A stretch of 64,000 bases of DNA from Phycisphaerales bacterium (GTDB lineage: Bacteria; Planctomycetota; Phycisphaerae; Phycisphaerales; UBA1924), in assembly GCA_035627955.1 (NCBI GenBank), contig DASPKU010000019.1:124001-188000 (forward strand). Reading direction: 5' to 3'. A program made the position numbers and the translations under genes. The notes under the pieces were generated by a model. That model worked only from the letters and a program-made list of their open reading frames with translations, did no database searches and was not told where the DNA came from. Within the stretch, counting starts at the first letter, position 1; every line of letters begins with the position of its first letter. Shown here piece by piece: positions 1 through 64,000 of the stretch.

Positions 1-1
1 G

Positions 2-1816
2 CAGGACGAGTTCCTCCCCGCGGCGCGCCGGCTGGCGGGGCTGTACAAGTTCTTTGTCCCGATCATGAGCATCGTCATCGGGTCCCTGCTCGTGGGGATC
101 GGGTTGTGGCGGTTCATGGTCAATAAGGATGGGCTTGGGGAGCTTGGCACCGCGGCGGTGGGGCGCGCAGGCTGGGGCCTGGGCGTGGGCGGCCTGGCGG
201 CGGTGATTGGGTTCACGTTCGCGCGGTACACGGCAGGGCTGGCGAAGATGCCGGCCTTCAGCAACCTGCGGGCGGGGTCCTCGTTCGCAGTGGGCGCGGC
301 GCTGCTGGGCCTGACGCTGGCCATCGGCAAGTTCGTGCACATGCTCGGGCCCGACGTGGTGGTGAAGTACCTGCGGGTGGTGTTCCCCGCGTTCATGGTG
401 GTGATCGGCGTTGAGGTGTTCGTGAACTTCGTGCTGGGGGTGTACCGCCCGCGACGCGCGGGGGAGACGCCGCGGCCGGCGTTTGATTCGCGGCTGCTGA
501 GCTTCGTGGCGGCGCCGGACAAGATCGCGCAGTCGATCAACGAGGCGATCAACTACCAGCTGGGCTTTGACGTCACGGGCGGGTGGTTCTACAAGCTGCT
601 GAGCAAGTGGGCGCTGCCGCTGCTGGTGTTCGGGCTGCTGATCGTGTGGGGGCTGACGAGCGTGGTGATCGTGAAGCCGCACCAGCGGGCGATGGTCCTG
701 CGGTTCGGCAAGCCGGTCTCGACGCAGGATCTGGGGCCCGGGGCGCACTTCAAGATGCCCTGGCCGATCGATTCGGTCTACGTGCCCGAGTACTACTCGA
801 AGGACGAGAAGGGGCGGTCGAAGGTCACGGACCGCACGGCGACGGGCATCCGCGTGCTGGACCTGGGCACGAGCCCGCCGGCGATCAACGACGCGATCCT
901 GTGGACCAACGACCACGCGGGCGACGAGGTGTACCAGTTCGTGCGGGCGAGCGCGTACGACCAGGGCGGCGCCCAGCAGGAGCTGGCGGACCTTGCGATC
1001 GTGTCGGTCGAGATCCCGATGCACTACACCGTGAGCGACGTGCGGCTGTTTGACGAGCTGGCGCCGCCCGACAAGCGGGACGACGTGCTGAAGGCGGTGG
1101 CGCGCCGGGAGCTGACGTACTACTTCCAGCGGGTGCTGCTGGACGAGGTGCTGGGTGGGAAGCGCGAGCAGATGTCGCGGGACCTCAAGAAGCGGATCCA
1201 GCAGGCGTACGACAACCTGAACCCGGACCCGGCGACGGGGAAGGCGCGGGGCGCGGGCGTGCAGATCGTGTTCCTGGGGATCGCGGGGGTGCACCCGCCC
1301 AAGGAAGTGGCCGCGGCGTTCGAGGGTCCGGTGATGGCGGACCAGCGGGCGGAAGCGAATATCGAGGATGCGCGGGCGTACGCGATCATGAAGCTGGCGG
1401 ACATCGTGGGGAACGTGACGCTGGCGCGGAGCATCATCGCGGAGATCGACGCCTTCGAGCGGATGAACCAGGCGAAGGCGGACCCCAAGGCGCTGGAGGA
1501 GCAGGAGCTCAAGGTGCAGGGTCTGATCGAGAGCGCGGGCGGTGGCGCGGCGATCGCGCTGGCCCAGGCCCGGGCCGACCGCTGGCAGGCGCACATGGGG
1601 ATGAAGGGGCGGGCGGCGCGTCACCAGGGGCAGGTGGCCCTGTACACGGCGGCGCCCGCGTACTACAAGGCGTCGCGGTACTTTGATTCGCTGAAGGTCG
1701 CGATGGCGAACGCGCGGGTGTACATCACCAGCGAGGAGATCCGCGACCTGCGGACGGACATCGACCTCAAGGACAAGACGGTGGGCGTGGACGTGTTCTC
1801 CGAGAAGGAGGATTGA
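2..1816 (+). CDS. SPFH/band-7 protein with polytopic N-terminus (5' end outside window)
   Basis: Membrane scaffold of the SPFH (stomatin/prohibitin/HflK-C) family. The frame is open to the left edge and reads as protein before the ATG at 65, so the true start probably lies upstream. Numbered from that ATG, hydrophobic segments lie near residues 1-18, 36-53, 72-92, 103-124 and 182-202. The SPFH domain follows from about 200 (HQRAMVLRFGKP, then GPGAHFKMPWPID), and after it an Ala/Glu-rich helical region as in HflK. HflK itself has one N-terminal membrane segment, so the polytopic N-terminus is unusual. It leads an operon of three SPFH genes and an ABC transporter; no ftsH is present in the window. 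The family call is firm. The specific role, perhaps organising the ABC complex, is inferred. Confidence 0.88.
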   Translation, partial: QDEFLPAARRLAGLYKFFVPIMSIVIGSLLVGIGLWRFMVNKDGLGELGTAAVGRAGWGLGVGGLAAVIGFTFARYTAGLAKMPAFSNLRAGSSFAVGAALLGLTLAIGKFVHMLGPDVVVKYLRVVFPAFMVVIGVEVFVNFVLGVYRPRRAGETPRPAFDSRLLSFVAAPDKIAQSINEAINYQLGFDVTGGWFYKLLSKWALPLLVFGLLIVWGLTSVVIVKPHQRAMVLRFGKPVSTQDLGPGAHFKMPWPIDSVYVPEYYSKDEKGRSKVTDRTATGIRVLDLGTSPPAINDAILWTNDHAGDEVYQFVRASAYDQGGAQQELADLAIVSVEIPMHYTVSDVRLFDELAPPDKRDDVLKAVARRELTYYFQRVLLDEVLGGKREQMSRDLKKRIQQAYDNLNPDPATGKARGAGVQIVFLGIAGVHPPKEVAAAFEGPVMADQRAEANIEDARAYAIMKLADIVGNVTLARSIIAEIDAFERMNQAKADPKALEEQELKVQGLIESAGGGAAIALAQARADRWQAHMGMKGRAARHQGQVALYTAAPAYYKASRYFDSLKVAMANARVYITSEEIRDLRTDIDLKDKTVGVDVFSEKED

Positions 1817-1928
1817 CGTCCCCCGCGCCCAAGTTGAGCAAGAGCATCGAGAGAGTCGGATTGAGACAGGACCGGATTTGACACAAGGGCCGCCAGAAGG
1901 GGCGGCCTTTCCAGCCAGGAGCCTCCAC

Positions 1929-2987
1929 GTGCGTCGAGCGCTGACCTACTTCCTGACCGCGGTATTCATCGTCGCCCTGCTCGCGTTCACCATCACGTAC
2001 CAGGTGCGGTTCACCGACGCGGCCGTGGTGACCACGTTCGGGCGCGCGGAGGAGGCGGACGTCCGCAACGACGCGGGCCTGTACTTCAAGATGCCGTACC
2101 CGATCCAGTCGGTGACGATCTACGACAAGCGGATGCGGATCCTGACGAATAAGTTCGAGCAGCTGGCCACGGCGGACAACCGGCAGGTGGCGGTGGAGAC
2201 GTTCTGCATGTGGCGGGTGGAGAACCCGCTGCGGTTCTTCCAGAGCTTCAGCAACGCGGGGCTGCGGGCGGAGGAGCACTACGCGAAGGCGGAGGGGGCG
2301 CTGCGGCAGAACCTGCGGGCGGCGGCGGCGCTGGTGAGCCAGTACACGATGGACGAGCTGTTCAGCGCCGGCAAGGGCGGCAGCAAGCTGCCCGAGCTGC
2401 AGAAGAAGATGCTGGAGACGTTCCAGGGCAGCGCCGACCAGAGCGGGCTGAAGCTGGCGGACTACGGCATCGAGGCGGAGGACCTGGGGCTGATGCGGGT
2501 GGTGCTGACGGAAGAGGTCTCCAAGGCCGTGATGGAGCGGATGCGGTCCAGCCGCGAGAAGATCGTGAAGGACACGCAGAGCCAGGGGCAGGCGATGGCC
2601 AACGGCATCCGCTCGCAGGCGGACAGCGACGCGAACCGGATCAGCCAGTTCGCGGAGAACCTGGCGCAGAAGATCCGGGCGCAGGGCGAGTTCGAGGCGG
2701 TGCAGTACTACCAGCAGATGAACGACCACCCGGAGCTGGCGCAGTTCAACGCGAACATGGAGTTCATCCGCGAGGTGTACGCGAAGCGGATGACGATGGT
2801 GGTGTCGGCGGGGATGCCGGGCATCGGCCTGATGTTCCCCGACGCGGTGGAGCAGATGCGGACGGGGAAGATCCCCTCGATCGTAAAGCCGGCGGAGACA
2901 CGGACCACTGGGACTGAGAACAACCCGGGCGGCACGAAGGTGTCGAGCGAGGGCACGACGGCGACGCCGGCGGAGGGCGGGCGATGA
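1929..2987 (+). CDS. HflC-like SPFH/band-7 membrane protein
   Basis: Second SPFH protein of the operon, 352 residues from the preferred GTG start. AGGAG lies 8 bases before that GTG; an in-frame TTG at 1878 has no such site. One membrane anchor (residues 5-22) leads into an SPFH domain (VVTTFGRAEE, then GLYFKMPYPIQSV) and a coiled-coil region rich in Arg, Gln and Glu that ends near a conserved-looking YYQQMN segment. Size and layout match HflC. Its stop overlaps the start of the next gene by four bases (ATGA), so the two are probably translationally coupled. Whether it forms mixed rings with its two paralogous neighbours is inference. Confidence 0.88.
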   Translation: MRRALTYFLTAVFIVALLAFTITYQVRFTDAAVVTTFGRAEEADVRNDAGLYFKMPYPIQSVTIYDKRMRILTNKFEQLATADNRQVAVETFCMWRVENPLRFFQSFSNAGLRAEEHYAKAEGALRQNLRAAAALVSQYTMDELFSAGKGGSKLPELQKKMLETFQGSADQSGLKLADYGIEAEDLGLMRVVLTEEVSKAVMERMRSSREKIVKDTQSQGQAMANGIRSQADSDANRISQFAENLAQKIRAQGEFEAVQYYQQMNDHPELAQFNANMEFIREVYAKRMTMVVSAGMPGIGLMFPDAVEQMRTGKIPSIVKPAETRTTGTENNPGGTKVSSEGTTATPAEGGR

Positions 2988-4444
2988 GCGATCAGAACCC
3001 CAATCTGCCCGAGGAGCTGGCGGCGCCGGTGGCCCGCCGGGCGGGCTCGCTGACGCTGCGGGAGACGGGCGGCGTAGAGGCCGCGGCGGTGGACCCGGCG
3101 AACCAGTCGCTGGCGGACGCGCTGCGGGTGATGCTGCGGCTGCTGCAGTTCGGGATGGTGATCCTGGCGGTGCTCTACGTGTTCAGCGGCATGAAGCGCG
3201 TGAACGAGGGCGAGCGGGGCATCAAGCTGCTGTTCGGCAAGAAGGTGGAGACGAACCTGGAGCCGGGCTTCCACTGGACCCCGCCCTACCCCATCGGCGA
3301 GCTGGTGAAGGTGCCGCAGGGCTACCAGGAGCTGGACATCGGGCGGGACTTCTGGGTGGACGTGCCCGACGGGCAGGTTGACAAGTCGCTGGACAAGCTC
3401 GTGGGCACGCCGTCGCTCAAGCCCGACCAGAACGGCAGCGGGTCGGTGATCACCGCAGACGGGAACATCGCACACACGAAGTGGAAGGCGAGCTTCAAGC
3501 GGACGGACGTGAGCAAGTTCAGCGAGCGGGTGTACCCCGAGGCTGAGCAGGACATCGTGAAGGCCGCGGTGAAGCAGGCGGTGGTGCAGGCGGTGTCGGA
3601 GGTGACGCTGAACCAGCTGCTGCAGCAGGCGAGCACAGAAGGTGCGACGGTCCCCGCGCGGGCCAAGGCGCTGGCACAGCAGACGCTGGATGAGCTCGAG
3701 ACGGGGCTGTTCATCGACGGGCTGACGATGGACCCGCCGATCCCGCCCTTGTACCTGAAGGACGTGTTCAACGCGGCGGCGGCCGCGTCGGCGCAGGCGA
3801 ACAAGACGATCCAGGAGGCGCAGTCCTACCGCAGCGAGCGGCTGAACAACGTCGCGGGCGGCGCGGCCAAGTACCTCATTTACTACATCGATCAGTACGA
3901 GCAGGCCCTGGCGAAGAAGGACCCCAAGGCCGACGAGATCCTGACCACGATCGAGGCCCTGATGGTGGGGCAGAGCGAGGTTGAGGTGCTGGCGCTGGGT
4001 GACGACGGCAAACCCGAGCGCGACGAAGAGGGCGTGGCGACGGGGCGCAAGATCAGCGTGCGGATCGCGTCCACGGGCGAGATCGCGACACGGATCAGCG
4101 ACGCGACGCTGTACCGCACGGGCGTGCGGAGCCGGGCGCAGACGACGCTCTCGCGCTACCAGGCGAAGCTCGCGCAGTTCCAGCAGAACCCGACGGTGAT
4201 GATGCAGAACGAGTGGGACTCGGCGATGCGGTCGTTCATGAGCAAGCCGAACTTCGAACTGATGACCCTTCCCAAGGGCGTGAGCACGATCTCGCTGCTG
4301 CTCAACAGCGACCCGGACATCGAGCGGGACATCCAGGCTGATCAGAAGCGTCGCCTGCGCGAGAAGCAGGAGCGCGACCGCCAGCAGGAGCAGATGCGCC
4401 GCGGCAAGGAAACCGACACCAACGCTCTGAACGTGAAGGGTTGA
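2984..4444 (+). CDS. Third SPFH/band-7 domain membrane protein
   Basis: A 486-residue protein with a cytoplasmic N-terminus, one hydrophobic segment at about residues 52-69, then an SPFH domain starting MKRVNEGERGIKLLFGKKV with the family hallmark EPGFHWTPPYPIGE. An Ala/Gln-rich helical region follows, and the tail is highly charged (RRLREKQERDRQQEQMRR). It diverges clearly from the two upstream SPFH proteins, so the three are not simple tandem duplicates. Start and stop both overlap or abut neighbours, which places it inside one mRNA with the ABC transporter genes. HflK-like function is possible, but no FtsH partner is visible. Confidence 0.86.
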   Translation: MSDQNPNLPEELAAPVARRAGSLTLRETGGVEAAAVDPANQSLADALRVMLRLLQFGMVILAVLYVFSGMKRVNEGERGIKLLFGKKVETNLEPGFHWTPPYPIGELVKVPQGYQELDIGRDFWVDVPDGQVDKSLDKLVGTPSLKPDQNGSGSVITADGNIAHTKWKASFKRTDVSKFSERVYPEAEQDIVKAAVKQAVVQAVSEVTLNQLLQQASTEGATVPARAKALAQQTLDELETGLFIDGLTMDPPIPPLYLKDVFNAAAAASAQANKTIQEAQSYRSERLNNVAGGAAKYLIYYIDQYEQALAKKDPKADEILTTIEALMVGQSEVEVLALGDDGKPERDEEGVATGRKISVRIASTGEIATRISDATLYRTGVRSRAQTTLSRYQAKLAQFQQNPTVMMQNEWDSAMRSFMSKPNFELMTLPKGVSTISLLLNSDPDIERDIQADQKRRLREKQERDRQQEQMRRGKETDTNALNVKG

Positions 4445-4446
4445 GC

Positions 4447-5727
4447 ATGACGCAGGCCGCCACTCCCAGCACAGCCACGCCGAACGTGGTACGCCCCTCG
4501 ACGCCCTCGTCGCGCCAGAGCGCCGGGGCGGACGCGGTGGTGGTGTCCCAGAACCTGACGAAGGTGTTCAAGGACTTCTGGATGCGGGACCGGGCCCGCG
4601 CCGTGAACACCCTGAACTTCGAGATCAGGCCGCGGGAGGTGTTCGGGCTGCTGGGGCCCAACGGCAGCGGCAAGAGCACGACGATCAAGATGATCCTGGG
4701 GCTGCTCAAGCCCACGAGCGGGCGGGTGGCGGTCTTCGGGCACCCTCCGTCGGACGTGTCGATCAAGCGGCGGATCGGGTACCTGCCGGAGGAGAGCTAC
4801 CTCTACGGGTTCCTCAACGCGCGGGAGACGCTGGAGTACTACGCGAAGCTGTTTGAGCTCGATCACCGCACGCGGACGCGGCGCATCGACGAGCTGCTGG
4901 ACATGCTGGGGCTGACTGGCGCGCAGTTCCGGCCGGTGCGAGAGTACTCCAAGGGCATGCAGCGGCGCATCGGCATCGCCCAGGCGCTGATCAACGACCC
5001 CGACTTCCTGATCCTCGACGAGCCGACGACGGGGCTGGACCCCATCGGCACGAAGCAGATCAAGGACCTCATCATCGAGCTGGGGCGGCGGGGCAAGACG
5101 ATCCTGCTGTCCAGCCACCTGCTGGCGGACGTGGAGGACTGCGTCGATCGTCTGATCATCCTCTACGGCGGCCAGAAGCGGGCGGAGGGGACTTGCGACG
5201 AGCTGCTGGTGGCGCAGGACCGCACGGCCATCGAGGCGGGCACGCTGGATGAGGGCACGATCGCGGCGATCGACAATGTCATCCGCCAGCGGACGGGCAG
5301 CGAGAATGCGATCCTGCGGGTGAGCAAGCCGCGGCAGTCGCTGGAGGAGCTGTTCCTGCAGATCGTGGAGCAGGCGAAGGCCGAGCAGGTCTCGACGAGC
5401 GGCGCGACGGCGGGCGGGGAGACGGCGTCGTTCCTCAAGGGCGAGGGTGTGCAGGGCGAGGCCCTGATCGATCAGCTGATGCGGAGCGAGCCGGCCCCGG
5501 CGGCGATGCCGGTGGAGGGCAAGGCGGCGGAGCCCGCGCCGGCACAGGTGCAGAAGGACGTGATCTCCGACCTCCTGAAGGAGCCCGAGCCCGCGGCGCA
5601 GCCGCTGGTGCGCGACCCGCGCACGCCCGCCGCCGAGAAGGCGAAGGCGGGCGATGTGGACCTGTCGGTGATTGGGTCGCTCCTGGACGATGGGAAGGAC
5701 AGCGGGGGTAAGGAGCGGCTCCCGTGA
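4447..5727 (+). CDS. ABC transporter ATP-binding protein
   Basis: ATPase subunit of an ABC-2 type exporter, 426 residues. Walker A GPNGSGKST is at residues 70-78, the signature YSKGMQRRIG follows, and Walker B LILDEPTTGLD leads to a switch-type SSHLL. The ATPase ends near residue 230. After it comes an unusual extension of nearly 200 residues rich in Pro, Ala and Glu, which looks flexible and may dock partners. The ATG at 4447 sits two bases after the previous stop; a TTG at 4441 overlapping that stop is the alternative start. The following permease gene overlaps by four bases, so the two subunits are surely partners. The substrate is unknown. Confidence 0.93.
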   Translation: MTQAATPSTATPNVVRPSTPSSRQSAGADAVVVSQNLTKVFKDFWMRDRARAVNTLNFEIRPREVFGLLGPNGSGKSTTIKMILGLLKPTSGRVAVFGHPPSDVSIKRRIGYLPEESYLYGFLNARETLEYYAKLFELDHRTRTRRIDELLDMLGLTGAQFRPVREYSKGMQRRIGIAQALINDPDFLILDEPTTGLDPIGTKQIKDLIIELGRRGKTILLSSHLLADVEDCVDRLIILYGGQKRAEGTCDELLVAQDRTAIEAGTLDEGTIAAIDNVIRQRTGSENAILRVSKPRQSLEELFLQIVEQAKAEQVSTSGATAGGETASFLKGEGVQGEALIDQLMRSEPAPAAMPVEGKAAEPAPAQVQKDVISDLLKEPEPAAQPLVRDPRTPAAEKAKAGDVDLSVIGSLLDDGKDSGGKERLP

Positions 5728-7733
5728 CCAAGCTGCGGGAGTTCCTGGGCCGGTGCAACCGGCTGCAGCAGCGGCGCGGGTTCAAGCTGATCGCCACGGG
5801 GGTGGTGATCGTGCTGGCCATCGCGTCGGCGGTGGCGTACGCGGTGCGCGTCGACCAGGTGGCGCGCCCGGAGCTGGAGGACGTGACGGCGGCGGAGGTG
5901 ATGCCTGAGGGGCAGCCGACCTTCGCGCCCGACTCGCCCGAGGCCAAGCAGCTGGCGGCGCAGCTGGAGGCGGAGAACAGGGCGCGCCAGATCTACAGGA
6001 AGATCCTGGCGGGGCGCGAGGACCCGACGAGCACGGCGGTGGGCATCGCGATCGTGGCGGGGCTGCTGCTGGCGGTGGTGTGGCTGGGGCTGGCGCTGAC
6101 GTACCTGGGGCTGGGGCTGGGCGCGGGGGCGCTGGTGGGCATCATCCACCTGCTGGGGCACTGGTTGAACGTGGGGCAGTCCACGGTGCCGCTGGTGCTG
6201 GGGCTGGCGGCGCTCACCGCGGCGTTCACGGCGCTGATGCGGCTGGCGCGCGTGCTGCTCGGGTCGGCGCACCCGGCGCTGGCGGTCGCGCGGAACGTGC
6301 TGGACGAGGCGGTGCGGATGAAGATCTCGCTGGTCTTCATCGTGCTGCTGATCTTCGGGCTGGCGGCGCTGCCGGGGCTGCTGGAAGATGACACATTTCT
6401 GCGTTACCGCATCCAGTCGTTCATGCAGTACGGCACGGGCGGGTCGTTCTGGCTGATCGCGGTGCTGGTGCTGACGTTCTCGGCATCGAGCGTGACGTTC
6501 GAGCAGCGGGACAAGGTCATCTGGCAGACGATGACCAAGCCGGTGAAGGCGTGGCACTACGTCTTCGGCAAGTGGCTGGGGGTCGTGACGCTGGCGGGGG
6601 TGCTGCTGGCGGTTTCGGCCTCAGGCGTGTTCCTGTTCACCGAGTATCTGCGCAATCAGCCGGCCTCGGGCGAGGCCACGGCGTACCGGGCGCCCGAGGG
6701 GGCGGCGGCGCTGAGCGAGGACCGGTTCATCATCGAGACGCAGCTGCTCGCGGCCCGCGAGACCAAGCAGCCCGATCCGCTGGACCTGGACCAGGGCCAG
6801 CTGATGGAGAACGTGGCGACGTACGTGGAGCGCGAGCTGAAGCGCATGGCCGACGCCGGTGACCAGACGGCGCTGCTGATGGAGAAGAAGGAGGAGATCC
6901 GCGAGCGGTACCTCAAGGACCTTCCCAAGAGCCTGCAGATGGCGTACCGCACGATCAGCCCCGGGCAGCGGAACACGTACATCTTCAGCGGCCTGAAGGA
7001 CGTGCGGAACTCGACGAGCCCGCTGCTGCTGCGGCTGAAGGTGAACGCGGGCGGCAACATGCCCGACCAGACGTACCACCTCACGATCTTCGCCTCCGAC
7101 GGCAGCGTGCGCACGATCGAGACGCCGCTGAACCAGTTCATCTCGGTGCGGCCGCCGATCCTGCCCACGGCCGTGGGCGAGGACGGGAAGTTCACCATCA
7201 CGATCTACAACGGGCGGCCGACGGCGGAAGGGCGGATCATCCCCAACGCGGAGACGATCTCGTTCCCGCCCGACGGAATGGAGCTGTCGTACGCGGAGGG
7301 GAGCTACCGGCTCAACTTTTTCCGGTGCGTGGCCGTGCTGTGGGTGAAGCTGGCGTTCCTCGCGATGACGGCGGTGTGCGCGGGGACGTTCCTCTCCTTC
7401 CCGGTGGCGTGCCTGGTGGCGTTCGCGGTGTTCCTGGCGGCGGAGGGGGCGTCGAGCGTGCTGACGGCGATCGACTACTACCAGACCGAGGACCGCGAGG
7501 GCAACGTGATGCCGTTCCACACGGCGATCGCCTTCGTGGCGACGTGGGTCAGCAGGACATTCAAGATCTACAGCGACCTGGAGCCGACGAAGCGTCTGGT
7601 GGAGGGGCTGCGGCTCTCGTGGTCGCAGATGATCGTGGGCGTGGGCGTGCTGAGCGTCGCGACGGCGCTGCTCATGGGCGCGGGCGTGGTGATCTTCCGG
7701 CGTCGCGAGCTGGCGACCTACTCGGGTCAGTAA
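5724..7733 (+). CDS. ABC-2 (NosY-like) permease with large extracytoplasmic insert
   Basis: Membrane subunit for the adjacent ATPase, 669 residues from a GTG that overlaps the upstream stop (GTGA). Hydrophobic segments lie near residues 20-40, 95-140, 150-175, 190-215, 235-255 and 275-300, with several more in the last 140 residues. The stretch QRDKVIWQTMTKPVKAWHYV followed by FGKWLG is the typical NosY/ABC-2 coupling region. Roughly 200 residues between the two membrane halves (about 6650-7320) look soluble and extracytoplasmic. That insert could touch the SPFH scaffold or the anchored protein encoded next. The substrate cannot be told from sequence. Confidence 0.88.
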   Translation: MTKLREFLGRCNRLQQRRGFKLIATGVVIVLAIASAVAYAVRVDQVARPELEDVTAAEVMPEGQPTFAPDSPEAKQLAAQLEAENRARQIYRKILAGREDPTSTAVGIAIVAGLLLAVVWLGLALTYLGLGLGAGALVGIIHLLGHWLNVGQSTVPLVLGLAALTAAFTALMRLARVLLGSAHPALAVARNVLDEAVRMKISLVFIVLLIFGLAALPGLLEDDTFLRYRIQSFMQYGTGGSFWLIAVLVLTFSASSVTFEQRDKVIWQTMTKPVKAWHYVFGKWLGVVTLAGVLLAVSASGVFLFTEYLRNQPASGEATAYRAPEGAAALSEDRFIIETQLLAARETKQPDPLDLDQGQLMENVATYVERELKRMADAGDQTALLMEKKEEIRERYLKDLPKSLQMAYRTISPGQRNTYIFSGLKDVRNSTSPLLLRLKVNAGGNMPDQTYHLTIFASDGSVRTIETPLNQFISVRPPILPTAVGEDGKFTITIYNGRPTAEGRIIPNAETISFPPDGMELSYAEGSYRLNFFRCVAVLWVKLAFLAMTAVCAGTFLSFPVACLVAFAVFLAAEGASSVLTAIDYYQTEDREGNVMPFHTAIAFVATWVSRTFKIYSDLEPTKRLVEGLRLSWSQMIVGVGVLSVATALLMGAGVVIFRRRELATYSGQ

Positions 7734-7743
7734 GGGAGCACCG

Positions 7744-9726
7744 ATGAAGCGCGACACGCTGGTGCAGTTGGTGGCGGCCCTGGTGCTGGCGGCGTGCCTG
7801 CTGGGCTCGGGGCTCGCGGCCGTGAACATCACGGGGTATGCGAGCGCCGCGAAGCTGACGTACACGGACCGCGCGGAGGAGGGGCAGCCGCCGGAGGTGG
7901 CGCTGGGGATCGCCATGGGCGCGTTCCGCGGCATCTTCGTGAACTTCCTGTGGATCCGCGCCGAGGACATGAAGCAGGCGGGGAAGTACTACGAGGCGAA
8001 CCAGCTGGCGACGGCGATCACCAAGCTGCAGCCGCGGTTCCCGCGGGTGTGGGTCTTCCACGGGTGGAACCTCGCGTACAACATCTCGGTGGGGACGCAG
8101 ACGCCCGATGAGCGGTGGGCGTGGGTGAACTCGGGCATTTCGCTGCTGCGGGACAAGGGGATCCCGGCGAACCCCAACGACATGCTCCTGCACAAGGAGC
8201 TGGCGTGGATCTTCCTGCACAAGGTGGGCGGGTTCACCGACGACGCGAACATCGTCTACAAGAAGCGGCTGGCGCAGGAGTGGCAGATCGTGCTGGGTCC
8301 GCCGCCGCGGCGGACGAGCGAGGACCGCAAGCGCGAGGCGGCGATCGAGAAGTACGCGTCGTGGCTGGAGGGCTTCGAGCAGGCGCCGCTGACGCTGGAG
8401 CAGTGCATCGCGGCCGAGCCCAGCGTGCGGACGCTGCTGGACCGCATCCACACGGAGCTGGGCACGAAACCCGAGGAGAGCCCGGAGAAGATCTACGAGC
8501 TGCTGTTCAACTATGAGCGCGTGAAGGCGATGTCGACGTCGGTGCTGCTGCCGCTGTACGAGACGACGCTGGGGCCGCGGAGCAAGGTGCTGATGGCGAT
8601 GGCGAACGACCCGCAGCTGGAGCGGGCGTGGGCGGCGCTGCTGAAGCATTGGCGGCGGCGGGTGGTGGTGGAGCTGTACCACATGGAGCCCTCACGGATG
8701 GCGCGGTACACGCGCGAGCACGGGCCCATGGACTGGCGGCACCACGCGTCCCACAGCCTGTACTGGGCGAAGAAGGGCGTAGAGGCGGGGCTGTCGCGCG
8801 TCGATGTGGCCCGCAACAAGAGCGACTTTGACTTCATCAATACGGACCGCGTGGTGGCGCAGTCGATCCAGGACCTCTTCCGCACCGGGGAGATCTACTT
8901 CGACTTCCTGGGGTCGTTCAACTCGGGGCAGACCGAGAGCTTCTTCCAGGGCATCCCCAACCCGCACTTCGTGCAGTCCTACGCGGAAGTGCTGGACGCG
9001 ATGGCGGAGCGCTCGTGGGCGGACAACAAGGACGCCCGCGGGTACAGCCCGCTGGCGTCGGGCTACGAGAACTTCGTGCGCGAGGCGATCACGTTCTTCT
9101 ACCGGCGCGGGCAGATCGACGAGGCGCAGAAGTGGGTGAAGAACCTGCTGGAGACCAAGCACTTCAACCTGAACGACCCGGACCGGCGGATGCTGCTGGA
9201 GCAGCCGCTGGAGGTGTTCGTGACCAGGGAGCTGCAGGGCGAGCTGACGCGCCCGGCGATCCTGGTGAACCAGACGATCTCGGCGCTCATGGGTGCGTAC
9301 GCGGGCGGGCTGCTGGGCGGCGACCCCGACCTGTTCCTGTCGCAGTTCAACTACGCCATCCGCGTGCACAAGGTGTACATGGAGGAGCAGCTGAAGAACA
9401 CGCCCGCGGCCGGCGGGGACCGCGACCGCATGGAGCAGCTGGCGTCGGACTTCCGCATGGTGGCCGGTGCGACGTTCTACCAGTTCATCACCGGGCTGAA
9501 CCTTGACGATGCGCGGGTGGTGTACCAGGCGGCGCCCAACACCCTGCGGCTGTACGCCTACACGTACCTGCTGGAGGCGGTGAAGCCGGAGATGGACAAG
9601 ATCCCGGGCGCGAGCTTCGCGCAGGCGTTCCCCGAGCCGCAGGGGTACAAGGAGTGGTTCGAGGCCGAGCGCCGGAAGCTGATGGAGGAGATGCGGAGGA
9701 ACCGGGCGCCGGTGGAGCAGAAGTGA
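7744..9726 (+). CDS. Membrane-anchored or exported helical-repeat protein, unknown function
   Basis: Last gene of the SPFH/ABC operon, 660 residues, with GGGAG seven bases before its ATG. The N-terminus is a signal or anchor segment (residues 7-27) containing an LAAC that could serve as a lipobox but is not decisive. The rest is soluble, Trp- and Tyr-rich and helical, with short stretches that resemble TPR helices (GKYYEANQLATAITKLQPRF, and later RRGQIDEAQKWVKNLLE). I do not recognise a named family. Its position after the permease suggests an outward-facing partner of the transporter. It ends six bases before the convergent purC gene. Confidence 0.8.
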   Translation: MKRDTLVQLVAALVLAACLLGSGLAAVNITGYASAAKLTYTDRAEEGQPPEVALGIAMGAFRGIFVNFLWIRAEDMKQAGKYYEANQLATAITKLQPRFPRVWVFHGWNLAYNISVGTQTPDERWAWVNSGISLLRDKGIPANPNDMLLHKELAWIFLHKVGGFTDDANIVYKKRLAQEWQIVLGPPPRRTSEDRKREAAIEKYASWLEGFEQAPLTLEQCIAAEPSVRTLLDRIHTELGTKPEESPEKIYELLFNYERVKAMSTSVLLPLYETTLGPRSKVLMAMANDPQLERAWAALLKHWRRRVVVELYHMEPSRMARYTREHGPMDWRHHASHSLYWAKKGVEAGLSRVDVARNKSDFDFINTDRVVAQSIQDLFRTGEIYFDFLGSFNSGQTESFFQGIPNPHFVQSYAEVLDAMAERSWADNKDARGYSPLASGYENFVREAITFFYRRGQIDEAQKWVKNLLETKHFNLNDPDRRMLLEQPLEVFVTRELQGELTRPAILVNQTISALMGAYAGGLLGGDPDLFLSQFNYAIRVHKVYMEEQLKNTPAAGGDRDRMEQLASDFRMVAGATFYQFITGLNLDDARVVYQAAPNTLRLYAYTYLLEAVKPEMDKIPGASFAQAFPEPQGYKEWFEAERRKLMEEMRRNRAPVEQK

Positions 9727-9732
9727 CGCTCG

Positions 9733-10671
9733 TCAGCGCATGAGCCGCTCGGCCGCCTCTTCGTACTTGGCGAGGGTGGCCTGGGCGATCTGATCCGGGA
9801 GGGCGGGGCCGGGGGCCTGCTTGTTCCACTCGCCCTTGGCGACCAGCGTCTCGAGGTACTCGCGGAGGTACTGCTTGTCGAAGCTCCGCTGCGCGCGCCC
9901 CGGCTGGTAGTCGCTCGCGGGCCAGAAGCGGGAGCTGTCGGGCGTGAGGGCCTCGTCGATGAGCATGGGCTCCGTGGCCCGACTCTCCGAGTCCGGCTCC
10001 GTTGTCAGGCCGAACTCGAACTTCGTGTCCGCGATGATGATGCCGCGGGCGGCGGCGTGCTCCGCGGCCTTTGAGTAGATCGCGAGCGAGGTGTCGCGGA
10101 GGCGTTCCATCAGCAGTCGGCCGACGCGCGAGCAGGCGTCGTCGAAGGTGATGTTCTCGTCGTGCTTGCCCTGCTCTTCTTTGGTGGCGGGGGTGAAGAT
10201 GGGCTGTGGGAGCTTGTCGCACTGGCGGAGGCCGGCGGGGAGTTTGACGCCGCACACGGCGCCGGTAGCCTGGTACTCCTTCCAGCCCGAGCCCTCGAGG
10301 TAGCCGCGGACGACGCACTCGATAGGGACGACGCGGGCCCGGCGTGCGATCATGACGCGGCCGGCGAGTTCGGCGCGCCCGGTGCCGCCGATGCCGAAGG
10401 CGGAGTCGGGGAGCTGGCCGACGTCGTCGGAGATGAGATGGGTGCGGCAGAGGCCGGCCTGCTCGATGAAGTGGAGCCAGAAGGTGGAGAGGCGGGTCAG
10501 CACCCGCCCCTTGCCGGGGATGGGCGTGGGCATGACGACGTCGAAGGCGGAGATGCGGTCGGTGGCGACGATGAGGAGGCGGTCGCTATCCCCGGGCAGT
10601 TCATAGACATCCCGCACTTTGCCGCGGCGGGGACCCGGGAGGTTGAGGTGGGACTCGAAGAGGCCTTGCAT
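9733..10671 (-). CDS. purC: Phosphoribosylaminoimidazole-succinocarboxamide synthase
   Basis: Joins aspartate to CAIR in de novo purine synthesis, giving SAICAR. Family signatures are plain: GKVRDVYELPGDSDRLLIVA at the N-terminus, then TDRISAFDVVMPTPIPGKG, KFEFGL, and DEALTPDSSRFWPA near the end. At 312 residues it is the longer, Ade1-sized form rather than the roughly 240-residue enterobacterial form. It stands alone, away from purH at 24.8 kb. No Shine-Dalgarno is visible; a TACGCT hexamer six bases before the ATG suggests a leaderless message. Confidence 0.97.
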   Translation of the reverse strand: MQGLFESHLNLPGPRRGKVRDVYELPGDSDRLLIVATDRISAFDVVMPTPIPGKGRVLTRLSTFWLHFIEQAGLCRTHLISDDVGQLPDSAFGIGGTGRAELAGRVMIARRARVVPIECVVRGYLEGSGWKEYQATGAVCGVKLPAGLRQCDKLPQPIFTPATKEEQGKHDENITFDDACSRVGRLLMERLRDTSLAIYSKAAEHAAARGIIIADTKFEFGLTTEPDSESRATEPMLIDEALTPDSSRFWPASDYQPGRAQRSFDKQYLREYLETLVAKGEWNKQAPGPALPDQIAQATLAKYEEAAERLMR

Positions 10672-10677
10672 GGGCCA

Positions 10678-10683
10678 AGCGTA
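10678..10683 (-). promoter_or_regulatory. -10 hexamer of purC (leaderless)
   Basis: TACGCT on the minus strand, six bases from the purC ATG, placing the expected RNA start at the start codon. Confidence 0.5.
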
Positions 10684-10831
10684 CCGCCCGGGGGTGCCGC
10701 CTGCCCGGCGGTGCTCCAGTGCGGCGGGGGTGTGGGTTTCCGGTTAATCCAAACGCACTCCGGGCCGGTAGACTCTGCCCCCTCGCTGCCGAACCATGGT
10801 GTTCGCACGGGCGGGTTCTGGGAGGCTCGGG

Positions 10832-12565
10832 TTGCTCAGCTTCGTGGTCTTTGATGCCGACGGCGTGGACGCGGCCCACTTTCCGCCGCGTCATGCCTAC
10901 CTGATCGGGCCCGACGAGGTGCCGATGCAGGGCGACATCTCGTTCGAGGCGGGGCTGGTGGAGTGCGAGAAGACGGTGCCGCAGACCGCCGGGCTGGCGG
11001 TGCAGTTCCAGGTGGGCAAGCCGGAGGGACCGGGGGTGCCGCCGATGCCCAATGGCCTGGGGCTTCTGACCCTGAGCACGTGCCTGCTGCCGGACCGGGC
11101 CGAGCCGTACCTGCTGACGATCGAGATCGCGCGCAACCGCATCATGTTCTTCCTGAACAAGATGGAGGACTGGGGGCTGTTCGACCTGCCGGCGGACAAC
11201 CCGGTGATGCAGCAGTTTGAGCACGCGCGGGCGCAGTTCACGCAGGCGCTGGTAGCGCAGCGGGGTTCGAGCGGGGGCGCGCACGGCGAGGAGACGCCCC
11301 GCATGGGCTTCTGCCCTGCCGCGGACAAGATCGCGACCAACGCGCTGTCGCTGGCGATCAACGCCGGTGAGGGATTGACTCTGATCAACGCCGACCGGCA
11401 GCTCAAGCATCGGCTGAGCGGGCGGGCGTACACAGAGGCGGTGCAGCACCTGGCGCGGCTGACGCCCGAGGTGCCGCCGACGGGCCACCCGATCTCGATC
11501 CCGGGGGCGGGGCAGGTGGTGCTGCACGGGCCGCCGCAGATCGGCTGCGCGATCTCGCCGGGGCTGTTCGGCGAGCCGATGCACAAGGCGGTGATGGCCA
11601 CCTGCGACTTCGTGACCATGCCCATGCGGTGGGTGGACATGGAGCCCAACGAGGGCAAGTACAACTTTGCGACCACGGACCGGTGGATCGAGTGGGCGGT
11701 GCGCACTGCGAAGCTGCCGGTGGTGGGGGGGCCGCTGATCGACTTCCGGCCGCAGGCGGTGCCGGAGTGGTTGTTCATCTGGGAAAACGACTACGAGACG
11801 CTGCGGGACCTGGTGTTCGAGCACGTGCAGGCGGTGGTGACGCGGTACCGGCGGACGGTGCAGCGGTGGACGGTGGCGAGCGGGCTGCACGTGAACACGA
11901 ACTTCAAGATCAGCTTCGAGCAAATCATGGACCTGACGCGGATGTGCGTGCTGCTGACCAAGAAGCTGCACCCCACCGCGAAGATCCAGCTGGAGGTGGC
12001 GCAGCCGTGGGGCGAGTACCACGCGAACAACCGGCGGAGCATCCCGCCCTACCTGTACGCGGAGGCGGCGGTCGCGGCGGGGCTGTCGATCGACGCGATC
12101 GCGCTGCGGGTGCAGATGGGGCACGCGGAGCCGGGGTACGCGACTCGGGACATGATGGCGCTCTCGGCGCTGCTGGATAAGTTCGCGGGGCTGGAGAAGC
12201 CGATCGTGGTGTCGGCGCTGGGGGCGCCTTCTGCACCGATTACTCCCACGCCGTTCCGGCCGCGGGCGGGGGCGGAGGCGGAGGACGCGTACGAGCCGGG
12301 GTATTGGCGGCAGCCCTGGAGCGAGCAGAGCCAGGCGGACTGGCTGGCGCAGGCGGTGGCGGTGTGCTGCTCAAAGCCTTACGTGCACAGTGTTTGCTGG
12401 CACGAGCTGGCGGATGCGCCGCAGGGCGCCCCGGTTCCGGAAATGCCGCACGCGGGGCTCCTGAACGCGAATGGAACGCACAAGGCGGGTCTGGTGCGGC
12501 TGGCGCAGGTGCGGAACGCGATTCGGGATGGGAAGAGCCCGCTCAGTCTGCACGGGGGGAAGTAG
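10832..12565 (+). CDS. GH10-fold (xylanase-like) protein, catalytic glutamates apparently absent
   Basis: A two-part protein of 577 residues: an N-terminal domain of about 190 residues (starting LSFVVFDADG) and a C-terminal barrel resembling glycoside hydrolase family 10. Barrel landmarks are DFVTMPMRWVDMEPNEGKYN, then RWTVASGLHVNT where xylanases have WDVVNE, QLEVAQPWGEYHA, and EKPIVVSALGAPS where they have ITELD. Both catalytic Glu positions seem replaced (by Gly or Ser, and by Ala), so hydrolysis in the usual way is doubtful. The TTG at 10832 has GGAGG six bases upstream; an in-frame ATG at 10796 has no ribosome site. Carbohydrate binding is an inference. There is no signal peptide. Confidence 0.8.
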   Translation: MLSFVVFDADGVDAAHFPPRHAYLIGPDEVPMQGDISFEAGLVECEKTVPQTAGLAVQFQVGKPEGPGVPPMPNGLGLLTLSTCLLPDRAEPYLLTIEIARNRIMFFLNKMEDWGLFDLPADNPVMQQFEHARAQFTQALVAQRGSSGGAHGEETPRMGFCPAADKIATNALSLAINAGEGLTLINADRQLKHRLSGRAYTEAVQHLARLTPEVPPTGHPISIPGAGQVVLHGPPQIGCAISPGLFGEPMHKAVMATCDFVTMPMRWVDMEPNEGKYNFATTDRWIEWAVRTAKLPVVGGPLIDFRPQAVPEWLFIWENDYETLRDLVFEHVQAVVTRYRRTVQRWTVASGLHVNTNFKISFEQIMDLTRMCVLLTKKLHPTAKIQLEVAQPWGEYHANNRRSIPPYLYAEAAVAAGLSIDAIALRVQMGHAEPGYATRDMMALSALLDKFAGLEKPIVVSALGAPSAPITPTPFRPRAGAEAEDAYEPGYWRQPWSEQSQADWLAQAVAVCCSKPYVHSVCWHELADAPQGAPVPEMPHAGLLNANGTHKAGLVRLAQVRNAIRDGKSPLSLHGGK

Positions 12566-12582
12566 GGGCTTGGGTGAGGAGG

Positions 12583-12603
12583 ACAGCCGCGGGGCGCGGC
12601 TGT
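12583..12603 (+). terminator. Possible hairpin terminator after the GH10-like gene
   Basis: A perfect 9-bp stem (ACAGCCGCG paired with CGCGGCTGT) with a GGG loop, 18 bases after the stop codon. No T-run follows, so factor-independent termination is uncertain. Confidence 0.35.
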
Positions 12604-12662
12604 GCCGCTCCCTGGCGGTCGTGGTTCTTACCAGTCGCGGTTCCTATTTCGCGCTGAGTCGG

Positions 12663-12668
12663 TAGACT
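12663..12668 (+). promoter_or_regulatory. -10 hexamer of the ComEA-like gene
   Basis: TAGACT, ten bases before the ATG at 12679; no ribosome site lies between. Confidence 0.4.
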
Positions 12669-12678
12669 GGCCCCCCGC

Positions 12679-13260
12679 ATGGGGGCGAACCCTTCGGTGT
12701 ACAGCAGCGTGTCGGGGCCGGCAAAGTGGGCGGCGGTGGTGGTGCTGTCGTTCGCGTGCGGGGCGGGGCTGGTGTACTCGCTGGGAAGGTTGCCGCGCCG
12801 GAGCGAGGCGGCGGGGGCGGTGGTGAGGGAGCTGCCGGGGGGGAAAGTATCGCGCGCGGCGCCTTCGGTTCCGTCGCCGGCGGTGAAGAGCGAAGAGCCG
12901 AAGACGGCCGCGGGGCCTGTCGAGCAGCCGAAGAGTGAGGCGGCGCCTCAGGTGCCTGAAGCGCCGGCGAGCGCGCCTGAGGCTGAGCGCGTGGAGCCCG
13001 CGACTGTTGCTCCGCTGGTGAGCGAGCCCGAGCCGCCCGCGCCTGTGCCGGCTGCCAGCGTGGGTCGGAAGATCAACATCAACACGGCGACGCAGGCGGA
13101 GCTGGAGCTGCTGCCGCGGGTGGGGCCCGCGACGGCGAAGGCGATCATCTCGTACCGCAGCCTGCACGGGCCGTTCCGCACGGTGCAGGATCTGGACAAG
13201 GTGAAGGGGATCGGGCCGAAGACGTTGGAGAAACTGGCGCCGCTGGTGACGGTGGATTAG
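12679..13260 (+). CDS. ComEA-like helix-hairpin-helix DNA-binding protein
   Basis: A 193-residue membrane-tethered protein. A hydrophobic anchor (about residues 14-32) is followed by a Pro/Ala/Glu linker of roughly 95 residues and a C-terminal pair of helix-hairpin-helix motifs (KININTATQAELELLPRVG, then FRTVQDLDKVKGIGPKTLEK). This is the ComEA layout, in which the tip binds double-stranded DNA taken up during transformation. No other competence gene is nearby, so a role in DNA uptake is plausible but unproven. Its stop overlaps the stop of the convergent DUF4926 gene. Confidence 0.85.
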   Translation: MGANPSVYSSVSGPAKWAAVVVLSFACGAGLVYSLGRLPRRSEAAGAVVRELPGGKVSRAAPSVPSPAVKSEEPKTAAGPVEQPKSEAAPQVPEAPASAPEAERVEPATVAPLVSEPEPPAPVPAASVGRKININTATQAELELLPRVGPATAKAIISYRSLHGPFRTVQDLDKVKGIGPKTLEKLAPLVTVD

Positions 13261-13487
13261 GCCGCCTGCTGCTTTTTCGGCGCGTAGTGCAGCACCATCA
13301 GGTCGGACTCGGTGAAGGGTGCCTGTGCATAGGTGCGCCCTTGTTCGTCAGAGAACTCGACCTCATAGACCCCTGGTGCGAGCACTTCCACAACCGTTCC
13401 GACCTGCCCGCGCACGAGCCCGTGTTTCGGCTGATCGGTGACGAGGGCGACAACGTCCAGGTCTTTGATCGGTGAAGGTTGGCTCAT
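13257..13487 (-). CDS. DUF4926 domain protein
   Basis: A 76-residue protein matching the DUF4926 pattern: a short beta-rich fold with LDVVALVTD, GLVRGQVGTVVEVL and YEVEFSDEQGRTYA. AGGAG lies five bases before the ATG. The gene is eight bases downstream of the DUF6883 gene in the same direction, a pairing I recall as common in bacteria. A toxin-antitoxin-like relationship is possible, with this small protein as the likely neutralising partner. No experimental function is known to me. Confidence 0.82.
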   Translation of the reverse strand: MSQPSPIKDLDVVALVTDQPKHGLVRGQVGTVVEVLAPGVYEVEFSDEQGRTYAQAPFTESDLMVLHYAPKKQQAA

Positions 13488-13495
13488 ACAGGCTC

Positions 13496-13837
13496 CTAAA
13501 GCACGTAGCAGCTCGTCAATCGTACATCACTCTCATCGGCGAGGGCAATCCAGGCCGTCTTGATGACCGCAGTGCCCTTTTTTGTGGTCACCGGAATGTC
13601 GAGGTGGAATCGTTGACCATGCTCATCGAGAACGCCGACCTGAAAGTCCGATCGATGCGATTCCGCCACAGTGAGTATGTGTTTGCGCAGCCACTCAGCG
13701 TGGTCTGCCGTGAGCCCGAGAACTGATCGGAACACCCGAGCCTTGTGCCTTCCAGTTCTGTGTTCGGACGAGAGGGCGTAGTCCCGCAGTTTCTCGATTG
13801 GTATGACGAGCCGGGTGTTGGAGGGGCGGCCGCTCAC
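13496..13837 (-). CDS. DUF6883 domain protein
   Basis: A 113-residue protein from a GTG start, with the DUF6883 hallmark IPIEKLRDYALSSEHRTGRH then KARVFRSVLGL, and a C-terminal TAWI..LTSCYV strand. Such domains occur both free-standing and at the ends of larger toxin-like proteins, which hints at an RNase-like or toxin role; that is inference from family context. TAAACT lies six bases before the GTG, so the pair's mRNA is probably leaderless. It is transcribed with the DUF4926 gene. Confidence 0.78.
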   Translation of the reverse strand: MSGRPSNTRLVIPIEKLRDYALSSEHRTGRHKARVFRSVLGLTADHAEWLRKHILTVAESHRSDFQVGVLDEHGQRFHLDIPVTTKKGTAVIKTAWIALADESDVRLTSCYVL

Positions 13838-13843
13838 GTTCGC

Positions 13844-13849
13844 AGTTTA
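13844..13849 (-). promoter_or_regulatory. -10 hexamer of the DUF6883-DUF4926 operon
   Basis: TAAACT on the minus strand, six bases before the GTG start. Confidence 0.45.
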
Positions 13850-13985
13850 CAAAGGGAAAGGCTCATACACCTCACCACCGAGCCGGGGCGGGTAAGGCCG
13901 CGTCTTTGGCGGTCCGCGGATCGAGCCGCACCGCGGAGAGTGGGGTGTTTGAGCCACTATTCGCGGGGGTGCCCCGAGCACCGCG

Positions 13986-14020
13986 CCCCTCACTTCGTTC
14001 GGGGCTCGTTACGAACGGTC
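13986..14020 (+). repeat. Half copy (right arm) of the GAGCCCSGAACG dispersed element
   Basis: Carries the TCACTTCGTTCGGGGCTCGT arm followed by TACGAACGGT. The matching left arm is not recognisable upstream, so this looks like a truncated copy. It ends 12 bases before the pfkB-family -10 hexamer. Confidence 0.6.
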
Positions 14021-14032
14021 TTCGCGCGCCCC

Positions 14033-14038
14033 TACACT
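14033..14038 (+). promoter_or_regulatory. -10 hexamer of the PfkB-family kinase gene
   Basis: TACACT eight bases before the ATG. The following CCCGCCC spacer is shared with the ychF promoter at 27724. Confidence 0.5.
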
Positions 14039-14046
14039 CCCGCCCT

Positions 14047-14961
14047 ATGCCCCTCATCGTCACTGGCACTATCGGCATCGACACGGTTGTTACTCCTACC
14101 GGGCACGCGGACCGGATTCTGGGCGGGTCGTGCACGTACTTCGCGGCGGCAGCATCGCTCTATGCCCCGGTGCGGATCGTCGCGGCGGTGGGCGACGACT
14201 TCCCGCCCGAGCACCGCGCGGTGTTCGCCAAGTTCCCGGGCATCAACCTCGACGGGCTTGAGACGCGCAAGGGCAGCAAGACGTTCGCCTGGGGGGGCAA
14301 GTACCACGCGAACATGAACTCGCGCGAGACGCTGTTCACGGAGCTGGGGGTGCTGGCGGAGGAGCCGCCGCGGGTGCCGTCGGGGTACGCCGACAGCGAG
14401 TACGTGTTCCTGGCCAACACGCACCCCCGGGTGCAGCTGGGGATGGTGCAGCAGCTGCCCAAGCGGAGGCTGACGGTGGCGGACACGATGGACCTGTGGA
14501 TCAACATCGCCAAGAGCGAGCTGCTGGTGCTGCTGCGGCAGGTGGATGGGCTGGTGCTCAACTACGACGAGGCGGAGCTGCTGACGGGGAAGGCCAACAG
14601 CGTGAGCGCTGGGCGCACCATCCTGGAGATGGGGCCCAAGTTCGTCGTGATCAAAAAGGGCGAGCACGGGGCGCTGCTCGTGCACAAGGAGGGCATCGCG
14701 GCGCTGCCCGCGTACCCGACCGAGAACGTGGTGGACCCCACGGGCGCGGGCGACAGCTTCGCGGGCGGGATGATGGGCTCGATCGCGGCCGCGAAGGGGG
14801 CGGCGCCGGGGTCGTTCGAGTCGATCCGCAAGGCGCTGGTGCACGGCACCGTGGTGGCGAGCTACAACATCGAGGCGTTCAGCCTGGAGCGGCTGACGCA
14901 GATCGGGCGGGCGGACCTGGACAAGCGGTACAGCGAGTACGCCGCGATGGTGCGCGTGTAG
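14047..14961 (+). CDS. PfkB-family carbohydrate/nucleoside kinase
   Basis: ATP-dependent kinase of the ribokinase/adenosine kinase superfamily, 304 residues. The N-terminal GTIGIDTVVTP and GGSCTYFAAAASLYA form the substrate side. NYDEAELLTG and KFVVIKKGEHGALL lead to the catalytic DPTGAGDSFAGGMMGS anion hole, whose Asp is the base. The short lid and the GGS...A pattern would fit a sugar or nucleoside substrate; the exact one cannot be read. Earlier in-frame ATGs exist, but the -10 hexamer sits just before this one. An intergenic repeat separates it from the next gene. Confidence 0.92.
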   Translation: MPLIVTGTIGIDTVVTPTGHADRILGGSCTYFAAAASLYAPVRIVAAVGDDFPPEHRAVFAKFPGINLDGLETRKGSKTFAWGGKYHANMNSRETLFTELGVLAEEPPRVPSGYADSEYVFLANTHPRVQLGMVQQLPKRRLTVADTMDLWINIAKSELLVLLRQVDGLVLNYDEAELLTGKANSVSAGRTILEMGPKFVVIKKGEHGALLVHKEGIAALPAYPTENVVDPTGAGDSFAGGMMGSIAAAKGAAPGSFESIRKALVHGTVVASYNIEAFSLERLTQIGRADLDKRYSEYAAMVRV

Positions 14962-14966
14962 GGCAA

Positions 14967-15050
14967 GACGTTCGAAACGAGCCCCGAACGCAGTGAGGGG
15001 TTTGGCGGAGCGGCCCGCTCACTTGGTTCGGGGCTCATCACGAACGGTAT
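14967..15050. repeat. Full copy of the GAGCCCSGAACG dispersed inverted-repeat element
   Basis: Left arm 14967-15000 (starting GACGTTCGAAACGAGCCCCG) and right arm 15017-15050 (ending GGGGCTCATCACGAACGGT) are inverted copies around a short GC-rich middle. It begins five bases after the kinase stop codon. Confidence 0.8.
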
Positions 15051-15072
15051 TAGTTTCGATGGAGGTGCAGCG

Positions 15073-15813
15073 ATGATCTACGTTCTTCAGCACTCAGACA
15101 GCGGGCACGCCGGTCGCCTCGGTGCGACCCTGCGCGACCATGGCTTCAAGCTTCACACCGTGCGGCCCGACAAGCCTTCTGTTGGGGGCGGGATGCTGCC
15201 GCCCGACCTCGACGGGGTCGAGGGGCTGGTCATCCTCGGCGGGCCGCAGAACGTCACCGACATCGAGAAGCACGCGTGGATGCAGCGCGAGGTGGACCTG
15301 ATCAAGGCGGCGCACGCGGCCGAGCTGCCGGTCATCGGCATCTGCCTGGGGGCACAGCTGATCGCGCACGCGCTGGGCGGCAAGGTCACGCCCCGCGAGA
15401 AGCCGGCGATCGGGTTCTACCCGATGGGGCTGAACGCGGCGGGGCAGGTGGAGCCGGTGCTGGGCGGCGTGCCGTGGACGCACCAGCAGCTGTTCTCGTG
15501 CGGGCAGGAGGTGTCGCAGGTCCCGGCGGGCGCGGCCGTGCTGTCTGGCACTCCGCAGGTGAAGGTCCAGGTGTTCCGCGCCGGCTTCCGCACGTACGGG
15601 TTCCTGTGCCACTTTGAGTGCGACCGCCCGATGGTGGACGCAATGATGACCGAGTGCCGCGACGCGATGGAGCGGTGCGGGACCACCACGAGCGAGGTCA
15701 AGGTGCAGGCGGACCAGCAGTATGAGCGGTACGCGCGGGTGAGTGACCGCATCTGCGTGAACCTGGCGACGCTGTGCTTCCCGCTGCAGCGGCGGGTGAT
15801 GGTGCTGCACTGA
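15073..15813 (+). CDS. Class I glutamine amidotransferase (GMP synthase-like)
   Basis: A free-standing GATase-I domain of 246 residues. The nucleophile Cys91 is in GICLGAQ and the catalytic His180-x-Glu182 in GFLCHFE, with WTHQQLFS between them, so the triad is complete. Proteins of this layout are often annotated as GMP synthase subunits but more usually act on small glutamyl or amine compounds. No synthetase partner is adjacent. A GGAGG site eight bases before the ATG fixes the start. The C-terminal 45 residues extend past the usual domain. Confidence 0.9.
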   Translation: MIYVLQHSDSGHAGRLGATLRDHGFKLHTVRPDKPSVGGGMLPPDLDGVEGLVILGGPQNVTDIEKHAWMQREVDLIKAAHAAELPVIGICLGAQLIAHALGGKVTPREKPAIGFYPMGLNAAGQVEPVLGGVPWTHQQLFSCGQEVSQVPAGAAVLSGTPQVKVQVFRAGFRTYGFLCHFECDRPMVDAMMTECRDAMERCGTTTSEVKVQADQQYERYARVSDRICVNLATLCFPLQRRVMVLH

Positions 15814-15820
15814 GCTGAAG

Positions 15821-15907
15821 AGAGCCGATCGCGCGAGCGATCGGACTTCTGATGTCGCGGGGCTGTCTCGTTGCAAGACATCTGGATCGCTTGCCACGAT
15901 CGGCTCT
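15821..15907. repeat. Imperfect long inverted repeat (AGAGCCGATCG arms)
   Basis: Arms 15821-15856 and 15877-15907 share AGAGCCGATCG, GCGATC and GATGTC in inverted order around a 20-base loop. It fills the gap between the amidotransferase and DUF4253 genes and may act as a terminator. Confidence 0.7.
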
Positions 15908-15928
15908 ATTGAGTCGGGAGGAACAGCG

Positions 15929-16627
15929 ATGGGCGCGGAACGCACGGTGGTCGTGAACGGTGTGGAGTGCCGCGTTATTGCGGTCCCGGCGGCGCGGGCG
16001 TTGGCGGAGTGGGAGCAGCACCGCAGGAACGCGGCGCAGACCGGACGCTACCCGCTCATCACAGACATGGAGGCGATCGACAGCCTGAACGAGATGGCCA
16101 ACGGGCAAGTCACGCCCGAGTACCGCACCGACGCGGAGCAGTGGCTCGAGCTCCGGCGGCTGGACGTCGAAGCCATGCTGGAGGAGGACTCCGTCGAGGG
16201 CGAGGTGATCCGCGGCGAGTTCACCGAGTGCGAGTACGAGCACCCCGGCGGGCCGCAGCTGCTGGTGGACACGCGGACCGGGCGGGAGCGGACGGACATC
16301 CTGATCCTGCTGGTGCCGTGCGGGTCGGGCGCGGAGGCGATGGAGGTGATCGGCTACGGCGGGTGGAATGACTGCCCGACGCCGGCGGCGCAGGGGGCCA
16401 TGATGCGGCGGTGGCTGGAGCGGTACGGGGCCGAGCCGGTGGCGATTGGGCGCGACACGGTTGAGTGCGTTGTGAAGCGCCCGCCGATGACCGAAGAGGG
16501 GAGCATGGAGCTGGCGTGGGAGCACTTCCTGTACTGCCAGGACATCATCGAGCAGGACACTGACACGGTGGGCAACCTCGCGGGGATGATGAAGGGCTGC
16601 CCGTGGTGGTTCTTCTGGTGGGATTGA
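15929..16627 (+). CDS. DUF4253 domain protein
   Basis: A 232-residue cytoplasmic protein whose second half matches DUF4253: YGGWNDCPTPAAQGAMMRRW, GAEPVAIGRDTVECVV, KRPPMTEE, YCQDIIEQ, and the Trp-rich ending WWFFWWD. The function of this family is unknown to me. GGAGG eight bases upstream fixes the start. The first 110 residues, rich in Glu, are not recognised. It stands alone between an inverted repeat and an anchored repeat protein. Confidence 0.85.
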   Translation: MGAERTVVVNGVECRVIAVPAARALAEWEQHRRNAAQTGRYPLITDMEAIDSLNEMANGQVTPEYRTDAEQWLELRRLDVEAMLEEDSVEGEVIRGEFTECEYEHPGGPQLLVDTRTGRERTDILILLVPCGSGAEAMEVIGYGGWNDCPTPAAQGAMMRRWLERYGAEPVAIGRDTVECVVKRPPMTEEGSMELAWEHFLYCQDIIEQDTDTVGNLAGMMKGCPWWFFWWD

Positions 16628-16687
16628 GCGTGGGTAGAGTTTGGTCTGCGCGGGAACACGGTGCGGGGGCGCCGCGTCTGACGCACC

Positions 16688-18265
16688 ATGGACTGGTCGG
16701 CGTGGCACATCGCGGGCTGGATGGTCGCGGTCCTGGTCCCGCTGGCGCTGCGGCGGTGGGTGCTGATCGATCGCGCGAAGCTGCGGCGGCGGTGCCCCAG
16801 GTGCTGGTACGGGATGGCGGGCGTGCCCGCGACGGTGAAAGGGGCACGCAGCGTGTGGGTGTGCCCGGAGTGCACGCACAGCGCGCGGAGCGAGAGGGAC
16901 CTGCTGCGGAACAGGGCACGCGTGGGGCGGGTGTGGGCGGTGCTGCTGGGCGCGGTGCTGGGGTATGGGCTGTGGGTGGTGCCGCGGGTGAAGAGCGAGG
17001 GCGCGGCCGGGGTGATTCCAACGACGGTGCTGGCGATGAGCGTGGCGGGGCCGCAGGAGGGCGGGAATCCGTTCTGGGTCAGCACGCGCGACCTCGCGGC
17101 CCGGCGCCTCGATCAGGGCTGGGCGTGGCAGCAGTCACTCGCGGCGTTCAAGTCGCGGGTGGAATACTGGGGACGCGGGCGGCTGCTGTCGCCCGAGAGC
17201 GCGATGGATGCGCAGGTGCTCGAGGTGTACGACGCGAGCGGGTTTGTGGGTGGGTGGAAGGAGTACAAAGTCGCCCGGTGGTGCTGCGGGGTGGTGCCGC
17301 CGCCGCCCGACGAGTTCCATGAGCGGCTCTGGCGCGAGGAGCGCGACGAGGTCGTCGACCTGATCACCTCGACGGTGGAGCCCGACGCGTGGGACGTGAA
17401 CGGAGGGCAGTACGCGTCGCTTACGAGCTTTGGGACGCGCCTGCTGGTGCTCGCTCCCCCCTCTGTTCACGAGAAGGTGCGCGAGGTGGTCGGGCTCCTA
17501 AAGACGCCGGCGGGGCAGGCGTGCCCGCGCGTCGCGTTCCACCTGACGGTCTCGGGGCAGGTCGGCGGCAGCACCATGTCTGCGTTCGACGTCGACGACC
17601 TTGTCGTGGCGGAGCGCCCGCTCGAGAACGCCCCGCTCGGACGCGTCTCGCGCAGCGATCGCGAGACGATCCAGGACATCTGCGACATCATCACCTCGCT
17701 GATCACGACCGAGGACTGGACCTGCAACGGCGGGGACATGAGCAGCATCCGCACCTACCGCCACAGGGTGTTCGTCAAAGGGCCGCCCGCGACGGTGGAC
17801 AAGGTCGGGAAGCTGATCGAGCACCTGCGGACTCCCGCGAGCGCGAGCGACCACATGGTGCACACGCCGGAACTGGACGCGGCCTGCGCGGGCGACTTTT
17901 CGGCGGGGCGGTTTGTCGCGATGCACGATGTGCAGGACATCTACGGGCGGGCCGTGCAGCTCTCGTACAACATCGTCGATGGAGAGCCGCAGGGGCGTTG
18001 TTACGGGCGCGAGGAAGTGCTGAGCGACGTCCGCGAGATCATCACGGGCACGATCGAGCCCGACACCTGGTCCGACAATGGCGGGGAAGAAGCGAGCTGC
18101 AGGTGGTTTGGCACCCGGCTGATCATCCAGGCACCCGCGCGGACGCAGGTGCAGGTGGTCGGGCTGCTGGGGTTGCTGCGGGATCGCGAGGCCGCGCGGA
18201 TCCACCTCAAGGGCAGCTGGCGGGGCTTTTCCACCGCTCCTCCACGTGGGGCCGCCGAGCCGTAA
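16688..18265 (+). CDS. Membrane protein with Cys4 zinc-ribbon and three tandem NGG repeats
   Basis: A 525-residue protein of unknown function. A membrane segment (residues 6-24) is followed by CPRCWYGM and CPEC, a likely cytoplasmic zinc ribbon, then a second segment at about 83-102. The exported part holds three repeats of about 60 residues, each with an I-T-S/G hydrophobic helix, an EPDxW-x2-NGG motif and a strand such as RLLVLAPPSVHEKV, near positions 17340-17515, 17655-17840 and 18010-18200. The pattern resembles the short secretin/TonB N-domain-like repeats common in planctomycete surface proteins. No Shine-Dalgarno precedes the ATG. Confidence 0.72.
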   Translation: MDWSAWHIAGWMVAVLVPLALRRWVLIDRAKLRRRCPRCWYGMAGVPATVKGARSVWVCPECTHSARSERDLLRNRARVGRVWAVLLGAVLGYGLWVVPRVKSEGAAGVIPTTVLAMSVAGPQEGGNPFWVSTRDLAARRLDQGWAWQQSLAAFKSRVEYWGRGRLLSPESAMDAQVLEVYDASGFVGGWKEYKVARWCCGVVPPPPDEFHERLWREERDEVVDLITSTVEPDAWDVNGGQYASLTSFGTRLLVLAPPSVHEKVREVVGLLKTPAGQACPRVAFHLTVSGQVGGSTMSAFDVDDLVVAERPLENAPLGRVSRSDRETIQDICDIITSLITTEDWTCNGGDMSSIRTYRHRVFVKGPPATVDKVGKLIEHLRTPASASDHMVHTPELDAACAGDFSAGRFVAMHDVQDIYGRAVQLSYNIVDGEPQGRCYGREEVLSDVREIITGTIEPDTWSDNGGEEASCRWFGTRLIIQAPARTQVQVVGLLGLLRDREAARIHLKGSWRGFSTAPPRGAAEP

Positions 18266-18343
18266 AGCACCAGTGAATCGCCACTTACGAGCCGAAGCAC
18301 GGCCCCGCCAGCGGGTAGCATCCTTGGCGAAAGGATGGCACCC

Positions 18344-18931
18344 ATGGCGATGCTTCTGGCCGGGGAAAACGGCAACGAGTTCGAACTGGGCCTGATCGCG
18401 GACCGGCTCGATGACATCCAGGACAGCTACGGCGACGACACCTCGATCACCGTCACCTTCCGCGTCGCCACCGGCGAGGAGGAGTGGGAAGAGACGGCGC
18501 CGGTGCTCAACTACTTCGAGATCAAGAACCTGGCCGAGTGGCTGGAGGGGATCGTCGGCCTGCGGCCGGAGATCGGCGAACTGGAGCTGCTCGAGCCCGA
18601 GCTCAAGTTCTCGGTGGTAAAGGACACGGGCGAGACGGTGACGATCCGCGTGGAGTTCCACCTGGCGGACCGGCCGCGGGAGCTGAACGTGGACGCGGAG
18701 ACCGACGCGGATCACGTGGACATCCGGCTGGACCGGTCGCAGGTGCGGGTGGCCCTGCAGCAGCTGCGCGAAGACCTCAAAGACCTCAACCTGCCGCTGA
18801 AAGACGATCTGGCGGGGGAGGCCGACATGGGCCAGGTGCGTCGCGGCGACGAGGACCTCAACATGATCGATCAGGTGACCCCCGAGCCCGAGGGCATGGG
18901 CGACGGCGAGGACAACGCGGGCGAGCGGTGA
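18344..18931 (+). CDS. Conserved-looking acidic protein, unknown function
   Basis: A 195-residue soluble protein with no motif I recognise. Two beta-rich blocks (TSITVTFRVATGEEEWEE, and LKFSVVKDTGETVTIRVEFH) are followed by an amphipathic helix (VRVALQQLREDLKDLN) and an acidic disordered tail. Strong codon bias and a clean AAAGGA site eight bases before the ATG at 18344 support it as a gene; an ATG nine bases earlier is the alternative start. Confidence 0.62.
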   Translation: MAMLLAGENGNEFELGLIADRLDDIQDSYGDDTSITVTFRVATGEEEWEETAPVLNYFEIKNLAEWLEGIVGLRPEIGELELLEPELKFSVVKDTGETVTIRVEFHLADRPRELNVDAETDADHVDIRLDRSQVRVALQQLREDLKDLNLPLKDDLAGEADMGQVRRGDEDLNMIDQVTPEPEGMGDGEDNAGER

Positions 18932-19123
18932 CGGGGCCCGCCCAACTTATAGGACCTGGACGACTTATAGGTCTTACCACGACAGAGTGACCGATGAACA
19001 GGCTGTGCGGCCAGGACGGCCTGCACAGCGACCAAGGACGGCAAAATGAAACGCACTCACCAAAGCTTCAGCCGGTCTTATCCGATGCTTCCCGGACGGC
19101 ACGACTCGACGGGGAGTAAGGAC
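18932..19123. other. Intergenic stretch with short repeats and a hairpin
   Basis: Holds two direct copies of ACTTATAGG (18945-18953 and 18963-18971). A hairpin at 19003-19028 has a 6-bp CTGTGC/GCACAG stem extended by GGCC/GGCC. No gene is supported here. Confidence 0.5.
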
Positions 19124-19336
19124 ATGCCCAACCTGCGACTTCGACGCGATGAGGTGGATGAGGATGTCATCCCGTTCCCGACGCCTGGGACCGGGTGGCA
19201 GCCGCGACCATTGACGACGCCCCGCCCCTTCGGAAGGCACGAGGCCGAGCAGGCCCTGGACCGCGTGCAGGAGCAGCTGACGAAGCTCTCGCTGGCCCTG
19301 GGTAGCGATGACGACGACCGGCCGAGCGCGGCGTAA
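19124..19336 (+). CDS. Small hypothetical protein
   Basis: A 70-residue frame with GGGGAG seven bases before its ATG; an in-frame ATG at 19046 would add 26 residues. The protein is charged, with DEVDEDVIPFPTPG, one amphipathic helix (EAEQALDRVQEQLTKLSLAL) and an Asp-rich end. It resembles nothing I know. It may be real, but it lies in a patch that also holds gene debris. Confidence 0.4.
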   Translation: MPNLRLRRDEVDEDVIPFPTPGTGWQPRPLTTPRPFGRHEAEQALDRVQEQLTKLSLALGSDDDDRPSAA

Positions 19337-19344
19337 GCGGCAGC

Positions 19345-19560
19345 GCGCCATTCAACGATCCAACGAAAAGAGGCTCATCATCCCGGGCGTCGACGTCGTG
19401 GCCGCACCCAAGGATGGCCACATCTTCATCACAGGCCTTGTCGAGCGCCCCGGCCCCTACCAAATTCCGCAAACCGGTATCACGTTTCGGCGCGCTCTCG
19501 TGTCCGCGGGCAGCCTGAAGGCTTGGGCCAAGTCAGTCACGACACGGCTCATGGATCAAC
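19345..19560 (+). pseudogene. Remnant of an SLBB domain (polysaccharide export protein)
   Basis: The + strand translation here contains DGHIFITGLVERPGPYQIPQ followed by ITFRRALVSAGSLKAWA, a good match to the SLBB ligand-binding domain of Wza-type outer-membrane export proteins. A degenerate L.PGVDVVAAP lies just before. No signal peptide, poly-export domain or sensible C-terminus is present, and the frame runs on into sequence antisense to the next gene. The likely explanation is a broken leftover of a larger gene; a short exapted protein is possible. Confidence 0.4.
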
Positions 19561-19761
19561 GCAAGTCACTCGACGCACACGCGGAGCAACTGCACCGGGG
19601 GGCTATCCCTTCGAACACCGCGAGTTTCAAGGCGCCTGGCAGCAAGCGCAGGCATTGGACACACACATCTAAGCCCGCTTGGAAGAGTGGGGCCGCTGAC
19701 CGCGCCCGCGGGTCCAATCAGTCCCCTCAGTCCTGTCGGTCCTATCCACCCCACGCCGCCC

Positions 19762-21258
19762 TCACCGCAACCCATACTCCTTCAGCTTCCGGTACAGCGT
19801 CCGCTCGCCGATGCCCAGCAGCTTGGCCGCGTGCTCTCTATTCCCCCCGGTCAGCCGCAGCGTCTCGCGGATGGCGCGCTTCTCGATCTGCTCCAGGCTG
19901 GTGCCGGCGAGGGAGGCGTAGCCGGTGCCTGCGGGGGCCGCGGCGTCCTCGGGGCCTTCATCGCTCTTGATGTCCTCGGGGATGTGGCGCGTGTCCAGCA
20001 CCGGCCCGTCCGCCCCGCCGCCAGTTGTGGTGGGCGCGTCGCTGAGGGCCGACACCACCATGTTCTGCACCACGTTGAGCAGCTGCCGCACGTTGCCCGG
20101 CCATGAGTAGCTGGTGAGCCGCATCATCGCGGCGTCGGTGATGGTGGGCACCACCACGTCCGCAGGCTTGGCGGCCATCTCGCCCGCGAACCGCTCGATC
20201 GCGAACTGCACCAGCGGCGGGATGTCCTCGCGCCGCTCGCGGAGCGGGGGCAGCTGCACGTGCGAGCCGTTGATGCGGAAGAACAGGTCCTCCCGGAACT
20301 GCCCGCTGGCCACCAGTTGCTTCAGGTCCCGGTTCGTCGCGGTGACGAATCGCACATCCGCGTGCCGCGCCTCGTTGCTGCCCAGCCGCACGACCTCGCC
20401 GCTCTCAAGCACGCGCAGCAGCTTGGCCTGCATCGTCAGCGGCATGTCGCCGATCTCGTCCAGGAAGAGCGTGCCGCCGTCGGCGTACTCGAACACGCCC
20501 GCGCGGTCCTTGTCGGCCCCGGTGAACGCGCCCTTCACGTGCCCGAAGAGCTGGTCCTCCAGCAGGCTCTCGCTCTGGCCCGCGCAGTTGAAGGTGACGT
20601 AGCGTGAGGAGGCGCGGCGGGAGTTGCGGTGCACCGCCAGCGCGATCAACTCCTTGCCCGTCCCGCTCTCGCCGGTGATCAGCACGGGTATGTTCGAGGG
20701 AGCCACGGTCTTGACCGTCCTCAGGATCCGCCGCATCGGCTCGCTCTGGGCCACGATCCCCTCGAAGCCGGCCTGGTCGAGCTCCTGCTTGAGGCGGTCG
20801 TTCTGGTGCCGCAGCAGCACCGCCTCCGCCGCTCGGTTCACGAGGTTGCGGAACACCTCGAGGTCGAGGGGCTTCTGGATGAAGTCGTACACGCCCATCT
20901 TGAACGCGGCCCGGGCCGTGGGCACGTCGCCGTGGGCGGTCACCAGCACCACCTTGGCGTCGGGCTGGAGCTTGAGTGCCGCCTCCAGCACCCGCAGCCC
21001 CGCGTCCGCCCCATCGGTGGCCACGGGGGCCAGCCCGGCGATCACCGCCCCGCCCGACGCCGGCATCCGCAAGTCGGTCACGATGACGTCGAACGCCCCC
21101 AGCCGCAGCTCCTCGCCCGCCTCCGCCACCGAGTTCACCACCGTGCACACATGCCCCGGCTTGCGCAGGGCATCGGACATGACGTCCGCGTGGTCGGGCT
21201 CGTCCTCCACGATCAATACCTGCGCGGCCGCGGAAACAGAAGGCTTGGACTCGGGCAT
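19762..21258 (-). CDS. Sigma-54-dependent response regulator (NtrC family)
   Basis: A 498-residue activator with three domains. The N-terminal receiver (VLIVEDEPD acidic pocket, phospho-acceptor Asp in IVTDLRMP, conserved Lys in IQKPLD) carries an insert of about 16 residues after LRMPASGG. The AAA+ domain has Walker A GESGTGKE, the sigma-54 contact loop GAFTGA, and Walker [12 protein letters not shown]. The C-terminal Fis-type helix-turn-helix reads [20 protein letters not shown]. No sensor kinase is adjacent, so it is an orphan regulator here. TAGAAT seven bases before the ATG supports this start over a longer frame. Confidence 0.95.
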
Positions 21259-21265
21259 AGGGGCG

Positions 21266-21271
21266 ATTCTA
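21266..21271 (-). promoter_or_regulatory. -10 hexamer of the NtrC-type regulator
   Basis: TAGAAT on the minus strand, seven bases before the ATG; five of six bases match the sigma-70 consensus. Confidence 0.55.
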
Positions 21272-21316
21272 GATTCGTCGCGGCACGTCCACTTCAATCA
21301 ATGGTGTAGCCGTCGG

Positions 21317-21649
21317 CTACAGGATGTCTTCAATGAGATGGAACCGCCGTTCAAGGCTTGGCTGTTCCAGGAGCTTTGCAGCCGCCGGTACGAGTGCCAT
21401 GACGTTTCGCCACTGGTTGGTTCGTGGACGCAGGACGATGACCGGTATCGGCAGCTTGGCCTCATTCTGCTGATGCTGCATCCGTTTGTCGATCGTGACA
21501 AGGACCTCGAAGTCGACCTGAGCTGCCGCAGCGATCAGCCGGCCGTTCGAGATTGCGTCCCAGCCAACCTCACTGGCATGGATCACTTCGTGGCCAGGGA
21601 GATACCGGCGCAACTTCCTAGGGAAGCAGTGGTCGAGAAGTACCCTCAC
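21317..21649 (-). CDS. PIN-like toxin (DUF5615 family)
   Basis: A 110-residue probable ribonuclease toxin. The N-terminal strand MRVLLDHCFPRKL with its acidic residue, EVIHASEVGWDAISNGRLIA, and the second acidic strand FEVLVTIDKRM are the DUF5615 PIN-like pattern. It overlaps the DUF433 gene by four bases, the usual arrangement of this toxin-antitoxin type with the antitoxin first. It lies downstream of ruvC. Confidence 0.85.
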   Translation of the reverse strand: MRVLLDHCFPRKLRRYLPGHEVIHASEVGWDAISNGRLIAAAAQVDFEVLVTIDKRMQHQQNEAKLPIPVIVLRPRTNQWRNVMALVPAAAKLLEQPSLERRFHLIEDIL

Positions 21650-21894
21650 GCGGCCGCGCTCTTCCGCAGGTTCTCAATCCATGTCCGAGCAAGACGCAGC
21701 ACGGCTTCGGCTTGTTCCTTCTTCACGGAAGGGAAGTCATCCAGGAACTCGGACAGCGGGTCGCCCGCCTCCAGGTAGTCGAAGAGGGCGGTGACCGGCA
21801 CGCGCGTATCCCGGAAGCATGGCTCGCCGCTGAGCCGCTCGGGGTCTACCCAGACGTACGGGTACAGCGGGCTCTTCGGGTCCGTCGTTTCCAT
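21646..21894 (-). CDS. DUF433 antitoxin
   Basis: An 82-residue antitoxin with the DUF433 signature: YVWVDPERLSGEPCFRDTRV followed by PVTALFDYLEAG and a helix-turn-helix-like C-terminal half. It is expected to bind the PIN-like partner and its own promoter. AATAAT at 21900-21905, overlapping the ruvC stop, lies five bases before the ATG, so the pair may have its own leaderless promoter. Confidence 0.87.
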   Translation of the reverse strand: METTDPKSPLYPYVWVDPERLSGEPCFRDTRVPVTALFDYLEAGDPLSEFLDDFPSVKKEQAEAVLRLARTWIENLRKSAAA

Positions 21895-21899
21895 GCACG

Positions 21900-21905
21900 A
21901 TTATT
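21900..21905 (-). promoter_or_regulatory. -10 hexamer of the DUF433/PIN pair
   Basis: AATAAT on the minus strand, five bases before the antitoxin ATG and overlapping the stop codon of ruvC. Confidence 0.4.
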
Positions 21906-22419
21906 AGCTCCCCACCGCATCCGCCGTCGCAAAGTGCTGCGCCCCGCAGAGTGCAATGGCCAGCGCATCAGCCAGGTCCGGCGGCTCGGGCAGGTCGGCC
22001 AGGCCGAAGTGCGACTGGATCGCCCGCTGCATCTGAGCCTTGTCCGCCTGGCCGAAGCCGGTGGCCGACTTCTTCACCATCGCGGGTTTGAGCTCCAGCA
22101 GCCGCAGCCCCGCCTGCTGGGCCGCGAGGATGAGCACCCCCCGTGCGTGCCCCATGATGATCGCCGTCGCGGGGTGCTGGTAGTGGGCGAACAGCCCCTC
22201 CACCGCTACCGCCGCGGGCTTCGTGCGCGTGATCAGGTTGCGGAAATCGCAGTCCAGCTCGTGCAGCCGTTCCGCGATCGACGGCAGCGCCTCGCCCCGC
22301 TTCGTCAGCCGGAACACCCCCGCCTCCACGATCCGGGGCGACATCCACGCCCCATCGACCACCTCGATGCAGGCATAGCCGGTGACTCGCAGCCCAGGAT
22401 CAATGCCGAGAACTCGCAC
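21904..22419 (-). CDS. ruvC: Holliday junction resolvase RuvC
   Basis: Crossover junction endonuclease that nicks Holliday junctions symmetrically during recombination repair. At 171 residues it has the usual length. The four catalytic acids are visible: Asp7 (GIDPG), Glu74 (VEGLF), and Asp148 and Asp151 (PPDLADALA). The start is GTG, with TAGAGT six bases upstream and no Shine-Dalgarno. ruvA and ruvB are not in the window. Confidence 0.97.
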   Translation of the reverse strand: MRVLGIDPGLRVTGYACIEVVDGAWMSPRIVEAGVFRLTKRGEALPSIAERLHELDCDFRNLITRTKPAAVAVEGLFAHYQHPATAIIMGHARGVLILAAQQAGLRLLELKPAMVKKSATGFGQADKAQMQRAIQSHFGLADLPEPPDLADALAIALCGAQHFATADAVGS

Positions 22420-22425
22420 GCACCC

Positions 22426-22431
22426 ACTCTA
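22426..22431 (-). promoter_or_regulatory. -10 hexamer of ruvC
   Basis: TAGAGT on the minus strand, six bases before the GTG start. Confidence 0.5.
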
Positions 22432-22450
22432 TCGGAAAAAGGGGAGGCGC

Positions 22451-22645
22451 AACGCGAAGGACGCGAAGAGGGGAGCGAAGACGCGAAGGGGAAGGCAGGG
22501 GGCAGGATGTGGGAAAAAGAAACTGGCGAGAAAGCTGGAAGAGTGACCACGAATAGACGCTCAGGTGTGCGCCCGAGTGATGACCCTCTCTTCGCAACCC
22601 GCCCCCACCTTCGCGCCTTCGCTCTACCTTCGCGACCTTCGCGTT
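22451..22645. repeat. Long inverted repeat of GCGAAG units
   Basis: Arms 22451-22489 and 22608-22645 are nearly perfect inverted copies built from AACGCGAAGG and AGCGAAG..GCGAAGG units. About 118 bases lie between them with no gene. It sits between ruvC and ribE and reaches the ribE stop codon. Confidence 0.75.
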
Positions 22646-23250
22646 CAAATCTTCTGATTGCCGTAGTTCCGCAACCAGTTCACCACCGTCTTCGCGAACA
22701 CATCCGCCTCAATGTTCACCTGCTCCCCGGCCCGCAGCCCCCCCAGCGTCGTCTTCTCCAGCGTTGCCGGGATCAGCGCCACCTCGATCCACTCCCCGGG
22801 CGAAACCGCGGCCAAGGTCAGCGAGACCCCCTCCAGGCACACCGACCCCTTGGGCACCATGTACTCCATGAGCCCCGCCGGCGCCCTGACGCGAATGCGG
22901 TACTCCCCCACGGTGGAAACCAGGTCCACAACGCCCACGCCGTCCACGTGCCCCTGCACCACGTGCCCGCCCATGAGCGTCGTTGGCGTTGCGGCGTGCT
23001 CGAGGTTCACCCGCGAGCCGGGCCGCAGCCGCCCCAGCGTGGTCTTTGCCAGCGTCTCGGGCACGACATCGAACGCCCAGCCCCCGGCCCCCGCCTCGAC
23101 CACCGTCAGGCAGACGCCGCTCACCGAGATGCTGTCGCCCCCCGAAGGCCGGTGCCCCCATGCGCCCGGATCGACGACCACCCGCAGCCGCTCGCCGCGA
23201 AGCTCCGCCGCCGCCACCCTGCCGACTGCCTGCACCAGCCCTGTAAACAT
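22645..23250 (-). CDS. ribE: Riboflavin synthase, alpha chain
   Basis: Converts two 6,7-dimethyl-8-ribityllumazine molecules to riboflavin. The protein has 201 residues and two homologous lumazine-binding domains. The first begins MFTGLVQAVGRV and holds GDSISVSGVCLTV and PETLAKTTLG; the second repeats the pattern with GHVVQGHVDGVG, GSVCLEGVSLTL and ATLEKTTLGGL. No FMN riboswitch-like leader is seen; TACCAT eight bases before the ATG suggests a leaderless transcript. Other rib genes are absent nearby. Confidence 0.96.
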   Translation of the reverse strand: MFTGLVQAVGRVAAAELRGERLRVVVDPGAWGHRPSGGDSISVSGVCLTVVEAGAGGWAFDVVPETLAKTTLGRLRPGSRVNLEHAATPTTLMGGHVVQGHVDGVGVVDLVSTVGEYRIRVRAPAGLMEYMVPKGSVCLEGVSLTLAAVSPGEWIEVALIPATLEKTTLGGLRAGEQVNIEADVFAKTVVNWLRNYGNQKI

Positions 23251-23258
23251 CGTCCCGC

Positions 23259-23264
23259 ATGGTA
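23259..23264 (-). promoter_or_regulatory. -10 hexamer of ribE
   Basis: TACCAT on the minus strand, eight bases before the ATG. Confidence 0.4.
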
Positions 23265-23416
23265 ATCGCGCGCGTGAGGTTGGAAGCGAGGAAGTCAGCG
23301 TGGAGGGCGGTCGCCGTCCCTACCCTTGCCCTCCCCCATCCAAACCGTTTGACCACGCGGCCACCGGACTCGATACTGTGCCGCTCACGAACGAACGCCC
23401 CCTGGAGCCCCCGCGG

Positions 23417-24598
23417 ATGAACACCGTCACCCCCGCCCGCACCGCCCTCGCCCTCCTCCTGCTGGCCGGCTCCCTGCCGTCCGGCTGCAACCGCAGCACC
23501 ACGACGGCGACCACGACCACAACGTCCGGCGCCGCGACGACCACCACCAAGGGCTCCGCGAGTGGGGGGGCCGACTCCCAGCGCTTCCCCGTCAACCACG
23601 ACGACTGGTCCCGTATCGGCTACCGCCTCGACTGGGTCGGCTTCCCCTTCCCTGGCGCCACGGCCTCCTCCAAGGTCAGCTTCGTGAAGCCCTCGGAGGA
23701 CATCCTTGTCCTCCTCCAGAACGACAGCACCCTCGCCTTGCTCGAGACCGGCAGCGGCCGCACCCGCTGGGCCACGCAGCTCGCCGGCCCGCTCACGAAG
23801 TTCGTGAGCGTCGACCGAAGCCCCGGCGACACCAACCACATCCTGGTCAGCAGTGAGAGCGAGATGTTCACCGTCTCGGCCGCCAACGGCAGCCTGCTCG
23901 CCCGCGACCGCTTCGCCCGCGTGGTCAACACCCGCCCCATCTTCGCCAACACCACCGCGGTGTTCGGCACCTCCACCGGCGAGGTCATGGCCCACGTCCT
24001 TGGCCGCAGCGGCATCAAGGCCTGGGGCTTCATGTCCAGCGGCGCCATCGAGGCCGACCCCGTCCTCTGCGGCGGCACCATGGCCTTCGTCTCGCAGCGC
24101 GGCGACGTCATGTTCTTCGGCATGGGCGGCGGCCTCGTCGGGCGTGCCGCCATCTACCAGGGCCTCGTCAACGACCCCGTCGCCGACGGCGACCGCCTCT
24201 TCATCGCGGGCCTGGACCGCTCCATCTGGTGCTTCAACACCACCGGCCTTGAGGAGTGGCGCGTCCGCACCGACGCCCCCCTCCGCCTCCAGCCCACCGC
24301 CCACAACGGCACGCTGTGGGTCAGCATCCCCGGCGGCGGCCTGACCGCTCTCGACACCGCCACCGGCAAGCAGCGCTGGGCGAATCCAAACGTGCAGGGC
24401 ACGGTGATCGGCACCCGCAGCGGCCGCCTGCTCGTCCGCACCGAGAACGGCCTGGTCACCCTCAACCACGCCGACGGCAGCATCGTGGACCGCACAACCA
24501 CGCCGGGCATCACCAACATCGCGGTGGACAAGTTCGAGGACGGCAACCTGTACGCGATCAGCAGCCAGGCGACGGTGGGGCGGTTTATCCCGCGGTGA
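23417..24598 (+). CDS. PQQ-like beta-propeller lipoprotein (BamB-like)
   Basis: A 393-residue exported lipoprotein. The signal peptide ends in LPSGC at the lipobox, then a Thr/Ser-rich linker with runs of Thr leads to a propeller with repeating blade motifs such as LALLETGSGRTRWATQL, LFIAGLDRSIWCFNTTGLEE and LTALDTATGKQRWANP. BamB is the closest well-known protein of this shape, but isolated PQQ-propellers are abundant in planctomycetes and a BAM role is not established. A dispersed repeat follows the stop codon. Confidence 0.85.
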   Translation: MNTVTPARTALALLLLAGSLPSGCNRSTTTATTTTTSGAATTTTKGSASGGADSQRFPVNHDDWSRIGYRLDWVGFPFPGATASSKVSFVKPSEDILVLLQNDSTLALLETGSGRTRWATQLAGPLTKFVSVDRSPGDTNHILVSSESEMFTVSAANGSLLARDRFARVVNTRPIFANTTAVFGTSTGEVMAHVLGRSGIKAWGFMSSGAIEADPVLCGGTMAFVSQRGDVMFFGMGGGLVGRAAIYQGLVNDPVADGDRLFIAGLDRSIWCFNTTGLEEWRVRTDAPLRLQPTAHNGTLWVSIPGGGLTALDTATGKQRWANPNVQGTVIGTRSGRLLVRTENGLVTLNHADGSIVDRTTTPGITNIAVDKFEDGNLYAISSQATVGRFIPR

Positions 24599-24614
24599 CC
24601 TCCGAACAACCAGT

Positions 24615-24739
24615 GACGTTCGCAACGAGCCCGGAACGCAGTGACGGGTCTTCGGTGAACCTTGCGCACAAGGCAGCACCGCCCACTCACTTTGTGGGCG
24701 GACGCCGCGCGAAGACGCGTCGGGGCTCGTTGCGAACGT
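24615..24739. repeat. Full copy of the GAGCCCSGAACG dispersed element, forward orientation
   Basis: Left arm starts GACGTTCGCAACGAGCCCGG and the right end reads CGGGGCTCGTTGCGAACGT. The middle contains CCTTGCGCACAAGGCAGCAC, a core also found inverted in the copy at 26450. About 27 extra bases lie inside the right arm compared with other copies. Confidence 0.8.
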
Positions 24740-24799
24740 GCACGGCACGCACCACCTGACGCGTCACTCCGCCACTTCACCACTGCGTCACTTTCCCAC

Positions 24800-24805
24800 T
24801 ACCAT
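24800..24805 (+). promoter_or_regulatory. -10 hexamer of purH
   Basis: TACCAT five bases before the ATG. Two short direct repeats of GCGTCACT lie just upstream. Confidence 0.4.
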
Positions 24806-24810
24806 CCCCT

Positions 24811-26442
24811 ATGCCCGACCTCGCCCCCGTCCGCCGCGCCCTCGTCTCCGTCTCCGACAAGACCGGCCTCGTCCCCTTCGTGCAGGCGCTCGCGCAACGC
24901 GGCGTCGAGATCGTCTCCACCGGCGGCACCGCCTCCGCCCTCAGGGCCGCGGGCATCAAGGTCACCAGCATCGACGACGTCACCGGCTTCCCCGAGATCA
25001 TGGGCGGGCGGGTGAAGACCCTGCACCCCAAGGTCCACGGCGGGCTCCTGGGCGTCCGTGACGACGCCGCCCACGCCGCCGCCATGCAGCAGCACGGCAT
25101 CGCGCCCATCGACCTCGTGTGCGTCAACCTCTACCCGTTCGAGCAGACCATCGCCAGGCCCGGCGTGAGCGAGCACGACGCCATCGAGAACATCGACATC
25201 GGCGGCCCCTCGATGCTGCGCTCGGCCGCCAAGAACTTCGAGTGGGTCACGGTGTGCAGCAGCCCATCGCAGTACCAGCGGGTGCTCGACGAGCTGCACC
25301 GCCACAACACGCACACCACCCGCACGCTCCGCTGCGAGCTCGCCGGCGAGGTCTACGCCCTCACCAGCCGCTACGACGCCGCCATCGCCGGCTATCTCTG
25401 CAAGGGCCACTCCCGCCTCTTCCCCGTGCTCATGCACGAGACCTTCGTGAAGGACGAGGACCTCCGCTACGGCGAGAACCCGCACCAGTCCGCCGCGCTG
25501 TACCGCACCAAGCCAAGCACGGCCGCGGGCAAGTGGCCCAGCATCGCCACCGCCGAGCAGCTCCACGGCAAGGAGCTTTCCTACAACAACATCAACGATG
25601 CCGTCGCCGCCCTCGAGCTCGTCATCTCCCTCAACCGCGTGCGGAATCAGTCGCAGGTCACCGCCGCCATCGTCAAGCACACCAACCCCTGCGGCGCATC
25701 TATCGCCGCGAACGCCAAGGACGCCATCGACCAGGCCATCGCGGGCGACCCCATCGCCGCCTACGGCGGCATTCTCGCCCTGGGCGATACCTTCGACGAG
25801 GACGCGGCCGAGCGCCTCCAGTCTAAGGAGGTTTTCCTCGAGGTGATCGTCGCCCCCCGCTACACCGCGGAGGCCCTTGAGATGCTCCGCGCCCGCTGGG
25901 CCAACGTGCGGCTCCTCGCCGTGGGCGACCTCGACTTCCCCGTCGCCGCCCACGCGCAGCAGCTCGAGTACCGCTCCATCCCTGGCGGCCTGCTCGTGCA
26001 GGAGCGCGACCTGCGCCTCGTGCCCACGAGCGAGTGGCAGCACGCGGCCGGCCCCAAGCCCACGCAGGACCAGCTCCGCGCCGCCGCGTTCCTGGAGCCC
26101 GTGTGCCGCTCGCTGTTCAGCAACGCCGTGGTCCTCGGCGGCCCCGCGACAGGTGGTGAGAGCGGTGGGGGGATCCGCATGTACGGCGGCGGCGCCGGCC
26201 AGATGGACCGCGTCACCTCCTGCCGCCTCGCCGTCGAGAAGGCCGGCAAGCTCGCCAAGGGGAGCACCGCCTTCAGCGACGCCTTCTTCCCCTTCAGCGA
26301 CGGCCCTCAGATCCTCATCGACGCCGGCGTCACCTGCATCGTCCACCCCGGCGGCAGCAAGCGCGACCAGGAAACCTTCGACCTCTGCAACCAGCGCGGC
26401 GTGACCTGCCTCACCACCGGCGTGCGCCACTTCCGCCATTGA
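24811..26442 (+). CDS. purH: Bifunctional AICAR transformylase/IMP cyclohydrolase
   Basis: Performs the last two steps of IMP synthesis. Residues 1 to about 195 form the cyclohydrolase (MGS-like) domain with SVSDKTGLVPFVQAL, STGGTASALRAAGI and GRVKTLHPKVHGG. The rest is the transformylase, with RYGENPHQSAALY and the catalytic Lys-His in IVKHTNPCG; it ends with the conserved GVRHFRH. At 543 residues it is slightly longer than the E. coli enzyme. Dispersed repeats flank the gene on both sides. Confidence 0.97.
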   Translation: MPDLAPVRRALVSVSDKTGLVPFVQALAQRGVEIVSTGGTASALRAAGIKVTSIDDVTGFPEIMGGRVKTLHPKVHGGLLGVRDDAAHAAAMQQHGIAPIDLVCVNLYPFEQTIARPGVSEHDAIENIDIGGPSMLRSAAKNFEWVTVCSSPSQYQRVLDELHRHNTHTTRTLRCELAGEVYALTSRYDAAIAGYLCKGHSRLFPVLMHETFVKDEDLRYGENPHQSAALYRTKPSTAAGKWPSIATAEQLHGKELSYNNINDAVAALELVISLNRVRNQSQVTAAIVKHTNPCGASIAANAKDAIDQAIAGDPIAAYGGILALGDTFDEDAAERLQSKEVFLEVIVAPRYTAEALEMLRARWANVRLLAVGDLDFPVAAHAQQLEYRSIPGGLLVQERDLRLVPTSEWQHAAGPKPTQDQLRAAAFLEPVCRSLFSNAVVLGGPATGGESGGGIRMYGGGAGQMDRVTSCRLAVEKAGKLAKGSTAFSDAFFPFSDGPQILIDAGVTCIVHPGGSKRDQETFDLCNQRGVTCLTTGVRHFRH

Positions 26443-26449
26443 ATGCAGA

Positions 26450-26553
26450 GACCGTTGGGAACGAGCCCCGAACTCAGTGAGCGGGCGGTGTTGCCCTTGT
26501 GCGCAGGTCTCACCCTTGGACCCGTCACTGCGTTCCGGGCTCGTATGGACGTC
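26450..26553. repeat. Full copy of the GAGCCCSGAACG dispersed element, inverted orientation
   Basis: Left end GACCGTTGGGAACGAGCCCC, right end GTTCCGGGCTCGTATGGACG. Its reverse complement carries CCTGCGCACAAGGGCAACAC at the place where the copy at 24615 has its core, so the two flank purH in opposite orientation. Confidence 0.8.
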
Positions 26554-26742
26554 AACGGTGCAGCCTCCATTCGATCAGCGTCTACTCGCGGACCCAGTCA
26601 GCCTCGCTTAAGCCCGGCCCCGGCCCACTCCTAGGTCCTTCCCACACCGTTTGTTACGCTTTCACACCACTTGCCGACCCGGTTGATCCGGCGGTATGGT
26701 ACCCTAACAATCAGTGTCCCCGGTCCTTCCGGGCCGACCCGG
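26554..26742. other. Non-coding leader upstream of the HNH gene
   Basis: No gene is seen. A weak sigma-70-like pair, TTGCCG (26671-26676) and TATGGT (26695-26700) with an 18-base spacer, would place the RNA start near 26707, about 36 bases before the HNH start codon. Confidence 0.35.
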
Positions 26743-27615
26743 ATGAACCCCGTGGACGTGCTCACCATGCACGGACGACACGGCCATCCCCGCGACCACA
26801 AGCACCCTCACAAGAAGGGCAAGGGGTCGCACCCTCACCACACCTCGCCGCACTCCACCCCCTCGAGCTCCATCGACGATGACCAGCTCATGGCCGAGCT
26901 GGACGCCGACGGCGAGATACCCGCCGATCTCACCTCCGCCCTCGCCGGCCTGAGCGTGGGCCGCGGCAACGAGGGTCTGAACGCCAAGGTCCTGGTCCTC
27001 AACAAGGCCTACGCCGCCATGCGCGTGGTGACCGCACGCCGCGCCTTCGTGCTGCTCTCCCGCGCCATTGCCGAGGTCATCCACGTTGACCCCGCCACCG
27101 CCGCCGGCGCACCCAACGCGAGCGGCGGGTTCATCAACTACGACCTCGAATCCTGGATCGAGATCAGCCAGCTGCAGCGCGAGTTCGAGCCCGACCGTCA
27201 CGACTGGGTCCGCACCGTCCGCATGGAGATCGCCGTCCCCCGCATCATCCGCCTGCTGGGCTACGACCGCCTCCCCGAGCAGACCGTGAAGCTCAACCGC
27301 CGCAACCTCTTCGCCCGCGACCGCAACAAGTGCCAGTACTGCGGCCGCATTTTCCCCACCAACGACCTCTCGATCGACCACGTCCTCCCCCGCGCCCAGG
27401 GCGGCGGCGACAGCTGGGAGAACCTCGTCTGCGCCTGCATCCGGTGCAACGCGCGCAAGGGCGGCCGCACCCCCGAGCAGGCCCACATGAAGCTCGTCAA
27501 GAAGCCCGAGCGCCCCAAGCGCAACCCCATCATCGCGCTCAAGCTCGGCCACGAGAAGTACGCGAGCTGGAAGGCCTTCCTCGACCACGCCTACTGGGAC
27601 GTGGAACTGCGGTAA
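26743..27615 (+). CDS. HNH endonuclease family protein
   Basis: A 290-residue protein from the ATG at 26743. A His/Lys/Ser-rich N-terminal tail of about 45 residues precedes a middle region starting VLVLNKAYAAMRVVTARRAF and a C-terminal HNH nuclease module with a zinc-binding CQYCG, the catalytic LSIDHVLPRAQGG, and NLVCACIRCNARKGGRTPEQ. This matches the widespread stand-alone HNH proteins related to group I-type and restriction nucleases. Its cellular role is unknown and no methyltransferase or phage gene is adjacent. Confidence 0.9.
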   Translation: MNPVDVLTMHGRHGHPRDHKHPHKKGKGSHPHHTSPHSTPSSSIDDDQLMAELDADGEIPADLTSALAGLSVGRGNEGLNAKVLVLNKAYAAMRVVTARRAFVLLSRAIAEVIHVDPATAAGAPNASGGFINYDLESWIEISQLQREFEPDRHDWVRTVRMEIAVPRIIRLLGYDRLPEQTVKLNRRNLFARDRNKCQYCGRIFPTNDLSIDHVLPRAQGGGDSWENLVCACIRCNARKGGRTPEQAHMKLVKKPERPKRNPIIALKLGHEKYASWKAFLDHAYWDVELR

Positions 27616-27627
27616 GGCCGCAAACAT

Positions 27628-27708
27628 GCAAATAGCAAAGGTAAAAGGGCAAATCAGAAACGCCCGGTACGGGTGCCTTGATTTGCCCTTTGACAATTTG
27701 CGATTTGC
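27628..27708. repeat. GCAAAT inverted repeat, copy 1
   Basis: Arms 27628-27656 and 27679-27708 pair through GCAAAT-N-GCAAA and AAAGGGCAAATCA against TGATTTGCCCTTT. The loop contains a smaller CCCGGTACGGG palindrome. It is AT-rich compared with its surroundings and separates the HNH and ychF genes. Confidence 0.75.
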
Positions 27709-27723
27709 TCTTTTGGCCTTCCC

Positions 27724-27729
27724 TACACT
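27724..27729 (+). promoter_or_regulatory. -10 hexamer of ychF
   Basis: TACACT eight bases before the ATG. The 15 bases from CCTACACTCCCGCCC onward match the pfkB-family promoter exactly. Confidence 0.5.
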
Positions 27730-27737
27730 CCCGCCCC

Positions 27738-28841
27738 ATGGAAGCAGGCATCGTCGGTCTCCCCAACGTCGGCAAGTCCACCCTCTTCAACGCGCTCACC
27801 AAGGCCGGCGCCCTCGCCGCGAACTACCCCTTCGCCACTATCGAGCCCAACGTCGGTGTCGTCCCTATCCCTGACGAGCGGATGAAGACGATTACCCAGT
27901 ACATTCCGCCGCAGAAGACGATCCCCGCGGCCCTGCGCCTGGTTGATATCGCGGGCATCGTCAAGGGCGCCAGCGTCGGCGAGGGCCTAGGCAACAAGTT
28001 CCTCTCGCACATCCGGGAGGTCGACGCCATCCTCCAGGTGGTCCGCTGCTTCACCAAGGCGCCCGGCGGCGAGGACATCGTGCACGTCGCCGGCAGCGTG
28101 GACCCCATCCGCGACATCGAAATCATCGCCACCGAGCTGGTGCTCGCCGACCTCCAGACCGTCGAGGGCTCTATCGGCAAGGCCGAGCGCGCCGCCAAGA
28201 GCGGCAAGCCCGAGGACATCGCCCGCTATGAGGTGCTCAAGAAGCTCAAGCCCGTCCTCGAACGCGGCGACCCCGCCCGCACCGTCCGCATCGACGAGCC
28301 CGAGCAGCAGAAGGTCCTCAAGTCCCTCGGCCTCATCACCGCGAAGAAGGTCCTCTACATCATGAACGTGGACGAGGACGACCTCGAGGGCAAGAGCCCC
28401 GCCTGCATGAAGGTCCGCGAGCACGCGAAGAAGGAAGGCGCCGAGGTCGTCCCCGTGTGCGCCAAGATCGAGAGCGAGCTCGCCACCATGGCCGACGCCG
28501 ACCGCGCCGAGATGCTCGAGGCCCTCGGCCTCAAGGAGCCCGCCCTTGCCGCCGTGGCCCACGCCGCGTACAAGCTCCTGGGCCTCCAGTCCTACTTCAC
28601 CGCCGGCCCCAAGGAAGTGCGCGCGTGGACGGTGCCCATCGGGGCGACAGCTCCGCAGGCCGCGGGCGTCATCCACACCGACTTCGAACGCGGCTTCATC
28701 CGCGCAGAGATCTACTCGGTCGCCGACCTCGAGAAGTACAAGAGCGAGAAGGCGATCAAGGAAGCCGGCAAGATGCGCATCGAGGGCAAGGACTACGTCA
28801 TGCAGGACGGGGACATCTGCCACTTCCTGTTCAACGTGTGA
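27738..28841 (+). CDS. ychF: Redox-regulated ATPase/GTPase YchF (Obg family)
   Basis: A universally conserved P-loop ATPase that associates with ribosomes. The protein has 367 residues. Walker [10 protein letters not shown] is at residues 7-15, [12 protein letters not shown] gives switch I, and [10 protein letters not shown] gives G3. The nucleotide-specificity motif reads NVDED rather than NKxD, as expected for an ATP-preferring YchF. The C-terminal TGS domain includes [18 protein letters not shown] and the family-typical [10 protein letters not shown]. The start is fixed by the hexamer just upstream. Confidence 0.96.
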
Positions 28842-28851
28842 CTGAACGCCA

Positions 28852-29223
28852 TCAACGGATTGCCTTCGCGACTTGATCCGGCGGAACTGACAACAGCCAT
28901 GCCGCGAACTTGGTCAGCTGCCGCTTGCGCGTAACGACCTCTCGAACCCACCCGTTGTGCTGCCGCCCACAATTGACCGCCCCTTGGCGCGCGAATTCCC
29001 TCGCCACGACAAAGAGCAGGATGAATAACAGGACCTGCTGCCAAATCCAGCCGAGCAGCAACAGCGCTCCAGCCAACGCGGCCGTGCCCCAGCTCAGGAC
29101 CGAAGCCCCCTCCCGCAACAGTGCCAGGACGAAGCTCGCGAGTCCGCCCGCGACGAGTGCGACCCAGGTGAGTGCCACAGTGAGGCGCACGGCTCGCGCG
29201 AGCTCGTAAGCCTTGTCACCCAT
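28852..29223 (-). CDS. Small membrane protein, unknown function
   Basis: A 123-residue protein with two or three hydrophobic segments (about residues 14-36, 42-60 and 62-76), followed by a basic cytoplasmic tail (VREVVTRKRQLTKFAAWLL). Its first bases overlap the end of coaD by eight, so it is probably co-transcribed and translationally coupled with it. No family is recognised. Confidence 0.6.
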   Translation of the reverse strand: MGDKAYELARAVRLTVALTWVALVAGGLASFVLALLREGASVLSWGTAALAGALLLLGWIWQQVLLFILLFVVAREFARQGAVNCGRQHNGWVREVVTRKRQLTKFAAWLLSVPPDQVAKAIR

Positions 29224-29779
29224 CGATGTCCACCCGCCCCGCCCGCAGCCGCTCCAGCGCCGGGTGCTTCTCCCCCTTCTTCTTCGCCAGCGCCCTCACC
29301 ACTAGCGGCGGCACCATGTGCTCCAGCTTCGTCAGGTCCTCACCGAGCGCCGTGATCTGCTTGATCAGGCTCGACGACGTATAGGCGAAGCTCTGCCCCG
29401 CCACGACGAACGCCGTCTCCAGCCCCGCCACCTCGCGGTTGGTGACCGCCTGCTGCACCTCGTACTGCAGGTCCGAGAGGTTGCGCACGCCCCGCAGCAG
29501 CACCGACGCGCCAGCCTCCCGCGCGAAGTCCACCGTCAGCCCCGTGAAGGGCCGCACCGTCACCGGCGCGCGCCCGGGCTCCTCCCGCACCATCTCCGCC
29601 ACCAGCTCGTCCACCATCCCCACCCGCTCCTCGGGCGAGAACAGCTGGTCTTTCGCCGGGTTGTACCCCACGGCCACAATCAACTCATCAAACAGCTTCC
29701 GCCCCCGCGCAATCACGTCCAGATGCCCGTACGTGATCGGGTCAAACGAACCGGGGTACACCGCGACATGCTTCGCCAT
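29216..29779 (-). CDS. coaD: Phosphopantetheine adenylyltransferase
   Basis: Transfers AMP from ATP to 4'-phosphopantetheine, the penultimate step of coenzyme A synthesis. The nucleotidyltransferase signature YPGSFDPITYGHLD has the catalytic T-x-G-H at residues 16-19. Further family markers are VGYNPAKDQLFSPEERV, ASVLLRGVRNLSDLQYEVQ and the SSSLIKQI loop. At 187 residues it is somewhat longer than usual, with a basic C-terminal extension. TACGAT six bases before the ATG suggests a leaderless message. Confidence 0.96.
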   Translation of the reverse strand: MAKHVAVYPGSFDPITYGHLDVIARGRKLFDELIVAVGYNPAKDQLFSPEERVGMVDELVAEMVREEPGRAPVTVRPFTGLTVDFAREAGASVLLRGVRNLSDLQYEVQQAVTNREVAGLETAFVVAGQSFAYTSSSLIKQITALGEDLTKLEHMVPPLVVRALAKKKGEKHPALERLRAGRVDIDG

Positions 29780-29785
29780 GCGGCA

Positions 29786-29791
29786 ATCGTA
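29786..29791 (-). promoter_or_regulatory. -10 hexamer of coaD
   Basis: TACGAT on the minus strand, six bases before the ATG. Confidence 0.5.
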
Positions 29792-29809
29792 GTGATTCTC
29801 GGATCACAT

Positions 29810-29850
29810 GGCCTTGATGCCCTGATGCCCCATGCCCTGATGCCTCTCTT
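29810..29850. repeat. Short direct repeats of TGATGCCC
   Basis: TGATGCC occurs three times in about 40 bases, interrupted by CCATGCCC, in the divergent gap between coaD and the glycosyltransferase. Function unknown. Confidence 0.5.
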
Positions 29851-29927
29851 CTACCCGCCCCCGCCTTCCTCGGCGCAACTCCGCCCTTCCGCGAAACGCC
29901 GCGTACCGCCTTTCCCGCCTTTTCCGC

Positions 29928-29933
29928 TACCCT
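29928..29933 (+). promoter_or_regulatory. -10 hexamer of the GT4 glycosyltransferase
   Basis: TACCCT six bases before the GTG start. Confidence 0.45.
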
Positions 29934-29939
29934 GCAAAC

Positions 29940-31148
29940 GTGCGAGTCCTCCTCTTCACCGACACCCTCGCCGACGTCAACGGCGTCTCCCGCTTCATCA
30001 TCAACCTCGCCGAGCACGCCCGCGCCACCGGTCATGACCTGCACGTCGCGACCTCCACCCGCTTCGCCTGCCCCAAGGCCGCCAACATCCACAACCTAAA
30101 ACCCCTCGCGGCCGTCCGCATGCCGGGCTACCCCAACCTCGACCTCGCCCTCCCGCCCTGGCGCCGAATGCTCGCCCTCGCGCGCGAACTCAAGCCCGAC
30201 GCCATCCACATCTCCACCCCCGGCCCCGTCGGCTGCGTCGGCCGCCTCGCGGCGAAAAAACTCCGCGTCCCGCTCCTGGGCGTCTACCACACCGACTTCC
30301 CCGCATACATCGACCGCCTCTTCGAGAACGAGCTCTTCACATCGATCTCGCGCCAGTGCATGCGCACCTTCTACCGCCCCTTCACGACCCTCTTCCCCCG
30401 CAGCACCGACTACGTCGGCGCGGTCCGAGCCCTCGGCATCAGGGCCGACATCCTTCCACTCCGCCCCGGCATCACCCTCGACCGCTTCCACCCGCGCTTC
30501 CGCGACCCCGCCATCTGGCTCACGCACGGCTCACGCCAGCCCCCGCACGCCCTGCGCATCCTCTACGTCGGCCGCCTCAGCATCGAGAAGAACATGCCCC
30601 TCCTCGCCGCCATCTGGCGCGATGCCGACGCACTGCTGCAGCAGCAGAACATCCCCGCCGAGCTCGTCATCGTCGGCGATGGCCCCTTCCGCGCCCAGCT
30701 CGAGCAGTCACTCGAGAACACCCGCACCCTCTTCCTCGGCTTCCGGTACAACGACGCGCTCTCCCGTCTCTACGCCAGCAGCGACCTCTTCCTCTTCCCC
30801 AGCGTCACCGACACGCTCGGCCAAGTTGTCATGGAAGCCCAGGCCTCCGGACTCCCCGCCCTCGTCACCGACCAGGGCGGCCCCAAAGAACTCGTCGTCA
30901 ATGCCCGCACCGGCTTCGTCCTGCCCGCCGCCGACCCCGCCGTGTGGGTGCGCAGCATCAACGACCTCTGCGCCAACCCCACGCAGCGCCGCGTCATGTC
31001 CGCCGAAGCCCACGACCACCTGCAGCAGTTCTCAATGGCGGCAAGCTTCGACCAATGGTGGAGCGTGCACGAGCAACCGCTGTCAGGGAGAGCGTCGCAC
31101 CCCGGACGGGCTCCCATCGTCGAGACTACCTCTGCGTGTTCCGCGTAA
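29940..31148 (+). CDS. GT4-family glycosyltransferase
   Basis: A retaining glycosyltransferase of GT-B fold, 402 residues from a GTG start. The N-terminal domain opens with VLLFTDTLADVNGVSRFIIN and IHISTPGPVGCVGRLAAKKL, a pattern seen in mannosyl- or glucosyl-transferases that act on lipids. The C-terminal nucleotide-sugar domain has ILYVGRLSIEKNM, VGDGPFRAQLEQ and the E-x7-E region FPSVTDTLGQVVMEAQASGL. Donor and acceptor cannot be assigned. No other glycan gene is adjacent. Confidence 0.92.
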   Translation: MRVLLFTDTLADVNGVSRFIINLAEHARATGHDLHVATSTRFACPKAANIHNLKPLAAVRMPGYPNLDLALPPWRRMLALARELKPDAIHISTPGPVGCVGRLAAKKLRVPLLGVYHTDFPAYIDRLFENELFTSISRQCMRTFYRPFTTLFPRSTDYVGAVRALGIRADILPLRPGITLDRFHPRFRDPAIWLTHGSRQPPHALRILYVGRLSIEKNMPLLAAIWRDADALLQQQNIPAELVIVGDGPFRAQLEQSLENTRTLFLGFRYNDALSRLYASSDLFLFPSVTDTLGQVVMEAQASGLPALVTDQGGPKELVVNARTGFVLPAADPAVWVRSINDLCANPTQRRVMSAEAHDHLQQFSMAASFDQWWSVHEQPLSGRASHPGRAPIVETTSACSA

Positions 31149-31151
31149 GGC

Positions 31152-31571
31152 TCACTTGGATGTAGCGAGCGCTTTGGCAAGCCGCTTGAGAACACGCAAT
31201 GTCAGTGCGTCCTCGTTTCGCTCCATCCGTGACACTCTCGACTGTGGAACACCCAGCCGCCTCCCGAGCTCGGACTGTGTGACCCCTTGGCGCTTTCGCA
31301 GCGAGGCGATCCCATTCTCAATGATCTCGGGGAGGATGTCATTGGCGTCGTGCCACTTCGTCTTCTTACTGGTGAGGATCGCCGCCGCCTCGCGGATGAA
31401 GTCTTCGGACGGGCCCGACGACTTCTCGAGAGCGACCAGCGCCTCATACTCCTCGACAGGCACGATGCGATGGGTCACAACCCCTTCGTCATTGACGATT
31501 ACACTCGGGAAGTTCTCCTTCTGCCCAGCCCTGCGTGATGGCTTCCTTGCTGCACGTTTGACAGCACTCAC
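31152..31571 (-). CDS. XRE-family antitoxin
   Basis: A 139-residue protein with a basic N-terminus, a middle linker (VVTHRIVPVEEYEALVALE) and a C-terminal Cro/C1 helix-turn-helix (LRKRQGVTQSELGRRLGVPQ followed by SRVSRMERNED). It starts at GTG one base beyond the stop of the upstream gene, with GAGGAGGC as ribosome site. The arrangement, toxin gene first and HTH antitoxin second, resembles HigBA. It should repress the shared promoter at 32007-32036. Confidence 0.85.
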   Translation of the reverse strand: MSAVKRAARKPSRRAGQKENFPSVIVNDEGVVTHRIVPVEEYEALVALEKSSGPSEDFIREAAAILTSKKTKWHDANDILPEIIENGIASLRKRQGVTQSELGRRLGVPQSRVSRMERNEDALTLRVLKRLAKALATSK

Positions 31572-31572
31572 T

Positions 31573-31908
31573 TCATGCCTCCTCGAATGCCCTGCAACTG
31601 GCCAGCACCAGCCTGTCGCGTGAAGGGTCCCACTGCAGCGCGAGCCGGTGCGCTCCGAACTTCGCCCATCGCATCCCGGGCGGAACGTCGTGCCGCATAA
31701 TCGGCACCGACGCGGCGGCGGGATCCGCGTCCAATCTCAGGAGCAGCTCTGCAAATGCAAGCTGATCCTCCAGATCGCAGGTTCGCACGTAGGTAAGCAC
31801 CTGCCTCGAGACGTGGACGTGCCTGTGGAACGCGCGAGGCCGCCGCTGAGCAGGCCGCGCCAGCCACCGCTGGACCAATGCAATCAGACTGGACGGCGTC
31901 CTCGCCAA
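31573..31908 (-). CDS. Probable toxin partner of the XRE antitoxin
   Basis: A 111-residue protein from a TTG start. The N-terminal half is Arg-rich and unrecognised. The C-terminal part (VPPGMRWAKFGAHRLALQWD, then DRLVLASCRAFEE) resembles the end strands of RelE/HigB-like proteins. Position, size and tight coupling to an HTH gene are the main evidence for a toxin. A competing frame on the same strand (to 31999) looks like an Arg/Ala-rich shadow. Confidence 0.6.
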   Translation of the reverse strand: MARTPSSLIALVQRWLARPAQRRPRAFHRHVHVSRQVLTYVRTCDLEDQLAFAELLLRLDADPAAASVPIMRHDVPPGMRWAKFGAHRLALQWDPSRDRLVLASCRAFEEA

Positions 31909-32006
31909 GCCCCGATCTCCCGCGCCCGATGCGAACCCGCTTATCGGGCGCGGTCATGTTCCGCCGGAAGGCGTGAAGTTGCAGGTGGCGCGGCGTCACT
32001 TGGAGA

Positions 32007-32036
32007 AGTATACCACACGAGATATATGCCGTGCAA
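32007..32036 (-). promoter_or_regulatory. Sigma-70 promoter of the toxin-antitoxin pair
   Basis: On the minus strand: -35 TTGCAC (32031-32036), an 18-base spacer rich in A/T, and -10 TATACT (32007-32012). This is the best classical promoter in the window. It leaves an untranslated leader of roughly 90 bases, and the ATATATC-rich spacer is a natural place for repressor binding. Confidence 0.65.
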
Positions 32037-32048
32037 GATATCGTCGTT

Positions 32049-33110
32049 TCACTCGCGCGCTTCTGGAGCCCCCGCCAGATCGTTCACCACCCCCATCAGC
32101 CCCGTCACCACCCGCGCCATCCGCTCATAATCCAGCTTGTCCGGCGTGTCCGTCGCCTTGTGGTAGTGGGGGTACCGGTACGGCGCCGTGTCCGTCACCA
32201 TCAGCGCCGGGTACCCCTGCTTCCAGAACGACCAGTGGTCGCTCGCGCCCACCATCGGCACGAAGCTCGACAGAGCCGCGCCCTCGCTGGGGAAGTCCAC
32301 CGTGCGCCGGAACGCGGCCACGCACCGCTTGACGAACACTTCCGCCTCGCCCATCCCCACGAACCCGATGAAGTTGCCCTTCTTCGGGTACACCGCGCCC
32401 ACCGGCGGCGGGTAGCTCTGGCTCCCGTCCACATCCGTGAAGTACCCCATCGTCTCCAGGCTCAGCATGCCCACGATGTTGTCGCCGCGCTGCTTGCACG
32501 CCCGCGCGTACACCAGCGAGCCCATCTCATCGGTCCAGAAGAACGGCGGCTCCTCGTTCACGAACAGCACGAACCGCACCGTCCGCGCCATTGGCTTCCC
32601 GGCGTAGTGCCGCGCCAGCGCCATCGTCGCCGCAGTGCCGCTCCCGTTGTCGTTAGCCGCCGGGCACCCCTGCACCGCGTCGTAGTGCGCGCCCACGATG
32701 ACGATCTCATCCGGCCGCGTTGTACCGCGCAGCTCCGCGATCAGGTTGCTGCACGCCACCCCGTTCACCGGGAACGTCTGCCACTCCACCCGGTAGCCGG
32801 CCTTCGCCAGCTGCGCCGCGATGTAGTCCTCCGCCGCCGCGAGCTTGTGCGGCTGGAACACGTTCCGCTCGCCGATCCGCCCCGCCAGCACCTGCACGTC
32901 CCGCCGCATCTCCTCGGCGAGCGACAGCTGCACCGGCGTGATCGCCGGCAGCGGGCCTTTGAAGCTGTCCCCTGGCATCATCACCGAGCACCGTGTGGAC
33001 GCGAACAACACCGCCGCCACGCACACCGCCGCGGCAATCAGCAGCTTGACGCGCCGGCCGCGCTTCGGAATGACACTGGCCTGAGCAACCGCTTGATCCA
33101 CCTGCGCCAT
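32049..33110 (-). CDS. M28-family zinc peptidase, membrane-anchored or secreted
   Basis: A 353-residue exopeptidase of the M28 (aminopeptidase Y/S) type. An N-terminal hydrophobic segment (about residues 22-40) exports or anchors it. Zinc ligands and catalytic residues appear as VGAHYDAVQGCPAANDNGSG (His, bridging Asp), VNEEPP (catalytic Glu and ligand Glu), and YPHYHKATDTPDKLDY (final His). GGGAGG six bases before the ATG at 33110 fixes the start; a longer frame from 33143 would run through the palindromic site. Substrate unknown, probably exported peptides. Confidence 0.9.
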   Translation of the reverse strand: MAQVDQAVAQASVIPKRGRRVKLLIAAAVCVAAVLFASTRCSVMMPGDSFKGPLPAITPVQLSLAEEMRRDVQVLAGRIGERNVFQPHKLAAAEDYIAAQLAKAGYRVEWQTFPVNGVACSNLIAELRGTTRPDEIVIVGAHYDAVQGCPAANDNGSGTAATMALARHYAGKPMARTVRFVLFVNEEPPFFWTDEMGSLVYARACKQRGDNIVGMLSLETMGYFTDVDGSQSYPPPVGAVYPKKGNFIGFVGMGEAEVFVKRCVAAFRRTVDFPSEGAALSSFVPMVGASDHWSFWKQGYPALMVTDTAPYRYPHYHKATDTPDKLDYERMARVVTGLMGVVNDLAGAPEARE

Positions 33111-33120
33111 GGCAACCTCC

Positions 33121-33145
33121 CGGTGTTTAGTGTACACTAACACCG
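33121..33145. promoter_or_regulatory. Palindromic operator candidate upstream of the M28 peptidase
   Basis: A perfect 14-base palindrome TTAGTGTACACTAA (33127-33140) is nested in an outer inverted repeat CGGTGTT...AACACCG. It lies 10-35 bases ahead of the start codon and looks like a dimeric repressor site. Confidence 0.55.
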
Positions 33146-33180
33146 TTGCGATGGTTGCACGGGCCCGCCCGGAATTGGTT

Positions 33181-33230
33181 AGAGGCTCAACACCCCCCTT
33201 GGGACGTGAGCCTCTACTCGTTGAGCCTCT
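33181..33230 (-). terminator. Hairpin after the sorting-tail protein gene
   Basis: AGAGGCTCA (33181-33189) can pair with TGAGCCTCT at 33207-33215 or with the further copy at 33222-33230, giving alternative 9-bp stems. It lies just past the stop of the gene ending at 33243. No T-run is seen. Confidence 0.4.
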
Positions 33231-33242
33231 ATTCGGACCGTC

Positions 33243-33905
33243 TCAGCGCCGCCGGCGGGCCGCGCCCAACGCAGCCAGACCAACCAGCGCCAGCGCCCCG
33301 GGCGCCGGCACGATCGCTACGCGATCGAAGTCAAAGGTGAAGCCCTGGTCCACGCCCGCCAGGGCCTGCGGCACCATCACGCCGAACTGGATCCGCGAGA
33401 TGTTGCTGAACACCGTCGCGAAGTCGCTCTGCTCAAAGTTGATGAACTGCGGGCTGCTCGCGTTGATCGCGAAGCTCAGCGGCGTCCACGTGTTGGGGGC
33501 CACCGGCGCGAATGCCACCGCGATTGCGCCCGGGAAGGGCGTCTGGGCCATGCGGGCGAAGTAGCTCAGGGGCTGCGGCGCGTTGTGCCGCACCCACACC
33601 GTCATCGTGGTCACGCCCGAGGTGATCCAGTTGCCGTTGAACGCCCCGCCGCTGAACCCGCCCTCGCCGCGCACGATCACCGGCGTCGCGTTCGCCGCCT
33701 GGCTCACGAAGTTGAACGAGCCCGACACGTAGTTGCTGTTGTTCGGACCGCCCGCCCCGAAGTAGCTCAGCGGGGCCGAGTTGTTGAAGTTGGTCCAGCC
33801 CGAGGCGTTCAGCGAGAAGTCCTCGGTGAACGGGTTGATCACGCCGAAGGCAGACGGAGCGACAGCAGAACCGACCAAGGCCGCGGCCAGGCAGAAGTTG
33901 CGCAT
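33243..33905 (-). CDS. Secreted protein with PEP-CTERM-like sorting tail
   Basis: A 220-residue exported protein. A signal peptide (to about VAPSAFG) leads to a beta-rich body of a jelly-roll, ligand-binding type (FSLNASGWTNFNN, then GGFSGGAFNGNWITSG). The C-terminus VPAPGALALVGLAALGAARR is the sorting tail common in Phycisphaerae: a short P-A-P-G motif, one membrane helix and an Arg cluster. It would be processed by an exosortase/archaeosortase-like enzyme, not seen here. An AGAGAGG site precedes the ATG, and a weak promoter (TGGACA/TACAGT, 33950-33977) lies upstream. Confidence 0.85.
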   Translation of the reverse strand: MRNFCLAAALVGSAVAPSAFGVINPFTEDFSLNASGWTNFNNSAPLSYFGAGGPNNSNYVSGSFNFVSQAANATPVIVRGEGGFSGGAFNGNWITSGVTTMTVWVRHNAPQPLSYFARMAQTPFPGAIAVAFAPVAPNTWTPLSFAINASSPQFINFEQSDFATVFSNISRIQFGVMVPQALAGVDQGFTFDFDRVAIVPAPGALALVGLAALGAARRRR

Positions 33906-33949
33906 TGAAGAACCTCTCTCACACGGGTTTCCGGCCCGCGATCAGAGTT

Positions 33950-33977
33950 ACTGTATTACAGGAAAGAATCTTGTCCA
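33950..33977 (-). promoter_or_regulatory. Possible promoter of the sorting-tail protein gene
   Basis: Minus-strand TGGACA (33972-33977) and TACAGT (33950-33955) with a 16-base spacer, giving a leader of about 37 bases before the ATG. Confidence 0.35.
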
Positions 33978-34001
33978 GCAGGAGCCTACGAACGCTACCA
34001 G

Positions 34002-34865
34002 TCAGACCCGCGTCGCCACAAGCTCGTACACCGGCGGCAGCTGCACGAAGGCACCGGGATCACAGCTCGCCTCTTCCCACGCGGCGTCGAACGCCTCCTT
34101 GTCCTCACGGGTAATGAACCCGCTCTCGACAAGCTTGGGCAGGAAGGTCTGCCAGAACGTGTTCGGCCAGTGCCAGAGCGAGCTGCCCGGACGGGCGATC
34201 CGCTGCACCACGCCGATGTGATCGATGCGGAAGCCGTTGGCCAGCAGCATGCCGGGGAGGCGTCCCATAATGTCGGTGTCGCCGCCGCGGGCCCGCCAGG
34301 AGGCCGCGACCGCGCTGATCACCCGCGAGAAGGCCTCGCGCCGGGGCGCCAGCGTCAGCGAACGCTCGTAGTTGAAGTAATCCTGGATGGCGATGCGCCC
34401 GCCGCGCTTCACGATCTGGGCAAGGCCCTTGATCACGTCCTCCGGACGCTCGAGGAAGCAGAACACCCACCGGGCGTATGCAACGTCGACGGTGTTCTCT
34501 TCGCCGGCCAAGACCTCGGACAGGTCCTGCACGTCGCCGAGCACGCGCTCGATGTGCAGGGCCTTGCGGAGGACCGCGGCGTCGTGCAGCTGCTTGAGGA
34601 ACGCCGCGGACTCGTCGATCGCGACCACGCGCCCAGTCGGTCCCACGATCTGGGCAAGGTCGAGCGTGGCGTGCCCCGGGCCGCAGCCGAGGTCCATCAC
34701 CGTCTGGCCGGGTTGGATCGCGGCCTTCTCCCACAGCTCATGGGTGGCCGCGGACCACAGGCGGTGCTGGAGTCCCAGGCGTACGGATTCGTCAACGCCG
34801 GTGCCGAGCACGTAGTCGTTCTCAGGGTGCGTCGGCTGGGGTTGCGCGGGTGTTGAGGTTGGCAT
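34002..34865 (-). CDS. Class I SAM-dependent methyltransferase
   Basis: A 287-residue soluble methyltransferase. Motif I VMDLGCGPGHATLDLA and motif II VVAIDESAAFLKQL bind S-adenosylmethionine, and VDVAYARWVFCFLERPEDVI with KGLAQIVKRGGRIAIQDYF continue the Rossmann core. The acceptor cannot be told. TACCCT nine bases before the ATG supports the start. The gap to the divergent MFS gene is about 190 bases. Confidence 0.9.
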   Translation of the reverse strand: MPTSTPAQPQPTHPENDYVLGTGVDESVRLGLQHRLWSAATHELWEKAAIQPGQTVMDLGCGPGHATLDLAQIVGPTGRVVAIDESAAFLKQLHDAAVLRKALHIERVLGDVQDLSEVLAGEENTVDVAYARWVFCFLERPEDVIKGLAQIVKRGGRIAIQDYFNYERSLTLAPRREAFSRVISAVAASWRARGGDTDIMGRLPGMLLANGFRIDHIGVVQRIARPGSSLWHWPNTFWQTFLPKLVESGFITREDKEAFDAAWEEASCDPGAFVQLPPVYELVATRV

Positions 34866-34874
34866 GGGGCACCT

Positions 34875-34880
34875 AGGGTA
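34875..34880 (-). promoter_or_regulatory. -10 hexamer of the methyltransferase
   Basis: TACCCT on the minus strand, nine bases before the ATG. Confidence 0.35.
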
Positions 34881-35042
34881 CGCCAGAGTGTTCGCACAAA
34901 CGGGAAGGGGGGATTCCCGTCTCTTTGCCTATGACGGCCGCCGCTCACGGTCGTCCGTCACGCACCCCCGCTGGGTGCTCCCACATGTTTCCATCGGCAG
35001 GGTTCTTGCACGTCTTGCGTCAGACCGTGCCGGAGTGACCGA

Positions 35043-35048
35043 TATCCT
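35043..35048 (+). promoter_or_regulatory. -10 hexamer of the MFS transporter
   Basis: TATCCT eight bases before the TTG at 35057, which is the main argument for that unusual start. Confidence 0.4.
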
Positions 35049-35056
35049 GTCTCAGA

Positions 35057-36439
35057 TTGCCGTTACAAGCACCTTCATCCGTCGGCGTGCTGTCGCAGAC
35101 CCCTGTCCTGGGGCGTGCGGCGCGTGCCGTGACGTCGTTCCACCCCTCGTCACAACCTGTCCTGAGTCGGCGCTCGTACGCGCTTGAACTGATCACCACG
35201 TTCTTCTTCGCGATGACGCTGATGGTGATCGACGGCAACGTCATCGGCGTGTTTACCAGGCAGACCTACGACGGGTTGCTGCCGCTGGCCACACTCAACA
35301 TCCTGGTCGCTGTGCTTGGGGCGACGGGCGAGCTCGCCAACCTGCTCAGCTTCTTCTGGGGCTCGCTGGGGCAGGGTCGGCCCAAGGTGCCGCTGATCAA
35401 TGCGCTGCAGCTGTGCGTGGTGCTCACGGCGGGGCTCATTGCACTGATCCCGCAGACGCCGGCGGGGCTGTATGCGCTGGTGGCGGTTGTCATCGTGGCT
35501 CGCGTGTGCTGGTCAGGGGTGCTGACGCTGAGGCCGGCGGTGTGGCGGGCGAACTACAACGCCGCGTCGCGGCACCGGATCGTCGGCCACATTCAGACCG
35601 TGCAGATGCTCGTCGTCGCGATCGGCGGCGCCCTCGTCGGCTACATCCTCGATCAGCAGAACCCCGCGGCCTATCGCGTCATCGTGCCGATCGCGTGCAC
35701 CCTGGGGCTCGTCGGCGTCCTGGCCTACAGCCGCATGCGCGTCCGCGGCGAGCGCGTGCAGCTCGCACGCGAGCGCTCCGCCAGCTTGATGCGTTTCTGG
35801 GACGGCCCCGTCGTCATGTGGCGCATCCTCCGCAAGGACCCGCGCTACGCCCAGTTCATGGGCTGCCTCTTCGTACTGGGCTTCGGCAACATCATGGTCG
35901 GGCCCGTGCTCGTGATCACCCTCGTCGAGCACTTTGGTCTGGGCTACTTCAAGAGCATCCTGATCGCCAGCTCCCTCACCAACATCGTGATCCCGCTCGC
36001 GATCCCGCTGTGGGTGCGGCTCATGGATCGGGCCCACATCGTCAAGTTCCGGGCCGTGCAGAGCTGGGCATTCGTCGTCTCCGGCTCCTGCTTCCTCGCC
36101 GGCGCCTACTTCAAAGAGCTTCCGCTGATGTTCGTCGGCGCCTTCTTCCAGGGCATCGCCTTTGGCGGCGGCAACCTCGCCTGGCACCTGGGCCACGTCG
36201 ACTTCGCGCCCCCCGCCGAGAGCGGCCACTACATGGCTACCCACGTCACCCTCAACGGCATTCGCGGCCTGCTCGCCCCCTTCACCGCCGTCGCCTGCTA
36301 CGAGGCCGCCCGGGCCGCCGGCATGGACCCCTCCGTCGCCATGTTCGGCATGACGCTCGCCATCACCCTCGTCGGCTGCTTCGGCTTCTGGTGGCTCAAC
36401 AGCTCCATGAGCGCTCAGATCGCCAACCACAAACGCTAA
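35057..36439 (+). CDS. MFS transporter
   Basis: A polytopic membrane protein of up to 460 residues with about 11-12 hydrophobic segments. The best segments are around ELITTFFFAMTLMVIDGNVI, NILVAVLGATGELANLLSFF, VPIACTLGLVGVLAYSRM, FMGCLFVLGFGNIMVGPVLV and MTLAITLVGCFGFWWL. The layout fits the major facilitator superfamily; the substrate is unknown. The first 25 residues are hydrophilic, and later GTG codons (35087, 35129) are alternative starts. Confidence 0.82.
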   Translation: MPLQAPSSVGVLSQTPVLGRAARAVTSFHPSSQPVLSRRSYALELITTFFFAMTLMVIDGNVIGVFTRQTYDGLLPLATLNILVAVLGATGELANLLSFFWGSLGQGRPKVPLINALQLCVVLTAGLIALIPQTPAGLYALVAVVIVARVCWSGVLTLRPAVWRANYNAASRHRIVGHIQTVQMLVVAIGGALVGYILDQQNPAAYRVIVPIACTLGLVGVLAYSRMRVRGERVQLARERSASLMRFWDGPVVMWRILRKDPRYAQFMGCLFVLGFGNIMVGPVLVITLVEHFGLGYFKSILIASSLTNIVIPLAIPLWVRLMDRAHIVKFRAVQSWAFVVSGSCFLAGAYFKELPLMFVGAFFQGIAFGGGNLAWHLGHVDFAPPAESGHYMATHVTLNGIRGLLAPFTAVACYEAARAAGMDPSVAMFGMTLAITLVGCFGFWWLNSSMSAQIANHKR

Positions 36440-36440
36440 C

Positions 36441-36511
36441 GTGCCACGATCACGCTTCGTGATCGTGTCTCCACCCCGCGCGAGCACGATCATGAAGCAT
36501 GATCGTGGCAC
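36441..36511. repeat. Double hairpin of the GTGCCACGATCA family
   Basis: Two adjacent hairpins, CACGATCACG-CTT-CGTGATCGTG (36445-36467) and CACGATCATG-AAG-CATGATCGTG (36485-36507), are bounded by GTGCCA and TGGCAC in inverted order. It starts one base after the MFS stop codon. A single-hairpin relative is at 53209. Confidence 0.8.
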
Positions 36512-36521
36512 GAGTTTCCAG

Positions 36522-36527
36522 TATCCT
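36522..36527 (+). promoter_or_regulatory. -10 hexamer of the zinc-ribbon protein gene
   Basis: TATCCT six bases before the ATG at 36534. Confidence 0.5.
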
Positions 36528-36533
36528 CCGCGC

Positions 36534-37079
36534 ATGAAGTGCCCCGCCTGCAAGCAGTCCGCGTTTCTAACCCGAGACCTCGACCAGGGCCTCGCCTCCA
36601 ACCACTGCGCCGGCTGCCACGGCAACTGGATCTCCGGCCAGCAGTACTGGGACTGGCTGCGTGCGAAGGGCGAGAACCTCCCCGAGCGCGACCCGGGCTC
36701 TCCCACCCCTCAGGTCGCGGACTCACCCAGTGCCAAGACCTGCCCCACCTGCGGCCGCTGGCTCATCAAGTACAAGGTCGGCCATGGCCTCGCCTTCCAC
36801 GTCGAGCACTGCGGCGGCTGCGACGGCGTGTGGCTCGATAGCAACGAGTGGGAAGCCCTCAAGGCCCGCAACCTCCACGACGACCTCCAGTTCATCTGCG
36901 ACTCCCTCTGGCAGCGCGGCGTGCACCGCGACGAAACCGAAGCCCTCGCCCAGGCCCGCTTCGCCAAGGCACTCGGGACTGACTTCGAAAAAGCCCGCGA
37001 CCTGCGCGCCTGGATCACCAACCACCCCAACCGGGCCGTGCTGCTCGCGTACCTGATCGATCACCTGCCGGGGCGATGA
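36534..37079 (+). CDS. zf-TFIIB-type zinc-ribbon protein
   Basis: A 181-residue protein with two zinc ribbons. The first has CPACK at residues 3-7 and CAGCHGNWIS about 20 residues on. The second has CPTCG, then HVEHCGGCDGVWLDSNEWEA. The pairing of a Cys4 knuckle with C-x2-C-x-G-x-W-x2 is the zf-TFIIB pattern of small bacterial proteins of unknown function. The C-terminal 70 residues are helical. The start rests on the hexamer six bases upstream. Confidence 0.85.
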   Translation: MKCPACKQSAFLTRDLDQGLASNHCAGCHGNWISGQQYWDWLRAKGENLPERDPGSPTPQVADSPSAKTCPTCGRWLIKYKVGHGLAFHVEHCGGCDGVWLDSNEWEALKARNLHDDLQFICDSLWQRGVHRDETEALAQARFAKALGTDFEKARDLRAWITNHPNRAVLLAYLIDHLPGR

Positions 37080-37096
37080 CTGATCAGCCGTTGTGT

Positions 37097-37762
37097 CTAG
37101 TCCTCGGCGAACATGATGTCTGCAACCGCCCGGTCGGCGGACAGGCTGTAGAAGTAATCGATGCAGTCCAGCTCGGCTGCTTCGAGTGGGCACGTGTCCA
37201 CGCCTTCATTCCGAAGTCTGCTCACCAAGGCTTCGTGTGCTCGGTGCCGGTTTTTCTCCATCCGCGATAGGATGGCTTCGGTGATTCGAAGCCTGCTGAA
37301 TCCATTGAGCAGCGGCGACTTGACGGCGCCAAGAATGGTAGATGCTCCTGCAAGCGCGGCCTTCGTCGGAATCCCGCCCACGACCGTTGCGGCTGCCGAA
37401 GTTCCTAACGTCGCCACTTCGATTGCATCACTGGACAGATCAGCCCCGTGGAATCGATCTTGGATATAGACATCGTGGTACTCTCTTACAAGGGCCATCT
37501 GTGCGTACACCACTCGGTCGCGGAGCAGTCGCGCGCTGTCCCGATCGTTCTCTCTGATCGCCTCGTCGTACTCCGACTTCCATGTACGGATCTTCGAGTC
37601 GTCCCTTCGGAGCTTTGCGGCCAAGGCCTGGTCCCACGGGAGACTCGCGAAACTCCGGTCGCGATGAATGGGAAGTGATAAATCGAGTGATCGGCAAGCC
37701 GGCAGCGTTGCCGAACAAGAAAGCAGCACGGTAATCAGCAGCGACCGCAGATAAACTGGCAT
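37097..37762 (-). CDS. Putative lipoprotein, unknown function
   Basis: A 221-residue exported protein with a lipobox (LPAC, residues 20-23). The body has charged helices, a Gly/Ala-rich hydrophobic stretch (about residues 114-145), and a helical C-terminal part with Cys residues. GAGGGGGG eight bases before the ATG is the ribosome site. Codon use is less GC-biased than in neighbours, which may mean recent acquisition. Not recognised. Confidence 0.62.
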   Translation of the reverse strand: MPVYLRSLLITVLLSCSATLPACRSLDLSLPIHRDRSFASLPWDQALAAKLRRDDSKIRTWKSEYDEAIRENDRDSARLLRDRVVYAQMALVREYHDVYIQDRFHGADLSSDAIEVATLGTSAAATVVGGIPTKAALAGASTILGAVKSPLLNGFSRLRITEAILSRMEKNRHRAHEALVSRLRNEGVDTCPLEAAELDCIDYFYSLSADRAVADIMFAED

Positions 37763-37869
37763 GTGTAATCCCCCTCACAAGTCTGGACCGAGTGTAGTGG
37801 GTTGTAGCGGTTCTGCAAGGTCTCTCTCATGAGGTGTTATGGGATTGGCACGGGTACCGTTTCGAGAGC

Positions 37870-38778
37870 TCATTCCATCGCATTGCCCCAGTCCTCCTTG
37901 AACAGCCGCGACAGGGACCGGTCAGCGAGCACCTTCCCGCCCGTCTGGCACCCCGGGCAGTAGTTGCACTCGTTGTCCGCCCGCACAATCCGCTGCACGC
38001 GTGAGCCGCACGCCGGACACGCTTGCCCGAACTTTCCGTGCACGGCGAAGTCGGGCCGGAACGCGGTGATCTCTCCCGTGCCCGGAAAGCGGCCAGGGCC
38101 CTGATCAAGCCCGAACTCCACCCGCAGCCGCTCCCACCAAGCCGTCAGCGTGGACACGCACGCGCGGTGAAGTCCCGCGCACTCCACGTCCGTCATCTTG
38201 CCCGTCAGCTTCAGCGGCGACATCCTGGCCGCGTGCAGGATCTCATCGCTGTACGCGTTCCCGATCCCCGCGAACTTCCTGGGATCCGTCAGTGCCCGCT
38301 TCAGCGTGCGGTTCTCGCTCCGAAGGCGCTCCGCGAACTCCGCCGGCGTGCACGACAGCACCCCGATTCCGCCCGCGTCCAACTCCGCCAGCCCCGCGCG
38401 CCCGCTCACGACATGCACCGACGCCCGCTTCTGCGTGCTCGCCTCGGTGAGCACGAGCGTGCCGCTCTCGAACAGGAACTCCGCCAGCCCGATTTTCCCC
38501 ACGCCCTTCACCTCACCCCCCGCACCACCATCAAACCACCGCAGCCGCCCCGCGATCATCAGGTGCAGCACCAGGAACAGCCCGCCATCCATCTCCAGCG
38601 CCACGCGCTTGCCCACCCGCTCCACCCCTGCCACCCCGCGCCCCTGCACGCTCTCCACCCGCGGCTCGAACGTCCGCACTACAAATGGCGACCGCACCCG
38701 CACCGCCGTGAGCCGGCGCGTGAGCACGCGCTTGCGCAGCGCTTCGACGTAGATCATCACATCCGGCAGTTCCGGCAC
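37870..38778 (-). CDS. Formamidopyrimidine-DNA glycosylase/endonuclease VIII family
   Basis: A base-excision repair glycosylase/AP lyase of 302 residues from a GTG start. The N-terminal PELPD supplies the catalytic Pro and Glu, and LMIAGRLRW and the helix-two-turn-helix FAGIGNAYSDEILHAARMSP are family hallmarks. A C-terminal zinc finger (CPACG then CNYCPGC) ends with ADRSLSRLFKEDWG. Nei and Fpg are hard to tell apart by eye; the Asp in place of PEVE fits a planctomycete Nei-like branch. TATGCT nine bases upstream is a possible leaderless promoter. Confidence 0.92.
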   Translation of the reverse strand: MPELPDVMIYVEALRKRVLTRRLTAVRVRSPFVVRTFEPRVESVQGRGVAGVERVGKRVALEMDGGLFLVLHLMIAGRLRWFDGGAGGEVKGVGKIGLAEFLFESGTLVLTEASTQKRASVHVVSGRAGLAELDAGGIGVLSCTPAEFAERLRSENRTLKRALTDPRKFAGIGNAYSDEILHAARMSPLKLTGKMTDVECAGLHRACVSTLTAWWERLRVEFGLDQGPGRFPGTGEITAFRPDFAVHGKFGQACPACGSRVQRIVRADNECNYCPGCQTGGKVLADRSLSRLFKEDWGNAME

Positions 38779-38787
38779 GCTTCCCCC

Positions 38788-38793
38788 AGCATA
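38788..38793 (-). promoter_or_regulatory. -10 hexamer of the DNA glycosylase
   Basis: TATGCT on the minus strand, nine bases before the GTG. Confidence 0.35.
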
Positions 38794-38897
38794 CCCCCGT
38801 CTTCCCGCCGCTCACCAACTGGGGTTCACGGCCACTGGACGCCCCTCTCACGCAGCCCCGCGAATCTAACACAGCCGCCCACGCCGGAGGAATACGT

Positions 38898-39719
38898 ATG
38901 CCAGGACGGCCCAAGCCCGCGCACGCCAAGCCCCCCGACGCCAAACCCACGGACGCCAAGCCGCCCGCCACGAAACCCGCGCGCCCCAAGCACAGTTACG
39001 TCGGCGCCCATGCCTTCTACGCCGACGTCCTCGCCACCCTCTCGGAGTCCGGCGTCCCCTTCCTCGTCGGCGGCGGATGGGCCGTGATCGCCTACACCCA
39101 GATCGACCGCCCCGTCAAAGACATCGACGTGTTCTGCCGCGCTGGCGACTACCCCCGCATCCTCGCCTACTGCAAGCAGCACGGTTACGAGATCGCCATC
39201 GAGGACGAGCGCTGGATCGCAAAGATCTGCCGCGGCAAGTTCTTCTGCGACGTCATCTTTTCCTCCGCCAACGCCGTCGCCCCTGTCAACAACACCTGGT
39301 TCGCCCAGGAGTGCTGGGGCACGGTGCTCGGCGTCCGCGTCCGCCTGCTCCCGCCCACCGAGCTCGTCTGGTCCAAGGCCCTCATCATGGACCGCGCCCG
39401 CTACGACGGGTCCGACGTCGCCCACGTCATTATGAAGCAGCACCACCACATCAACTGGCGTCGCCTCATGGCGCACATGAACCAGTACTGGGAGGTCCTG
39501 CTGGTCCACATCCTGCTCTTCCGTTTCATCTACCCCAGCATGCGGCACGTCGTCCCTGACTGGCTCTTCGACGAGCTCCTTGAGCGTCTCGACGCCCAGC
39601 GCGGCCTGCCCGACTCGCGTAAGCGGGCCTGCCGCGGGCGCATCTTCTCCCGCGACGACTACAAGACCGACATCCAGCGCTGGGGCTACGCCGACCTCAT
39701 CGGGGACGACCGCACCTGA
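38898..39719 (+). CDS. Nucleotidyltransferase-fold protein
   Basis: A 273-residue soluble protein. A Lys/Pro/Ala/Asp tail of about 35 residues (repeating AKPPDAKPTDAKP) precedes a polymerase-beta-like core with FLVGGGWAVIAYTQIDRPVK and DIDVFC, the two metal-binding Asp. The remainder is helical with a His-rich MKQHHHINWRRLM. Such minimal nucleotidyltransferases act in toxin pairs or modify tRNA, proteins or antibiotics; nothing here decides. GGAGGA six bases upstream fixes the start. Confidence 0.8.
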   Translation: MPGRPKPAHAKPPDAKPTDAKPPATKPARPKHSYVGAHAFYADVLATLSESGVPFLVGGGWAVIAYTQIDRPVKDIDVFCRAGDYPRILAYCKQHGYEIAIEDERWIAKICRGKFFCDVIFSSANAVAPVNNTWFAQECWGTVLGVRVRLLPPTELVWSKALIMDRARYDGSDVAHVIMKQHHHINWRRLMAHMNQYWEVLLVHILLFRFIYPSMRHVVPDWLFDELLERLDAQRGLPDSRKRACRGRIFSRDDYKTDIQRWGYADLIGDDRT

Positions 39720-39742
39720 CGGCACGACCGACCTGACCACCC

Positions 39743-40507
39743 ATGATCGACACCGCCCCCAACTACCAGCCGATCATCAGCCAGCCCCGCGACGGGCGTG
39801 TGCGCGTCGCCGCCATGGCCGATCTGCACGTGCACAAGGACCGCCACCACGACAACGCCCCGCTGTTCGCCGAGATCTCACAGAACGCCGACATCCTTGT
39901 TTTGTGTGGCGACCTCACCAACCTCGGCACGCCCGAAGAGGCCCAGCACCTGGCCAAGGACCTGATGGCCCTTCGCCTGCCCGTGCTGGCCGTGCTGGGC
40001 AACCACGACTACCACAGCGGCAAGCACGAGGAGCTCAAGGACGTTCTGCGGCGGGCGGGCGTGATCTTTCTCGATGAGGACGAGACCTTCGAGCTCGGCG
40101 GCGTCGGTTTCGCCGGCATCAAGGGTTTCGGGGGCGGGTTCGCCAGCCACATGCTCTCCTCCTTCGGCGAGGAGGCGACCAAGCACTTCGTCGCGGAGGC
40201 GCTCAAAGAGTCGCTCGCGCTGGAGCACGCCCTGCAGCGTCTGGAGACGCCGCGGAGTGTGGTGCTGATGCACTACGTGCCAGTAGCGGCGACGGCGATG
40301 GGGGAGCCGCCCGAGATTTTCCCGTTCCTGGGCTGCTCGCGCCTGGCCGAGACCATCGACCGCTTCAATGTCGTCGCCGCCTTCCACGGGCACGCCCACC
40401 GCGGCTCGCCCGTAGGCCAGACCCCCAAGGGGACGCCCGTCTACAACGTAGCCATGGAGCTCATGATGAAGGTCCACCGGCGGCCGTACCTTGTGGTCGA
40501 GGTCTGA
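39743..40507 (+). CDS. Metallophosphoesterase (calcineurin-like)
   Basis: A 254-residue hydrolase with the complete dinuclear metal site: Asp27-x-His29 (MADLHVH), CGDLTN, GNHDYH, the MHYVPV His, and HGHAHRG. A short unrecognised lead of about 22 residues precedes it. It may cleave a nucleotide or phosphoprotein. The ATG lies 23 bases after the nucleotidyltransferase stop, so the two are likely one mRNA. Confidence 0.92.
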   Translation: MIDTAPNYQPIISQPRDGRVRVAAMADLHVHKDRHHDNAPLFAEISQNADILVLCGDLTNLGTPEEAQHLAKDLMALRLPVLAVLGNHDYHSGKHEELKDVLRRAGVIFLDEDETFELGGVGFAGIKGFGGGFASHMLSSFGEEATKHFVAEALKESLALEHALQRLETPRSVVLMHYVPVAATAMGEPPEIFPFLGCSRLAETIDRFNVVAAFHGHAHRGSPVGQTPKGTPVYNVAMELMMKVHRRPYLVVEV

Positions 40508-40536
40508 CGTGCCACCGAGATGTCTTCATCTCGGTG
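40508..40536. repeat. Hairpin of the GTGCCAC family (CACCGAGATG stem)
   Basis: A perfect 10-bp stem CACCGAGATG/CATCTCGGTG with a TCTT loop, preceded by GTGC as in the 36441 element. It follows the metallophosphoesterase stop directly and probably serves as a terminator. Confidence 0.7.
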
Positions 40537-40636
40537 CTGGCGGGGCGGCGCCTCCCCGGGTGAGCTACACCCCATAAACTCCCGTGCCCGCTGCATCGGC
40601 GCCGGCGCCTGCATCGAACCCACCCGGGAGCAAACC

Positions 40637-41728
40637 ATGAAGCCCGTCACCCTCGCCGTTCTGGTGGTCTTCCTCGTGGGGTGCCTCGTTATGGCCGCGG
40701 CCGCGCTCGGCCTCGCCCGCACGCAGCCCGAGAAGACCGGGAAACCCGACATGCACACCACGAAAACTAAGGCTCCCGCGTACTCCAAGTCCGGCTACGA
40801 CATCCAGCCGCTCTCGCAGTCAAAGATCGAGGAGCTCGCCAAGAAGCTCGCCCCCGACGAGGCCAAGGTGATCCTCGCCAAGGGCACCGAGGCCCCGTTC
40901 TGCGGCAACCTCCTCGACAACAAGAAGGAGGGCGTCTACGTCTGCAAGCTGTGCGGCCTGCCGCTCTTCTCCTCGGATGCCAAGTTCGATTCCGGCACTG
41001 GCTGGCCCAGCTTCTTCAAGCCCTTCGACAGGGACCACGTCGCCGTGCACTCTGACACCTCGCTTGGCATGGTCCGCGACGAGATCCTCTGTCAGCGCTG
41101 TGGCGCCCACCTCGGCCACGTCTTCAACGATGGCCCGCGCCCCACCGGCCTGCGCTTCTGCCTGAACTCCGTCTCCCTCGACTTCGTGGAGAAGAAGGAC
41201 GGCAAGCTCGATCTCCCCAAAGCCTCGCGGCCCGTGAAGACCGAGACCGCCTACTTCGCCGGCGGCTGCTTCTGGGGGGTGGAGGACCACTTCCAGCAGG
41301 TCCCCGGCGTCATCGACGCCGTGAGCGGCTACATGGGCGGCCACAAGAGCAAGCCCACCTACAAGGAAGTCTGCGCCGACAACACCGGCCACGCCGAGAC
41401 CGTCAAGGTCACCTTCGACCCCGCCAAGGTCACGTACCCCGAGCTGCTCACCTGGTTCTTCAAGCTCCACGACCCCACGCAACTCAACCGCCAGGGCCCC
41501 GACTACGGCACCAGCTACCGCAGCGCCATCTTCGCCGCCGACGACAAGCAGCTCGAGGCCGCGAAGAAGTTCATCGATGAGCAGCAGAAGACCGAACGCT
41601 TCGCGAAGAAGAAGATCGTGACGCAGCTCGTGCTCGCGACGGACAAGACGCCCTTCTACCCGGCCGAAGACTACCACCAGGACTACCACGCCAAGCACGG
41701 CGGCAGCTGCCCCCTGCCGGGCGAGTGA
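40637..41728 (+). CDS. msrBA: Membrane-anchored MsrB-MsrA methionine sulfoxide reductase fusion
   Basis: Repairs both epimers of oxidised methionine outside the cytoplasm. The protein has 363 residues. A signal/anchor (about residues 5-27) comes first, then MsrB with zinc pairs CKLCG and CQRCGAHLGHVF, SGTGWPSFF, and catalytic Cys in RFCLNSVSL. MsrA follows with catalytic Cys in GGCFWGVEDHFQ, GHAETVKVTFDP and DYHQDYHAKH. The B-A order is the reverse of many fusions. GGGAG before the ATG fixes the start; an upstream in-frame ATG is not supported. Confidence 0.94.
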   Translation: MKPVTLAVLVVFLVGCLVMAAAALGLARTQPEKTGKPDMHTTKTKAPAYSKSGYDIQPLSQSKIEELAKKLAPDEAKVILAKGTEAPFCGNLLDNKKEGVYVCKLCGLPLFSSDAKFDSGTGWPSFFKPFDRDHVAVHSDTSLGMVRDEILCQRCGAHLGHVFNDGPRPTGLRFCLNSVSLDFVEKKDGKLDLPKASRPVKTETAYFAGGCFWGVEDHFQQVPGVIDAVSGYMGGHKSKPTYKEVCADNTGHAETVKVTFDPAKVTYPELLTWFFKLHDPTQLNRQGPDYGTSYRSAIFAADDKQLEAAKKFIDEQQKTERFAKKKIVTQLVLATDKTPFYPAEDYHQDYHAKHGGSCPLPGE

Positions 41729-41736
41729 CCATCTGA

Positions 41737-41742
41737 TAGGAT
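41737..41742 (+). promoter_or_regulatory. -10 hexamer of the second nucleotidyltransferase gene
   Basis: TAGGAT six bases before the ATG at 41749. Confidence 0.45.
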
Positions 41743-41748
41743 CAGCTC

Positions 41749-42339
41749 ATGGGCGTCACGCTTGGCCCATTCTCATTGGAAAGGGCGCTCAACGCTGTGG
41801 CCAAGGTGCGCGAACGTCTCTTCCGGGCCACCGGCGCCCTGAAAGCTGCGAATGTCCCCTACGCGGTCGTTGGCGGGAACGCCGTCATGCTTTGGGTCTC
41901 CCGCGTCGACGAGACCTCCGTGCGAAACACGCAGGATGTCGACCTGGTGATCAGACGTGAAAGCCTGGACGCCGCTCGAGCCGCGCTCGAATCGGTCGGG
42001 TTCGTCTACCGCCACGCTGATGGCCTCGATCTCTTCCTCGATGGGACCGAAGGCAAGCCCCGCGAGGCCATCCACATCATCTTCGCCAACGAGAAAGTCC
42101 GCGATCACGAGCCGGTCGCGAACCCCGACCTCAGCGAGAGCCTCGACGCACCCGAGGGCTACCGCGTCCTCATGCTCGAGGCCCTCGTGCGCATCAAGCT
42201 CACCGCCTTCCGCGACAAGGATCGCGTCCACCTCCGCGACCTCGCCAAGGTCGGCCTCATCGACCAGTCCTGGCCCGCCAAGTACCCCGCCGAATTGGCC
42301 GACCGCCTGCAGCTGATCCTCGACACCCCCAACGGCTGA
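41749..42339 (+). CDS. Nucleotidyltransferase-fold protein (AbiEii/MNT-like)
   Basis: A 196-residue protein with the minimal nucleotidyltransferase core: YAVVGGNAVMLWV, then NTQDVDLVIRRE with two metal-binding Asp, and a third acidic strand near DGLDLFLDG. The C-terminal LEALVRIKLTAFRDKDRVHLRDL is typical of orphan AbiEii-type proteins. No partner antitoxin gene is adjacent, so a toxin role is not supported. It is unrelated in detail to the protein at 38898. Confidence 0.82.
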   Translation: MGVTLGPFSLERALNAVAKVRERLFRATGALKAANVPYAVVGGNAVMLWVSRVDETSVRNTQDVDLVIRRESLDAARAALESVGFVYRHADGLDLFLDGTEGKPREAIHIIFANEKVRDHEPVANPDLSESLDAPEGYRVLMLEALVRIKLTAFRDKDRVHLRDLAKVGLIDQSWPAKYPAELADRLQLILDTPNG

Positions 42340-42349
42340 CGCGGTTGGT

Positions 42350-43534
42350 TCAGCTCTCCGGCGCCCCCTCCGGCTTCGCGCTCTCCGTCCCCCTGTTCAT
42401 CCCCGGCGTCACCGACCACGCCGGCCAGCACACCTGCGCCACCGTCATGATGCGGTCCCACTTCTGGCAGTGGCCGTAGTTCTCGCCCTCGTACGTCGAG
42501 AGTTCGTGCGCCAGGTCCACGTAGTACGCGGGGTCCGCCGGCCGCCCGTCCACCCGCGTGTAGAACTGAGCGATGATGTCCGCCCGCGAGGCCAGCGCCG
42601 CCCGCACATCCTCGCGGATGTCCCAGTTGTACCACGACGGGTTCAGCGCCTCGTTCCAGCGGTCATCCACGAACGCCCCGAACCACCCGCTCTCGGGCCG
42701 CACGTGCTTGTTGACCCGGAAGTACTCGCCCTTCCGCACGATCATCGGCTCGTACGTCTTTCCCTTGATGGTCACCGGCTGCGTCACGTTGATGCTGAAC
42801 TTCATCCCCATGAAGTTGGCCGCGAGGTCGGCGTTGCTGTACACGCCGGTCGCCACGAACCCCAGCAGGGCGTTCTCGCCGATGGCGTTGCCGTCGGCGT
42901 AGTTCTTCACCACATACGCGCTCGCCTCCTCCGGTGTCGCGCCCTTCTCGATCTGGTGCTGGTACGCGTCGTAGTAGAACCAGCCCATGTGGTGGAAGTG
43001 GCTCAGCTTGTCGGTGCCGAAGTACGTCCCGTACGCCTTCATCGTCGAGCTCTTGAACATCAGCACGATGTTCCGCGGGTCGATCCAGTAGTGCGTCTTC
43101 CGGTAGATCCAGTCGTCCGTGCGGAACCCCGTCACCTGCTGCGGGTACGACTGCATCATCGGCCCGCTCCGCAGCGCGCTCTCGATGTCCTGGATCTCGT
43201 GGAAGGCGTCGCTGAAGGCGTCGTGAACCAGGTTCGCCGCGCGCCGCGGGTTCCTGATGTAGTTCAGCGCCGCCTCCCGCTTCTTGGCGTCGGGCTCGGC
43301 GAGGGCCTTCTCGGTATCGGCGTTCAGGCGCGCTACCGCTGCCTCCACCGCACGGCAGTGCACCGCGTCCAGCCAGTCCCCCATGTCCGCGAACTTCTTG
43401 TCCAGGGGCAGCGTGTACTGGTCGGTCTCGTGGGCCCGAGCGTCAAGCACCGGAAGCGCTACGCCTGCGCCCGCCCCGGCCATCGCCGCGACCAGCGCCG
43501 GCACTTTTAGACAAGCTGCAAATCCTTGACCCAT
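42350..43534 (-). CDS. Secreted protein of unknown function
   Basis: A 394-residue exported protein. A signal peptide (to about DARAHE) is followed by a His-, Tyr- and Trp-rich soluble body, including FGTDKLSHFHHMGWFYYDAY and DDRWNEALNPSWYNWDIRED. The clustered His residues could bind a metal. No family is recognised. The ATG at 43534 has GGGAG eight bases upstream; an ATG 18 bases earlier has only a weak site. It is divergent from the lipoprotein gene at 43621. Confidence 0.75.
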   Translation of the reverse strand: MGQGFAACLKVPALVAAMAGAGAGVALPVLDARAHETDQYTLPLDKKFADMGDWLDAVHCRAVEAAVARLNADTEKALAEPDAKKREAALNYIRNPRRAANLVHDAFSDAFHEIQDIESALRSGPMMQSYPQQVTGFRTDDWIYRKTHYWIDPRNIVLMFKSSTMKAYGTYFGTDKLSHFHHMGWFYYDAYQHQIEKGATPEEASAYVVKNYADGNAIGENALLGFVATGVYSNADLAANFMGMKFSINVTQPVTIKGKTYEPMIVRKGEYFRVNKHVRPESGWFGAFVDDRWNEALNPSWYNWDIREDVRAALASRADIIAQFYTRVDGRPADPAYYVDLAHELSTYEGENYGHCQKWDRIMTVAQVCWPAWSVTPGMNRGTESAKPEGAPES

Positions 43535-43620
43535 CGGATACGCTCCCTTCATCTCAATCTGGCGGTCACCTGGATTCTGGTGTACATGAACATCTACACC
43601 ACGCCGCGGGAGTTCGTCTG

Positions 43621-44175
43621 ATGCCAGCTCAATCTTTTTCGCTCCGCAAGTCGCTCGCGCTCGCAGCCCTGAGCGCAACCACGCTCCTGCTCGGGGCTTG
43701 CGGCAACTCGGTCTATCACAAGGCCGCCCAGAACCTCCCCGGCGACCCCCACGACCGCCTGGCTCTCCGCGTCCGCGAAGCCCGTGCCGCTGCCGACGCC
43801 GCGGCCCGCGCCCTCGAAAAACCCGAGGGCTCGCTCTCCCGCGGCATGACCCGCGCCGCTGCCGACCGCGTGGACGCCCTCGCCTGGGAATACTCCCGCC
43901 GCGTCGCCAGCGTGCAGGACGTCGTCCGCCGCCTCCCCACCCCCGACCTCGAGGCCCAGCAGGTCCTCGCGTCGCTCGAGAAGGCCGAGCACGAGCTCAC
44001 CGCCGCGGCGGAAAAGCTCGCGGCCGAGGTCGGCACCGCGCCTGACACCGACCTGGCGACACTGACTACCCCGGCGACAAGCGCGCTCGCCGCGGCGATC
44101 GAGACTTCCGATTCCTTCGTCAACGGGCGCACCAACGCGGGTGCACTTGCTCCGACCGCCGATAAGAAGAAGTAA
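43621..44175 (+). CDS. Putative lipoprotein with coiled-coil region
   Basis: A 184-residue exported protein. The signal peptide ends in the lipobox LGAC (residues 24-27). The rest is helical, Ala-, Arg- and Glu-rich, with coiled-coil segments (DRLALRVREARAAADAAARA, then QQVLASLEKAEHEL) and a disordered Ala/Thr/Lys tail. Start and spacing faintly recall DUF2959 lipoproteins, not enough to assign. GGAG lies eight bases before the ATG. Confidence 0.7.
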   Translation: MPAQSFSLRKSLALAALSATTLLLGACGNSVYHKAAQNLPGDPHDRLALRVREARAAADAAARALEKPEGSLSRGMTRAAADRVDALAWEYSRRVASVQDVVRRLPTPDLEAQQVLASLEKAEHELTAAAEKLAAEVGTAPDTDLATLTTPATSALAAAIETSDSFVNGRTNAGALAPTADKKK

Positions 44176-44249
44176 TCGCCGCCTGCAGGTGGACCTTTTT
44201 GGATGAGGGTGATCGCCTCGATTATCGAGGAACCACCGCCTCACACCAC

Positions 44250-44255
44250 TACCAT
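44250..44255 (+). promoter_or_regulatory. -10 hexamer of the GAF-SpoIIE phosphatase gene
   Basis: TACCAT five bases before the ATG, with a CCC-containing spacer similar to that of purH. Confidence 0.4.
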
Positions 44256-44260
44256 CCCGC

Positions 44261-45583
44261 ATGGCATTCTTCGAAGGCTCCACCCAGGCTCAGATGGATC
44301 ACGTTGTCGCGATGATGCGCGACATGAGCACGCGGACGGACCCGCAGGACATGGTGCGGACCTACCGCGCGGCCGTGGCGCAGCTGGTCAAGACCGACGC
44401 GACAATGGCGCTGTCGCGCCGGGGCCTGGAGAGGCCGTGGTTCCGCATCACGCGGAGCACGCGTTGGAAGGAGAGCATCAATCCGTGGTCCGAGAAGGAC
44501 AAGCTGCCGCTGATGCGCGGCGGGCTGCTGGCGGAGCTGCTGTACGCCGACCGCCCCACGATCATCCAGGACCTGCGTGTCGACGCCGGTGACCCGGCGT
44601 ACGAGTACCTCAAGGGCTACGGCTCCTTGTACGCAATGCCGCTGTTTGAGCACGGCGAGGCGGTCAACATGAACGTGGCCCTGATGGCGGCGAAGAACGG
44701 CATCAACGAGGAGCGTGCCCCCGTGATGCTGTGGATGGGGAACCTCTTCGGCCGGGCGACGGCCAACCTGGTGCTGGCCGATCAGCTGCGCAAGGCCAAC
44801 GACGCCCTGGACCGAGAGCTGCAGGCGGTGAGCGCGATCCAGCGTTCACTGCTGCCGCCGACGCTGCCGGATGTCAAGGGTCTGCGGCTGGCGGCGCACT
44901 ACGAGACGTCGGCCCGTGCCGGCGGGGACTATTACGACCTGTTCCCGCTCAGCCACGGCAGGCTGGGGCTGCTGATCGCCGACGTCAGCGGGCACGGCAC
45001 GCCCGCGGCGGTGATGATGGCGATCACGCACGCCCTGGCCCACTCCAACGCGGGGACCCCGTGCGCGGCGTCCAACGAGCCGGCAGAGATGCTCACGCAC
45101 CTCAACGAGCGGCTGGTGAGGTCCTACTCGCGCGGGAACACGGGGTTCGTCACCGCGTTCTACGGCGTGTTCGACCCCGCGGCGAAGACGCTGCGGTACG
45201 CCAGCGCCGGGCACAACCCGCCGCGGGTGCGCAGGGGCAGCGGCACGGCCCCGGTGGTGGAGGGGCTGGAGGGTGGGCGCGACGTGCCGCTGGGCGTGCT
45301 CGAGGGCACGACCTACAGGGAGGCGGCAACCACGCTCTACGCGGGCGACGGGCTGCTGCTGTACACCGACGGCATCACCGAGGCCCGCAGCCCCGACGGC
45401 GAGGAGTTCGGCACTGAGCGCCTCGACCAGCGGCTGGTGAGCACGGTGCGGACGCAAGGTGCGAGTGTGGCAATGCCCGAGCCGGGGTGGACCATCCAGG
45501 GCGTGCTGGAGAGCGTGACCGAGTTCACGCGGGCGCGCCCCCCGGAGGACGACCGGACGCTGGTGGCGGGGGAGATCGTGTGA
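44261..45583 (+). CDS. GAF-PP2C (SpoIIE/RsbU-type) serine phosphatase
   Basis: A 440-residue signalling protein. Residues up to about 185 look like a GAF sensor domain, followed by a coiled-coil linker (ANDALDRELQAVSAIQRSLL). The PP2C phosphatase carries the metal-binding GGDYYDLFPL, LLIADVSGHGTPAAVMM, YASAGHNPP and LLLYTDGITEARSPDG, all intact. Such proteins usually dephosphorylate anti-sigma-factor antagonists in partner-switching systems; no STAS or anti-sigma gene is adjacent. It ends two bases before a convergent gene. Confidence 0.93.
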   Translation: MAFFEGSTQAQMDHVVAMMRDMSTRTDPQDMVRTYRAAVAQLVKTDATMALSRRGLERPWFRITRSTRWKESINPWSEKDKLPLMRGGLLAELLYADRPTIIQDLRVDAGDPAYEYLKGYGSLYAMPLFEHGEAVNMNVALMAAKNGINEERAPVMLWMGNLFGRATANLVLADQLRKANDALDRELQAVSAIQRSLLPPTLPDVKGLRLAAHYETSARAGGDYYDLFPLSHGRLGLLIADVSGHGTPAAVMMAITHALAHSNAGTPCAASNEPAEMLTHLNERLVRSYSRGNTGFVTAFYGVFDPAAKTLRYASAGHNPPRVRRGSGTAPVVEGLEGGRDVPLGVLEGTTYREAATTLYAGDGLLLYTDGITEARSPDGEEFGTERLDQRLVSTVRTQGASVAMPEPGWTIQGVLESVTEFTRARPPEDDRTLVAGEIV

Positions 45584-45585
45584 GA

Positions 45586-46782
45586 TCAGCAGTGCTGGCC
45601 GATGAGGACCCGGAAGAAGCTCTCGATGTCCTGGTCGGTGGCGGCGTCACCATCGCCGTTGAAGTCGGCGGCTCGCTGGTCACAGGTCGAGCAGCAGTTC
45701 CCGCCGAGGCAGGCGAAGAAGGCTTGAACATCGGCGTCGGATGTGACCCCATCTTGATCAATATCCGCTGAGAGGCACCGGAGTGTGTGTGGTAACGTCG
45801 CAATCCACCCAGCGCGTCTGAAGAGTGCGTTCTCACCGTAACCAACCACTCTCAAGCCATCGTCGCTCACGTCGAGACACTCGTTCAGGATTCTCCAGTT
45901 GCTGAGGTTGACGCCACTGGACGTCAGAAGAGTGGTCAGGTCATGCACACCAGTGGAGGTCCAGACGCATGCGCGACGTGTATTCGTGCTGTCGTACCAC
46001 ATGCCCCCGATGATCCGTCCATCGGAGCTTGGCTCAAGTGCGTACCCGCCGACCGCGCCTGACGGCAGAGGCAGGGTGCGTAGCTGGCCATCGACCCAGG
46101 CACAAGCGATGGCCGGCGGTGTCGGCACATTCATCTTGAAGTAGCCGGTCACTGTGTGACCGTCACCGCTGATTCCCCAAGGGAACGAGAAAAGTGCGCC
46201 AGGTGGCAACGGCAGCTGCTGCAGACCCTGGTCTTGACGCCAGTGGAACGCGAACATCCTCGCACTAATCCAGCGGTACCCGGTGACCGTTCTCCCATCA
46301 GAGCTGATGCCCCCCGGCGGAGTGGCGGTGCAGCAGTCGATGAACTGGTATCCTGTGCTTTCGCGCCACAGGAAGCTCCGCCAATCATTGGGACCGAACT
46401 CCGCGCTACCAAGGATGCAACTCGCGTCGGCGCTGCTCTCGCTGAACCCTGCGGAAAGAGTTGACTGGGGCAGGTTGAAGTGCACCCAGCCTGTCACCGC
46501 CGTCCACCGCGCCGGATAGCGGACGCCATCAACCGTTCGATGGCCCATCACTGTCGAGCCGTCATGTGACAGGCCGGTGCAGTACCACTCTGTACCGGCC
46601 GGGGTGATACGTTGCAGCTGATACCCAGGGCCGACGAGCGATGTGTCCGTGAGGGCGTGCTGACCGTCTCCGCTGATCCTCTTCACCTCGCGTGTGCCCG
46701 CGACCTCGACGATCGACTGGGCGGAGGCTGCCAAAGGGAAGAACGAAACCAGAACGACAGCGTTCAGTAGGGCTGCTTTCAT
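45586..46782 (-). CDS. Secreted HAF-repeat protein with GC-type dockerin-like tail
   Basis: A 398-residue exported protein. After a signal peptide (ending near AASAQ) come several beta-propeller-like HAF repeats of the form G-I-S-x-D-G-x2-V-x-G (GISSDGRTVTGYRW, GISGDGHTVTGYF, PSSDGRIIGGMWYD). The C-terminal 60 residues carry two EF-hand-like loops (ADIDQDGVTSDADV and ADFNGDGDAATDQDIESFF) with a Cys-rich joint (CLGGNCCSTCDQ). This tail marks many secreted proteins in Phycisphaerae and probably mediates surface attachment or sorting. Confidence 0.85.
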   Translation of the reverse strand: MKAALLNAVVLVSFFPLAASAQSIVEVAGTREVKRISGDGQHALTDTSLVGPGYQLQRITPAGTEWYCTGLSHDGSTVMGHRTVDGVRYPARWTAVTGWVHFNLPQSTLSAGFSESSADASCILGSAEFGPNDWRSFLWRESTGYQFIDCCTATPPGGISSDGRTVTGYRWISARMFAFHWRQDQGLQQLPLPPGALFSFPWGISGDGHTVTGYFKMNVPTPPAIACAWVDGQLRTLPLPSGAVGGYALEPSSDGRIIGGMWYDSTNTRRACVWTSTGVHDLTTLLTSSGVNLSNWRILNECLDVSDDGLRVVGYGENALFRRAGWIATLPHTLRCLSADIDQDGVTSDADVQAFFACLGGNCCSTCDQRAADFNGDGDAATDQDIESFFRVLIGQHC

Positions 46783-46908
46783 GTGGTCCCCGGGCCAAAA
46801 GTCTGGTGCATTTACCGGTGAACTTCAAGGCGGTTGCGGCCATTTCAGCCGATCAATGGACACCTCAGGGTCGTACGCCCCCTGCCGGTCTTCCATTGCG
46901 CTCCTCGA

Positions 46909-48513
46909 ATGCCCGAACCACAGCCGTCATTGCAGGCCCCCGAGCCCTCGCCCGCCGTTGATCCGGCCATGCTGCCCCTGTCCAAAGCGGGCGTGGATCA
47001 GGCACCCGCGCTGGGGAAGACGGTGGGGCGCGGAATGGCGTGGATGGTGGCGGGGAGTGTGATCAGCAAGGGTGCGAGCGTCGTCACCTTCGGGGCCGTG
47101 GCGGCCCTGGTGAGCCGCGAGGACGTGGGCGTGTGGACGATGGCGTTCTCCTTCGCCGCGTTCACGCAGTTCCTGCGGGACGGCGGGGTGCCGCAGGTGC
47201 TGATCCAGCGCGGGGCCAAGGAGTACGAGACGCTCGCCGGACCGGTGTTCTGGCTGGCGCTGCTGGTGAACCTGGCGACGGGCGGCCTGCTCGCGGCCCT
47301 GGCGCCGGTTGCGGCGGGCCCGCACGTGTACAACGAGCCGCGCCTGCTGCCGCTGCTGCTCATCATGGCCCTGCAACTGCCGCTCATGAGCGCCGCCACG
47401 GTATGGTGGGCGCGGCTGCAGATCGACCTGAGGTACGACCGGCTCTCGAACATCACGACGGTGTCGGCGGTCGGGCGGGCGGTGGCGACGGTGGTGTTCG
47501 CGTGGCTGGGGTACGGGCCCCTGAGCTTCGTGCTGCCGATCCCGATGGTGATCCTGTGGGAGAACATCGCCTACGCGGTGAGTGTGCGGGAGTGGCCGTG
47601 GAAGCGGCCGGCGCGGGTGGACCTGTGGCGGGGGCTGCTGGCCACGAGCATCAACGCGGTGATGGTGACATTTGCATTCGCGGTGGTGAACCAGGGGCCG
47701 TACTTCGCCCTGGGGCGTTTCCTCACCAGTGAGCAGTTGGGTGTGTTCTCGCTGGGGTACCAGATCGTGACGCTGGTGGACCAGTTGCTGGCGGCGACCG
47801 GCGTGCAGGTGCTTTTCAGCGCTCTTTCCAAGCTGAACGAAGAGCCCGAGCGGCAGCGAGCAGCGACGCTGCGGGCCGCCCGCCTGATGACGCTGATGTC
47901 GAGCCTGGGATCGTTCGGAGTGTTCGCCACAGTCGGGCCGCTGGCCCTTCTGATCTGGGGCGAGAAGTGGGTGGACTCGATCCTGCCGGCGATGATCCTG
48001 GCCGCGGCGTTCCCATGGCGGGTGCTGCTTTGGGTGCCCTCGCCGGCGCTGCAGGCGCAGGGGCGGTTCCGCGCGAGCGCGATCATCGTCACGATCGCGG
48101 GCGCGGCCCTCACGACCGCCGCGGTGTTGGGGGCGGTGTACGGCAATGGAGACGCGGTGCCGATTGCGGTAGCGATGGCGGCCGTCATGGTCACGGTCTT
48201 CCTGGGGCTCGCCCTGCGGGGGCTGAGCCTCGTCGGCGTGCCCGCGATCAACGTGCTCGCGGCGACCGTGCCGAGCTGGGTGCTGGCAGCGCTGGCGGGG
48301 CTGGGAGCGTGGGGCGGGCAATGGCTGGTCTGGCGGGCGTTCGAGCGCTCGAGCTTGCACCCGCGCCTGGTCGCGGCAGTGGCCGTGGTGGTCGCCGGCG
48401 GCATGTTCTGCGTCCTCGCCTACGCCCTCTTCCGGCTGCTGGCGCGGGGGCTGCTGCGGGAGGTGGCGGAACTGGCCCCGGCGCGGCTGGGCTTTGTGAA
48501 GCGGTTTGTGTAG
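46909..48513 (+). CDS. Polysaccharide flippase (Wzx/MATE-like)
   Basis: A polytopic membrane protein of 534 residues with about 12-14 hydrophobic segments, beginning GRGMAWMVAGSVISKGASVV and the family-typical LVSREDVGVWTMAFSFAAFT. The pattern fits the MVF/polysaccharide transporter superfamily that flips lipid-linked glycans. The ATG at 46909 is preferred: the longer frame upstream lacks a ribosome site. No other glycan assembly gene adjoins it, so the substrate is open. Confidence 0.87.
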   Translation: MPEPQPSLQAPEPSPAVDPAMLPLSKAGVDQAPALGKTVGRGMAWMVAGSVISKGASVVTFGAVAALVSREDVGVWTMAFSFAAFTQFLRDGGVPQVLIQRGAKEYETLAGPVFWLALLVNLATGGLLAALAPVAAGPHVYNEPRLLPLLLIMALQLPLMSAATVWWARLQIDLRYDRLSNITTVSAVGRAVATVVFAWLGYGPLSFVLPIPMVILWENIAYAVSVREWPWKRPARVDLWRGLLATSINAVMVTFAFAVVNQGPYFALGRFLTSEQLGVFSLGYQIVTLVDQLLAATGVQVLFSALSKLNEEPERQRAATLRAARLMTLMSSLGSFGVFATVGPLALLIWGEKWVDSILPAMILAAAFPWRVLLWVPSPALQAQGRFRASAIIVTIAGAALTTAAVLGAVYGNGDAVPIAVAMAAVMVTVFLGLALRGLSLVGVPAINVLAATVPSWVLAALAGLGAWGGQWLVWRAFERSSLHPRLVAAVAVVVAGGMFCVLAYALFRLLARGLLREVAELAPARLGFVKRFV

Positions 48514-48521
48514 CGGGCCAG

Positions 48522-48614
48522 AGGCCAAAGGCAAAGGGCAAAGGGCAAATGGGACCGGACGCGGACGGCCCGCTCTGGGTTTGCCCTATGAACCTTTGCC
48601 ATTTGCAAATTTGC
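48522..48614. repeat. GCAAAT inverted repeat, copy 2
   Basis: Left arm 48522-48550 (GGCAAAGGGCAAAGGGCAAAT) and right arm 48579-48614 (TTTGCCC, then TTTGCCATTTGCAAATTTGC) resemble the element at 27628 with a different loop. It starts nine bases after the flippase stop. Confidence 0.7.
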
Positions 48615-48672
48615 CGCCCAGGTCGCCGGGCGGCCGCAACCGCCGGCCGCTCGGGGCGGTAGGAGCGTGAAG

Positions 48673-50331
48673 ATGCCCACCGACATGCACAGCTACCGCG
48701 TGTTCATCTCCAGCCCCGGGGGGCTGGAGAGTGAGCGGCGCGTGGTCCACGACACCATTGTCGCGTTCAACCAGGAGCAGGCGATCCCGCGGGGCGTGCT
48801 GTTCGTGCCGGTCGGCTGGCAGCTGACGCCGGGCGGGGCGGCGCGTCCGCAGGGGCTGATCAACGAGGACGTGCGCGAGTGCGACTACTTCGTGCTGCTT
48901 CTGCAGGACCGCTGGCGGACCAAGCCGGGGGACGTGGGGCACCTCCCGGGCACCCCCAGCAGCGACGCCGAGGAGGAGTTCGAGCTCGCGCAGGACTGCC
49001 AGCGCGACGCGGCCATGCCCATGCGGCAGCTGCTGGTGTGTTTCAAGCCGCCGCGCCCGGAGGACCTCGCCTCGATGAGCTTCCAGCTCAAGCAGGTGCT
49101 GGACTTCCGCAAACGGCTGGAGCTGGACCACGAGCACCCGTACACCACCTTCGACACTGGGGAGCAGCTGAGCCAGGACGTGCGGCGGCGGCTGGGGTTG
49201 TGGCTGCGGGACCACGAGGAGAAGGTGGACCGCAAGGCGGAGGCGGCGCGGGAGCGGCAAGAGGCAGAGTCGGTCAGCGCGGGCTCGACGTTCTCGTACG
49301 AGATGGCGCCCGATGACGCTGACGTGGCCCCCGGGCTGGTGCGGGCGGAGCTGATCGCCGAGGGCAAGCGCCTGGCGGACGCCGGGCGGGCGGCCGGTGC
49401 CGAGTCGTGCTTCGCGCTAGCGGTCGCGCGCGGCGACGACCCCGGGGCATTCATCGAGTATGGCAAGTTCCTGCGCCGTGTCGGCCGGCTCGAGCAGGCG
49501 CGGGAGATGTTCGAGAAGGCTCTGGCATTCGCGAGCCAGAGACAGGACCTGGACGTCATGGCCGCGGCGTACTCGTGCCTGGGCATGCTGCTGCAGCTCA
49601 AGGGCGATCTCACCGGCGCGGAGGCCATGCACCGCAAGGGCTTCGAGCTCCAGAAGAAGCGGGGGGATCAGAAGGGGCTCGCGCACGCGTACGCCAATAT
49701 GGGGCTGGTGAGCAAGGCGCGGGGCGACCTGGTGCAGGCCGAGCTGATGCTGCGGCGGGCGCTCGGCATAGAGGAGAAGCTCGGGCGTCTGCACGGCATG
49801 GCGAACCAGTACTGCAACCTTGGGCTGATCTCGCGCCGCCTGGGTGACCTGGCGCGGGCCGAGGACATGCTGCGGCGGGCGCTGGAGATCGACGAGAAGC
49901 TCGGGCGGCTGGAGGCGATGGCCAACGGCTATGGCAACATCGGCCTGGTGCTCAAGGCACGCGGCGACCTCGATGGCGCGGAGGAGTGCCTGCGGCGGGC
50001 GCTCACCATCAACGAGAGCCTGGGGCGGCTGGAGGGGCTCGCCAGCGACTACGGGAACCTGGGGCTGATCTGCCAGAAGCGCGGGCGGCTGGATGAGGCG
50101 GAGAAGATGCACCTGACCTCGCTCTCGATCGAGGAGCAGCTGGGACGCGTGGAGGGCATGGCCCGGTCGCACTACAGCCTGGGCCTGCTCGCCAAGACAC
50201 GCGGCGACGCGGGTGGGGCAAAGGCGCACTGGCTGCGGGCACGCGACCTGTTCCAGCAGATCGGCATGCCGCGCGATGTGCGGCTGATGGAGAAGGCGCT
50301 GGCGGAGGCGGGCGGGGCGCGAGTGGGGTGA
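48673..50331 (+). CDS. DUF4062-TPR repeat protein
   Basis: A 552-residue cytoplasmic protein. The N-terminal domain (YRVFISSPGGLESERRVV, then NEDVRECDYFVLLLQDRW) matches DUF4062, a TIR-like fold seen at the head of signalling and STAND/defence proteins. About seven TPR units follow from residue 250, each near 40 residues with the recurrent LRRALxIxEKLGRLxxMANxY; four are almost identical in DNA. AGGAG seven bases before the ATG fixes the start. A defence or signalling role is inference. Confidence 0.84.
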   Translation: MPTDMHSYRVFISSPGGLESERRVVHDTIVAFNQEQAIPRGVLFVPVGWQLTPGGAARPQGLINEDVRECDYFVLLLQDRWRTKPGDVGHLPGTPSSDAEEEFELAQDCQRDAAMPMRQLLVCFKPPRPEDLASMSFQLKQVLDFRKRLELDHEHPYTTFDTGEQLSQDVRRRLGLWLRDHEEKVDRKAEAARERQEAESVSAGSTFSYEMAPDDADVAPGLVRAELIAEGKRLADAGRAAGAESCFALAVARGDDPGAFIEYGKFLRRVGRLEQAREMFEKALAFASQRQDLDVMAAAYSCLGMLLQLKGDLTGAEAMHRKGFELQKKRGDQKGLAHAYANMGLVSKARGDLVQAELMLRRALGIEEKLGRLHGMANQYCNLGLISRRLGDLARAEDMLRRALEIDEKLGRLEAMANGYGNIGLVLKARGDLDGAEECLRRALTINESLGRLEGLASDYGNLGLICQKRGRLDEAEKMHLTSLSIEEQLGRVEGMARSHYSLGLLAKTRGDAGGAKAHWLRARDLFQQIGMPRDVRLMEKALAEAGGARVG

Positions 50332-50336
50332 CGCTG

Positions 50337-50342
50337 TACGAT
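50337..50342 (+). promoter_or_regulatory. -10 hexamer of the GNAT gene
   Basis: TACGAT six bases before the ATG at 50349, just past the DUF4062-TPR stop. Confidence 0.45.
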
Positions 50343-50348
50343 TCGTGC

Positions 50349-50954
50349 ATGGACCTCACCGCCCGCGTGCTGGAAGACGACAAGATTCGGCTGGAGCCGC
50401 TGACGCGGGAGCACCTGGCGGAATGGTGCCGCGTGGGGCTGGATGCGGATATCTGGAAGTGGTACACGATCGCCCCGATCACCACGCCCGAGATGATGCG
50501 CGATTACATCGAGCTGCTGCTGAACCAGCAGGCGGAGGGGACGACCATCCCGTTCGTCACGCGCGACAAGGTGAGCGGGCGGGTGGTGGGCGGCACGCGG
50601 TACCTGAACATCGAGCCCGAGCGCCGCAAGGTTGAGATCGGCAGCACCTGGATCGGGCGTGAGTGGCGGCGGACGCACGTCAACTCGCATGCCAAGCTGC
50701 TGATGCTCCGGTACGCCTTCGGGACGCTCGGGTGCGTGCGCGTGGAGCTGCGGACCGATGCGCTCAACGCGCCCTCACGCGCGGCCATCGGAAGGCTGGG
50801 GGCCACATTCGAGGGCATCCTCCGCAAGCACGCGGAGACGGCGTCCGGCCGCTGGCGTGACACGGCCGTATTCAGCATCCTCGACAGCGAGTGGCCGGCC
50901 GTTCGGGCGGGGCTGGAGGCCAGGATCGCCGGGCACGCCGCGGCGAACGCTTAG
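50349..50954 (+). CDS. GNAT N-acetyltransferase (RimJ/RimL type)
   Basis: A 201-residue acetyl-CoA-dependent acetyltransferase. VRLEPLT-type start (DDKIRLEPLTREHLAEWCRV), the acetyl-CoA strand VEIGSTWIGREWRRTHVNSH, LMLRYAFGTLGCVRVELRTD and NAPSRAAIGRLGATFEGILR are typical of the RimJ/RimL subgroup acting on protein N-termini or small molecules. An overlapping GTG at 50328 is the alternative start, but the hexamer before 50349 favours the ATG. Confidence 0.91.
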   Translation: MDLTARVLEDDKIRLEPLTREHLAEWCRVGLDADIWKWYTIAPITTPEMMRDYIELLLNQQAEGTTIPFVTRDKVSGRVVGGTRYLNIEPERRKVEIGSTWIGREWRRTHVNSHAKLLMLRYAFGTLGCVRVELRTDALNAPSRAAIGRLGATFEGILRKHAETASGRWRDTAVFSILDSEWPAVRAGLEARIAGHAAANA

Positions 50955-50957
50955 AAT
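50952..50957 (+). promoter_or_regulatory. -10 hexamer of the ATP-grasp gene
   Basis: TAGAAT overlapping the GNAT stop codon, six bases before the ATG at 50964. It is a five-of-six match to the consensus. Confidence 0.55.
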
Positions 50958-50963
50958 GCCCCC

Positions 50964-51935
50964 ATGCCCGAGCTGAACAAGGACCGCGCGATCGTCCGTA
51001 TCCTGCACGAGGTGGCGGGGGAGCAGGGCGTCCGCGTGGACAGCATCGGCGAGGGGTGGATCCTGCGGCTGACGCGCGGCTCGATGACGCGGTTCCTGCA
51101 CGGCTACGCCCTTGACCTCAACACCGCGGCCACTCACGCGATCGCCAACGACAAGGCGGCGACATCGGATGTGCTCACCGCCGCCGGCATCGCGAATGTC
51201 GAGCACCGGCTCTTCCTGCACCCCAAGATGGCCCAGTTCGTCGTGCACCTGGGCAACTGGGAACCGATGCTGCGGTACGCCCGAGAGCACGCTTTCGACG
51301 TGGTGGTGAAGGACAACCAGGGCACGGGCGGGCGCGGCGTGTACCGGGCACGGAGCGAGGTGCAACTCGAGCAGGCGGTGTACCGGCTGTTCGAGCAGAC
51401 CAACGCGGTGGCGATCTCGCCGTACTTCGAGGCCCCGGTGGAGCACCGGTTCATCATGCTGGGCGGGAAGTGCGAGGCCGCGTACACCAAGCTGCGGCCC
51501 ACGGTGGTGGGCGACGGCAGGCGCACGGTGCTGGAGATCCTCGCGTCGCAGGTGTCGGCGCAGGGGAGCGCCGGGCCCGTGTCGCGCCTGATCGCCAGCA
51601 TGGACGAGGAAGCCGTGGCAGGTCTGGGAGAGGTGCTGCCCGCGGGGACGACGCGCCTGCTGAACTGGCGGCACAACCTGGGGCAGGGGGCGACGGTGCG
51701 GATGCTGGACTGCGCGTCGCGCGAGGCGGAGGCGGGGCTGCGGTTGGCCACGGGCGCGGCGTCAGCGATGAACCTCGCCTACGGGAGCGTGGATGTGATC
51801 GAGACCGCCGCGGGGCCGCGCGTCATGGAAGTGAACAGCGGGCTGATGATGGAGTTCCTGGCGCGGAGCATCGATGGCGGGTACGAGTTGGCGCGCCGGG
51901 TGTACCGGCGGGCGTTTGAGATGATGTTTGCCTGA
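50964..51935 (+). CDS. ATP-grasp ligase, RimK/glutathione-synthetase-like
   Basis: A 323-residue enzyme of the ATP-grasp superfamily that forms an acyl-phosphate and joins it to an amine or thiol. NDKAATSDVLTAAGI starts the pre-ATP helix, DVVVKDNQGTGGRGVYRA is the ATP-binding loop, EHRFIMLGGKCEAAY follows, and MEVNSGLMMEFLAR holds the metal-binding Glu and Asn. Peptide-type tailoring (RimK-like) or amino-acid ligation are the likely chemistries. The stop abuts the convergent M20 stop with no gap. Confidence 0.87.
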   Translation: MPELNKDRAIVRILHEVAGEQGVRVDSIGEGWILRLTRGSMTRFLHGYALDLNTAATHAIANDKAATSDVLTAAGIANVEHRLFLHPKMAQFVVHLGNWEPMLRYAREHAFDVVVKDNQGTGGRGVYRARSEVQLEQAVYRLFEQTNAVAISPYFEAPVEHRFIMLGGKCEAAYTKLRPTVVGDGRRTVLEILASQVSAQGSAGPVSRLIASMDEEAVAGLGEVLPAGTTRLLNWRHNLGQGATVRMLDCASREAEAGLRLATGAASAMNLAYGSVDVIETAAGPRVMEVNSGLMMEFLARSIDGGYELARRVYRRAFEMMFA

Positions 51936-53150
51936 CTACGCCTTGGTCGCCAGCGCCACCATCATCTCGATCCCAGGCGCCAGGGCCTCGTCGTTGAAGT
52001 CAAAGTCCGGCTGGTGCAGCGTGGGGCAGCTCGTTGCGCCCTTGGGCCGCAGGCCCAGCAGGAAGAAGCACGCCTTCGCGTGATCGCCGTAGTACGAGAA
52101 GTCCTCGCCGCCCATGGTGGGCTGGTCGACGGTCTCGACGCGGTCCTCGCCCAGCGTCGCGCGGGCGATTTCGAAGAAGCGCTCAGTCGTGGCCCCGTCG
52201 TTGGCGGTGATGGGGTAGCCCTGATGCCACTGGATTTCGGCGGCGCAGCCCATGGCCTTCGCGGTGTTTTCCACGATCTCGTAGAACCGCTTCTTACCCA
52301 GCACGCGCATGTCCCTGCTCAGGGTGCGCATCGTGCCGATGAAGCGGACCGACTCGGGGATGATGTTGTCCGCGGTGCCGGCGTTGATCGCGCCGATGGA
52401 AACCACGACGCTGTCGAGTGGTCCCACGTTGCGCGACACGATGGTCTGGAGCGCAGTGATGATCTGCGCCGACGCGACGATCGGGTCGTGCCCGTAGTGG
52501 GGGTACGCGCCGTGCGACTGCGTGCCCTTGACCGTGACGACGAAGTCATCGGTCGCCGCCAGCAGCGGCCCGGGGCGGCTGGCCACGTGCCCGAGCTGGA
52601 ACGAGGGCCAGCCGTGCAGGCCGAAGATGGTCTCCACGGGTGAGCCGAGACCGCCGTGGGCTTCGCCCGCGAGGGCGCCCTCGTTGCAGAGCACCTCGGC
52701 GCCGCCGCCGCCCTCTTCCGCGGGCTGGAAGATGAACGTCACCGGACGCGGCCGCTCGAGCCTGGCGAGCACGCGAGCGGCGCCGATGAGGATGGTGGTG
52801 TGCCCGTCATGCCCGCACGCGTGCATGACGCCCTTGGTGCACGACGCGTACGGCTTGCCGGTGCGCTCCTCGATCGGCAGCGCATCCATGTCGGCCCGCA
52901 GGCCGACTGCGCCGCGGCTGGTGGGCTGCGTCGCGGGCAGGTAGCCGATGACACCGGTGCCCCTGGCGAGCCCCGCCTTGAACTCGATGCCAAGCGCCGC
53001 GAGCTCGCGCTGCACCACCTGGCTCGTCCGCCTCTCCTGGTAGGAGAGTTCGGGGTGCTTGTGCAGGTCGCGCCGCAGCTCGATGAGTGAGGGGAGCTCC
53101 GCGCTCAGGATGGACTTCACGGATGGGGCCATGGTTTGGGCAGTCGGCAT
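51936..53150 (-). CDS. M20-family amidohydrolase (hippurate hydrolase-like)
   Basis: A zinc-dependent amidohydrolase, 404 residues. LRRDLHKHPELSYQE, GLRADMDALPIEE, the metal-binding HACGHDGHTT, FQPAEEGGGG (catalytic Glu), FGLHGWP, and GGEDFSYYG near the end give the full ACY1/AmhX/HipO pattern. These enzymes remove acyl groups from amino acids or N-acetyl-diaminopimelate; the precise substrate is unclear. TACCCT eight bases before the ATG suggests a leaderless message. Confidence 0.94.
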   Translation of the reverse strand: MPTAQTMAPSVKSILSAELPSLIELRRDLHKHPELSYQERRTSQVVQRELAALGIEFKAGLARGTGVIGYLPATQPTSRGAVGLRADMDALPIEERTGKPYASCTKGVMHACGHDGHTTILIGAARVLARLERPRPVTFIFQPAEEGGGGAEVLCNEGALAGEAHGGLGSPVETIFGLHGWPSFQLGHVASRPGPLLAATDDFVVTVKGTQSHGAYPHYGHDPIVASAQIITALQTIVSRNVGPLDSVVVSIGAINAGTADNIIPESVRFIGTMRTLSRDMRVLGKKRFYEIVENTAKAMGCAAEIQWHQGYPITANDGATTERFFEIARATLGEDRVETVDQPTMGGEDFSYYGDHAKACFFLLGLRPKGATSCPTLHQPDFDFNDEALAPGIEMMVALATKA

Positions 53151-53158
53151 GCCCGGGA

Positions 53159-53164
53159 AGGGTA
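53159..53164 (-). promoter_or_regulatory. -10 hexamer of the M20 amidohydrolase
   Basis: TACCCT on the minus strand, eight bases before the ATG. Confidence 0.4.
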
Positions 53165-53208
53165 GCAGACTACCGGTGTGCGCCGTTTCCCCGGGATCGG
53201 TCCGCGCA

Positions 53209-53236
53209 GCACGATCACGAAGCGTGATCGTGGCAC
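53209..53236. repeat. Single hairpin of the GTGCCACGATCA family
   Basis: CACGATCACG-AAG-CGTGATCGTG with the GCAC end of the same family as 36441. It lies just past the stop of the HD-GYP-like gene on the minus strand. Confidence 0.75.
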
Positions 53237-53241
53237 AAGCG

Positions 53242-54507
53242 TCAGGCTTTCACCAGAGCAGGTGGCTTGATGGCGCCGTTAGAAAGGGCCTTGCCCACGC
53301 GCGTGAGGTCAAACTCCCCCTCAAACGCGGGGTAGAAGTTGTCGCTGCTCACATCATGCCCGTCGATCTCGGCGACGCATAGCGCGGTCTGCTTGCGCAG
53401 GTCCACGCGGGCGCGGGTGCCGTCGTTCCGCACAGGCGAGTCGATGATCTCGACGACGGGGCGGCAGGGGTCCAGCGGCGACCAGTCCACCACCGCGCCG
53501 TTGCGACCGTCGCTCAGCTTCACCAGCGAGCCCGGGGGGTATGGCGGGGCGACCGCGAAAAGCGCGAGCCGCACTACAGGGTCCAGCCAGTTCGAGTAGG
53601 GCGGCTCCCGCAGCAACTTGAGGGCGCGTACCGCGGGGATGGGCGGTGTGCGCTCATCGCTCGAACCCGGCGCGTGCGCGGGGTATCGCAGGCGGTCGTA
53701 GAGGTCCGCGGCCGCGGCGATGCGGGCGAAGATGTGGATCTGCGATCCCTTGGGCGCGACCAGCCCCGTGCCGTCGCGCTTGGCGGGGAAGCCGGTGCCG
53801 TCGAAGTGCTGGTGGTGGTGGAGCACCACGGCCGCGGCAGCGGGGTCCAGGTCGCCCTTCACCATCTCAAAGCCGAGCTTGACGTGCTCGCGCCAGGCCT
53901 CGTCGTCCTCGCTGTGGGTGCGGTTGTAGCGTTCGAGAACGTCAGGCCCCAGGCGGGTGAGGCCGATGTCGGCGACCATGGCGCCAACGCCCAGGCCGGA
54001 GATCTCGCGGGCGAGCGAGGGCGTGAGCTTGGGCCGCTCCCGCACCAGGTAAAACTCGAGCTTCAGGCCCATGAGCAGGGATAGCACGCTGACGTTGCCG
54101 GCGTGCCGCACGAAGGGGCGGTCGCCGCCGACGAGCTCGGAGATCATCACCGCCGCCTGCGGATTCTCCATCAGGCGCGACAGCACCGACATCACCGCCC
54201 GCTTGTAATCGACAAAGTCCAGCTGAACGGTGCTCTGCACCATCGCGGTGTCGAGCGCGAGGCCCACGGTCGTGGTCAGCTCGCGGTAGCTGGCGAGGAT
54301 GCGCGGGTCCACGAACCTGACAAGCTCCTCGGTGCCAGGGTGCCGTATCCAGACCTCGGGCACGAAGAGCTCGCCCAGGCGCGGGATGGCGTGGCTGTCC
54401 AGCGTGACGCCCGCGCGGAGCAGGATCACGTCGTGGTGGCGGGGGTGGTGCACCGGCAGGGCGAGCACCATCCCGGGCCGGGCTTGAGCGATGCTGACAC
54501 GCAGCAT
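53242..54507 (-). CDS. Degenerate HD-GYP domain protein
   Basis: A 421-residue protein with an N-terminal beta-rich domain (to about residue 85) and an HD-GYP phosphodiesterase-like core. Retained are FVRHAGNVSVLSLLMG, EHVKLGF, the double His in VVLHHHQHFDGTGFP, and AAADLYD. The HDIGK signature is instead ADIGL, so the metal-binding His is Ala and the Lys is lost, and GYP is GFP. It may therefore be a c-di-GMP sensor rather than an active phosphodiesterase. A C-terminal 90-residue domain is unrecognised. Confidence 0.82.
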   Translation of the reverse strand: MLRVSIAQARPGMVLALPVHHPRHHDVILLRAGVTLDSHAIPRLGELFVPEVWIRHPGTEELVRFVDPRILASYRELTTTVGLALDTAMVQSTVQLDFVDYKRAVMSVLSRLMENPQAAVMISELVGGDRPFVRHAGNVSVLSLLMGLKLEFYLVRERPKLTPSLAREISGLGVGAMVADIGLTRLGPDVLERYNRTHSEDDEAWREHVKLGFEMVKGDLDPAAAAVVLHHHQHFDGTGFPAKRDGTGLVAPKGSQIHIFARIAAAADLYDRLRYPAHAPGSSDERTPPIPAVRALKLLREPPYSNWLDPVVRLALFAVAPPYPPGSLVKLSDGRNGAVVDWSPLDPCRPVVEIIDSPVRNDGTRARVDLRKQTALCVAEIDGHDVSSDNFYPAFEGEFDLTRVGKALSNGAIKPPALVKA

Positions 54508-54636
54508 GCCAGATTCATCGACGCGCGACGGACCGCACTGCGCCGCTCGTCGCGCGATTGCGGTTATAGGAACCGCGTAACCCGTAGGGGTGCGCCGCCA
54601 GAGCGCCGGACTTGCCCAGCTTGCCGCGGAAGAGGC

Positions 54637-55596
54637 TCAGCGGGCCAGGAGGTTGAACGTCGCGGGTGGCATGGGCTGCACAACCAGCACGACGCGGGTG
54701 TTGCGGCGTCCGCCCGTGGCAACGTCGGTCATCATCACCTCGCCCAGGCTGGGCGTCGTGGGCAGCGGCGGGCCCAGGGAGCTGAACGTCCCCTCGGCAC
54801 TCGCGGGCTCCTCCTCGGGTGTCGATGCCTTCCACTCGGTCTCGGGCTTTTCGGGGACGATGAGCAGCACGTCGTCCGTGGACATCGAGGATTCGAGCAG
54901 CAGGCGAGGGAAGAGCACGCCCTCGTCGTGCAGGGCGGGCTTGGGCTTGAGCAGCGCGGCGATGTCGCCCCGGTCCGATGGCGGCACGTGCTGAGGCATC
55001 AGCTCGATCTGCACCGCGCCGGGGATGGAGCCGCTCGTGAGGCCAGGGGCCGCAGGAACAGAGCTGAGCGCCGGGCCGACCCAGCATCGCAGCAGCAGCC
55101 GCAGCGAGCCCGAGCTGAGCGTGACGCCGCCATCATCGGTGCTGACCGGCTGCACGCCCTGCCACTGCGGGCCCTGCATCGCCTCGATCCAGCGCGGGGC
55201 CTCGCCGACCCACTGCTGGCGGATGGGGCCGCTGATCCGGAGGCGCTCGCGCACCTGATCGATGTCAGCCCGCGGGATGCACACGAGGCGCAGGCCGCAC
55301 GCCTTCCACCGCTCGCGGCTCTCCCGCGAGACTGGAACGGCGCGGTTGAGGTAAGGGGCAAGCACATCAGCGATCGGGCGGGTATCGGCACCCACAGTAC
55401 GAGCGACCTCGCCGGTGGCGAGCCGATCGTCAAAAGGGTTGTCGTCGACCACCCACCACGCGAGCTCGACGCCAACGCCGGGGCCGCGCACGCCGGGGCT
55501 GGGGGGCGGGGCTGGTGCGGGCGCGGGCCTGGACGCACAGCCGCCGACCATGAGGGTCGTGAACAGGAGTGCGGGGATGGCCAGGCGGGCGGTCAT
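54637..55596 (-). CDS. Putative lipoprotein, unknown function
   Basis: A 319-residue exported protein. The signal peptide ends at the lipobox VGGC (residues 17-20), then a Pro/Ala linker. The soluble part is beta-rich, contains RLVCIPRADIDQVRERL and a Glu/Pro/Ser-rich loop, and ends with strands VVLVVQPMPPATFNL. It starts six bases beyond the stop of the LOG-family gene on the same strand, so the two form an operon. No family recognised. Confidence 0.68.
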   Translation of the reverse strand: MTARLAIPALLFTTLMVGGCASRPAPAPAPPPSPGVRGPGVGVELAWWVVDDNPFDDRLATGEVARTVGADTRPIADVLAPYLNRAVPVSRESRERWKACGLRLVCIPRADIDQVRERLRISGPIRQQWVGEAPRWIEAMQGPQWQGVQPVSTDDGGVTLSSGSLRLLLRCWVGPALSSVPAAPGLTSGSIPGAVQIELMPQHVPPSDRGDIAALLKPKPALHDEGVLFPRLLLESSMSTDDVLLIVPEKPETEWKASTPEEEPASAEGTFSSLGPPLPTTPSLGEVMMTDVATGGRRNTRVVLVVQPMPPATFNLLAR

Positions 55597-55602
55597 CGGG
55601 TC

Positions 55603-56793
55603 TCAGACGATCGGGCCACCGGTGGGCGGGCCAACCAGCACGGTTGGAGGCGGCACATCAGCGGTCGGCGCAGGCTCCATGTCGTTGATCCGGTCGATCA
55701 GCCGGCGGATGAGCCCGAACTTGTGCTTGGTGTGCTTGAACACCAGGCGCGGCAGGGCGTGGTGCTCGTCCTCACCCTCGAGCGGGCCCAGCACCTGTGA
55801 CATGCTGCCGCCTTCCTTGATCAGTACGCGGAACTCGTCGCGCAGTTTCTCCACATCCTCGCCACGCAGCGGCTTGTGCATGCGGATGACGAGATCGTCC
55901 CGAACGTACCGCGACGAGTGGTAGTTGCGGTAGAACCGCACGATGTGCTTGACGGCGTCGGCGGGGTCCTTTGCGATGTAGTAGATCGCCGGATCCTCGG
56001 GGCTGATCCAGCCGCGGGCCAGGAGCTGCTCCTTGACCCACTTCTCCCACGACAGCCAGTAGTCGTTGCCCGCGCCCTCGACCATCACGATGGGCATGGG
56101 GGTGGACTTGCCCGTCTGCACCAGCGTGAGGGCCTCGTAGGCCTCATCCAGCGTGCCGAAGCCGCCCGGGAAGAGGGCGACCGCTTCCGCCTGGCTGAGG
56201 AACATCAGCTTGCGGGTGAAGAAGTAGCGGAACTGGATCAACTTTTCATCACCCGCGATGACCTGGTTGGCCGTGGTCTCGAAGGGCAGGCGGATCGCGA
56301 CGCCGAAGCTGCTCTTGCGGCCCGGCCCCACGTGCCCGGCCTGCATGATGCCCAGCCCCGCGCCCGTGATGCTCATCCAGCCGGCCTCGGACATCAGGCG
56401 GCTAAACTCCACGCACGCGTGATAATCGGGGTGGTCCTCGGGGGTGCGGGCGGAGCCGAAGATCGTGACCTTGTGCGGGTCCTTGTACTTGCCGAAGATC
56501 CGGTAGGCGTACCGCATCTCCTTGACCGAGTTGGTCAGGAGCTTGAGCTCGCCGGTGTCGCGCCCGTCGGGAATCAGCTTGAGGCCGGTCTGGAGCAGTT
56601 CGCGCACCAGGCGGGCCGCGAAGGAGCCGGGCACGCCCCCGGTCTGCTCGATGAGGGCGTCCAGCTGCGCGGCGATATCGGGGTCATCGGCACGCCGGGC
56701 CTTGGGGCTGACGGGTCCACCGGCCCGCTCCGCCGCGGCGTCGGCCAGCGGCTCACGGGGCTCGGCAATCTCTCCACGTTGATCAATGGGCAT
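55603..56793 (-). CDS. LOG-family protein (Rossmann nucleotide-binding)
   Basis: A 396-residue member of the LOG/TIGR00730 family, cytokinin riboside 5'-monophosphate phosphoribohydrolase-like. TIFGSARTPEDHPDY opens the Rossmann fold, SITGAGLGIMQAG and the catalytic PGGFGTLDEAYEALT motif follow. N-terminal (about 80 residues) and C-terminal (about 100 residues) extensions make it longer than the usual 180-250 residues. Bacterial members act on AMP or related nucleotides. The downstream lipoprotein gene is probably co-transcribed. Confidence 0.92.
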   Translation of the reverse strand: MPIDQRGEIAEPREPLADAAAERAGGPVSPKARRADDPDIAAQLDALIEQTGGVPGSFAARLVRELLQTGLKLIPDGRDTGELKLLTNSVKEMRYAYRIFGKYKDPHKVTIFGSARTPEDHPDYHACVEFSRLMSEAGWMSITGAGLGIMQAGHVGPGRKSSFGVAIRLPFETTANQVIAGDEKLIQFRYFFTRKLMFLSQAEAVALFPGGFGTLDEAYEALTLVQTGKSTPMPIVMVEGAGNDYWLSWEKWVKEQLLARGWISPEDPAIYYIAKDPADAVKHIVRFYRNYHSSRYVRDDLVIRMHKPLRGEDVEKLRDEFRVLIKEGGSMSQVLGPLEGEDEHHALPRLVFKHTKHKFGLIRRLIDRINDMEPAPTADVPPPTVLVGPPTGGPIV

Positions 56794-56930
56794 TCGTTCT
56801 CACCTGTCCGCAGCCTGAGCGTCCCCAAAGCGGGGCGCGGGGGGAAGTGTACACCACGGCGGACGGAAACCGACCCCGACAGGCCCCGCACCGGGCCAAT
56901 CACCGGCCCGAGCCAGACTGATGGCCCGCT

Positions 56931-59900
56931 TCACCGCCCCCGCGGGCGCACGCCCTCGCGCCCGTTCTGCCGCTGGCGGCGCGGGTCGCTGGCCGCGCGG
57001 GCCTCGATCTGTTCGAGGCGGCGGTCCTGGGCGGTGGGGGGGCCGCCGAAGATCCGCTCCAGGAAGCGGCGGGGGCCGGGGAGGGGCCGCACCCGGATCT
57101 GCGGGTCGCCCAGCGTGCCCCGGACCTCGGCCAGCAGCAGTTCGTCCCGCACGCCCTCAATCAGGCCGGTGAAGATCGGGATGCGGGCGCGGTTCTTGGT
57201 CTTGAAGCGGAGGTTGAGCCCCATGTCGGGGAACGTCGCGCTCCCGTAGCCGAACACGCTCACTGACGATGACGACATCGCCAGCTCGGTGAACACCGCC
57301 TGGTCCCCCTGGAGGTAGAAGTCGGCCACGGCGTAGTCCAGCCGCTCATTGATGGGCAGCTGGAGGTTCATCACGCGGATGAGCGGGATCAGCAGGGGCA
57401 GGTTGACGATCCGGCCGCCGCCGACGGTGAGCGTGCCCCGCCCGCGGCGCGAGAGCGGCTCGCCGACAATCCCTCCGAGGCTCAGGCCGGCATCGAGGCG
57501 CCCACGCGACTCGTCGGGCATCTCACGCAGTCTGGGCGGGCCGACGCCGGCGCCGATCTCAAAGTCGGCGATGAGCGATGCGAGCCGCACGTCCGAAGCC
57601 TGGATCTGCGCCTCGAACCGCCGTTTGCCGCTGCGCGGGAACGGCGGCTGGAGCCGTGCGGAACCGGCGACGCGACCGCCGTGGCAATCAGCGGAGATGA
57701 GCGGGATGACCACCGCGCCGTCCTCGCCGCTGGTAACGCGGATGCGCCCGTTGCTCATGCTGATGCCCGACGCGTCGAAGTAGTCCAGCAGCGCCCACAG
57801 CTGGAAGTCGGTCGGAGCCTCGGGCGAAGCCTGCGAGACGGTGTACTCCACACCGCCCTCGACGTGGTTGACCTCGACGCCAATGTTGAGCTTGGCGTTG
57901 CGCACGTTCACGCGACCCTTGGCCCGGTACGCGGTGAGGTCGCCCGCCTGGTTGAACACGAGCGAGATGTCGTTGTCCTGCACCGCCACGCCCCCCGCGG
58001 CATCGAAGGCGAGCGCCGCCATCTGATCGCGCACCGCAACGGGCAGCAGGGCGACGAAGTCGTGGGGCACGCCGTTGGTCCCCGCGTTGAGCGTGAACTG
58101 GAGCGAGGTGCCGCCGTCGGGGTTGGTGATCCAGTTGCCGTCGGCCGTGGCGGACCACTGCGGCGCGGTGATGCCCAGCCCCAGGGCCCGCCCCTGCCCC
58201 ATTCCAAATTCGAGCGAGCCGGTGACGGCCGGGAAGGTGAGGACCGTGCCGTCGTACACAAGGCTCAGGCTGCGTGGCCAAAGCTTCGCGTTGACGTCCC
58301 ACCCGCCCTGCGGCGTGCCTCCGGCGGTGACCTCCGCGTCGAAGCGGCCCTTGGGGCGTGCCTCTGAGAAGAAGCCGACGACCCCTCCGGGCGCGTGCTG
58401 GGCCAGGAGACCGAGGGTGAGGGCCGAGTCGAACTGCGCGCCCGTGATGGACGCGGACAGCGGCGAACCGCTCACGGGCTTGCCATCCAGTCCGATGCTG
58501 CCGTTGGCGCGGAAGTCAGCGGGCTGTTCGTCGTTGAACCGGAGTACGCCCGCGAGCCCCTGCACGTTGACAATGCCGCGCTCGGCCCCCGGGCTGGTGA
58601 TCGTCACGCCGCCGACGCTGCCCTCGAGCTCCAGCCGCCCCGCTGCGTAATCAACCTGGAAGCGGTGCGGCTTGTCGGCCATGACGACGGTCTGAACGCG
58701 CTCGCTGCCGAGATGCTGCGAGACCGTCGTGCGGATGTCCAGCTCGCCGCTGGGGCGGTAGGTCTGCCGCAGCTCTCGCACCGCCTTCGCAGGCTCGGGC
58801 GCGAAGACCTCGATGAGGTCCTCCACCGGGAGCGAGACATCCAGCGGGTCGGCGGTGACTGTCGCAGAGAGGCCGCCCACCGGCGCGGGCTTGCTGGAGT
58901 CGGTACGGATGGGCATGCTGAGCCGCACCTGTGCGCGGGAGGGCTCGACGTTCGGCTGTGGGGGCCGCGCGTGGCCGACGTCGGTCGTGAGATTCAGCGC
59001 GAGCGAGTCCTGCGTGATGGTGAGGTCGCCCGTCGCGGTCGCGAGGTTCAGGCGTGGCGGGCTGGTGTCGCCCTCAGCCCGGACCGCCGGCGCCGCCGTG
59101 AGCCCCTTCAGAGTCGCCTTCACCTCAAAGCCGGGCTCCTGCGCGGGCGTCATCCCGATGGTGACCTTCACATCGCCGGAGCCGCGGGCATTGAGGGCCC
59201 GCAGCATCTGCTGCACGGAGAGGCCGCCCTCCTCGGGCACCGCGTCAGGGATCGCGTGGATCAGCAGGTCGTCCAGCGGAACATCCGTGGCCGTGATGGC
59301 GATGTCGGGGATGAAGGGCAGGTCGGGGTCTTCGATGCGATCGAAGTCCACGCGGGCGGTGACGCGCCCCGCCCCGCCGTTGAGCCCGCGGATCGATCCG
59401 CCCTCGACGGTGGCGCCCACGTCCTTCTTGATGATGGTGAGGTCGCGGGCGATGATGGGGTAGGGGAACTGGTCGGCGACGATGCCGGCTTCCGCGAGCT
59501 TGATCGTCTCGACGTCGAACCACTCCGAGTCCGGCCCCGCGGCCCGCGTGACCTTCACGTTCACGTTGGCCCGTCCCCCGAGATCGAACACCGGGCGCCT
59601 CAGGACCGTTCGCAACGCCTGCACGCGGGCAGTCTCCCCTTCACCTGAAGCCAGGGCCTTGTCCAGCTCCGCCTGCGCCTGCTGGTGCTGGTCGCGGCTG
59701 GCCACCAGCCCCGCCTCGATCAGCTCGCGGTAACGCTCCCCATTGAACAGCTCGTCGATGATGCGCCGCCGCTTGCCCAGGGCGCGGTACAGCCGATGGT
59801 CCACCGGGATGTTGGTAGCATCCACGTTGATATCAACGAAAGCGTCGTCAGTGGGCGGCGCGATCACGCCAGAGGCCGTCATGCCAACCCCGCCGGGCGC

Positions 59901-61277
59901 TTCGCCAGTGATCCGCAGCAGGCTCACCTTGGTGTCGTCGAAGGCAATCTCCCCCTTCATGTTCACGAACTCGTAGGGGAAGCGGTCGAACGCGGCCGTC
60001 ATGTCGCGAAACGTGAGGTTCCCCGCGACCGAGATTGAGCCCTGCTGGCCGTTCACCGGCTCGCCACGGGTGACGATCACGCGGGCGTCCATGATGCCGG
60101 TGGGGTTGTTGAACTGGGCGAACCGCTTGCGGACCACGCGCGGGGCAAACCGCATGATCTGCGGGTTCTTGGTCAGCTCAAAGCCGCGCGTCACCAGCGT
60201 GCACGTGAAGGGCGAGTCGGCCTTGGTGCCCTGCACGCGGAACTCGACCTCGTAGGGGAACTCCTCGAGCAGGCCGGTGAGCGTGCCCTGCACGCCCTTG
60301 TTGGTGAAGGTGATCCGGCCGTCGACCTTCTCCATCCGCATGAGCCGTCCGGGCTGCGTCGACTCGGGGATGATCCGCCCATCCGGTGTGTACTCCGGTC
60401 GCTCCTCCACGGGTAGGTTGAGGGCCACCTGCCGCAGCTGGATGTTGGCCTCCCACCCGCCGCCGTACTCGTAGGTGATGGTGGCGGTCGGCACCTCACC
60501 CTGCATGGCCGTCTGGCGGAAGAGCTCGCGGCTGGACTGCGGGGCGTTCTCGGGCGCGAAGGTGTTGAGCGAGAGGTTCTCCATCGTCAGCTGCACGCCC
60601 TGGCGGGACATGCGGCCGGTGACGGTGAGCCCGCCGGGCACGGGGTTGGGCCCCTCGATCTCGCGGAAGCTGATGATGGATGAGCCGTCCTGGGCCGGGC
60701 TCTGCTGCACCTCGCCGCCCACGTCGATGCGCTTGAGCATCGTGTAGCCGTTGCCCTGCGCCTGGGCGTTGGCGGTGTGTTCACCCAGCTCGATGACGCC
60801 GCCACGGACGATGACCCGCGGCACGTTCTTGAGCCCCTTGCCCTTGCCCTTAGGCGGGTTGATGCTGCCGATGTTCACCGAGCCGTCGTCGATTGACTGG
60901 CTGATGCGGGCCGTGGGCTGATCGAGTTCGATCTCGTAAACAATCGGGTTGCCGGTGAACAGGCTCTTCCAGTTGAAGGTGGCCTCGAGGTGCTTCACGC
61001 TGAAGGCCTCGCCGCCCTGGCCCGGGACGCCCGGGGCCCGCAGCGAAGCCCCCTCGACGATCAGCCGCCCGCTCGGGGTCACCTTGACCGACCGGGCCGA
61101 GGCTTCGGCCCCCGACAAGCGGCTGGCGATCCCGGTGATCACCACTCGGGTCAAAAACGACTGGGTCACCAGGTAGTACCCGCCCACCAGCACGAGCGCG
61201 AGGATGAGGAGAGCGCGGACCCAGCGGCGGGCCTTGCTCTTCTTCTTCGGTGCCGGTGCGGGCGGGGTCTGTGCCAT
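56931..61277 (-). CDS. Giant AsmA/TamB-like envelope protein
   Basis: A 1448-residue protein with an N-terminal basic tail and one membrane helix (about residues 21-41), the rest being a long beta-rich exported rod. Repeated strand patterns (GGVGMTASGVIAPPTDDAFV, and many like it) and the C-terminal SSSVSVFGYGSATFPDMGLN then LLLAEVRGTLGDPQIRVRPL match the AsmA-like C-terminal domain. Such proteins are thought to ferry lipids between membranes through a hydrophobic groove. CAGGA before the ATG at 61277 supports the start; a longer frame to 61340 is less likely. Confidence 0.87.
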   Translation of the reverse strand: MAQTPPAPAPKKKSKARRWVRALLILALVLVGGYYLVTQSFLTRVVITGIASRLSGAEASARSVKVTPSGRLIVEGASLRAPGVPGQGGEAFSVKHLEATFNWKSLFTGNPIVYEIELDQPTARISQSIDDGSVNIGSINPPKGKGKGLKNVPRVIVRGGVIELGEHTANAQAQGNGYTMLKRIDVGGEVQQSPAQDGSSIISFREIEGPNPVPGGLTVTGRMSRQGVQLTMENLSLNTFAPENAPQSSRELFRQTAMQGEVPTATITYEYGGGWEANIQLRQVALNLPVEERPEYTPDGRIIPESTQPGRLMRMEKVDGRITFTNKGVQGTLTGLLEEFPYEVEFRVQGTKADSPFTCTLVTRGFELTKNPQIMRFAPRVVRKRFAQFNNPTGIMDARVIVTRGEPVNGQQGSISVAGNLTFRDMTAAFDRFPYEFVNMKGEIAFDDTKVSLLRITGEAPGGVGMTASGVIAPPTDDAFVDINVDATNIPVDHRLYRALGKRRRIIDELFNGERYRELIEAGLVASRDQHQQAQAELDKALASGEGETARVQALRTVLRRPVFDLGGRANVNVKVTRAAGPDSEWFDVETIKLAEAGIVADQFPYPIIARDLTIIKKDVGATVEGGSIRGLNGGAGRVTARVDFDRIEDPDLPFIPDIAITATDVPLDDLLIHAIPDAVPEEGGLSVQQMLRALNARGSGDVKVTIGMTPAQEPGFEVKATLKGLTAAPAVRAEGDTSPPRLNLATATGDLTITQDSLALNLTTDVGHARPPQPNVEPSRAQVRLSMPIRTDSSKPAPVGGLSATVTADPLDVSLPVEDLIEVFAPEPAKAVRELRQTYRPSGELDIRTTVSQHLGSERVQTVVMADKPHRFQVDYAAGRLELEGSVGGVTITSPGAERGIVNVQGLAGVLRFNDEQPADFRANGSIGLDGKPVSGSPLSASITGAQFDSALTLGLLAQHAPGGVVGFFSEARPKGRFDAEVTAGGTPQGGWDVNAKLWPRSLSLVYDGTVLTFPAVTGSLEFGMGQGRALGLGITAPQWSATADGNWITNPDGGTSLQFTLNAGTNGVPHDFVALLPVAVRDQMAALAFDAAGGVAVQDNDISLVFNQAGDLTAYRAKGRVNVRNAKLNIGVEVNHVEGGVEYTVSQASPEAPTDFQLWALLDYFDASGISMSNGRIRVTSGEDGAVVIPLISADCHGGRVAGSARLQPPFPRSGKRRFEAQIQASDVRLASLIADFEIGAGVGPPRLREMPDESRGRLDAGLSLGGIVGEPLSRRGRGTLTVGGGRIVNLPLLIPLIRVMNLQLPINERLDYAVADFYLQGDQAVFTELAMSSSSVSVFGYGSATFPDMGLNLRFKTKNRARIPIFTGLIEGVRDELLLAEVRGTLGDPQIRVRPLPGPRRFLERIFGGPPTAQDRRLEQIEARAASDPRRQRQNGREGVRPRGR

Positions 61278-61388
61278 TGCGTCCTGCGGGCCTGGTCCCC
61301 AGGTCTGAACTCTAGGGTGGGACTCCCAAGTTCCGGGCATACGGCGGCTGTGAACAATCCTCCCCCCAGCGCAGTTCTTGCTTTCCTT

Positions 61389-61394
61389 TATGAT
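61389..61394 (+). promoter_or_regulatory. -10 hexamer of radA
   Basis: TATGAT six bases before the ATG at 61401; a five-of-six consensus match. Confidence 0.55.
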
Positions 61395-61400
61395 CGCCCT

Positions 61401-62900
61401 ATGGCGAAGGCTCGGCGTGTGTTCGTGTGTCGGTCGTGCGGCGGGGCGCAGGCGCGGTGGATGGGCAAGTGCCCAGACTGTGGCGCGTGGGACTCGCTGG
61501 AAGAGCAGACCATCGACCCCGCGATGTCCAAAGACACGCAGAAGGGCTTGGTGGCCGCTTGGGGCGAGCTGAGCGAAGGGGCCGCGGGCGGGGGAGGCGC
61601 GGGGGGCGTGATCACCGGCACGGCCGTGGCCCGCCCCATCTCCGAGGTGACCTCCGATGACGCCCCCGCCGCCCGCCTGCCCTCGGGCATCAACGAGTTC
61701 GACCGCGTGCTGGGGGGGGAGGGCGTGAAAGGCCTGGTGCCGGGCTCCGCGGTGCTGATCGGCGGCGAGCCGGGCATCGGCAAGAGCACGCTGCTGCTCC
61801 AGGCCGCGGGGGCATGGGCGAGGACAGCCAGGGTCCTCTACGTCAGCAGCGAGGAGTCGGCGGCGCAGGTTGCCATGCGGATGCGGCGGCTCAGCGACGC
61901 CGGGACTGAGGCCGCTCTGGGCCGAAGTCCCGGGTCAACCCGCGGCAAGCAGACGGATACGCCATCGAGCGCCAACCTCTTCGTCCTCAGCGACACCAAC
62001 CTCGCCCGCATCGTCGAGCAGACGCGCAAGGTCGCGCCCGCGGTGCTGATCATCGACTCCATCCAGATGATCTATAACCCCACGCTCCCCGCCGGCCCCG
62101 GCAGCGTGACGCAGCTGCGCCGCTGCTGCTCGGAGCTGGTGTACCTCGCCAAGCTCAGCGGCATCGCCGTGGTGCTCGTCGGGCACGTCACCAAGGATGG
62201 CCAGCTCGCGGGGCCACGGTTGCTCGAGCACCTGGTTGACGCCGTGCTCTCCTTTGACGGCGACCGCCACCACAGCCACCGCATCGTGCGGGCGGTCAAG
62301 AACCGCTTCGGCGCCACCTTGGAGCTGGGCCTCTTCGAGATGACCGGCAGCGGCCTGCGCGAGGTGCCCGAGGGCGGGCACGTGTCCGCCATGGCCAACG
62401 CCGAGCCCCGCCCGGGCTCCGCGGTGTGCCCCGTGATTACCGGCACCCGCTGCCTCATGGTCGAGGTGCAGGCCCTCACCGCGACCGGCTTCCTGGGCGC
62501 CGCCAAGCGCAAGTCCTCGGGCCTGGACGGCAACCGCCTCGCGATGCTCATCGCCGTGCTCGAGCAGCACGCGGGCCTCCGGCTGGCGGACCGCGACGTG
62601 TTCGCCAGCAGCGTGGGCGGCGTCAAGGTTGTGGAACCCGCGAGCGACCTGGCCGTGCTGCTGGCGATCGCCGGCGCCCACTACCGCCGTTCGCTCCCCG
62701 GCGCCACCGCGGCGGTTGGGGAGGTGGGCCTGGGCGGGGAGATCCGGGCAGTCACCCAGCTCGAGCAGCGCATCCGCGAAGCGGCGCGCCTCGGGTACAA
62801 GCAGCTACTGGTCCCCGCGGGGGTGAAAGTGCCAAAGGTCGCCGGAATCGAGCTGGTGGCGGTGAAGAACGTCGACGATGCCATTCAACAGCTCGCGTGA
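61401..62900 (+). CDS. radA: DNA repair protein RadA
   Basis: A RecA-like helicase that processes recombination intermediates, 499 residues. The N-terminal zinc ribbon (CRSCGG then GKCPDCGAW) leads to Walker A GGEPGIGKST, then YVSSEES, LIIDSIQM and the RadA-specific KNRFG motif. The C-terminal Lon-protease-like domain includes DRDVFASSVGGVKVVEP and GEVGLGGEIRAV. After RMRRLSDAG there is an insert of about 20 residues rich in Gly, Ser and Thr not seen in most RadA. The hexamer just upstream fixes the ATG. Confidence 0.96.
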   Translation: MAKARRVFVCRSCGGAQARWMGKCPDCGAWDSLEEQTIDPAMSKDTQKGLVAAWGELSEGAAGGGGAGGVITGTAVARPISEVTSDDAPAARLPSGINEFDRVLGGEGVKGLVPGSAVLIGGEPGIGKSTLLLQAAGAWARTARVLYVSSEESAAQVAMRMRRLSDAGTEAALGRSPGSTRGKQTDTPSSANLFVLSDTNLARIVEQTRKVAPAVLIIDSIQMIYNPTLPAGPGSVTQLRRCCSELVYLAKLSGIAVVLVGHVTKDGQLAGPRLLEHLVDAVLSFDGDRHHSHRIVRAVKNRFGATLELGLFEMTGSGLREVPEGGHVSAMANAEPRPGSAVCPVITGTRCLMVEVQALTATGFLGAAKRKSSGLDGNRLAMLIAVLEQHAGLRLADRDVFASSVGGVKVVEPASDLAVLLAIAGAHYRRSLPGATAAVGEVGLGGEIRAVTQLEQRIREAARLGYKQLLVPAGVKVPKVAGIELVAVKNVDDAIQQLA

Positions 62901-62907
62901 AACCTGT

Positions 62908-62996
62908 GACGTTCGTAACGAGCCCGGAATGCAGTGACGGGTCCCGCCGAAGCCGCGTCTGGTCCACTCACTTCGTTCGGGGCTCGTCCCGAACGG
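62908..62996. repeat. Full copy of the GAGCCCSGAACG dispersed element, forward orientation
   Basis: Left arm 62908-62941 (GACGTTCGTAACGAGCCCGG), right arm 62963-62996 (ACTTCGTTCGGGGCTCGTCC). The middle is shorter than in the copies beside purH. It begins seven bases after the radA stop. Confidence 0.8.
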
Positions 62997-63003
62997 CCGC
63001 TGA

Positions 63004-63465
63004 TCACCCGGTCACCAGCCACTCCGGCAGCACCCGCACCCTGCCTTCACCGTCCACGCACGCCAGTGTCGTGCTCGCTGCGCCCGCCAGCTCCTCGCAG
63101 GCCTGCCCGCCGCGCTCGACCACGACCACCTCGTATTCGTGCTCGACCTTCACCTTGCTCCCACCCTTCCAGTACGTGCGGACCTCCACAAGGTCGTCGT
63201 AGCGAACAGGGCGGCGGTAGCGGACGTCGAGCCTGACCACGACCAGGAACGTGCCGGCCTTCTCAAGGTCCGCGTACGACACGCCGCAGTCGCGGAGCAG
63301 CTCGGTCCGCCCGATCTCCAGCCACGCCACGTACGACGAGTGGTGGGCGACGCCCATCGGGTCGCACTCGCAGTACCGGACCCGCAGCCGGTGGGCGGCG
63401 TCGCGGAGAATGCGCGTGGGCGTCAGGGCGTTGTCGTTCGGGCGGGTGTCTGGCGCGTTCCTCAT
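63004..63465 (-). CDS. 4HBT/YbgC-type acyl-CoA thioesterase
   Basis: A 153-residue hot-dog-fold thioesterase. RVRYCECDPMGVAHHSSYVA with the catalytic Asp and the following His residues, WLEIGRTELLRDCG, and the strands DVRYRRPVRYDDLVEVRTYW are the YbgC/4-hydroxybenzoyl-CoA thioesterase pattern. It probably hydrolyses short-chain or phospholipid-linked acyl-CoA. An AAGAAT hexamer six bases before the ATG may be its -10. Confidence 0.92.
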   Translation of the reverse strand: MRNAPDTRPNDNALTPTRILRDAAHRLRVRYCECDPMGVAHHSSYVAWLEIGRTELLRDCGVSYADLEKAGTFLVVVRLDVRYRRPVRYDDLVEVRTYWKGGSKVKVEHEYEVVVVERGGQACEELAGAASTTLACVDGEGRVRVLPEWLVTG

Positions 63466-63576
63466 GGCGGCATTCTTGCGGGCGTGGCCGGGCCTTGCTG
63501 CCCCCGCAAGCCTGCCTCTCGCGAGACATCCACCTCCAAGTCAGAGACTCCAGCGCCCTTCCGCTCCGATATCCCC

Positions 63577-63582
63577 TAAACT
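63577..63582 (+). promoter_or_regulatory. -10 hexamer of the ECF sigma factor gene
   Basis: TAAACT nine bases before the GTG at 63592. Confidence 0.4.
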
Positions 63583-63591
63583 CCGGGCACC

Positions 63592-64000
63592 GTGGACCCC
63601 CTCCTCTCCCGCGCTCTCGAGGGCGATCAGAAGGCTCTCGCCGACGTCCTCACCCGAGACGGCGTGTTCGCACGGCGCGCCCTCCACGACGCCATCCCCG
63701 CCAAGTACCAGTCCCTTCTCTCCCTGGACGACGTCATGCAGCAGGCCTACGCCGAGGCCGTGGTCGCCCTTCCGCGCTTCGAGGACCGCGGCCAGGGCTC
63801 CTTTGCCGCGTGGCTCACCCAACTCGCCCGCTGCACCCTCCTGGACGCCGTGCGCATGCTGGACGCGGACAAACGCGGCGGCGGGCGCGTCCGCGTCGAG
63901 GTACACTCGCGCGAGAACTCCTGCGCCAACCTGTTCGACATGCTCTCGCAGACCTTCGCCACCCCCAGCCGGCACGCGGCCCGGCACGAAGCTGTCAACG
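63592..64000 (+). CDS. RNA polymerase sigma factor, ECF type (3' end outside window)
   Basis: The first 136 codons of a sigma-70 family regulator, open to the right edge with no internal stop. A GTG start opens DPLLSRALEGDQKALADVL. The region-2 core follows as DDVMQQAYAEAVVALPRF and FAAWLTQLARCTLLDAVRML, which would bind core RNA polymerase and the -10 element. A basic DKRGGGRVRV linker comes next. Planctomycetes carry many ECF factors of this form. Region 4, and any anti-sigma partner, lie outside the window. Confidence 0.85.
   Translation, partial: MDPLLSRALEGDQKALADVLTRDGVFARRALHDAIPAKYQSLLSLDDVMQQAYAEAVVALPRFEDRGQGSFAAWLTQLARCTLLDAVRMLDADKRGGGRVRVEVHSRENSCANLFDMLSQTFATPSRHAARHEAVN

Follow-up and report, generated by a model that had tools for sequence, protein, structure and literature searches.

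A GH10-derived barrel protein that lacks both catalytic glutamates and is carried by nearly all sampled genomes of Phycisphaerae

Among the genes of the window, i.e., the whole 64,000-nucleotide stretch of Phycisphaerales DNA analysed here, is one whose product keeps the barrel of the GH10 glycosidases and has neither of their two catalytic glutamates. As the catalytic motif is gone from this protein while homologues keep it, the label of pseudoenzyme is supported by the sequence comparisons; they lend no such support to glycan binding in particular. Other pseudoenzymes built on glycosidase folds are known. The explanation that we regard as the best one, and as rather probable on the whole, is that of an ancient cytoplasmic pseudoenzyme derived from GH10, with a rewritten active site and with the adjacent HhH protein as its likeliest partner in Phycisphaerae. 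Our best guess is that such a protein would most likely act as a scaffold or as a sensor of a ligand other than xylan.

From an ATG at 10796, the reading frame stays open for 589 aa until the stop at 12565, and its translation contains both RWTVASG and IVVSALG, the segments in which the sequence-only reading of this DNA had seen the two glutamates replaced. The TTG at 10832 is the likelier start (Table 1), since methionine stands at the same column in the raw frames of many relatives; the sets in which starts near this column were chosen by a script are not independent support for it. Residue numbers refer to the 589-aa frame unless stated otherwise (the 577-aa number plus 12). On the reverse strand opposite the gene there are only long antisense frames of a kind common along the GC-rich window, and the search for an RNA element or riboswitch upstream of the gene gave one chance-level Rfam match, below the gathering score.

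Table 1. Features of the pseudoenzyme gene and its surroundings (positions in the window).
Feature	Position	Strand	Remarks
660-aa protein	7744..9726	+	no Pfam/NCBIfam match
purC (SAICAR synthetase)	9733..10671	-	divergent neighbour; also near the gene in other genomes
Likely Shine-Dalgarno GGGAGG	10820..10825	+	six bases before TTG 10832; read directly
GH10-derived pseudoenzyme gene	10832..12565	+	577 aa from the TTG; further in-frame ATG at 10796
N-terminal beta-rich part	10832..11077	+	aa 1-82 (577-aa numbering); AlphaFold DSSP
Helical part	11114..11461	+	aa 95-210 (577-aa numbering)
(beta/alpha)8 GH10-type barrel	11537..12526	+	aa 236-565 (577-aa numbering); Pfam, AlphaFold, Foldseek, VIA
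Ser362-Gly363 replacing GH10 Asn-Glu (acid/base)	11879..11884	+	W-T-V-A-S-G vs WDVVNE
Glu400, strand 5, replacing active-GH10 Asn	11993..11995	+	alignment
PWGEY motif after strand 5	12005..12019	+	related forms in nearest active relatives
Arg438, strand 6, replacing active-GH10 Gln	12107..12109	+	alignment
Arg451-Asp452 near-invariant pair	12146..12151	+	R 161/167, D 158/167
Ser473-Ala474 replacing GH10 Thr-Glu (nucleophile)	12212..12217	+	V-S-A-L-G vs ITE; Ala474 = 12215-12217
HhH_3 (ComEA-like) gene, 193 aa	12679..13260	+	C-terminal HhH_3; 113 bp after pseudoenzyme stop
DUF6883 protein, small	13496..13837	-	1.1e-20

The window protein scores 39.5 bits with the Pfam GH10 model (PF00331; E-value 5.3e-10, cut-off 22.1 bits), and the model also matches all 79 members of the A4 set, i.e., the window protein and 78 named loci, at an E-value of 0.01 or better. 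The AlphaFold model built from A4 (pLDDT 92, pTM 0.93) has the GH10-type barrel that had been read from the sequence; its strand 4 (model residues 343-350) ends at Ser362 of the 589-aa frame and its strand 7 spans model residues 458-464. In Foldseek, all rows among the best 50 listed were GH10 xylanases or Kemp eliminases (best E-value 8.3e-15), the latter presumably being designs built on a GH10 xylanase. The best VIA match was AcXyn10A (8B73; Z 30.6, rmsd 3.0, 301 residues aligned) and the second was 7D89 (Z 29.4), a GH10 xylanase mutant inactivated by E182A/E280A. The three best VIA rows were all GH10, and rows of the GH1 type reached a Z of up to 27, tied with the lower GH10 rows; fold alone therefore leaves the family unsettled, and it is the sequence profile that settles it. 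The protein is similar to the GH10 endo-1,4-beta-xylanases (PF00331; AcXyn10A, XynA 7D88/7D89) in its (beta/alpha)8 barrel (Z 29-31 over approximately 300 residues) and in fold residues such as G250 and W358. Unlike them, it has had both catalytic glutamates and most other active-site columns replaced, is predicted to be cytoplasmic and carries an N-terminal domain with no clear PDB match.

This extra N-terminal domain, also proposed in the sequence-only reading, is present in the AlphaFold model as a beta-rich and a helical part, and four residues of the latter (E110, R113, E124 and W126 in the 589-aa numbering) are invariant in both the A1 and A4 sets. When folded alone, the domain reached a pLDDT of 86. 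A Foldseek search of the PDB with it returned nothing under 0.001 (best E-value 0.16), and the best VIA match had a Z of 6.8, which lies within the chance range of the tool; the domain appears to be without a clear PDB counterpart and may still have a known fold. No hydrophobic segment was detected in the first 60 residues of any of the 79 pseudoenzymes, and the hydrophobicity threshold was reached anywhere in the whole protein in only three of them. With no predicted signal peptide, the protein is likely to be cytoplasmic, and in this respect it does not look like a secreted xylanase.

Several alignments place the replacements at the catalytic columns. In HMMER against the GH10 xylanase 1TA3, WDVVNE is aligned with W.VVSG, the alignment stopping short of the nucleophile, and in hhalign against the active relative L112, WDIINEAH corresponds to WTVASGLH and ITELG to VSALG. 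The MAFFT set of 63 rows (38 pseudoenzymes, 24 active proteins and one K-variant) agrees on these columns. Within A4, glutamate was found at the acid/base or the nucleophile column in none of the 79 members. The survey of orthologues for the same substitutions covered 167 distinct members, 143 of them Phycisphaerae-type and 24 belonging to the other clade, which together represent at least two classes (of the 207 rows at the outset, 15 were dropped as repeats), and none of the 167 has both glutamates. One acidic residue at one site is found in three of the 167: the acid/base column has no Glu and one Asp (L117), and the nucleophile column has two Glu (L048 and L087), while all 24 rows of the other clade have a gap there. 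As there is no Glu at either column in A4 and no pair of glutamates among the 167, the loss is far beyond chance and is no sequencing slip. Nor is there an alternative glutamate at the aligned catalytic columns; Glu400, near-invariant in A4 (78 of 79), sits on strand 5. Because both catalytic residues are absent, no glycoside hydrolysis by the two-glutamate mechanism of GH10 would be expected.

Changes at the active site are not limited to the glutamates. At least 21 of the 24 active GH10 rows agree at sixteen columns, and nine of these are almost wholly replaced in the 167 pseudoenzyme rows, in which the active residue is kept 0 times (H312, W316, N362, E363 and W536), twice (N400 and E474), four times (H440) or 27 times (Q438). 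G250 and W358 are kept in 158 and 165 of the 167 rows, respectively, and five columns are intermediate (G311 in 43, P393 in 131, G436 in 94, G467 in 74 and T473 in 103 rows). Three residues that are conserved in 19-20 of the 24 active rows persist among the 167: W279 in 166 rows, W325 in 161 and K563 in 153. In the window protein all six of the positions His312, Trp316, Asn362, Gln438, His440 and Trp536, which we take to be the lining of the GH10 sugar site, are replaced. Conservation of the barrel loops does not set the catalytic side apart from the opposite side (means 0.517 and 0.566; after a gap filter the difference was -0.036, with 8331 of 10000 permutations as high), and the active GH10 control fails likewise.

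Columns 400 and 438, which lie on the neighbouring strands 5 and 6 and are N-Q in 23 of the 24 active rows, differ between the two pseudoenzyme clades. Glu occupies column 400 in 121 of the 143 Phycisphaerae-type rows and Arg in 13 of the 24 other-clade rows; column 438 is Arg or Lys in 96 of 143 (Gln is kept in 27) and Glu or Asp in 22 of 24, respectively. Read as a pair, they are an acid followed by a base in 93 of the 143 Phycisphaerae-type rows; in the other clade, 13 of 24 rows have the base first and the acid second. In neither clade does any row have the order opposite to the polarity of its own clade, and like charges occur in 2 of 167; the exceptions to the ion pair are EQ (19 of 143) and SE (7 of 24). 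Such a swap of charges in opposite polarity between the clades suggests a direct contact; as the rows are related, the counts are inflated and the swap comes down essentially to a single difference between the two clades. What was once the active site has probably become an internal ion pair that links strand 5 to strand 6, with acid-base polarity in Phycisphaerae and base-acid polarity in the other class; it is the covariation that is seen, and the contact would account for it.

The origin of the pseudoenzymes was addressed with a tree of the 63 rows from which the four catalytic-motif columns had been removed. The 38 pseudoenzyme rows, picked by hand, form one side of a branch with support 99/97, and a single change of state is needed; within this clade, the Phycisphaerae-type rows (96/97) and the other rows (100/100) each form a sub-clade of their own. 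The next branch consists of L112, L113 and L114, with support 95/79 among themselves and 93/78 with the pseudoenzyme clade, neither of them starred. The active set contained 20 of the 27 loci L202-L228 together with L112, L113, L115 and L116; it omits L222, L226, L227 and L228 (repeats) and L202, L216 and L217 (no seed match). L112 and L113, active relatives from the same phylum, share with the pseudoenzymes forms of the PWGEY, Arg-Asp and W..PW...Q..W motifs. Unlike the pseudoenzymes, these two keep Asn-Glu and Thr-Glu, and L114 keeps Asn-Glu with Lys at the nucleophile. In hhalign, L112 aligns with the family over its full length (E-value 3.4e-35, 477 columns), and its N-terminal part alone aligns weakly (55% probability). 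Because the alignment covers the full length, the architecture was probably already established when catalysis was lost. The pseudoenzymes would then go back to one derivation, with a single loss of catalysis, from a GH10 enzyme to which this N-terminal domain had probably been joined beforehand, and this repurposing probably took place long ago. Lys at the nucleophile with Asn-Glu kept, as seen in a relative of the active proteins (L114, G187:C116, and L226), looks like a separate loss.

The family is carried by 60 of the 61 genomes of the order, including the own genome, and the one genome without it is 87% complete. At a threshold of 1e-10, the family profile finds 196 of the 198 genomes of the class, the own genome among them, and all of its 152 sampled genera; these are profile matches, the catalytic columns having been read in fetched loci only. 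Both glutamates are lacking in all of 20 further loci from 17 families of the class. In a sample of the phylum, 85 of 392 genomes match the family and 44 of the 85 lie outside the class. Among the 29 out-of-class loci of these 44 that were examined, 24 are of the pseudoenzyme type, four have both glutamates (L112, L113, L115 and L116) and one has the Lys nucleophile (L114). When genomes sampled from the phylum were compared with PF00331 itself, 43 of 199 gave a match of any sort, pseudoenzymes included. Relatives were found in 241 stretches of named genome contigs, and the best 80 of the 241 are Planctomycetota by title except for three odd ones and one that is uninformative. The three, titled Leptolyngbya, Cyanobacteria and Vicinamibacteraceae (L133, L135 and L174), have the gene at 40-66% identity with purC upstream, and L135 and L174 also have the HhH gene downstream; their titles are probably wrong.

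A pseudoenzyme is often a surplus copy that arose next to an active paralogue. Here, no GH10 other than the inactive protein passes the cut-off in its own genome (assembly 95.7% complete; the sole further match has 16 bits against 22.1), and the family is near-universal in the sampled class. A role as helper of an active xylanase in the own genome was rejected, because that genome has no second GH10 above the cut-off. A comparable case in the fold list is beta-Klotho (5VAN; VIA Z 26.5, rmsd 3.1, 303 residues aligned), an extracellular receptor in which a GH1-type glycosidase barrel is kept for protein binding; unlike beta-Klotho, the protein described here is of GH10 origin, bacterial and predicted to be cytoplasmic. 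In the literature searched, whose coverage excludes most subscription journals, no paper was found that describes a GH10 pseudoenzyme from Planctomycetota, and a GH10-derived pseudoenzyme as a class-wide gene did not appear. Because of the Pfam GH10 match, genes of this family are likely to be annotated as xylanases, which would inflate the counts of xylan degraders among Planctomycetota. With a single loss and close active relatives, the family offers a clean system for studying how a glycosidase barrel is repurposed.

The HhH gene lies directly downstream of the pseudoenzyme gene in 79 of 107 loci and in 15 of 20 further class loci, i.e., in 94 of 127 Phycisphaerae-type loci. Adjacency was counted at loci with at least 0.6 kb of flank, and the named and unnamed loci overlap in part, so that the synteny counts are not independent. 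When the first in-frame ATG or GTG is taken as the start, the HhH gene overlaps the pseudoenzyme gene in 31 of 95 cases (24/80 and 7/15) and starts within 120 bp of it in 94 of 95 (79/80 and 15/15). The HhH protein of the window is small and predicted to bind DNA; it matches PF12836 at 4.2e-23 and TIGR00426 with 66.4 bits (cut-off 53.1). Its C-terminal HhH_3 is like that of ComEA, the competence DNA receptor, and against the full ComEA model (TIGR01259, comE) it stays below the cut-off, with 80.8 bits against 152.35. A hydrophobic segment was detected in the first 80 residues of 68 of the 80 HhH proteins. No fusion of the pseudoenzyme with HhH or PurC was found in the 220 frames matching the family profile, active relatives and repeats included.

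Judged from gene order, this putatively membrane-anchored HhH protein is the likeliest partner of the pseudoenzyme in Phycisphaerae, an assignment that is tentative and on balance doubtful. If the N-terminus of the HhH protein is inside, its HhH domain lies across the membrane from the cytoplasmic barrel, which speaks against a partnership. In addition, the HhH gene is adjacent in none of the 24 loci of the other class, and such a partnership would therefore not be the whole function; the ancestral role would be independent of HhH, or the partner is encoded elsewhere. A fuller scenario seems to us unlikely. In it the protein would be a defining feature of the Planctomycetota lineage, having lost catalysis once before the classes split and exchanged its sugar site for an ion pair of swapped polarity; as a core component it would serve, in Phycisphaerae, some DNA-related process at the inner membrane together with the membrane-anchored HhH protein.

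Other explanations of the conserved barrel have to be weighed against a scaffold or sensor. The sequence-only reading had favoured a binding protein, and in the sense of a cytoplasmic binder of glycans or oligosaccharides, which has given up hydrolysis and kept sugar binding in its groove, this part of it did not hold up well. Inactivation of a glycosidase often leaves sugar binding, the fold is that of GH10, and the tryptophans 279, 325 and 358 are nearly always kept; nevertheless, H312, W316, N362, H440, W536 and mostly Q438 are replaced as well, and by eye no sugar gene was recognised in the most frequent neighbour clusters, a PfkB-type kinase standing two genes downstream in the window. 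We consider such a binder rather improbable. A new enzyme, with catalysis moved to Glu400, Glu407, Arg451-Asp452, Arg382 and His365, is quite improbable too, even if these charged residues near the ends of strands 4-6 are near-invariant and migrated catalytic residues are reported from other pseudoenzymes (PMC10211241). In the other class, 20 of the 24 members have Arg or Ser at column 400, no metabolic operon was recognised around the gene, and PWGEY and Arg-Asp can hardly mark a new activity, because the nearest active relatives carry forms of both.

That the gene is decaying under relaxed selection, or that the true catalytic glutamates were missed by misalignment, has next to no probability. 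Identity within A1 does fall to 29% and the frame of L018 is broken (this locus was left out of the alignments; L153 and L167 were left out of A4 on account of length, so that 78 of the 80 named loci were used there). Against this, the alignments agree on the catalytic columns and residues elsewhere are invariant; together with the matches in 196 of 198 genomes and 152 of 152 genera of the class, this indicates that the gene is retained by selection, and decay is in practice refuted by the class-wide conservation. The coding frame is maintained, as the sequence-only reading had it. A tie to purine synthesis through the divergent purC, for example by binding a purine intermediate, is in our view very improbable. 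It draws on the arginines conserved in the barrel and on how often purC is found in divergent orientation no further than 1.3 kb away: in 14 of the 24 other-class loci and, among Phycisphaerae-type loci whose flank is long enough, in 46 of 103, as compared with none of the four active or K-variant loci with enough flank (of five), which have no HhH neighbour either. In the further class loci, however, the same arrangement occurs in 2 of 20, and in the class-level loci of the first survey in 0 of 7; moreover, two genes may be kept together by a common promoter region even if their functions are unrelated.

As for the remaining surroundings, an Mfd-like cluster, which we named mfd from its sequence, occurs in 31 of 140 loci, mostly downstream. 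The genes checked downstream in the window encode DUF6883, PfkB and GATase proteins, the small DUF6883 protein lying on the opposite strand. Relatives of the 660-aa protein encoded at 7744-9726 occur at 20 of the 140 neighbour loci.
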